A stretch of DNA of 39,389 nucleotides from an uncultured Methylophilaceae bacterium (GTDB lineage Bacteria; Pseudomonadota; Gammaproteobacteria; Burkholderiales; Methylophilaceae). Below, piece by piece: positions 1-39,389 of this stretch. The position numbers and the translations under genes are program-made. The notes below the pieces were generated by a model. The model was not told the DNA's origin and searched no databases. It saw nothing but the letters and a program-made list of their open reading frames with translations. The stretch is taken from the NCBI GenBank assembly GCA_903909015.1, contig CAIVUE010000081.1, positions 1-39,389 of the forward strand, in the 5' to 3' direction. Position 1 is the first letter of the stretch. Each line of letters opens with the position of its first letter.

Positions 1-43
1 ACGTTAAGTGCAAATTAATACATAGTAAAACTGTAGGAAAACT

Positions 44-120
44 TGTGGATAATTTGTTAACATTTTATACGTTTTACAAAAAGAACGTTAGAATCAAATT
101 TCATCCACAGCTTATCTACA
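44..120. promoter_or_regulatory. Candidate DnaA-box cluster (oriC part), downstream of dnaA
   Basis: TGTGGATAA at 44-52 (perfect box, minus strand), TCATCCACA at 101-109 (1 mismatch), TTATCTACA at 112-120 (1 mismatch), in AT-rich intergenic DNA. Confidence 0.7.
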
Positions 121-148
121 GGATAACTGACTATCAAAACTTCAATTT

Positions 149-1549
149 TTAATCACGAATTACTTGGATTAAAAAAGAGATGTCCCTCGCAATTGAAGAA
201 TCATTTTGACGCAGTTGTTCCATTTCATCGCAAGCATGCATCACGGTTGTGTGATGCCGACTTCCAAAAGCCTCACCAATCTCAGGAAAACTATGATTGG
301 TTAATTCACGCGTTAATGCCATTGCAATTTGCCTAGGCCGAGCAAAATTTCGCGTTCTTTTCTTACTGTACATCTCTGCTACTTTAATTTTGTAATAGTC
401 AGCAACCGTCTTTTGTATATTTTCAATCGTAATTTGACGGCCACGAACAGCAATTAAATCTTTTAATGCTTCTTTAGCTAAATGCACGTCGATTTCATGA
501 CCTGTAAATTTAGACATCGCCAAAATACGATTCAGCGCACCCTCTAGTTCACGCACACTCGATCTAATTTGTTTAGCAATAAAAAAAGCCACCTCTTCAG
601 TTAAAGGGATTTTTGCTTGTTCAGCTTTTTTAAGCAAAATGGCGACCCGCATTTCAAGTTCTGGTGGTTCTACTGCGACCGTTAAGCCCCAACTAAATCG
701 AGTTCTTAATCGCTCTTCCATATCCGCAATCTCTTGAGGGTAGGTATCACACGTAATAATGATCTGTTTTTTGGATTCAATCAGCGTATTGAACGCGTAA
801 AAGAACTCTTCTTGTGTTCTGGTTTTCTTTGCAAAGAATTGAATATCATCGATGAGCAGCATGTCGAGTGAGTGATATAAGCGTTTAAATTCATCGAATG
901 TTTTATGTTCATAAGCTTTAACCACATCAGAAACATAACGCTCGGCATGCAAGTATTTAATTTTTGCTTCTGGACGTAATTCTTTTAAGTGATTACCGAT
1001 CGCTTGAAGTAAATGCGTCTTTCCAAGACCCACCCCGCCATAAATGAACAAAGGATTGTAGGTGGCACCAGGATTTTCTGCGATCTGAAGGGCGGCTGCA
1101 CGTGCCAACTGGTTGGCCTTACCCGTGACTAAATTACTGAAATTAAAAGCAGGATTTAAACCTGAGTGATCAGAAATTTTATGTTTTTTAGCTGCCGCTG
1201 GCTCGCTTTTTTCATTCTCTTTAGTAGTAACAGGCTTTTTAATTTTTTGGGCTGATGGTGATGATCCATCACCGATGAGTGCTGCAATGCTTTTGATGTT
1301 GTCGTCATGTTTACCATCTAGCAACACAACATCAATTGAAATCGGATAGCTTAGTTCTTCTTTGGATAATTCAATGACGCGAGATAAGAATTTATCTTTG
1401 ACCCACTGCTGAACAAAGCGATTCGGCGCAAATAAGGTTAAGGATTGCTCCTCCATCTTATAGTGCAATGGCTTTATCCATGTATTAAATTGCTGCGGGG
1501 ACAGTTCTTTTTCAAAACGTCCCAAGCAGGCGGCCCAAAAATTATTCAT
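149..1549 (-). CDS. dnaA: Chromosomal replication initiator protein DnaA
   Basis: 466 aa ORF with the AAA+ Walker A motif (GGVGLGKTHLLQAIGN), LLIDDIQFF and the C-terminal DnaA signature FPEIGEAFGSRHHTTVMHA. Confidence 0.98.
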   Translation of the reverse strand: MNNFWAACLGRFEKELSPQQFNTWIKPLHYKMEEQSLTLFAPNRFVQQWVKDKFLSRVIELSKEELSYPISIDVVLLDGKHDDNIKSIAALIGDGSSPSAQKIKKPVTTKENEKSEPAAAKKHKISDHSGLNPAFNFSNLVTGKANQLARAAALQIAENPGATYNPLFIYGGVGLGKTHLLQAIGNHLKELRPEAKIKYLHAERYVSDVVKAYEHKTFDEFKRLYHSLDMLLIDDIQFFAKKTRTQEEFFYAFNTLIESKKQIIITCDTYPQEIADMEERLRTRFSWGLTVAVEPPELEMRVAILLKKAEQAKIPLTEEVAFFIAKQIRSSVRELEGALNRILAMSKFTGHEIDVHLAKEALKDLIAVRGRQITIENIQKTVADYYKIKVAEMYSKKRTRNFARPRQIAMALTRELTNHSFPEIGEAFGSRHHTTVMHACDEMEQLRQNDSSIARDISFLIQVIRD

Positions 1550-1674
1550 TACTAGCTAAAACCTTAGGATTCCAACGGATTCTATTAACTTGTTGATTTA
1601 TTAAATTAATAGAAATTTTGGAGAGAGTTAAATTGCTCTTTTTCTTGAGTTCATTTTAACGTGTTTATCTAAAC

Positions 1675-1683
1675 TTATCCACA
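1675..1683 (+). promoter_or_regulatory. DnaA box (TTATCCACA) in the dnaA-rpmH divergent intergenic region
   Basis: Perfect 9-mer TTATCCACA. Confidence 0.7.
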
Positions 1684-1737
1684 GTCAAAATTTTTAATTC
1701 ACAACTGTTTTATAAGCTTTTATTTGGTAAATATAGA

Positions 1738-1767
1738 TTGACAGCATGCAGGTTATTGCGGTTTAAT
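1738..1767 (+). promoter_or_regulatory. Candidate sigma70 promoter for rpmH
   Basis: Perfect -35 TTGACA at 1738-1743, weak -10 TTTAAT at 1762-1767 (18-nt spacer), upstream of the rpmH ATG at 1814. Confidence 0.45.
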
Positions 1768-1813
1768 TACGCCCTTTGCATCATTTGCACATAGAAGTAA
1801 TCGGAGAAACATA

Positions 1814-1948
1814 ATGAAACGCACCTATCAACCATCAAAAGTTCGTCGTGCACGTACACATGGTTTTTTAGTTCGCATGAAAACTCGTGGCGGTCGCGCA
1901 GTGATTGCTGCACGTCGTGCTAAGGGCCGTGCTCGCTTAGCTGTATAA
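1814..1948 (+). CDS. rpmH: 50S ribosomal protein L34
   Basis: 44-codon ORF not in the supplied track because of its length: [44 protein letters not shown]. Confidence 0.98.
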
Positions 1949-1998
1949 TTTTCTTACCTGTTCGCACGGTATCTACTGTGTTTGAAAAATAGGTAAGT

Positions 1999-2343
1999 AT
2001 GAATTTTAAATTCCCAAGTGAATTAAGATTATTAAAAACGGATGATTTTTCATCCGTTTTTAATTTCCGCAAGCGTATTGCGGGTCCCACCTTAGTAATA
2101 CATTATCGAAATAATGCGCAACAGTCCGGTCGCCTTGGTTTGGTGGTGAGTAAAAAGATTGCAAAGTTATCGGTTGATCGTAATTACATGCGAAGAGTCT
2201 TGCGGGAGCTTTTTAGACGCAATAAATTAAATTTCAATAATGTTGATGTGGTGATCAGGCCACAAAAGCCATTTGGCCCAAAAAATTACAATGAAATTGC
2301 GCTAGAGTTTGATATGCTAACGACCAAGCTTAAAAGCAGATAA
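1999..2343 (+). CDS. rnpA: Ribonuclease P protein component
   Basis: 114 aa, immediately after rpmH; contains GRLGLVVSKKIAKLSVDRNYMRRVLRELFR. Confidence 0.95.
   Translation: MNFKFPSELRLLKTDDFSSVFNFRKRIAGPTLVIHYRNNAQQSGRLGLVVSKKIAKLSVDRNYMRRVLRELFRRNKLNFNNVDVVIRPQKPFGPKNYNEIALEFDMLTTKLKSR
2031..2064 (+). terminator. Terminator-like inverted repeat inside the rnpA coding region
   Basis: ATTAAAAACGGATG-ATTTTT-CATCCGTTTTTAAT: perfect 14-bp arms, GC-rich CGGATG core followed by a T5 run, at about codons 11-22 of rnpA. Confidence 0.75.
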
Positions 2344-2377
2344 GATGCTTTTAATATTTTGAAATACCGAGAAAAAG

Positions 2378-2587
2378 TTGGCTAAAATTTTATTGTTTAT
2401 GATTCGCGGCTATCAGTTACTGCTCAGCCCTTTTTTTGGTCAACAATGTCGATTCAGCCCAACTTGTTCTCATTATGCTTATTTGGCAATTGAAAAGCAT
2501 GGCGCAATTCGCGGCTTTTTCTATGGCGTCCGTAGATTGTTAAAATGCCATCCATGGCATGCCGGCGGCCACGACCCAATTCCTTAA
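2378..2587 (+). CDS. yidD: Membrane protein insertion efficiency factor YidD (TTG start)
   Basis: Contains IRGYQLLLSPFFGQQCRFSPTCSHYA...CHPWHAGGHDPIP; conserved position between rnpA and yidC. Confidence 0.95.
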   Translation: MAKILLFMIRGYQLLLSPFFGQQCRFSPTCSHYAYLAIEKHGAIRGFFYGVRRLLKCHPWHAGGHDPIP

Positions 2588-2618
2588 TTTAATACTTTAA
2601 TGCAAAGACGAAAATAAT

Positions 2619-4274
2619 ATGGACGTTAAAAGACTGATTTTGTTTGTTGTTTTATCATTTTCTATCTTGTTTTTCTGGAATTCATGGCAAGAAAAACGCA
2701 TGCCAGTTGAGCAAGCGGCAACAGCCCAAGCAGATATCCCAGTTAAAACTAATGCTGCTAGGATTGATCAAGAAACACAATTCCATCTTCATACGGATAA
2801 ACGTGTTTTAGTTCAAACAGACATGTTTAAAGCTGAAATTGATACGATGGGCGGCGATCTTCGTAAGCTAGAGCTTACACAGCACCGTGCCGCAGATTCA
2901 GATACCAACAACTTCGTTCTTTTAAATGATCAAGCAGCGCCGTCTGTTTATGTTGTGCAATCAGGGATTGCGATTGGAAGCTTGGCGACGCATAAAGAAA
3001 TATTTACGAGTGCTGCTAGCGACTACCAAATGGCAGCAGATCAAAATGAATTAAAGGTAGCCCTCGAATGGAAAAGTGCAGATGGTGTTAAGCTGACTAA
3101 AACTTATACGTTTGTTCGTGGAAGCTATGAAGTCAAAGTAGATCAGGTTATTACTAACAGCTCAGCTGCAGCGATTGATCCACTGGCTTATTATCAAATT
3201 GTTCATGATAGTGAATCAAATCAAGGCACTAAGATGATGCCAACCTTTACAGGGGGTGCATATTTCTCTGATGCTGATAAATACAAAAAAGTTAAATTCA
3301 CTGAGATGGCAAAAGAGCCACTTTCTAAAATTGCCAAAGATGGTTGGATTGGATTAGTCCAACACTACTTTGTGAGTGCTTGGATTCCTCAAGGTAATAG
3401 TGCGCAAGAGTTTTACACCAAAGACCTTGGTAATAAAATTTACGCCATCGGGACTAAAATCAATTTGGCTTCTATTGCGCCAGGCGCAACAGAAAACATG
3501 AGCGCTAAGCTTTATCTTGGCCCTCAGAAGCATAGCGAGCTGGTTGCTGCTGCACCAGGTCTTGAATACACCGTCGATTATGGTTGGCTCACTTTCATTG
3601 CCTCACCGCTGTTTATGGTGTTGTCAGCGATTCAAAGCGTTGTAGGTAATTGGGGCTTCTCGATTATTCTACTGACCGTATTAATTAAGCTTGTCTTCTA
3701 TCCATTATCAGCTTCAGGCTATCGCAATATGGCGCAAATGCGAGAGTTAGCGCCACGTTTACAACTTCTAAAAGAGAAGTTTGGCGATGATCGTCAAAAA
3801 ATGCAGCAGGCGATGATGGAGATGTATAAGAAAGAAAAAATTAATCCTATGGGTGGTTGCTTGCCGATCCTGGTGCAAATCCCGGTGTTTATTTCGCTCT
3901 ATTGGATGTTGTTAGCCAGTGTTGAGATGCGCCATGCCCCATTTGTGCTTTGGATTCATGACCTTTCAGCACCTGATGCCCTGCTTGGCCACATTTCATT
4001 TCTTGGCGATATGCCAATTGGGCTTCTACCTATCTTGATGGGTCTGTCCATGATCGTGCAAACGAAGCTTAACCCTAAGCCCACTGACCCAGTGCAAGCT
4101 AAGGTGATGATGATTATGCCACTTGCGTTCAGTGTGTTCTTCTTCTTCTTCCCTGCAGGTTTAGTGCTTTATTGGTTGGTGAATAACATCCTTTCAATTG
4201 CACAACAGGCGCGTATTAATCATTTGATTCATGCTGCTGCCCCTGCTAAGAAAAAAGGAAATGCAGTCCGTTAA
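2619..4274 (+). CDS. yidC: Membrane protein insertase YidC
   Basis: 551 aa; N-terminal TM segment, periplasmic domain and C-terminal YidC/Oxa1 core ([21 protein letters not shown]...[18 protein letters not shown]). Confidence 0.97.
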
Positions 4275-5613
4275 ACACAACTCTGACACCATAGCCGCGA
4301 TTGCAACCGCATCCGGCTCTGGTGGTATTGGGGTAGTTCGTATTTCAGGCCCAGAGGCCGTCAACATCGCAGTCGCTATACTTGGCCACTGCCCAAAACC
4401 CCGCTATGCCGCTTATTTACCTTTTATAGATCAGGATGGTCAAACCATTGATCAGGGGATTGCCATCTATTACGCTGCCCCGAATTCATATACGGGTGAA
4501 GATGTCCTTGAGTTACAAGCTCACGGTGGCCCAGCGCTATTACAAATCTTATTAACACGTTGTTTATCGCTTGGTGCGCGTCAAGCAGCCCCAGGGGAAT
4601 TTACTAGGCGTGCATATCTCAATGAGAAAATGGACTTGGCACAGGCTGAAGCGGTTGCCGATGTCATTAACGCAGCAACTTCTGAAGCTGCAAGAAGTGC
4701 AATGCGTTCTTTGTCCGGCGAGTTCTCAAATTGTATTAATGCCCTCCTCCAGCGATTGATTGAATTAAGAATGTTTGTTGAGGCATGTCTAGATTTTCCT
4801 GAAGAAGAGATTGATTTTATTTCCCAGGGAAACGTGAAGAAAAAAATTCAGGATATCTTGCTCGACCTTCAAAAAATTTATGGCGAGGCTAAGCAAGGAA
4901 ATTTATTACGCGAGGGTTTAACAGTTGTATTAGTTGGTCAGCCGAATGTTGGAAAATCGAGTCTCATTAATCAATTGGCGGCAGATGATGTCGCTATCGT
5001 GACTTCGATTGCTGGAACCACGCGAGACACAATCAAAAGTTCTATTCAAATCAATGGGATACCATTGCATATTGTTGATACGGCCGGCTTGCGTGAGACG
5101 GAAGATGAAATTGAACAGTATGGAATCGCTCGAACATGGCGAGCGCTAGAAAGCGCCAATATCGCATTATTATTGGTAGATGCAGCTCACGGTATTACCG
5201 AAATAGAAAAATCGATTTTAGAGCGATTGGCGAGCGATTTGCCCAAAATCTGGATCCATAACAAAATTGATCTAGCTAAAAAAGCGCCATTTGTTGAAAT
5301 GATCAACCAAGAAACGCATATACACCTATCAGCGAAAACTGGGGATGGTGTGAGTCTTTTGCGGGAAACTTTATTGAAAGTGGTGGGATGGCAATCCACG
5401 AATGAGGGCGTCTTTATGGCAAGAACGCGTCACTTGGAAGCGATTAAACATGTGGAACAGTCGTTGCAAAACGCTTTAAGTGCAATCGATCAATCGGAAC
5501 TTGTCGCTGAAAATCTACGAATGGGGCAAGACACGCTCAGTACAATTACAGGGGAGTTTACGCCAGATGATTTACTTGGCGAGATTTTCAGTAAGTTTTG
5601 TATTGGGAAGTAA
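4261..5613 (+). CDS. mnmE: tRNA uridine-5-carboxymethylaminomethyl(34) synthesis GTPase MnmE
   Basis: G1 [21 protein letters not shown]-terminal FCIGK. The ORF opens at 4231, but the likely start is ATG 4261 ([30 protein letters not shown]). Confidence 0.96.
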
Positions 5614-5615
5614 GG

Positions 5616-6251
5616 CTATTTCTTAGAAAATAATCTAAGGACTAGGCGGCATGGAACACCAAATATTGCAAACACGCGATGTGTTTCACGTGAAACCATT
5701 TCATCATCCTTTGGCTCTTCCGCTTCAGCCACATCATGTTTTACACCCGTAATCATGGCATAAATTAAATTATCTTTATGCACGATGCTTTCTGTAATGA
5801 CACCCAATACATGGATGCAAACTAAGCCTAGCCATGTCCAAGCACTGTAAAAATGGATGCTGTGCAATAAGTCCGGCGCATTAAAAAGCCAGCCATCGTT
5901 GAACACCAAGAAGCCACTACCGACGGTCAGAAGGCCCATCGTAAGAAGCAGGTAAATGACAAGAGACCCTGCAGGGTTGTGCCCCACAAACGGCTTTGCA
6001 CGTCCTTGCAAGGCCATCCAGGCGTAGCGGACTGCGCCTTCTAGGTTAGGTGGAAAGCTTTTGAATTTGGCGTATCCAGTACATAGGAAACCCCAACAGA
6101 TCCGACTAATAATGAGTCCGCCGGCAACGTAGCCAGCCTTAGTGTGAGTGATGCGATCCCACTCGGATTCGTGCGTATAAAATGCGACACCAAAGGCGAT
6201 CACTAAAGACCAGTGAAAGATTCTAACGAATGGGTCCCAAACGTATCGCAT
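5616..6251 (-). CDS. Cytochrome b561-family membrane protein
   Basis: 211 aa; begins MRYVWDPFVRIFHWSLV and has several TM helices with spaced His residues; next to the cytochrome c'' gene. Confidence 0.85.
   Translation of the reverse strand: MRYVWDPFVRIFHWSLVIAFGVAFYTHESEWDRITHTKAGYVAGGLIISRICWGFLCTGYAKFKSFPPNLEGAVRYAWMALQGRAKPFVGHNPAGSLVIYLLLTMGLLTVGSGFLVFNDGWLFNAPDLLHSIHFYSAWTWLGLVCIHVLGVITESIVHKDNLIYAMITGVKHDVAEAEEPKDDEMVSRETHRVFAIFGVPCRLVLRLFSKK
5682..5697. promoter_or_regulatory. parS: parS-like site inside the cytochrome b CDS
   Basis: TGTTTCACGTGAAACC, 15/16 match to TGTTTCACGTGAAACA. Confidence 0.8.
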
Positions 6252-6270
6252 TTTTACGCGCTTTTTTAAA

Positions 6271-6693
6271 TTACTTAACTGTTAACAAGTAAGCAATGAA
6301 GTTGCCTTTTTCTTGGGCAGTACAATCGCGACCGATGATGTCGTTGCAATGCTTAGTAAAGTTCTTTTCAACAGTGTCAACAGATGTGAAGCGTTTGTCA
6401 TTTGCAGATGGCGCTAGTGGACGGATTGGTTTGCCAGTCACGATATGTTTACCGTTGTCCGCTGGATTTGCAGTGTGGCATGAAGCGCAAGCAACTTGTT
6501 TACCCTTGATCGTGAGTTCACGATTGAAGAAGTTTTTGCCATCTTCATCAGACAAGCCTGTTGAAGCTGGATTAATGTTCTTTGCAATCACTGCATATTT
6601 GTCAGCAAGTTTCTTTGCAGTGTCTACATCAGCGTGTGCGCTGAATGCGGTGATGCTAAGTAATGTTGCTAAGATAAAAGATAATTTTTTCAT
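6271..6693 (-). CDS. Cytochrome c''-like (SHP/DUF1924 family) periplasmic cytochrome c
   Basis: Signal peptide ending AHA; CXXCH motif (CASCH); C-terminal FTKHCNDIIGRDCTAQEKGNFIAYLL, matching Methylophilus cytochrome c'' as I recall it (His next to a Cys-X7-Cys disulfide). Confidence 0.88.
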   Translation of the reverse strand: MKKLSFILATLLSITAFSAHADVDTAKKLADKYAVIAKNINPASTGLSDEDGKNFFNRELTIKGKQVACASCHTANPADNGKHIVTGKPIRPLAPSANDKRFTSVDTVEKNFTKHCNDIIGRDCTAQEKGNFIAYLLTVK

Positions 6694-6756
6694 TTATTTG
6701 TCTCCTGTATCGATTTAATAATAGTACGAGTTGCACGCCTCTAACTGTTAGCAATA

Positions 6757-6799
6757 AGCATACCAAGCTACCAACTAGCATTATATTGATAATAATCAA
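6757..6799 (-). promoter_or_regulatory. Candidate FNR/ANR-dependent promoter of the cytochrome c''-b pair
   Basis: Perfect FNR box TTGATAATAATCAA at 6786-6799; -10-like TATGCT on the minus strand (6762-6757), placing the box centre near -42.5. Confidence 0.65.
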
Positions 6800-6848
6800 T
6801 TTATGTTAACGAAATATGTCGCATTGAAGTAATTTGTAATTTTTCCAG

Positions 6849-6864
6849 TGTTTCACGTGAAACA
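6849..6864. promoter_or_regulatory. parS: parS site upstream of mnmG
   Basis: Perfect 16-bp TGTTTCACGTGAAACA; parA and parB are encoded about 3 kb downstream. Confidence 0.93.
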
Positions 6865-6936
6865 TCCGGGTTAAGCATGACGGAGTCGGCAGATTAAAGT
6901 AAGATACAAACCCTCTGGTTATTAAGCATTATTGAC

Positions 6937-8859
6937 ATGCAGTACACTGAAAAATTTGATGTTATTGTGGTTGGCGGCGGTCATGCAGGCACTGAAGCCG
7001 CGCTGGCGGCTGCTCGCATGGGTCAAAAAACACTACTTTTGACTCACAATATCGAGACGCTCGGGCAAATGTCTTGCAATCCGTCTATTGGGGGGATTGG
7101 CAAGGGACATCTTGTGAAGGAAATTGACGCCCTTGGCGGCGCCATGGCTGCTGCGACTGACGAAGGCGGTATTCAGTTTCGTATATTAAATTCAAGTAAG
7201 GGCCCTGCTGTGCGTGCCACAAGAGCACAGGCCGATCGTATTCTTTATAAAGCAGCCATTCGCCATCGTCTAGAAAATCAAAAAAATCTTTGGCTGTTCC
7301 AGCAGGCGGTTGAAGACATTATTCTCGATGGCGATAAAGTGACAGGTGTGGTCACGCAAATCGGGTTGCGTTTTGAAGCTAAGTCCGTCGTGCTGACGGC
7401 AGGCACATTCCTAGCAGGCTTGATCCACGTGGGCTTAAGCCACTATCAAGCAGGTCGTGCTGGAGATCCTCCGGCTATCTCTTTGGCGGCGAGATTAAGA
7501 GAAATTGGCCTACCTGCGGGCCGCTTAAAAACTGGGACCCCGCCTCGCATTGATGGTCGCACGATTGATTATTCAGTGATGCAAGAGCAGCCGGGTGATA
7601 ATCCATTGCCGGTGTTTTCATTTATGGGCAACGTCAGTCAGCATCCAAGACAAGTGCCTTGTTGGATTACCCATACCAATGAAAGAACGCATGACATTAT
7701 TCGAAGCGGTTTAGATCGCTCACCTATGTATACCGGCGTTATTGAAGGGGTGGGGCCTCGTTACTGCCCTTCTGTTGAGGATAAGATTCACCGTTTTTCT
7801 GACAAAGAATCGCATCAAATTTTCTTAGAGCCTGAAGGCTTGGAAACCAATGAGATTTATCCTAATGGCATTTCTACTAGTTTGCCGTTTGATATTCAGT
7901 ATCAATTAGTTCGCTCTATCCGCGGTCTGGAAAATGCGCACATCCTGCGCCCAGGCTATGCGATCGAGTACGATTATTATGATCCGCGTGGTTTAAAAAA
8001 CTCTCTAGAAACCAAAGCGGTTAAGGGGTTATTTTTCGCTGGCCAAATCAATGGGACAACCGGTTATGAAGAAGCGGGCGCTCAAGGATTGTTAGCGGGT
8101 GCTAACGCTGCGCTCTATGCCCAAGGCAAAGAAAGCTGGTGCCCAAGTCGGAGCCAGGCCTACTTAGGGGTGTTGGTCGATGATCTAATAACTCGCGGCG
8201 TGACAGAGCCCTATCGTATGTTTACGAGTCGTGCAGAGTACCGATTGTTGTTGCGTGAGGATAATGCGGACATTCGATTAACGGAAGCTGGCCGTCAAAT
8301 AGGCTTGGTCGATGATGCGCGCTGGGAAGCTTTTTCTCGCAAGCAAGAAGCTATTTTACGTGAACAAGAACGTTTGAAATCGATTTGGGTTCGCCCTGCA
8401 ACGCTTCCTAAAGAAGATGCCATCCGTGTGCTTGGTAAACCAATCGAGCATGAATATTCGCTCTTTGAATTATTGCGCAGGCCAGAATTAAGCTATGAAA
8501 GTCTATTGAGCCTCCCTACCGGTGAAGCGGCGGTTAAATATGAAGACATCGCAGAGGATGTGCGTCAGCAGGTAGATATTGCAGCCAAATATCAAGGATA
8601 TATTGATCGCCAGCAAGATGAAATTGAACGCCAATTGGGCAGTGAAGATACCAAGCTGCCGGTAGATATGGATTATTCCGACGTGCATGGATTGTCGATA
8701 GAAGTTCAGCAGAAACTTGCCTTGCATAAGCCAGAGACGATTGGTCAGGCGAGTCGTGTTTCAGGGGTAACGCCAGTGGCTGTGTCCCTATTGTTGGTTT
8801 ATTTAAAGCGAAAAAATCGTGCTAAAAAATTAGACGCAGGCGGTGAAAAGGTCGCATGA
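6937..8859 (+). CDS. mnmG: tRNA uridine-5-carboxymethylaminomethyl(34) synthesis enzyme MnmG
   Basis: FAD-binding [54 protein letters not shown]. Confidence 0.98.
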
Positions 8860-9503
8860 GTCAGCAGTCCATTCTCAGTCATGGCATCAGCCAAGCCGAG
8901 TTAAAGATATCAGAGCAAACCCAACAGAAATTGCTCGATTATCTTGCGCTCATGCAAAAGTGGAATAAGGTTCATAACTTAACCGCCGTGCGTGATGCAG
9001 ATGAAATGGTGACTTTGCACCTCTTAGATAGCTTAGCGGTATTGCCTTTCATTGATGCTAACAGTTTGCTTGATGTGGGAAGTGGGGCAGGATTGCCAGG
9101 CATCCCGTTGGCATTATGTTTGCCGGATTTAAGCGTGACGGTTATCGACTCAAACAGTAAAAAAGTAAGCTTTATGCGTCAAGCGAAGGCGGAACTTGGG
9201 ATCGCTAATTTAGAAGTTTTAGGCGGACGCGTAGAAGAGATTTCCAAGGATCGAAAATTTGAAATTATTATTTCTCGCGCGTTTTCTGATCTGAGTTTGT
9301 TTATTTCCTTAACCCATCATTTGTTATCTGAGCAGGGTAAATGGCTCGCAATGAAAGGGGTTTACCCTAAGGACGAGCTTGCGGAATTAGAAGCAAAAAC
9401 GGGCGTGACTGCAGCTAAAGTAGAAGTGTTAAACGTCTCAGGATTGGAAGCACAAAGGCATTTGGTATTTTTGCCACATCAATATATTAGTAGCACAAAA
9501 TAA
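8856..9503 (+). CDS. rsmG: 16S rRNA (guanine(527)-N7)-methyltransferase RsmG
   Basis: 215 aa; [21 protein letters not shown] overlap with the mnmG stop. Confidence 0.96.
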
Positions 9504-9516
9504 AATAGGCGAAAGA

Positions 9517-10287
9517 ATGAAAATATTAGCGATTACCAATCAAAAAGGGGGGGTAGGCAAAACCACCACCTGCGTCAATTTGGCGGCGAGTTTGGCAACG
9601 TTTGGAAGCCGAGTGCTACTGGTTGATTTGGATCCACAAGGTAACGCGACTACTGGGAGCGGTATTGAGAAGTCGCAGTTAAAAAACACCGTCTATCATG
9701 TGTTGATCGGTAATAAAACCATTGCCGATGTGACCCAAAAAACAGAAAAAAGTAATTTTCATGTGTTGCCCTCTAATCGAGATTTGGCTGGCGCCGAAAT
9801 TGAGCTCGTCAACGAGATTGGCCGTGAAACAAAACTAAAGGTAGCGTTAGCCGCCGTAAAAGATCAATACGATTTTGTGCTTTTGGACTGCCCTCCTGCC
9901 CTTAATCTAGTCACAGTGAATGCTTTAACGGCTGCCGATGCCGTCATGATTCCGATGCAATGTGAATACTATGCATTAGAAGGCCTTTCAGATCTGGTCA
10001 ATACAATTAAGAAAGTGCGTACTCACCTCAATCCAACGCTAGAGATAGAGGGCTTGTTACGTACGATGTTTGATAGTCGCAATATGTTAGCGCAGCAAGT
10101 TTCGGCACAGTTAGTGAATCATTTTGGCGATAAGGTTTACAACACATTGATCCCTCGAAACATCCGTTTGGCGGAAGCGCCAAGCTACGGAATGCCAGCA
10201 TTGATTTACGATAAGTCTTCTAAAGGCGCGCAGGCCTATTTACAGCTTGCAAAAGAAATTATTGAGCGACAAACAGCGAAAAATTAA
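9517..10287 (+). CDS. parA: Chromosome partitioning ATPase ParA (Soj family)
   Basis: Deviant Walker A KGGVGKTTTCVNLAASLA, LLVDLDPQGNATTG, FVLLDCPPALNL. Confidence 0.97.
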   Translation: MKILAITNQKGGVGKTTTCVNLAASLATFGSRVLLVDLDPQGNATTGSGIEKSQLKNTVYHVLIGNKTIADVTQKTEKSNFHVLPSNRDLAGAEIELVNEIGRETKLKVALAAVKDQYDFVLLDCPPALNLVTVNALTAADAVMIPMQCEYYALEGLSDLVNTIKKVRTHLNPTLEIEGLLRTMFDSRNMLAQQVSAQLVNHFGDKVYNTLIPRNIRLAEAPSYGMPALIYDKSSKGAQAYLQLAKEIIERQTAKN

Positions 10288-10317
10288 ATATTCAGAATTC
10301 ATTGAATTGGACAAAAA

Positions 10318-11166
10318 ATGGTAAAACTTAAAGGCTTGGGACGTGGGTTAGATGCATTGCTATCAAGTGATTCAGAGGCGAATGCACAATCTGATAATTT
10401 GACTAGCTTGGCTTTGGAGAATCTTCAGCCGGGCAAGTATCAACCAAGAACCCACATGGATCAGGCCTCTTTAGAGAGTCTTGCTGATTCCATTCGTTCA
10501 CAAGGCATTATGCAGCCTATCGTTGTTAGACAAGTCGAAGGCGGCAAGTATGAGATTATTGCTGGCGAGAGACGTTGGAGAGCCTCTAAACTTGCTGGTT
10601 TAAAAGAAGTTCCAGTGATTGTTAGAGATATTGCTGATGCTGCTGCGTTGGCTATGGCCCTCATTGAAAATATTCAACGTGAAAACCTCAATCCAATTGA
10701 AGAGGCAAATGGTATTCAGCGCTTGATCGATGAATTCAAGATGACGCACGAAACAGCCGCACAAGCGGTAGGTCGATCAAGAAGTGCTGTGACTAACTTG
10801 CTACGTTTGCAAAATCTTCATGCGGTTGTTCAAGAAATGTTGATGCACGCCAAGCTTGATATGGGGCATGCAAGGGCATTGCTAACCTTAGAGGGGGCTA
10901 AGCAAATTGCTGCAGCTGAACAGATTGTTCAAAATCAATTATCAGTTCGAATGGCTGAGCAATTAGTTAAAAAAATAGCTAGTGTTTCTGCCTCTCCGAA
11001 AAAGGCGGCATCTAAAGATCGAGATGTTTTAAGGCTCCAAGAAACGCTTGCACAAAATTTAGGCGCAGTGGTCACGATTGAAAATGGTAAAAATGGTTCA
11101 GGCACCCTAAAAATACGCTATGCGAGCTTGGATCAACTTGATGAAATTATTTCAAAAATTCATTAA
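10318..11166 (+). CDS. parB: Chromosome partitioning protein ParB
   Basis: LGRGLDALL N-terminus, IIAGERRWRASKLAGL, ALIENIQRENLNPIEEA, HTH region. Confidence 0.97.
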   Translation: MVKLKGLGRGLDALLSSDSEANAQSDNLTSLALENLQPGKYQPRTHMDQASLESLADSIRSQGIMQPIVVRQVEGGKYEIIAGERRWRASKLAGLKEVPVIVRDIADAAALAMALIENIQRENLNPIEEANGIQRLIDEFKMTHETAAQAVGRSRSAVTNLLRLQNLHAVVQEMLMHAKLDMGHARALLTLEGAKQIAAAEQIVQNQLSVRMAEQLVKKIASVSASPKKAASKDRDVLRLQETLAQNLGAVVTIENGKNGSGTLKIRYASLDQLDEIISKIH

Positions 11167-11182
11167 AAATAGTGCACTAAGC

Positions 11183-11211
11183 TTGACTTGATTCCAATAA
11201 AACAAGACAAT
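11183..11211 (+). promoter_or_regulatory. Candidate promoter of the atp operon
   Basis: TTGACT, 17 nt, GACAAT in the parB-atpI gap. Confidence 0.35.
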
Positions 11212-11264
11212 CGCGGTCTTTACTAAGTTTGATTTGCGCTGTTTTATTAAAAAATTAACAATAA

Positions 11265-11666
11265 ATGGAAAACATTAAAACAGCACAGGTCTATAAACAA
11301 ATGGTGAAATGGCAGCTTTTAGCGACTATTTCAGTAGCCATACTTTCATTTGTGTTAGCTGAAAGTTTTGGTGTAGTCCCTGGTAAATATGCAGCAATTT
11401 CAGCTTTAGCTGGCGGGATGTCAGCTGTTCTTGGTGGAATTGCTGGTGCACTCATTGCAAGAAGCGGGGACAAGAAAAACAATGCAGGGGCGATATTAAT
11501 CACGATGCTTAAGGCTGAAGCCGTCAAGATTTTTGTGATTGCTTTGCTCCTGTTCCTAACATTTAAGTTATACAACGAACATTTGGTCCCAATCGCTCTA
11601 ATTTTGGGCCTAGCGGCTTCAGCTATATTGTCTGGGGCAGCTTTTTTTGGTTTAGATAAAAAATAA
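11265..11666 (+). CDS. atpI: ATP synthase subunit I
   Basis: Four-TM hydrophobic 133 aa protein at the head of the atp operon. Confidence 0.85.
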   Translation: MENIKTAQVYKQMVKWQLLATISVAILSFVLAESFGVVPGKYAAISALAGGMSAVLGGIAGALIARSGDKKNNAGAILITMLKAEAVKIFVIALLLFLTFKLYNEHLVPIALILGLAASAILSGAAFFGLDKK

Positions 11667-11697
11667 AGATAGACGCAAGTTTTTAAGGGTTTGATTT

Positions 11698-12510
11698 ATG
11701 GCAACTGAACACGCATTAACTCCATCTAGCTACATTGAGCATCACCTTTCATTTAATAGCCAATCGATTGGCAATGGATCATTCTGGTCACTGCATGTTG
11801 ATACGCTTGTCATGTCAGTTGCATTGGGTGTGATTACACTTGGTCTTATTTGGTGGATTGTTCGTGGTGCTACATCAGGCGTTCCAACTAAACGTCAAGC
11901 ATTTATGGAATTAGTGTTCGATTTCGTGGACGATCAAGTTAAAAACATCTACCACGGCAACCGTCATGCGTTTATTGCACCAGCCGCTTTAACAGTATTT
12001 GTTTGGGTCCTCATGATGAATGCGATGGACTTCTTGCCAGTTGATTGGGTTGCTGCATTAGTTTCTGCTATTGGTGGGGAGCACACCAAATGGCGCGTCG
12101 TTCCAACTTCTGATATCAATACCACATTTGCATTAGCGTTAACGGTCTGGTTCTTAATGATTTTCTTTGCAATTAAAGCAAAGGGTCTTGGTGGCTGGAT
12201 CCATGAATTATTCTGTTCACCGTTTGGCACCAATCCACTGATCTGGCCAGCAAACTTTCTATTCAATTTAATCGAATACGTATCAAAACCACTTTCACAC
12301 TCATTGCGACTTTTCGGCAATATGTACGCGGGTGAGGTTATTTTCTTGTTGTTAGGCTTGTGGGCGGCTACAGGTGTAACGGGCACGATCGCTGGCGCAA
12401 TATTAGGTGCTGGTTGGTCAATTTTCCATATTCTGATTGTTGCGTTGCAAGCATTCATTTTCATGATGCTGACAGTCGTTTATTTGGCAATGGCACAAGA
12501 AAGTCATTAA
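11698..12510 (+). CDS. atpB: F1Fo ATP synthase subunit a
   Basis: 270 aa; [30 protein letters not shown] with the essential Arg. Confidence 0.97.
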
Positions 12511-12558
12511 GTTAGTTTTTGTTTTTTAGTAGGTTAGTAATTTAGTTTGTAATTGTAG

Positions 12559-12870
<312 letters not shown>

Positions 12871-12914
12871 GCTATCAATTAATCAATTAGCTTAACTGGA
12901 GTCTGGGAGCAAAA

Positions 12915-13385
12915 ATGGATATTAACTTTACACTGGTAGCACAAGCGATTGCATTCTTTGTGCTCATCGTGTTCACCATGAAATTTGTGTGGCCACCTTT
13001 GCTAAATGCAATCGAAACACGTCAAAAAGAAATTGCTGATGGTTTAGCTGCTGGTGAAAAAGGCCGTGCTGAACTAGAGCAATCTTCGAAGCGTGCTTCT
13101 GAAGCACTTGCTGTAGCTAAAGTAAAAGCATCTGAGATTTTGGCGCTTGCTGAAAAGCGCGCGACACAAATTGTTGAAGATGCTAAAGGTACAGCTAAAG
13201 CTGAGGGCGATCGCATTATCACTGGTGCAAAAGCTGAAATCGAGCAAGAGATCAACCGTGCTAAAGAAGGCTTACGTCAACAAGTGTCGACGTTAGCAAT
13301 CGCTGGTGCTGAAAAAATCTTGCGTAAAGAAATTGACGCTAAAGCGCACGCAGAGATTTTAACTGCAATCGCTAAAGAGCTTTAG
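12915..13385 (+). CDS. atpF: F1Fo ATP synthase subunit b
   Basis: 156 aa; N-terminal TM helix then a long charged coiled coil. Confidence 0.95.
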
Positions 13386-13400
13386 GAGGCCTTGTAAATC

Positions 13401-13937
13401 ATGGCTGAAGCGATAACGATAGCGAGACCTTATGCCACAGCGATTTTTCGCTTGGCTAAGGAAAAAAAAGCACTAGCAAAGTGGTCTGATGAACTAGCTT
13501 TAATTGCTGCGGTAGCAGATAACGCGCAAGTAAAAGTGTTAATCGATGATCCAAAATTACCTTCAAGCGAACTTGAACGCGCTTTACTTTCTATTTTTGA
13601 TGGCAAGTTAAGTGATGCATCTGTGAACTTGGTGAAATTGTTAGTCGAGAATGATCGATTAATTATTATTGCTGACATTGTTGCTGCTTTTGAGGAATTA
13701 AAAGCGCTAGATGAAGGTGTGCTAGAAGCAGAATTAACAGCGGCCTCAAAACCAACCGATGCCCAAGTAAAAGCTATAGTGAAGCAATTAGAAGCAAAGT
13801 TTGGTAAGAAAATTGAAGCTCAAGTGAAACTGGATCCTGAATTAATTGGTGGGATCAAAATTGTAGTTGGCGATACAGTAATCGATGCATCTGTCCGCGC
13901 TCAATTGCAGTCACTTGCATACACGCTTAAAGGTTAG
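13401..13937 (+). CDS. atpH: F1Fo ATP synthase subunit delta
   Basis: 178 aa; RPYATAIFRLAKE; ELIGGIKIVVGDTVIDASVRAQLQSL. Confidence 0.96.
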   Translation: MAEAITIARPYATAIFRLAKEKKALAKWSDELALIAAVADNAQVKVLIDDPKLPSSELERALLSIFDGKLSDASVNLVKLLVENDRLIIIADIVAAFEELKALDEGVLEAELTAASKPTDAQVKAIVKQLEAKFGKKIEAQVKLDPELIGGIKIVVGDTVIDASVRAQLQSLAYTLKG

Positions 13938-13979
13938 ACACTTAAAAGTTTAGACCGTCATAGGTCAGGAGACATAAAA

Positions 13980-15521
13980 ATGCAGTTATCAACATCAGAA
14001 ATCAGTGAACTGATTAAAAGCCGATTGGAGAATTTCTCCACGACTGCTGAAGCACGTACACAAGGTACGGTAGTTTCAGTAACGGACGGTATTGTTCGTA
14101 TTCACGGCCTATCAAATGTAATGGCTGGTGAAATGATCGAGTTCCCAGGTAATACATTCGGTTTAGCGTTAAACCTTGAGCGTGACTCTGTTGGTGCCGT
14201 TGTTCTTGGTGACTACGAACACATTACAGAAGGCGACATTTGTAAATGTACAGGTCGTATTTTGGAAGTGCCAGTAGGCCCAGAGCTTATCGGTCGTGTA
14301 GTTGATGCGCTAGGTCGTCCAATTGACGGCAAAGGCCCAATCAATGCAAAAATGACTGACAAAATTGAAAAAGTTGCGCCAGGCGTTATTGCTCGTAAAT
14401 CAGTTTCTCAACCAGTTCAAACTGGTATTAAAGCGATTGACTCAATGGTTCCAGTTGGCCGTGGCCAACGTGAATTGATCATTGGCGATCGTCAAACTGG
14501 TAAGACAGCAGTTGCAGTTGATGCGATCATCAATCAAAAAGGTCAAAACATGACATGTATCTACGTAGCGGTTGGCCAAAAGGCTTCAACAATTGCTAAC
14601 GTGGTACGAAAACTAGAACAATACGGTGCGCTTGAGTACACCATCATTGTTGCGGCTTCAGCATCAGACTCAGCAGCGTTGCAATTTATTGCTCCTTACT
14701 CTGGATGTACGATGGGTGAATACTTCCGTGACCGTGGTCAAGATGCATTGATTATTTACGATGATTTGACAAAACAAGCGATTGCTTACCGTCAAATTTC
14801 ACTATTGCTTCGTCGTCCGCCAGGCCGTGAAGCTTACCCAGGTGACGTCTTCTATCTTCACTCACGTTTGTTAGAGCGTGCAGCTCGTGTAAACGAAGAC
14901 TATGTAGAAAAATTCACTAATGGTGAAGTAAAAGGTAAGACAGGTTCATTGACTGCATTGCCAATTATTGAAACACAAGCTGGTGACGTTTCTGCATTCG
15001 TTCCAACTAACGTGATTTCTATTACCGATGGTCAAATTTTCTTGGAAACAGACTTGTTCAACGCTGGTATACGTCCTGCGATTAACGCTGGTATTTCAGT
15101 GTCTCGCGTTGGTGGTGCAGCTCAAACTAAAGTTGTTAAGAAACTTGGCGGCGGTGTACGTTTGGCTTTAGCGCAATACCGTGAATTAGCAGCGTTTGCT
15201 CAGTTCGCTTCAGATTTGGATGAAGCAACACGTAAGCAACTTGAACGCGGTCGTTTGGTAACAGAGTTGATGAAGCAAGCACAATACTTACCACTTTCTG
15301 TTTCAGAAATGGCAATCAGCTTGCAAGCAGCTAACAAGGGTTACTTGGATGATGTGCCAGTGACTAAAGTATTGGCATTTGAATCTGCGCTACATGCATT
15401 CATTAAAGCTAAATACAAAGGCTTGGTAGAGCGTATTGAATCTACTTTAGATCTTTCAAAAGAGGATGACAAAGAATTGACATCAGCTATTGAAGATTTC
15501 AAAGCAAATAGCGCTTATTAA
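13980..15521 (+). CDS. atpA: F1Fo ATP synthase subunit alpha
   Basis: 513 aa; [48 protein letters not shown]. Confidence 0.99.
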
Positions 15522-15546
15522 TTCGTACTCAAGCTGGAGCTAAATA

Positions 15547-16416
15547 ATGGCTGGTAGTAAGGAAATTAGAACCAAGATCAAAAGTGTAGAAAATACACGT
15601 AAGATCACCAAAGCCATGGAAATGGTAGCAGCATCGAAAATGCGTAAAGCGCAAGATCGTATGCGTGCTGCCCGTCCATACGCAGAAAAGATTCGCAATG
15701 TTGCGGCTCACATGTCATTTGCTGAGCCTGAGTACAAGCATCCATTCTTAATCAAACGCGACACCGTTAAATCGGTTGGTGTCATCGTTGTGACTTCTGA
15801 TAAAGGTTTGTGCGGCGGCTTGAACACCAACGCATTGCGCGTTGCTGTGAATCAAATGCAAGCTTGGGAAGCTGAAAATCTTTCTGTACAAGTCTGTGCA
15901 ATCGGAAACAAAGGCCTAGGTTTTATGGGCCGTATCAATGCAGATGTGAAATCACAACTGATTGGTTTGGGCGATGCACCGCATATGGAAAAACTTATCG
16001 GCCCAGTTAAAGTGATGCTAGATGCTTACGTTGCTGGCGAAATTGATCAGTTGTATGTTGTATACAACAAATTCATTAACGCGATGAAGCAAGAAACTAA
16101 ATTAGAGCAACTGCTACCACTTTCAGGTGAAAACTTAGGTGCGCCGAAAGGTCACTGGGATTACATCTACGAACCTGAAGCGCAAGTGGTGATTGATGAT
16201 TTGATGGTTCGTTATGTTGAATCAGTAATTTATCAAGCGGTCGCTGAAAACATGGCCTCTGAGCAAAGTGCTCGTATGGTGGCGATGAAAGCAGCGTCTG
16301 ATAATGCGAAGACAGTGATTGGCGAATTGAAACTGGTTTATAACAAAGCGCGTCAAGCAGCGATTACGAAAGAAATTTCTGAAATCGTTGGTGGTGCGGC
16401 AGCGGTATCGGGTTAA
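15547..16416 (+). CDS. atpG: F1Fo ATP synthase subunit gamma
   Basis: 289 aa; [32 protein letters not shown]-terminal [22 protein letters not shown]. Confidence 0.98.
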
Positions 16417-16426
16417 TAACGACATC

Positions 16427-16449
16427 AATATCGAATATAAATATCGAAT
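16427..16449 (+). repeat. Short direct repeat AATATCGAAT x2 between atpG and atpD
   Basis: AATATCGAAT at 16427-16436 and 16440-16449 (13-nt period). Confidence 0.8.
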
Positions 16450-16458
16450 TAAGCATAG

Positions 16459-17889
<1,431 letters not shown>

Positions 17890-17938
17890 TTTGCTATAAA
17901 AACTAGCTAAACAGACAGAAAGCAAATAGGTAACTAAT

Positions 17939-18361
17939 ATGGCAACAACAATACAAATTGATGTAGTAAGTGCTGAAGAATCTATTTTCTCAGGTGAGGC
18001 AGAATTTGTTGTCGCACCTGCGATTATGGGTGAAGTTGGTATTTACCCACGTCACACGCCTATGCTTACAACAATTAAGCCGGGTGCGCTGCGTATTAAG
18101 TTAGCAGCGGGCGAAGAACAATTAATCTTTGTTTCTGGTGGGATTCTTGAAGTTCAACCTGGTCTAGTCACTGTACTTGCTGATACAGCAATTCGTGGTA
18201 ACGATTTAGATGAGGCTAAAGCGTTAGAAGTTAAACGTCTAGCTGAAGAAACTCTTAAGAGTAATTCAAGTGAAGTTAATTACGCATTGGCGCAAAGCGA
18301 ATTGGTTGAAGCGATTGCTCAACTACAAGCGATTGCTAAACTTCGTAAAACAACGCACTAA
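17939..18361 (+). CDS. atpC: F1Fo ATP synthase subunit epsilon
   Basis: 140 aa; [34 protein letters not shown]. Confidence 0.96.
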
Positions 18362-18382
18362 AAGCATTGTTTTAATATCATC

Positions 18383-18410
18383 AAAAAAGGCAGCTTAGGC
18401 TGCCTTTTTT
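18383..18410 (+). terminator. Intrinsic terminator of the atp operon
   Basis: AAAAAAGGCAGC-TTAG-GCTGCCTTTTTT directly after atpC. Confidence 0.92.
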
Positions 18411-18475
18411 GTTTTGAGCCGCCGATTCCATTACAATGAAAATGTTGAGTTAAAACCACAAGTCATCATCAAAAT

Positions 18476-19840
18476 ATGAGCACAAAAGTAAATATTGTCA
18501 TTCTTGCAGCAGGTAAAGGTACACGCATGCAATCCTTGACGCCTAAAGTCTTGCATCGTTTAGCTGGTAAGCCCTTATTGCAGCACGTGATCGAGGCAGC
18601 AAAACGGCTCTATCCGAGCAAGATGGCCGTTATTTATGGTTACGGTGGCGATACGGTTCCAAATGCATTTGCGCAGGAAGACATCATTTGGGTTGAACAA
18701 AAAGAGCAATTAGGAACTGGCCATGCAGTACAACAAGCGTCCCCAAAATTAGATGATGATGGCATTACGCTCATCCTATTGGGTGATGTCCCTTTACTTA
18801 ATCCGAAAAGCTGTTTGGCATTGATCAATAAAACTAAATCTATTGGTTTGTTGACGGTGAATAAACAGAATCCATCAGGCTATGGCCGTATTTTGAGAAA
18901 TGCCCAAGGACAAATTCTTTCCATTGTTGAGCATAAAGATGCGACGGATGATCAAAGAAAAATTACGGAAGTGAACACCGGCATTATTGCTGTGAATAAT
19001 GCCAAATTGAAACAGTGGTTATCACAACTGACAAACAATAATTCCCAAGGTGAATATTACCTGACAGACATTGTTGCCTTGGCAGTCAAAGAAGGCCTTA
19101 CTGTTGAGGCGGAAGTGACCCACGATGAGTCTTCTGTCGAGGGCGTCAATTCAAAAGCTGACCTTGCTGCATTGGAGCGTGTTTACCAACTCGCCTACGC
19201 TACAAAGCTAATGGAAGCAGGCGCAAGCCTGGCTGACCCATTTAGAATTGATGTACGTGGTGAGCTTAAAGTGGGTAAGGATGTTGAGATTGATGTGGGA
19301 TGCGTATTTGAAGGGCATGTGACATTGGCTGACCAAGTCAAAATTGGCCCTTATTGTGTTATCAAGGATAGCGTCGTTGGTCGAGCAACCTCCATTGCTG
19401 CATTCACTCATATTGATCAAGCCAAGATAGAAGCAGATTGTAGATTAGGGCCTTACGCAAGATTGCGTCCAGGGGCAGAATTGGCAGATTCAGCCCATGT
19501 CGGAAATTTTGTGGAGATTAAAAATAGCCAAATTGGTGCAGGCTCAAAAGCCAACCATTTGAGCTATATTGGCGACGCAACGATAGGTCAAAACGTCAAT
19601 ATTGGGGCAGGCACCATTACCTGCAATTACGATGGTGTGAATAAATATAGAACCATCATTGAAGATGATGTATTTATTGGATCAGATACCCAGTTAGTCG
19701 CTCCAGTAGTGATCGGTGAAGGTGCTACAATTGCAGCTGGTTCAACCATTACCAAGAATGCTCCGGCAGGTCAATTGACCTTCTGTCGAGCAAAAGATCA
19801 AAAAAGTATTCCTAACTGGAAACGCCCAGTTAAAAAATAA
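18476..19840 (+). CDS. glmU: Bifunctional UDP-GlcNAc pyrophosphorylase / GlcN-1-P acetyltransferase
   Basis: ILAAGKGTRMQSLTPKVLHRLAGKPLLQHV; left-handed beta-helix C-terminal half. Confidence 0.98.
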   Translation: MSTKVNIVILAAGKGTRMQSLTPKVLHRLAGKPLLQHVIEAAKRLYPSKMAVIYGYGGDTVPNAFAQEDIIWVEQKEQLGTGHAVQQASPKLDDDGITLILLGDVPLLNPKSCLALINKTKSIGLLTVNKQNPSGYGRILRNAQGQILSIVEHKDATDDQRKITEVNTGIIAVNNAKLKQWLSQLTNNNSQGEYYLTDIVALAVKEGLTVEAEVTHDESSVEGVNSKADLAALERVYQLAYATKLMEAGASLADPFRIDVRGELKVGKDVEIDVGCVFEGHVTLADQVKIGPYCVIKDSVVGRATSIAAFTHIDQAKIEADCRLGPYARLRPGAELADSAHVGNFVEIKNSQIGAGSKANHLSYIGDATIGQNVNIGAGTITCNYDGVNKYRTIIEDDVFIGSDTQLVAPVVIGEGATIAAGSTITKNAPAGQLTFCRAKDQKSIPNWKRPVKK

Positions 19841-19865
19841 TTAGAGAACTATAAGAAAGCTCATT

Positions 19866-21698
19866 ATGTGTGGCATTGTTGGCGCAATTGGAAGTAGAAA
19901 TATTGTTTCGACCTTAATTGAAGGGTTAAGTCGTTTGGAATATCGCGGCTATGACTCAGCTGGTATAGCGGTGTTAAATGGCCAGTCTATCGAACGCGTT
20001 CGAGCTGTTGGCCGTGTTGCTGCAATGACAGGCAAAGCCAATGAAGTGCAACTCAGTGGCCAGATCGGTATCGGGCATACGCGCTGGGCAACCCATGGTG
20101 GGGTCACAGAAAGCAACGCCCACCCTCACGTTTCTAAAAATGAAATCGCCGTTGTTCATAACGGCATTATCGAAAATCATGATGAGCAGCGCGATCGTTT
20201 AGCAGCGCTGGGCTATGTTTTTGAGTCGCAAACAGATACAGAAGTAATTGCCCATCTCATCCACTATTATCATGATCAAGGCTTAGCTTTACTTGCAGCA
20301 ACACAAAAAGCCGTCACTGAATTAACTGGCGCTTTCGCGATTAGCGTGATTTCAGTGAAAGAGCCTAACGCGATGATTACGGCTAGATTTGGTTGTCCAT
20401 TGCTGATTGGTTTAGGTGAAGGTGAAAACTTTATTGCGTCAGATGTTTCAGCCGTACTATCCGTCACACGTAAAGTCATGTATCTAGAAGATGGTGATGT
20501 CGCGGAAATTCGACGTGATGGTGTGACCGTATTTGGCGCAGATGGTAAAACAGTTACTCGCAAAATCCATTTAAGTGATGTGTCTTTAGCTTCAATGGAG
20601 TTAGGCCCATATGCGCACTTCATGCAAAAAGAAATTCACGAGCAACCTCGTGCTTTAGCCGATACCATCGAAGCGTTAATTGACGACAATCATTTCTCCC
20701 CTGCGCTTTTTGGCGATGGGGCTGAAGCGATTTTCAATCAAGTGGATAGCATTCTTATTCTGGCAGCTGGGACTAGTTACTATGCAGCGCTAACAGCCAA
20801 ATATTGGATTGAAGATATTGCGAAGCTTCCAACTAGTGTGGAAATCGCAAGTGAATATCGCTACCGTCAGTCAGTTCCTAATCCGAAGCAGCTCATTGTG
20901 ACGATCTCGCAATCGGGTGAAACACTCGATACCATGGAAGCGTTAAAGCATGCTAAATCGCTAGGTCAGAATCTCACCCTAGCCATATGTAATGTACCAG
21001 AGAGTGCTATACCACGTGCATCCGCACTTGTGTTCTACACTCGTGCAGGTGCGGAAATTGGTGTGGCTTCTACGAAGGCATTTACAACCCAATTAGTCGC
21101 ATTATTCACTTTGGCCGCTACATTGGCTAAGCAACGTAGTTTGCTTAATCGTAAACAAGAGCAGGATTATTTAAATGCACTTCGTCAGCTCGCAGTTAGT
21201 GTTCAACACGCGCTCAATCTAGAACCACAAATTCGTGAGTGGGCTAAAGCGTTTGCGAATAAACATCATGCGTTGTTCTTAGGTAGAGGGATCCACTATC
21301 CTATCGCATTGGAAGGAGCTTTAAAGCTCAAGGAGATCTCTTATATCCATGCTGAGGCCTACCCCGCCGGCGAACTTAAACATGGCCCGTTGGCTTTGGT
21401 AGATAGTGATATGCCTATTGTTGTGATTGCCCCTAACGATGCGTTGCTTGAGAAAGTGAAATCCAACATGCAAGAAGTGGCAGCCCGTGGCGGTCAACTC
21501 TTCGTGTTTGCAGATGCTGATAGTCACTTTGCTGAAAGTGAAGGCGTGCATGTGATTCGTACCCCAAGGCATGTGGGTGTGCTTTCACCAATTCTTCATA
21601 CCATCCCTGTTCAAATGCTTGCCTACCATGCAGCCCTGCTTAAAGGGACTGATGTAGATAATCCTCGTAATCTTGCAAAATCAGTGACCGTTGAATAA
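19866..21698 (+). CDS. glmS: Glutamine-fructose-6-phosphate aminotransferase (isomerizing)
   Basis: [17 protein letters not shown] domains; C-terminal [15 protein letters not shown]. Confidence 0.98.
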
Positions 21699-21718
21699 CG
21701 CTTTAGCGTTTATATAAA

Positions 21719-23245
21719 ATGCTAACGCGTATTCAACAGATACATAATCGTCATCGCCATCAGTTACGTGCACTGATCCGTTTTCTTACCTACTTATTCG
21801 CTTTTTTCCTAACGGCGATTGCCTATTGGATTGCTGATAATTTTGGTGAGCCATCCTTAGAGCAAGTCCTCTACCATGCCCAGTTTGGTATGGAGGGATT
21901 AGTGGATACCGATACCGCATTAATTAAGAGTTTCTTAAGTTGGTGCATAGCTTTGCCAGCAAGCTTGTCTTTATTGTTGGTGTTGGTCGAGTCCTCAATT
22001 GCCTTATTCATCACCCATGGCTCCGATCACTGGCTTACAAAGCCTGCACGAGCAGCGAATATTCATGTGGTGAAAGTTTTCTATTGGTTTATTAACCACC
22101 GCGCCCCGCTTTATATCTTGATAGCCTCAGCGATTTATTTTTGTGTTCAATTTTCGGTAACCGCTTTTGTTCACAATCAATTTGGGAAAGACTATTTTGC
22201 TGCGCATTATGTCTATCCAGCCAAAGTAAAAATTGAGGCGATTAAGCCCAAAAATTTAGTGTTGATTTACGTTGAGAGTTTGGAAGACACCTACAAAGAT
22301 CCGAAGATCTTTGGCAAGAATCTTTTAACGAGCCTAGACCATTTTAAAGGCGTCAGTTTTGCCCACTTCAAACAAGCACCAGGGACTGGTTGGACAATTG
22401 CAGGTATCACCTCTACTCAGTGTGGGTTGCCGCTTAAGAGTGTGAGTTTGTATGATGGTAATGACCAAGGTGAAAACATCAAATCATTCCTCCCTAATGC
22501 AGTTTGCCTAGGGGATATTTTGCACAATGCGGGATATTACAACGTGTACATGGCTGGCGATGCTTTGGCATTCTCTGGCAAAGGAAAATTCTTCCAAGAT
22601 CATCATTACGATGAAGTCTATGGCCGTGAGGAATTAAAAGGAAATCGTAAAGCGGCAGATATGAATTATTGGGGGCTTTACGATGATGACTTATTGGCAT
22701 TGGTAAAAGCAAAGCTCATCAAACTACATGCTGAAAATAAACCATTTAATCTAACCTTCAACACGATTGATACCCATGGCCCGGATGGTTTCATTTCAAA
22801 GTATTGCAAAGCCCATGGGATTAAAGATTTTAATGGTGTCGTCGAATGCACCTCCAATCAGGTAGCTGAGCTTCTTCAGTTTATGAGACAAAATAAATTC
22901 TTTAGTGACACCAACGTCGTGATTGTAGGCGACCATCTTGCTATGGAAAACCCAGTCTATGACAAGCTAGAAAAAGTGAAAGAGCGTCATGTCTTTAATG
23001 CATTAATTTCGAATAAACCGGTCGTTAAAAATCGTGAAGATATTCTCCACTTTGATATGTTTCCAACGATTATAGAATTTATTGGCTTCAAAGTAGATGG
23101 CGGTAAACTAGGGTTGGGATTTACTGCAATTTCAAAAGAAACCGATTTGCCACCAGCGAACGAATACGAAGAAATGAATGAAGACTTATTGAATCAGTCT
23201 GATGAATATTTAGATCTCTGGAAAAAACAAGAAATTACGCATTAA
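21719..23245 (+). CDS. MdoB/LTA synthase-like phosphoglycerol (or phosphoethanolamine) transferase, alkaline phosphatase superfamily
   Basis: N-terminal TM helices; LVLIYVESLEDTY, QAPGTGWTIAGITSTQCGLPL, NTIDTHGPDGF, VVIVGDHLAM metal-site motifs. Confidence 0.8.
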   Translation: MLTRIQQIHNRHRHQLRALIRFLTYLFAFFLTAIAYWIADNFGEPSLEQVLYHAQFGMEGLVDTDTALIKSFLSWCIALPASLSLLLVLVESSIALFITHGSDHWLTKPARAANIHVVKVFYWFINHRAPLYILIASAIYFCVQFSVTAFVHNQFGKDYFAAHYVYPAKVKIEAIKPKNLVLIYVESLEDTYKDPKIFGKNLLTSLDHFKGVSFAHFKQAPGTGWTIAGITSTQCGLPLKSVSLYDGNDQGENIKSFLPNAVCLGDILHNAGYYNVYMAGDALAFSGKGKFFQDHHYDEVYGREELKGNRKAADMNYWGLYDDDLLALVKAKLIKLHAENKPFNLTFNTIDTHGPDGFISKYCKAHGIKDFNGVVECTSNQVAELLQFMRQNKFFSDTNVVIVGDHLAMENPVYDKLEKVKERHVFNALISNKPVVKNREDILHFDMFPTIIEFIGFKVDGGKLGLGFTAISKETDLPPANEYEEMNEDLLNQSDEYLDLWKKQEITH

Positions 23246-23889
23246 TGATTTCTGGTAATTTTTAAGCTAGGCAATTGCCATTTGAACTGAATTGTTAGAC
23301 CTCTTAATGCAGTCGTTATACTTGCCGATAAGAACAAGACCAACCACTGAGGCAAGTTTAATTCCGTTAAGCCGATGAGTAACCAACTTCCTAGAAATGC
23401 CAATACCGCGTAGGGCTGATGGTCATTAAAAGCTTTAGGAATTTCGTTACAGCAAATATCTCTTAGTACGCCACCAAATACTGCTGTCATCATTCCCATG
23501 AGGGCTGCAACAATGGCTGGCATTCCTAATTCCAAAGGAATTTGCGTCCCTAATGCTGCAAATAGGCCTAGGCCTAAAGCATCTGGAATTTGAATCGCCT
23601 TTTCAGTAATGCTGATATGTCGCTCCCGCATAAAGATCATGGCGAGTAGACATGTGATGATTAAGATCCATAGCCAAAGCGAATGGCTGACCCAAAAGAA
23701 CGGACGCCGATCAAGCAAGATATCTCTTAATGTTCCTCCACCAAAAGCCGACACACCGCTCACGATACATAGGCCAACGACATCCATTTTCTTTCTGATC
23801 CCAGCAATCAATCCAGAAAGGGCAAAGGCGAAAGTGGCGACAATTTCAATTGTGAACTGAATGGTATGCATGGAAAGATTCAGCATCAA
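23242..23889 (-). CDS. TRIC cation channel family protein (YicG/UPF0126-like)
   Basis: 215 aa; two repeats of the type FALSGLIAGIRKKMDVVG...GGGTLRDILL and FGGVLRDICCNE. Confidence 0.9.
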   Translation of the reverse strand: MMLNLSMHTIQFTIEIVATFAFALSGLIAGIRKKMDVVGLCIVSGVSAFGGGTLRDILLDRRPFFWVSHSLWLWILIITCLLAMIFMRERHISITEKAIQIPDALGLGLFAALGTQIPLELGMPAIVAALMGMMTAVFGGVLRDICCNEIPKAFNDHQPYAVLAFLGSWLLIGLTELNLPQWLVLFLSASITTALRGLTIQFKWQLPSLKITRNH

Positions 23890-23901
23890 AGGTGTTAGCT
23901 T

Positions 23902-24693
23902 TTAAAGCCAATCCCAATTTGCATGCGCCTTACGAGGCGCATTTCTCATGATGAAGTCCCAAAGCCATGGTGGGAGGAAACGCATGACTCTCACTAAGCA
24001 ACCCATTTGCCAAGGGATGACGATAAAACGTTTTCTCTTTTCAATGGCAGATGCAAACTTCTTGGCGGCAACATCTGGGGCCATTAAAAATGGCATGGCG
24101 TATTGGTTGATGTCTGTCATTGGGGTTTTGATATAACCAGGGGCAATCGTAGTGACATTGATACCATCTGGAATTAATTCAACACGGAGGCTTTCAAGGT
24201 ATGCAATTGTTGCAGCTTTAGAAGCACTATAGGCACCCGCGCCTGGCAAACCTCTAATGCCAGCAACACTGGCAATACCTACTAAACTGCCTTTCTTGGA
24301 CTGCTTCATCGCATGAATGAAGGGTTGGAAGGTATGCACCATTCCGAGTAAATTGATATCAATGACACCTTTGAAGGTGTTGATATCATTTTTGTTTTCT
24401 GTGAGTGTGCCGGCGCTCACCCCAGCGTTTGCAATCACAATATCCGGAGCACCGAACCGTGCAATAAAATCCTGTGCTGCTTTTTCTAATGCGTCTGAAT
24501 CTCTTACATCAAGCGCATAAATAGCAGTTTTTGTTGGGAGCTTGTTTTGAAGGGTTGTTAATAAAGAAGTGCGTCTTGCCGCTAAGCCAATAATGGCGCC
24601 TTCATTGGCATAGTGCTCGGCGAGTGCTAACCCTATCCCACTTGAGGCGCCTGTAATAAATACTTTAAGTTGAGACACGATTGTGTCCGTCAC
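23902..24693 (-). CDS. SDR family oxidoreductase (likely GTG start)
   Basis: ITGASSGIGLALAEHYA, NAGVSAG, YSASKAATIAYLESL catalytic motif. Confidence 0.9.
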   Translation of the reverse strand: MTDTIVSQLKVFITGASSGIGLALAEHYANEGAIIGLAARRTSLLTTLQNKLPTKTAIYALDVRDSDALEKAAQDFIARFGAPDIVIANAGVSAGTLTENKNDINTFKGVIDINLLGMVHTFQPFIHAMKQSKKGSLVGIASVAGIRGLPGAGAYSASKAATIAYLESLRVELIPDGINVTTIAPGYIKTPMTDINQYAMPFLMAPDVAAKKFASAIEKRKRFIVIPWQMGCLVRVMRFLPPWLWDFIMRNAPRKAHANWDWL

Positions 24694-25328
24694 TATTTTT
24701 TAGCGGCTTTGTCTTTTCGAATGTTCTCAATGAGGTAATTAGCCACATTAAATACTTCTTGGTTGCCGCCAGCCATCGTCACAGAAGTGATGTATTTTCC
24801 ATCAATAATCAATGATGGAACGCCTGTTGCACCAGAAGCACGGAAGATTTGCGCTGCTTGATTAAGCTTAGTATTGAGTGAGAATGAATTAAATTCTGAT
24901 TCTACTTTTTTACGATCTAAGCCACTTTCCTTGGTCATCCAATCGATTGTTGCACGCTCATCATTTGGAAGGAATGCTTTTTGTTTATGGAGGGCATCGA
25001 AAAGTTTGCTATGTAGTTTTTCTGTTAAGCCTAATGCTTCCATCACATAGAAAGCTTTAGCCATTGGCGCCCAATCAGGACGTGGCAGGCCAGGTACGCG
25101 TTTAAACACAACGTCTTTTGGTAAAGTTTTTACCCACGCAGCAAGTTGAGGCTCTAATGCATAGCAATGTGGGCAGCCATACCAAAATAGCTCTGTGACT
25201 TCAATTTTTGCAGGACTGTCGGTTGGAATAACTTGGACAGTTGGGCTAAATTCAGTGCCATTTTGTGGGACGTCTGCCATAACGGTTGTTGAAACGAGCA
25301 ACATGAGCGCTGTCAGAAGTTTTTTCAT
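24693..25328 (-). CDS. dsbA: DsbA-family thiol:disulfide interchange protein
   Basis: Signal peptide; ELFWYGCPHCYALEP (CPHC) and cis-Pro region ATGVPSLIIDGKY. Confidence 0.93.
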   Translation of the reverse strand: MKKLLTALMLLVSTTVMADVPQNGTEFSPTVQVIPTDSPAKIEVTELFWYGCPHCYALEPQLAAWVKTLPKDVVFKRVPGLPRPDWAPMAKAFYVMEALGLTEKLHSKLFDALHKQKAFLPNDERATIDWMTKESGLDRKKVESEFNSFSLNTKLNQAAQIFRASGATGVPSLIIDGKYITSVTMAGGNQEVFNVANYLIENIRKDKAAKK

Positions 25329-25395
25329 GTCTAATATCCTTAATTAAATTTTGATGACTAATTAATAACGAACCTGGAGCATTTTCGCTGACAAT

Positions 25396-25986
25396 TTATT
25401 GTGCAGCGTTTGTATTTACCTTAATGAGATCAGTTTTAAATCCATTCTCAACTAAATCATTTTTTGTTTTAGTAATTTGGGATGGATCAGAAAATGGACC
25501 TACGCGCACGCGGTGCAAGAGACCTTTCTCAGGAATGTTGACGCTTTGAATAATGGCTTCCAAGCCCTGAAGTGCCAACTTCGCTTTCATGTTGTCTGCT
25601 TCTTGTTCAGTTTGAAAAGCGCCTACCTGAAGAAAGTAGGTTTCTTTAGGTTTTGCGTCATCATTTTGAAGTTGTTTAATTTCTTGCTCGGTCACTTTAG
25701 ATTCATTGCCAGGCAAAATATTGTAGTACTCAAACCGATCTTTAGTTGGAGATGCGTCTGCGTTAGCTTCTTTTTTCGTATCTAAAGGATCAACTGATTC
25801 TATGGTCACATTGTCATTGCTCTTAGCAGTAAAAGGACTCTCACCACCTTTGATATACACGGTAAACCCAACAGCAATTGCTACCCCAACGAGCAAGCCT
25901 AAAACAAAACCATTCAAAAATGGATTAGATTTTCTTTCGGGTTTAGGAGGTGCTGGTTTGTAATCTCTAGTCATATTGATATCCAC
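25396..25986 (-). CDS. SPOR domain-containing (FtsN-like) protein
   Basis: Single N-terminal TM; C-terminal YFLQVGAFQTEQEADNMKAKLALQGLEA...HRVRVGPFSD. Confidence 0.88.
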   Translation of the reverse strand: MDINMTRDYKPAPPKPERKSNPFLNGFVLGLLVGVAIAVGFTVYIKGGESPFTAKSNDNVTIESVDPLDTKKEANADASPTKDRFEYYNILPGNESKVTEQEIKQLQNDDAKPKETYFLQVGAFQTEQEADNMKAKLALQGLEAIIQSVNIPEKGLLHRVRVGPFSDPSQITKTKNDLVENGFKTDLIKVNTNAAQ

Positions 25987-26015
25987 TTAATTGCTTAATC
26001 TGAATCAAATAATCC

Positions 26016-27686
26016 TTACATTTTGTTAGGAGCGCTTACGCCTAACAATTGAAGGCCATTTCGTAAAACTTGCTGTGTTGCATTGATTAGGGCTAAACGC
26101 GCTAATTTAGTTGTTTCATTATCAACTAGGATTTTATGCTCATTGTAAAAACTATGTAGGTCGCTTGCTAAATCTTTTAAATAATTTGCAACACTATGGG
26201 GGGCTAAATCAGTTGCAGCTGATTCAACAACCTCTGGGAATTCGCTTAGGCGTTGCATTAAGGCTGCATCGTGTGCGCTATTGAGTGGACCTAAATCAAC
26301 GCTAGATAAGCTATTTGTTTCACCACCCCATTGTGCAAGAACACTGCAAATACGAGCATGCGCATATTGAATGTAATATACGGGATTATCGTTTGTTTGT
26401 GCACGTGCTAAATCGATATCAAAAATCAATTGTGAATCTGCACGACGTGCTGCTAGGAAGTAACGTGTAGCATCGCAGCCGACCTCTTCAATGAGGTCGC
26501 GCAGGGTGACATAACTGCCAGCACGTTTTGATAACTTGACCTCTTCGCCGCCACGCATGACAGTGACCATTTGATGCAAGACGTAATCCGGCCATCCTTG
26601 AGGGATGCCAACATTGACTGCCTGTAAACCAGCACGCACTCGCGTGATGGTACTGTGGTGATCAGCGCCTTGTTCATTGATTACTCGGTCAAAGCCGCGA
26701 TTCCATTTGTCTACGTGATAAGCCACGTCAGGGACGAAATACGTATAGCCGCCATCTGTTTTTCGCATCACACGGTCTTTGTCATCACCAAAGTCTGTGG
26801 TGCGTAACCATAGTGCGTCATCTTGTTCGTATGTATGACCACTTGCAATTAAGCTTTTAACGGTGCTTTCAACTTTGCCATCGGTATAAAGGGCAGACTC
26901 AAGTGAAAATACGTCGAAATTAATTTGGAAGGCACGCAAATCTAAATCTTGCTCGTGACGCAAATAAGCAACTGAAAAAGCCCGAATAGATTCGGCATCT
27001 TCAGCATCGCCAGTTGCCGTCACTTTAATATCGTCAGCAACGACCGTTTCCTTGTTCAGGTAGGCTTTTGCAACGTCGGCAATATACTCACCTCGGTAGC
27101 CTGCTTCGGGCCATGTAGGGTCGTCTGGCGTGATGCCCCGGCAACGCAATTGAACGGAGTGCGTCAGGTTATCAATCTGAACGCCTGCATCGTTGTAGTA
27201 AAATTCACGAGTAACCGCCCAGCCATTAGCATCGAGCAAACGTGCTAAACAATCACCCACTGCTGCGCCTCGGCCATGACCCACATGGAGAGGCCCCGTT
27301 GGATTTGCTGAAACAAATTCAACCTGTACTTTGCGACCTTGGCCAATTTGATTGTGCCCAAACTTTTCGCCTTGTTTGGCAATTAAACTGATAATGGTCT
27401 GTTTGGCATTGGCCCCAAGATGAAAGTTAATAAAGCCAGCCCCTGCTATTTCGATCTTTTCAATATAATCAGAAGTTGGCAGCGCCTTGATTAAACTTTC
27501 TGCAATAGCACGTGGATTTTGACGAAGTGGTTTAGCTAGCAACATGGCTAAGTTGGTAGAAAAGTCGCCATGGTCTTTATTTTTAGGGCGCTCAAGCTGA
27601 ATCATTAGACTAGACGCGTCAAAATCAGCATTTTGCGTTAAGCTTTTTGCGGCTTGTGCCAGTAATTCGGTAATATGTGCTTTCAA
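26016..27686 (-). CDS. argS: Arginyl-tRNA synthetase
   Basis: [24 protein letters not shown] (HVGH); [15 protein letters not shown]. Confidence 0.98.
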
Positions 27687-27782
27687 GGCAGAATATCTAA
27701 GAGGTATAAAACGTGTATTTTAACTCATTGAGTGCTTGCGCTCATCCCCTATTCCATTTTATCTAGTGTTTACTTAGAGTTA

Positions 27783-29975
27783 ATGCAAAAAAATATTCTC
27801 CAAATTGCATTGGATGTTCCTTTAGACCGACTTTTCGATTATCTCGATGGTGGTTTTAACGTTCAAATTGGTCAACGTGTGGTGGTACCTTTTGGTGCCC
27901 GTAAAGTCGTAGGCGTTGTTGTTGGTATTTCGGATACCAGTGATTTTGCCATTGAAAAACTCAAATCGATTATTCAAGTGTTCGATGGAGAACCTACCCT
28001 TGATGCCGATACATTTGGACTGCTTAGATTTTGTGCAGATTACTATCAATATCCATTTGGCCAGGCCTTATTAGCTAGTCTACCTACTAGACTAAGACAG
28101 ACAGAGCCGGCCGTTTCCCGTAAACAGTTTTCATATGCATTTTCTCCAGAGGGCTTGCAAGCGAGCATAGAACAAATTCCTGCTCGCCAAGCCCTGCAGC
28201 GCAAGATTTTTTCGGCCTTACAGCAAGGCCCCATCACAGAATCGATGCTTAAAGAGATCTCTAGTGGATGGCGTTCTGCCATTGAGGCATTTCGAGTAAA
28301 AGGCTGGGTACATGCTGAACAAATCTTAGCTGGATTTAAGTCGGTATTGCCAGCCGTTCCACCCCCGCCTCTTAACGAGCAACAAACCTTTTCTGTTAAT
28401 CAAGTGATTGAAAGCGCCGATCACTTCAAGCCGTTTTTATTACACGGGATTACTGGCAGCGGTAAAACTGAAGTGTATATGCAGATTTTGCAGCAATTAT
28501 TGACTGATGAGCATAGCCAAGCTCTAGTGCTCGTCCCGGAAATTAATCTGACCCCACAGTTAGAAGCTCGCTTTAGAAGTCGATTGCCTCATTTGCCATT
28601 AGTCTCTTTGCACAGCAATCTTGGAGAGAGTGAGCGCTTACAAAATTGGCGTTTAGCACAATCAGGACAGGCAAGAATTATTATTGGTACTCGTCTAGCG
28701 GTGTTCACGCCGATTCCAAATCTAAAAATTGTATTGGTGGATGAAGAGCACGACGGTTCTTATAAACAGCAAGATAGTATGCGTTACCATGCGCGTGATG
28801 TTGCCATGGTGAGAGCACAGCGCAATCAAGTCCCCATCATGATGGGGAGTGCAACCCCAGCACTTGAGACTTGGCAGAATGCGAAAACCGGAAAATATAC
28901 TCTGCTCAGTTTAAATAATCGCGCGGTTGCGCAGTCTGATTTACCTAATATTCGTTGTATCGATACGACAAAACAAGAAAGCACGAATGGTCTCACGCCA
29001 GTTCTCGTAAATGCGATGCGAGAGAGGTTGGAAAAAGGTGAACAAAGTCTATTGTTCATTAATCGGCGTGGTTATTCTCCAGTCCTGCTTTGCAGTGCTT
29101 GTCATTGGATAGCGCCATGTATGCGTTGTAGTAGTCGATTGGTCGTGCATCTAAAACAAGGCCGACTGCGCTGCCATCATTGTGGGCATGAGCAGAAAAT
29201 TGTTCGACAATGTCCAAGTTGCGGCAATGCGGATCTTCATCCAACAGGACACGGTACCCAGCGCTTAGAAGAGACTTTAAAACAATTATTTCCTGAAGCT
29301 AGAATTCAGCGTGTTGATCGCGACAGCACCAGTCGCAAAGATGCTTTAAATGAAATTTTGACGGCAGTCCATTCGAATGAGATTGATATCTTAATTGGCA
29401 CTCAAATGCTTGCCAAAGGACATGACTTTCCGAACCTGACATTAGTTGGCGTGATTGATACCGACAGTGCGTTGTTTAGCCCAGACTTTAGAGCATCAGA
29501 ACGTTTGTTTGCACAGCTGATGCAAGTTTCCGGGCGAGCAGGGCGAGCAGAAAAAGCAGGAGAAGTCTTAATACAAACCGCGTTTCCAAGTCATCATTTA
29601 TTTAATGCACTAAGAAGCCAAGACTACCCCGCTTATGCACAAACGTTGCTGGAAGAGCGGCAAACAGCGAACTTTCCACCTTATTGTTATTTGGCTTTAT
29701 TGCGTGCTGAGTCGAGCAATTATCGAGACGTGGAAAACTTCTTAAATTTCGCTTTTGAGTTGGCAAGAGCGTCAAGTAAGCAAGTGCTTACTTATGATCC
29801 TATGCCTGCTCAAATGGAAAGGCTAAAGGGGATGGATCGCGGTCAAGTATTGATGCAGGCTAGCCAACGGGGTGCCCTTCAAAAGCTTCTCGCCGCCATT
29901 ACGCCGCAATTAAGGGCAAGTAAACTAGCAGCGAAAGTGCGCTGGAGCGTGGATGTAGATCCGATGGAATTCTAA
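27783..29975 (+). CDS. priA: Primosomal protein N' (PriA helicase)
   Basis: [24 protein letters not shown], zinc-binding Cys cluster ([13 protein letters not shown]...[19 protein letters not shown]). Likely start ATG 27783 ([21 protein letters not shown]). Confidence 0.96.
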
Positions 29976-31036
29976 GATTGGTGATATTGCTTGCTGTGCT
30001 CACGAACCGCTGATAAGAATGCTGCAGCATTTTCCGGCGGGGTCCATTGAGTAATGCCATGACCAAGATTAAAGACATGGCCATGACCTTTACCGTAACT
30101 GGCTAATATCGTTGCTACTTCTTTTTCGATCGCTTCAGGCGTTGAAAGCAAAATCGCTGGATCCATATTACCTTGCAAGGCGACTTTATTGCCCACGCGT
30201 TTACGTGCTTCGCCAATGCTTACCGCCCAATCTAAACCTAAAGCATCAGCGCCAATTTCAGCTTGCGCTTCAAGCCATAATGCGCCGCCTTTAGTAAAGA
30301 CAATGCTAGGTACTTTTTTGCCTTCAGAAGTTTTGGTCAGGCCATTCACAATTTTTTGCATATAAGCTAATGAAAACTCTTGGTAGGCATTATGTGAAAG
30401 TGCACCACCCCAAGAATCAAAAATCATCACGGCTTGAGCACCTGCTGCGATTTGCGCATTGAGATAAAGAATAACTGTTTGAGCGGTCGTTTCCAAAATG
30501 TGATGCAATAAATCTGGTCGAGCATATGCCATTTTTTTAATGGTTAAAAAGTCGGTTCCACCTTTTCCTTCGACCATATAGGTTGCTAGTGTCCAAGGAC
30601 TTCCAGAGAATCCAATCAAAGGTACACGGCCATTTAATGTTTTGCGAATTTGGCTGACGGCATCAAATACATATTGAAGCTTTGCCATGTCAGGCACTTC
30701 GAGTTTCTTAATATCGGCTTCAAGTTGCAGTGTGCGCTCGAATTTTGGGCCTTCACCTTCTTCAAAATAAAGTCCTAGGCCCATCGCATCAGGCACAGTC
30801 AAAATGTCTGAAAATAGAATTGAAGCATCCAATAATGGATAGCGATCTAAAGGTTGAATAGTGACTTCAGTTGCAAAATTAGGGTTCTTGCAAAGCTGTA
30901 AAAAACTGCCAGCCGTTTTACGGCTTTCACGATACTCTGGTAAATAGCGGCCAGCCTGTCGCATCATCCAAACCGGTGTGTATTCGGTTGGCTCGCGCAT
31001 GAGGGCTTTTAGGAAAGTATCGTTTTTTAACATCAT
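29972..31036 (-). CDS. hemE: Uroporphyrinogen decarboxylase
   Basis: [36 protein letters not shown]. Confidence 0.98.
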
Positions 31037-31066
31037 TTTTCTATCTATAAAAGAAATTCAATAATG

Positions 31067-31096
31067 AAAAAAGGGTGCTGAGCACCCTTTTTTCTT
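31067..31096. terminator. Intrinsic (bidirectional) terminator between gltD and hemE
   Basis: AAAAAAGGGTGCTGAGCACCCTTTTTT, in the 68-bp gap downstream of gltD. Confidence 0.88.
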
Positions 31097-31104
31097 AGGC
31101 TAAA

Positions 31105-32532
31105 TTAGCGAGGTAAGTTTGAAGAACCCATTAAGAATTCATCTACAGCACGCGCACATTGACGACCTTCGCGAATCGCCCAAACAACAAGCGATTGGCC
31201 ACGGCGCATGTCACCAGCAGCAAATATTTTAGCTTTGGATGTGGTGTAGCAGCCTACTCCATCCGTGGTAGCTTTTGCATTGCCGCGCGCATCTTTTTCT
31301 ACACCAAAAGCATCTAGCACTTTCTGGATTGGACTCACAAAACCCATCGCAAGCAACACCAAATCCGCCTTGATGATGAATTCAGAGCCTGCTACTTCAA
31401 CCATTTTTCCATCCACCCACTCAACCTTAGCACCTTTGAGTCCAGTGACTTTTCCATTTTCGCCAATCAATTCTTTGGTAGTAATAGACCAGTCACGCTC
31501 ACAGCCTTCTTCGTGCGAACTTGAAGTTCGAAGTTTGAGTGGCCAGTTTGGCCAAACCAAATTCTTATTTTCTTTTTCAGGCGGTTGGGGCATCACTTCA
31601 AACTGAGTGATTGAAACTGCACCATGACGGTTAGAAGTTCCTACGCAATCAGAGCCAGTATCACCGCCGCCAATCACAACCACGTGCTTATTGGTCGCCA
31701 TGATTTGGTTAGGTATGGTATCGCCAGCCACCACTTTATTTTGTGGGCGTAAGAAGTCCATCGCATAATGGACACCATCGAGTTCACGACCTGTCACTGG
31801 TAAATCACGCGGGTGTTCAGCGCCACCAGCCAAGATCACTGCATCAAAGTCTTTGCTTAAGTCTTCAGCACTGACATTTTCGCCAACGATATGATTGACG
31901 CGGAATTCAACGCCTTCAGCTTCCATTTGAGTAACACGGCGGTCGATATGACTCTTTTCAAACTTGAAGTCAGGAATACCATAACGCAGTAAACCGCCTA
32001 CGCGAGTTTCTTTTTCAAATACCACGACATTATGACCAGCACGAGCTAATTGCTGTGCTGCTGCCATCCCAGCTGGACCGGAGCCAACTATCGCTACTTT
32101 CTTACCAGTTTTGTGGGCTGGAGGTTGAGGAACAACCCAGTTATTTTCCCAGGCTTTATCAATGATTGCATGTTCGATCGACTTAATGCCTACGGCATCA
32201 TCATTGATATTGAGCGTACAGGCAGCTTCACAAGGTGCTGGACAAATACGACCTGTAAACTCAGGGAAATTGTTCGTTGAATGCAAAACATCAATGGCTG
32301 CACGCCAATCTTGTTGATAAACCAAATCATTCCAATCAGGAATAATATTGTTGATTGGGCAGCCTGAAGTACAAAAAGGAATGCCGCAGTCCATGCATCG
32401 AGCACCCTGGACTTTAGCTTGTTCATCCGTTAAATGAAGAACAAATTCTTTGTAATTTTTAAGTCGATCTGTGACTGGAAGATTTGCTTCTGAAAGACGC
32501 TTAAATTCCATAAAGCCGGTTACTTTACCCAT
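31105..32532 (-). CDS. gltD: Glutamate synthase small subunit
   Basis: [30 protein letters not shown](P)-binding motifs. Confidence 0.97.
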
Positions 32533-32534
32533 GA

Positions 32535-35500
32535 TTATGCAGCCTCCTTCTTGGCAGCAGCGAGCTCTTTGAGCGCACGTTTGTACTCATTTGGCATGAC
32601 TTTTATAAATTTGCTTCTAGCATTTTCCCAGTCAGCACGAATTGCTTTTGCTCGTTCACTCTCTGTATAAGCGATGTGCTTATCTATTAAGGTTAGGAGT
32701 GTTTTTTCATCCGCTTGGTTCAGATGGTTGATGCTATCAGTTGTGAATGCAGAAGCGGGCTCTACTTTTTCAAGTGAGACCATCGCCATATTGCAACGCT
32801 TGTTGAACATGCCGTCTTCATCATATACATAAGCCACACCACCAGACATCCCAGCAGCGAAGTTAAGCCCAGTTTGACCTAATACAACTACTGTGCCGCC
32901 CGTCATGTATTCACAGCCGTGATTGCCAACACCTTCCACGACTGCGCTTGCACCTGAGTTTCTTACACAGAAACGCTCACCTGCAACACCACGGAAATAA
33001 CTTTCGCCTGTCGTTGCACCATACATCACTGTATTTCCAGCAATAATGTTTTCATGGGAAATCCCGCGGAATGCAACAGGCGGTTTGATGACAATACGAC
33101 CACCACATAAGCCCTTGCCGACGTAATCATTCCCCTCGCCAGTCAGTTCAATACTAATGCCGTGTGCTAAGAATGCCGCAAAGCTTTGACCGGCAGTTCC
33201 TTTAAGCTTAATGCTAATGGTGTCATCAGGTAAGCCTGCATTTCCATAAAGCGTCGCAACTTGATTAGAAAGCATGGTCCCACAAGTACGATTTGTATTC
33301 GTAATGGGTAATTCGATCGTGACTTTTTGGCCTTTTTCTAATGCTGGTTTTGCAAGAGCGATCAATTGATTATCAAGTGCATTTTTTAAGCCGTGATCTT
33401 GAACATCGTTATTAAACAATGAAACAGATTGATCAACTTTCGGTTGATGGAATACTTTGCTGAAATCAAGACCAGCGAGTTTCCAATGATCAATCCCTTT
33501 TTGCATATCGAGCAAATCAGCACGACCAATTAAATCATTAAATTTACGGATCCCAATGCTCGCCATTAATTCACGTACTTCTTCAGCAATGAAGAAGAAG
33601 TAATTTACAACGTGTTCGGGCTGGCCAGTGAAGCGCTTACGTAATTCAGGATCTTGTGTTGCAACGCCGACAGGGCAAGTATTGAGATGGCATTTACGCA
33701 TCATGATGCAGCCCTCAACGACAAGTGGTGCTGTTGCAAAACCAAATTCATCAGCTCCTAACAATGCACCAATCAGGACATCGCGGCCTGTTTTCATTTG
33801 GCCATCAACCTGCAGAATTACTCGGCCACGCAATTGGTTAAGTACGAGTGTTTGCTGAGTCTCAGCCAAACCAAGTTCCCAAGGTGTCCCTGCATGTTTA
33901 ATCGATGAAATAGGCGATGCACCTGTACCACCGTCATGCCCTGCGACAACGATGTGGTCAGATTTTGCTTTCGCTACGCCAGCTGCCACCGTACCGATGC
34001 CAGTTTCAGAAACTAATTTCACTGAGATAGCTGCTTTAGGATTGGCGTTTTTCAAATCGTGAATCAATTGAGCCAAATCTTCAATTGAGTAAATATCATG
34101 ATGTGGCGGTGGTGAAATCAAACCAACACCTGGCACAGAGAAACGTAATTGTGCGATATATGGACTGACTTTATGTCCTGGGAGTTGACCGCCTTCACCA
34201 GGCTTCGCGCCTTGTGCCATTTTGATTTGGATCTGGTCTGCGTTCGACAAGTATTCTGCAGTCACCCCAAAACGACCTGAAGCGACTTGCTTAATTTTTG
34301 AGCGCATTGAATCGCCAGCTTTAAGCGGAATGTCTCTCTCAATTAAAGTTTCGCCGATAACTTCAGCCATTGAACTAGCTTTAGCGACAGGGATAAAGCG
34401 CTTAGGATCTTCGCCACCTTCGCCAGTGTTTGATTTACCGCCAATACGGTTCATCGCGATGGCTAAAGTAGCATGTGCTTCTGTTGAGATAGAACCTAAA
34501 GACATCGCGCCTGTAGCAAAGCGTTTAACAATTTCTTTTGCTGATTCAACTTCTTCTAAAGGGACCGGAGCGCCTGCAGATTTAATTTCAAATAAACTGC
34601 GCAATGTCATATGACGACGGCTTTGGTCGTTAATGAGTTTTGCGTACTCTTTATAAGTGCTAGTTTGCCCTGTACGTGTTGCATGTTGCAATTTCGCAAT
34701 AGAGTCAGGTGTCCACATGTGTTCTTCACCACGGACACGATATGCATATTCCCCGCCAGCATCTAATGCGTTTGCTAGTACAGGATCGTTTCCGAATGCG
34801 GCAGCGTGAAGGTTAAAGCTTTCTTGTGAAACTTCATCTAAACCAATCCCTTCAATATGGGTCGCGGTACCTGTGAAGTATTTTTCAATAAATGCAGTAT
34901 TAAGACCTATGGCTTCAAAAATTTGTGCGCCGCAGTAGGATTGGTAAGTCGAAATCCCCATCTTAGACATCACTTTATGCAAGCCCTTGCTTATCGCTTT
35001 AATAAAGTTCTTGTTGGCTTCGTAACTGTCGCCTTGGACCATGTCAGCAATCGTTTGGAATGCGAGCCAAGGACAAACAGCCTCAGCGCCATAACCGCCA
35101 AGCAATGCAAAGTGATGGACTTCACGAGCTGAACCAGTGTCAATAACCAATCCAGCACTAGTGCGCAGTCCAGCGCGAACCAAAGATTGATGGGTAGCAG
35201 AACAGGCTAGCAATGCTGGAATCGCTAAACGATCCTTGCTAATGCTGCGGTCTGAAAGAATTAAAATATTAAAGCCATCTCGCACTGCTTTGTTTGCAGC
35301 AGAACAGAGTGCCTCAACAGCTGCCGCCATCCCGGCTTTTCCTTGCGAAGCTGGGTAAGTGATATCGAGCGTTAAAGCGCGATATTGCTTTTGTGTGAGC
35401 GTGTCGATGGCCTTGAGTTGCTCTAAGTCCTCTAGTGTAAGTACCGGTTGGCTTGCTTCTAGGCGGACTTGAGGTTTCGTTTCATCGATACCTAGTAGAT

Positions 35501-37160
35501 TTGGTTTTGGTCCAATAAATGTCACCAAGGACATGACCAATTCTTCACGAATAGGGTCAATTGGAGGGTTAGTCACTTGTGCAAACAATTGCTTAAAGTA
35601 GTGATATAAGACTTTTGGTTTGTTGGACAATACAGATAAAGCGCTGTCGTTACCCATTGAGCCAGAGGCTTCTTCACCGTTTGCAATCATTGGTTGCATG
35701 ACAAACTTGATATCTTCTTGGGTATATCCAAATGCTTGTTGAGAGTCCAGCAAGCTCGCAACCATTGTTTGCTTCGCTTCTACTTTGGGCAAAGCGGCTA
35801 ATGTATAGCGGGATTGATCAATCCAGGCTTTGTAAGGTTTTGCTTGTGCAAGACTTTGTTTGATTTCTGCATCATCAATAATGCGACCTTCTTCAAGGTT
35901 AATCAGCAACATTTTGCCTGGTTGCAAACGCCATTTTTTGATAATTTTTTCTTCAGGGAATGTAAGTACGCCCATTTCGGATGCCATCATCACATGATCA
36001 TCATCAGTGATTAAATAACGTGCTGGGCGTAAGCCGTTTCGGTCCAGTGTTGCTCCGATGGTCGTACCATCAGTAAATGCCACAGCAGCTGGGCCGTCCC
36101 ATGGTTCCATTAACGCTGCGTGATATTCATAGAAAGCGCGGCGGTCTTCACTCATTAACTTGCTAGCGCTTTCATTAGACCAAGCTTCAGGAATTAACAT
36201 CATCATTGCGTGTGGCAATGAATAACCACCAGCCACTAATAGTTCAAGTGCATTATCAAAAGCAGCAGAATCAGATTGACCATCAACGATCAATGGCCAT
36301 AATTTTTCTAAATCCTCACCCATTAATGCAGAGCGCATAGATTCATGGCGAGCTGCCATCCAATTGATATTGCCTTGAACAGTGTTAATTTCACCGTTAT
36401 GCGCAATCATTCGGAATGGATGCGCCAAATCCCATTTAGGGAAAGTATTGGTTGAGAAGCGTTGATGCACTAAGGCAAGCCCAGAAATCATATCTTGGTC
36501 TTGCAAATCTTTGTAATAAACCCCTACTTCGTTAGCAAGCAACATGCCCTTGTAGATAATGGTTTTTGAGGACAAAGAGGGGAAATAAAATTGTGCAGAA
36601 TCGTCTAATTTAAGAGCACGAACTTCATGTTCGATACGTTTGCGAATGACAAATAATTTACGCTCAAAAGCATTTTGATCCACAACGTTTTCACCACGAC
36701 CAATAAACACTTGGCGCATGACAGGTTCAACGTCTTTGGCTGCCTGAGCAATATTGCTGTTGTCGCGAGGAACTTCGCGCCAACCAAGTAATGTTTGAGC
36801 TTCTTCATGAATGATGCGAGCTACGATAGATTCACAGGCTTCACGACCATTTTTAGTCTGCGGAAGAAAGGCAGTTCCACATGCGTAACTTCCGAGAACA
36901 GGGAGATTAATGCCAAGTTTGGTGGCCTCTTTGCGCATGAATGCATCCGGCATTTGAATCAAAATGCCAGCGCCATCGCCTAATTTTGGGTCGTAACCAG
37001 TTGCACCACGATGGGTTAAGTTCGCAAGGATTTGCAAACCTTGTTGCACGATTAAATGGCTTTTTTGGCCTTTAATGTGCGCAACAAAACCAAGACCACA
37101 GGCATCACGCTCGTTAGATGGACTATATAAACCTTGCTGCTCCGGCATTCCGCTGCCCAT
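32535..37160 (-). CDS. gltB: Glutamate synthase large subunit
   Basis: 1541 aa; [13 protein letters not shown] (GATase II Cys), [43 protein letters not shown]. Confidence 0.98.
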
Positions 37161-37184
37161 TTCCTATCCCTCGTCAGTACTGAT

Positions 37185-37219
37185 AAAAACGGACACCAAA
37201 TCGAGGGTTTTGGTGTCCG
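37185..37219 (-). terminator. Terminator-like hairpin in the gltB leader (candidate attenuator)
   Basis: Minus strand CGGACACCAAA-ACCCTCGA-TTTGGTGTCCG followed by TTTTT: perfect 11-bp stem ending about 25 nt before the gltB ATG. Confidence 0.75.
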
Positions 37220-37358
37220 CTAACCCCGTTTTTGCAAGCCTTTTCAATCAAGACCTTTGCACACGGGAAAAAATAAATTAATCCGCTTTCTTAAAATGCC
37301 CTATTCGTTTATTTAAACCTAAGCGACTCAAGGACATATTTCGCGGTGAAACCTTGTA

Positions 37359-37387
37359 ATTCTATATATATTAGCGCCCTGCTTCAA
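37359..37387 (-). promoter_or_regulatory. Candidate gltB promoter
   Basis: Minus strand TTGAAG (37387-37382), 17 nt, TAGAAT (37364-37359). Confidence 0.35.
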
Positions 37388-37420
37388 CCTCCAAATGCAT
37401 GTAAGGCTTGGCTTTTGCGA

Positions 37421-38713
37421 TTATTTTCCACTTTTCATTGCCACAAAAACTTTTTTGGCTGCCGCAATCGTTCTATCAATATCAAAATCACTGTGCGCGG
37501 CTGAAACAAAACCAGCTTCAAACGCTGATGGAGCTAGGTAAATGCCCTCATCTAGCATGGCATGAAAGAAGTGATTAAAAGCCTCTTTATCTGACTTCAT
37601 GACCTCTTCAAAACTTGTCGGGGCTTTATCACTAAAGTAAATGCCGATCATGCCGCCAACCGATTGCGCACTAAATGCGATTCCTTCTTCTTTAGCCGTC
37701 AGCGTTAAGCCTTCTACTAAGCGCTTAGCGCTCTCTGCCAATCGCTCATGAAAGCCTGGCGCCTGAATCAACGTTAATGTTTTCATGCCTGCCGCAACAG
37801 CTACTGGATTGCCTGACAATGTGCCTGCTTGATAAACCGGCCCAACAGGTGCAAGGCATTGCATAATATCTGCGCGACCCCCAAAGGCCCCAACTGGCAA
37901 TCCACCACCAATGATTTTGCCTAAAGTCGTTAGGTCAGGTTTGATGTTGTAAAGTGCTTGAGCGCCACCTAATGCCACGCGAAAGCCAGTCATCACCTCA
38001 TCGAATATTAAAACTGAGCCATATTTTGTACATTGATCGCGTAATGATTCTAGGAATCCTTTGCTTGGTTTAATTAAATTCATGTTGCCAGCGACTGGCT
38101 CAACAATCACACAAGCAATTTCATTGCCAATTTCTTTGAAGAGGGCTTCGACCCCAGCAATATCGTTGTAATTAAGGGTCAATGTGTGCGCTGCCACTTC
38201 AGGAGGAACGCCAGCGGAACTTGGGGTGCCAAAAGTGAGTAAACCAGAACCGGCTTTCACTAAAAGTGCATCAGCATGACCGTGATAACAGCCTTCGAAT
38301 TTTACAATCTTGCTTCTACCTGTATAGCCACGTGCTAAACGGATGGCGCTCATGGTCGCTTCTGTGCCGGAGCTTACTAAACGCAACTGCTCCATGCTCG
38401 GCACTATTTTGCTCACCATTTCAGCCATGTCTAATTCGCGGGCTGTTGGCGCCCCAAACGAAAGGCTATTTGTAGCAACTTCTTGCACCGTTTTGATAAC
38501 CTCAGGATGGGCATGCCCTAAAATCATTGGCCCCCAAGATCCAACGTAATCAATATATTCTTTGTCATCTTCATCCCAAAGCTTCGAGCCTAATCCGCGT
38601 TTGAAAAATACCGGCGTGCCCCCCACAGAGCGGAAAGCGCGCACAGGTGAATTAACACCGCCTGGAATAAGTTTTTGTGATTTTTCGAAAAGTTGTTGAT
38701 TACGTGATGTCAT
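37421..38713 (-). CDS. hemL: Glutamate-1-semialdehyde 2,1-aminomutase
   Basis: [53 protein letters not shown]. The ORF opens at 38803, but homology starts at ATG 38713 (MTSRNQQLF). Confidence 0.97.
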
Positions 38714-38732
38714 GATAATTGTGCCCAATGGC

Positions 38733-39362
38733 TTAAAAAGATGATGAAAATTGTTGTGCGCAAGGCGCAATATCTTGAATGTCTCGGTTAAATAGTTCGC
38801 CAATCACTGCGATAGCATTGGCGCCAGCATTAATTACGTTACTAACATTTTCTAGTGTAATTCCACCAATAGCAACAGATGGCACCTTTAATATTTTTGC
38901 TTGGCTAAATAAATTAAGTTCAGCACGAGGGGCATTTGGTTTGGTCCCTGATGGAAAGCATGCACCAAATGCGACATAGTCCGCACCCTGTTGGACAGCA
39001 CTTTTTGCGCGATCAAAATCCCCATAGCAGGAGACCCCTAAAATTTTATCGATCCCGATACGCTTTTTTGTTGCGGCAATATCACCATCTTCACCGCCAA
39101 TGTGAACGCCATCTGCATCCAGGGCTAAGCAAAGTTCAACGTGGTCATTAATAATGAGTGGAATTTGATGGCGACGGCAAAGTTGCAACAATGCGCTAGC
39201 TTGAGAATTGAGTTGTGGCTGTTTAGCCACTTTATTGCGGTATTGAACGACACTTGCCCCACCATTGATACTGGCTTCAACCATCCTGCAAAGGAGTTCG
39301 GTGTCTTCTAAATCTGGCGTAATGGCATAAAGCCCTTGGATGCTAGGGAGGTTGGATTGCAT
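38733..39362 (-). CDS. thiE: Thiamine-phosphate synthase
   Basis: [56 protein letters not shown]. Confidence 0.96.
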
Positions 39363-39389
39363 GGCCTTATGGACTACTCTTCTTCATCC

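Follow-up and report, generated by a model that had tools for sequence, protein, structure and literature searches.

How a single operon might supply the ribosomal protein L34 (rpmH) and the RNase P protein RnpA (rnpA) is the question raised by this locus, since L34 is required at ribosome stoichiometry, in far larger amounts than RnpA, which is needed at a low level. The stretch of DNA analyzed here (the window, 39,389 nt) carries the gene order dnaA, rpmH, rnpA, a yidD-like ORF, yidC, and mnmE. The original prediction held that a hairpin embedded in the start of rnpA is an intrinsic terminator, and that premature termination there sets the ratio of L34 to RnpA; it added that active translation of rnpA could counteract the hairpin. 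The comparative data partly support this interpretation overall.

Hairpin structure and terminator score

The original prediction placed a 14-bp inverted repeat with a 6-nt loop at 2031-2064, inside the start of rnpA and downstream of rpmH. The repeat (ATTAAAAACGGATG / ATTTTT / CATCCGTTTTTAAT) is present; it begins at nt 33 of the rnpA ORF, 82 nt past the rpmH stop, and occupies rnpA codons 11-22. The predicted fold lengthens the stem to 15 bp around a UUUU loop, as A2045 and T2050 pair too, with a free energy of -18.8 kcal/mol (z -5.86); none of 200 dinucleotide shuffles was equally stable. The core hairpin corresponds to rnpA codons 14-21 and begins ~40 nt past the start codon, with ~20 of the 114 codons lying ahead of the U-tract. 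The U5 run that had been described is T2057-T2061. The description of the stem as GC-rich was slightly generous, as 4 of the 8 bp adjoining the U run are G-C and the remainder A-U. The arrangement is that of an intrinsic terminator, an 8-bp core with 4 G-C pairs followed directly by a U-tract (U5-NN-U3), and the RNA 3' end is predicted at about 2061-2066 (Table 1).

Table 1. Coordinates, in the window, of the hairpin components and surrounding genes
Feature	Position	Strand	Remarks
dnaA	149-1549	-	
rpmH (ribosomal protein L34)	1814-1948	+	Gene upstream of the putative terminator; ORF translation
rnpA (RNase P protein), ORF of 114 aa	1999-2343	+	Host of the embedded element; Pfam PF00825 match from residue 5
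Whole inverted repeat, 14-15 bp stem, 4-6 nt loop	2031-2064	+	Sequence read and fold
Upstream A-tract (Lys AAA), complement of the U-tract	2035-2037	+	Change-tolerant; AAA in 46/47 Lys codons
Core stem 5' arm, ACGGATGA, codons 14-16 (T D D/E)	2038-2045	+	Invariant or compensated in 159 distinct sequences
Tetraloop, variable sequence	2046-2049	+	Loop codons GAT/GAA/GAG, TTT/TTC/TAT/TAC/ATT
Core stem 3' arm, TCATCCGT, codons 18-20 (S S V)	2050-2057	+	Same 159 distinct sequences
U5 tract	2057-2061	+	Phe wobble base (2061) is T in 157/159; its partner pairs in just 60%
NN-UUU, rest of the U-rich tail	2062-2066	+	Next codon ends in T (2064) in 152/159

Terminators were scored by a d'Aubenton-Carafa-type measure (our own code, after the published formula; cut-off >0). 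Three sites on the + strand of the 39 kb window score above the cut-off: 18389-18404, 31073-31087, and the rnpA hairpin. The first two sit between ORFs, leaving the rnpA hairpin as the sole + strand scorer within a gene. Strong ordinary terminators between ORFs are found at 18389-18404 and 31073-31087, which score on both strands, and at 37190-37219, which scores on the minus strand. Scores of the rnpA element lie just modestly over the threshold (median d 6.0), and its termination efficiency is therefore uncertain. A search of positions 1500-2500 against Rfam returned sub-threshold matches only, none near the gathering score.

Distribution and gene context

Relatives of rnpA in the Methylophilaceae were collected by protein search, leaving the DNA unconditioned (30 loci, about two dozen genera). 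All 30 share the DNA core (A/G)CGGAYGA-N4-TCRTCCGTTTTT at the matching rnpA codons and contain AACGGATGA(T/A/G/C)TT(T/C)TCATCCGTTTTT, though RnpA identity to the window sequence falls to about 44% among them. At the level of the order, rnpA was identified by Pfam profile from 130 genomes and the DNA of 110 genes was read. The motif [AG]CGGA[CT]GA-N4-TC[AG]TCCGT occurs, always at one fixed codon position, in 52 of these genes from 21 families (carriers) and is lacking in 58 (non-carriers). Proteins with [TA]D[DE]xSSV are exactly the 52 carriers of the DNA motif, so that selecting carriers by DNA or by protein yields one list. The terminator score exceeds 0 in 52/52 carriers and 0/58 non-carriers; an equivalent rnpA hairpin in other Gammaproteobacteria likewise scores as a terminator in 0/30 families.

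A DNA pattern scan of GTDB genomes, with each match oriented, returned at least 120 stretches. Among the 120 matches listed, 106 pass checks for an rpmH or RnpA signature, 4 more are rnpA by translation and lie at contig or locus edges, and the remaining 10 lie outside rnpA in unrelated bacteria. Named carriers among the matches listed include Burkholderia, Paraburkholderia, Caballeronia, Cupriavidus, Ralstonia, Pandoraea, Massilia, Herbaspirillum, Thauera, Zoogloea, Aquitalea, Snodgrassella, and Methylobacillus. Of 398 genomes sampled across the phylum, 15 have an exact match, and 14 of these belong to the same order as the window. A near-identical hairpin with a U-tract was also observed outside rnpA in unrelated bacteria (L169:1945-1971, L154, L180, L251), among them Clostridia MAGs and Haemophilus parainfluenzae; in H. 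parainfluenzae the sequence comes after a stop codon and serves as an ordinary gene-end terminator. The possibility of a dispersed repeat (uptake sequence, REP-like, or BRE) was rejected, as the element is single-copy in its own genome; carrier genomes generally contain one palindromic site each, with few weaker matches.

The hairpin is thus conserved in many beta-proteobacterial families and is not a local accident. The original prediction could have failed at this point, had the arms not persisted in close relatives; an intrinsic terminator embedded in rnpA withstands the comparison, persisting in 30/30 Methylophilaceae and well beyond. Both the breadth of the element and its sequence invariance were absent from that prediction.

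Four families (f21, f31, f34, f44) mix carriers and non-carriers, and this patchiness suggests repeated loss. In two small genomes of a carrier family (L149 and L150; family f31, genus g54) the hairpin is absent and an in-frame stop lies where the rnpA N-terminus is expected; the first part of rnpA has apparently been lost. No replacement terminator was found between rpmH and rnpA in the 58 sampled non-carriers. The element is therefore not indispensable, as more than half of the rnpA genes sampled in the order have neither it nor a replacement.

Gene context is fixed on the upstream side: in every one of the 52 carriers rnpA is preceded by rpmH, encoded on the same strand. The element accordingly occupies the position of an internal operon attenuator, past a ribosomal protein gene and in the lower-dosage gene of the operon. 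Between the rpmH stop and the Pfam domain start lie 13 to 167 nt, whereas the position of the hairpin in the rnpA frame is constant, which is what a signal tied to the codons should show.

Conservation of pairing, tail, and codons

Pairing was analyzed in 159 distinct sequences; these are related, hence the counts do not represent independent events. Core pairing is near 100%, a figure partly preset by the pattern used to collect the named sequences; that pattern left the tail past TTTT, and its opposing bases, unspecified. The compensatory synonymous change in the arms anticipated by the original prediction occurs in two lineages, one of which shows a wobble intermediate: a single stem pair, T-A, has become C-G in families f37 and f50, as well as in L257, and G072 has the T-G intermediate. 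The first stem base changes from A to G (Thr to Ala) in 13 sequences, retaining a G-U pair. However, ACG...TCC never swaps, and the stem is more invariant than a simple terminator requires; this may leave room for an additional, sequence-specific function.

The bases opposing the U-tract, on the A side, vary more than the U-tract itself, and the U-rich tail is retained even at positions that lack a pairing partner (157/159 T). The terminator score exceeds 0 on the sense strand in 156/156 sequences and on the antisense strand in 22/156, a strand asymmetry that tells a terminator apart from a DNA palindrome. Tail retention and strand specificity argue for a partial intrinsic terminator and against either a DNA palindrome or a pure protein constraint.

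Synonymous sites give a similar picture. Arm codons are fixed in the carriers (Thr ACG 43/43, Ser TCC 52/52, Val GTT 52/52) and the Phe codon after Val is TTT in 50/52, whereas the Glu codon of the loop is free (GAG 23, GAA 21). Among genomes with GC3>0.6, Val is encoded by GTT in 27/27 cases within the element versus 26/158 (16%) elsewhere in rnpA, and Phe by TTT in 25/27 versus 28/81 elsewhere; the codon after Phe ends in T in 26/27, versus 158/979 (16%) at other codons. When the sequences of relatives were shuffled among synonymous codons, only 6/2080 shuffles reached the native terminator score, placing that score far beyond chance. Selection works on the nucleotides of the element: the compensatory change, the T-G intermediate, the tolerated G-U pair, and the shuffles (6/2080) all indicate selection on pairing, and not on protein only.

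Proposed function and alternative explanations

We consider it likely that the element serves rpmH as an intrinsic (Rho-independent) terminator of moderate strength, written over rnpA codons 11-23 and acting partially, which would allow bulk L34 and scarce RnpA. RNA polymerase, having passed rpmH, would reach the hairpin and the U5-NN-U3 tail ~110 nt beyond the rpmH stop. Some polymerases would halt there and release a short rpmH mRNA whose 3' end is protected by the hairpin, while the remainder would continue into rnpA-yidD-yidC; the outcome would be L34 at ribosome stoichiometry and low RnpA from a single operon. The structure, the grammar of a terminator, conservation that is strand-specific and acts on the nucleotides, the compensatory change, and the fixed gene context are all observed; from them we infer that transcription terminates here in vivo, in only a fraction of cases, and that this serves to set the L34:RnpA ratio. 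Partial termination setting this ratio would fit the gene order, with rpmH upstream in every one of the 52 carriers, and the element probably lets cells make much more L34 than RnpA from one operon. Read-through presumably occurs, since rnpA is essential. The terminator would have been written into rnpA codons because the intergenic space is very short, and would now dictate part of the RnpA sequence (T/A-D-D/E-x-S-S-V-F).

By this account rnpA would be the gene truncated at the embedded element. The terminated rpmH mRNA would hold, in its stretch from window positions 1999-2061, the rnpA start and ~20 codons with no stop, so that ribosomes starting there would need rescue. Such a stop-less rnpA start in terminated transcripts would be a cost for the model to absorb, and counts against this explanation.

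The partial terminator could alternatively be a regulated attenuator, in which ribosomes on rnpA, or RnpA/RNase P or L34, would unfold or stabilize the hairpin, so that read-through tracks translation or RNase P status. In its fuller form, this would be a conserved beta-proteobacterial attenuator with read-through controlled by early rnpA translation or by the state of RNase P, and the stop-less rnpA stub would be deliberate. The hairpin core, lying ~40 nt past the rnpA start, would be reachable by an early elongating ribosome, and the invariance of the stem sequence exceeds what pairing needs. However, the variable rpmH-rnpA spacing (13-167 nt) leaves no fixed leader geometry visible, an unsystematic search found no antiterminator, and a terminator of fixed efficiency is the simpler account of the data. 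We regard both forms as unlikely; the fuller one, if correct, would tie tRNA-maturation capacity to ribosomal protein synthesis.

Less likely again, to the point of being quite improbable, is an RNA processing or stability element that works without termination, whether as a target of RNase III or RNase E or as a 3' hairpin that shields rpmH mRNA once it has been cleaved. A stable, conserved hairpin between genes of unlike expected dosage would suit such a role. However, processing has no need of the U5-NN-U3 tail, yet the wobble T is kept in GC-rich genomes and where it is unpaired, and the stem is shorter than in typical RNase III substrates.

A DNA palindrome recognized by a chromosome or replication protein close to dnaA/oriC would explain the near-perfect dyad and the divergent dnaA found upstream in 92 of the 106 named carriers among the matches listed, though in 4 named carriers among these matches at least 2.5 kb of upstream DNA contains no dnaA. 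Conservation is also asymmetric: the T-tract is kept while its mirror on the A side drifts, terminator scores favor the sense strand (156/156) over the antisense (22/156), and the G-U pairs spoil DNA dyad symmetry while preserving pairing in RNA. This reading is very improbable. The proposal that protein constraint or codon bias only is at work, with RnpA helix-1 residues encoded by a palindrome through accident, draws on the conservation of RnpA residues F..VF in many Gammaproteobacteria but has almost no chance of being correct. The synonymous sites refute it as a complete account, with arm codons held constant there in spite of genome GC while loop codons vary. The Ser-Ser pair, present in all carriers, is found in 0/56 non-carriers.

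Comparison with known systems

The E. coli operons rplL-rpoB and rpsU-dnaG have internal attenuators below ribosomal protein genes, located between genes. Archaeal RP-RNAP operons similarly contain internal termination sites (PMC10450193). What is proposed for rnpA resembles these systems in that partial termination past the gene of an abundant ribosomal protein would lower a scarce downstream protein. Unlike the intergenic E. coli attenuators, the rnpA signal lies inside the downstream ORF and is conserved in sequence over many families.

Intrinsic terminators inside coding sequence are known from Bacillus subtilis brfA and E. coli arfA, and for brfA it is proven that a terminator within the ORF makes stop-less mRNA (PMC6881298). 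The rnpA element is comparable in placing a Rho-independent terminator in sense codons, with a stop-less mRNA as the expected product; for brfA, it has been shown that synonymous changes can break the terminator. However, the brfA terminator is near the end of its ORF, the truncated protein is functional, and control is by trans-translation (PMC6881298). The rnpA element shares the location inside an ORF but neither the position near its end nor a functional truncated protein: it sits at codons 14-21 of about 115, so a product truncated there cannot function as RnpA, and the beneficiary would be the upstream rpmH.

RNA 3' ends internal to ORFs have also been mapped in E. coli, some with intrinsic-terminator scores (PMC7815308). 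These are E. coli sites, to which the rnpA element is likened through its location in coding sequence; neither rpmH nor rnpA is mentioned in the main text of that study. The start of rnpA in E. coli K-12 forms another hairpin, GGGAGTTA/TAACTCCC, without a U-tract (L301:3016-3038), and a related genome (L272) has GGGAGTC/GACTCCC at the equivalent place in rnpA, again without a U-tract, a hint of a separate enterobacterial structure. No description of the rpmH/rnpA element was found in the searchable literature, though an earlier report in older papers on the E. coli rpmH-rnpA operon is possible. Internal operon terminators and ORF-internal terminators are kinds already known; what appears to be new is the rpmH/rnpA element in beta-proteobacteria.

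Implications

The patchwork of carriers and non-carriers within one clade makes the function of the element directly testable. Synonymous recoding of rnpA, or its annotation as plain coding sequence, would overlook the element. The Ser-Ser pair would clearly exemplify how an RNA signal can impose amino acids on an essential enzyme. If the proposed function is correct, the element would be a simple and deeply conserved answer to the problem of how one operon can yield a ribosomal protein in large amounts but little of an essential RNase P subunit.
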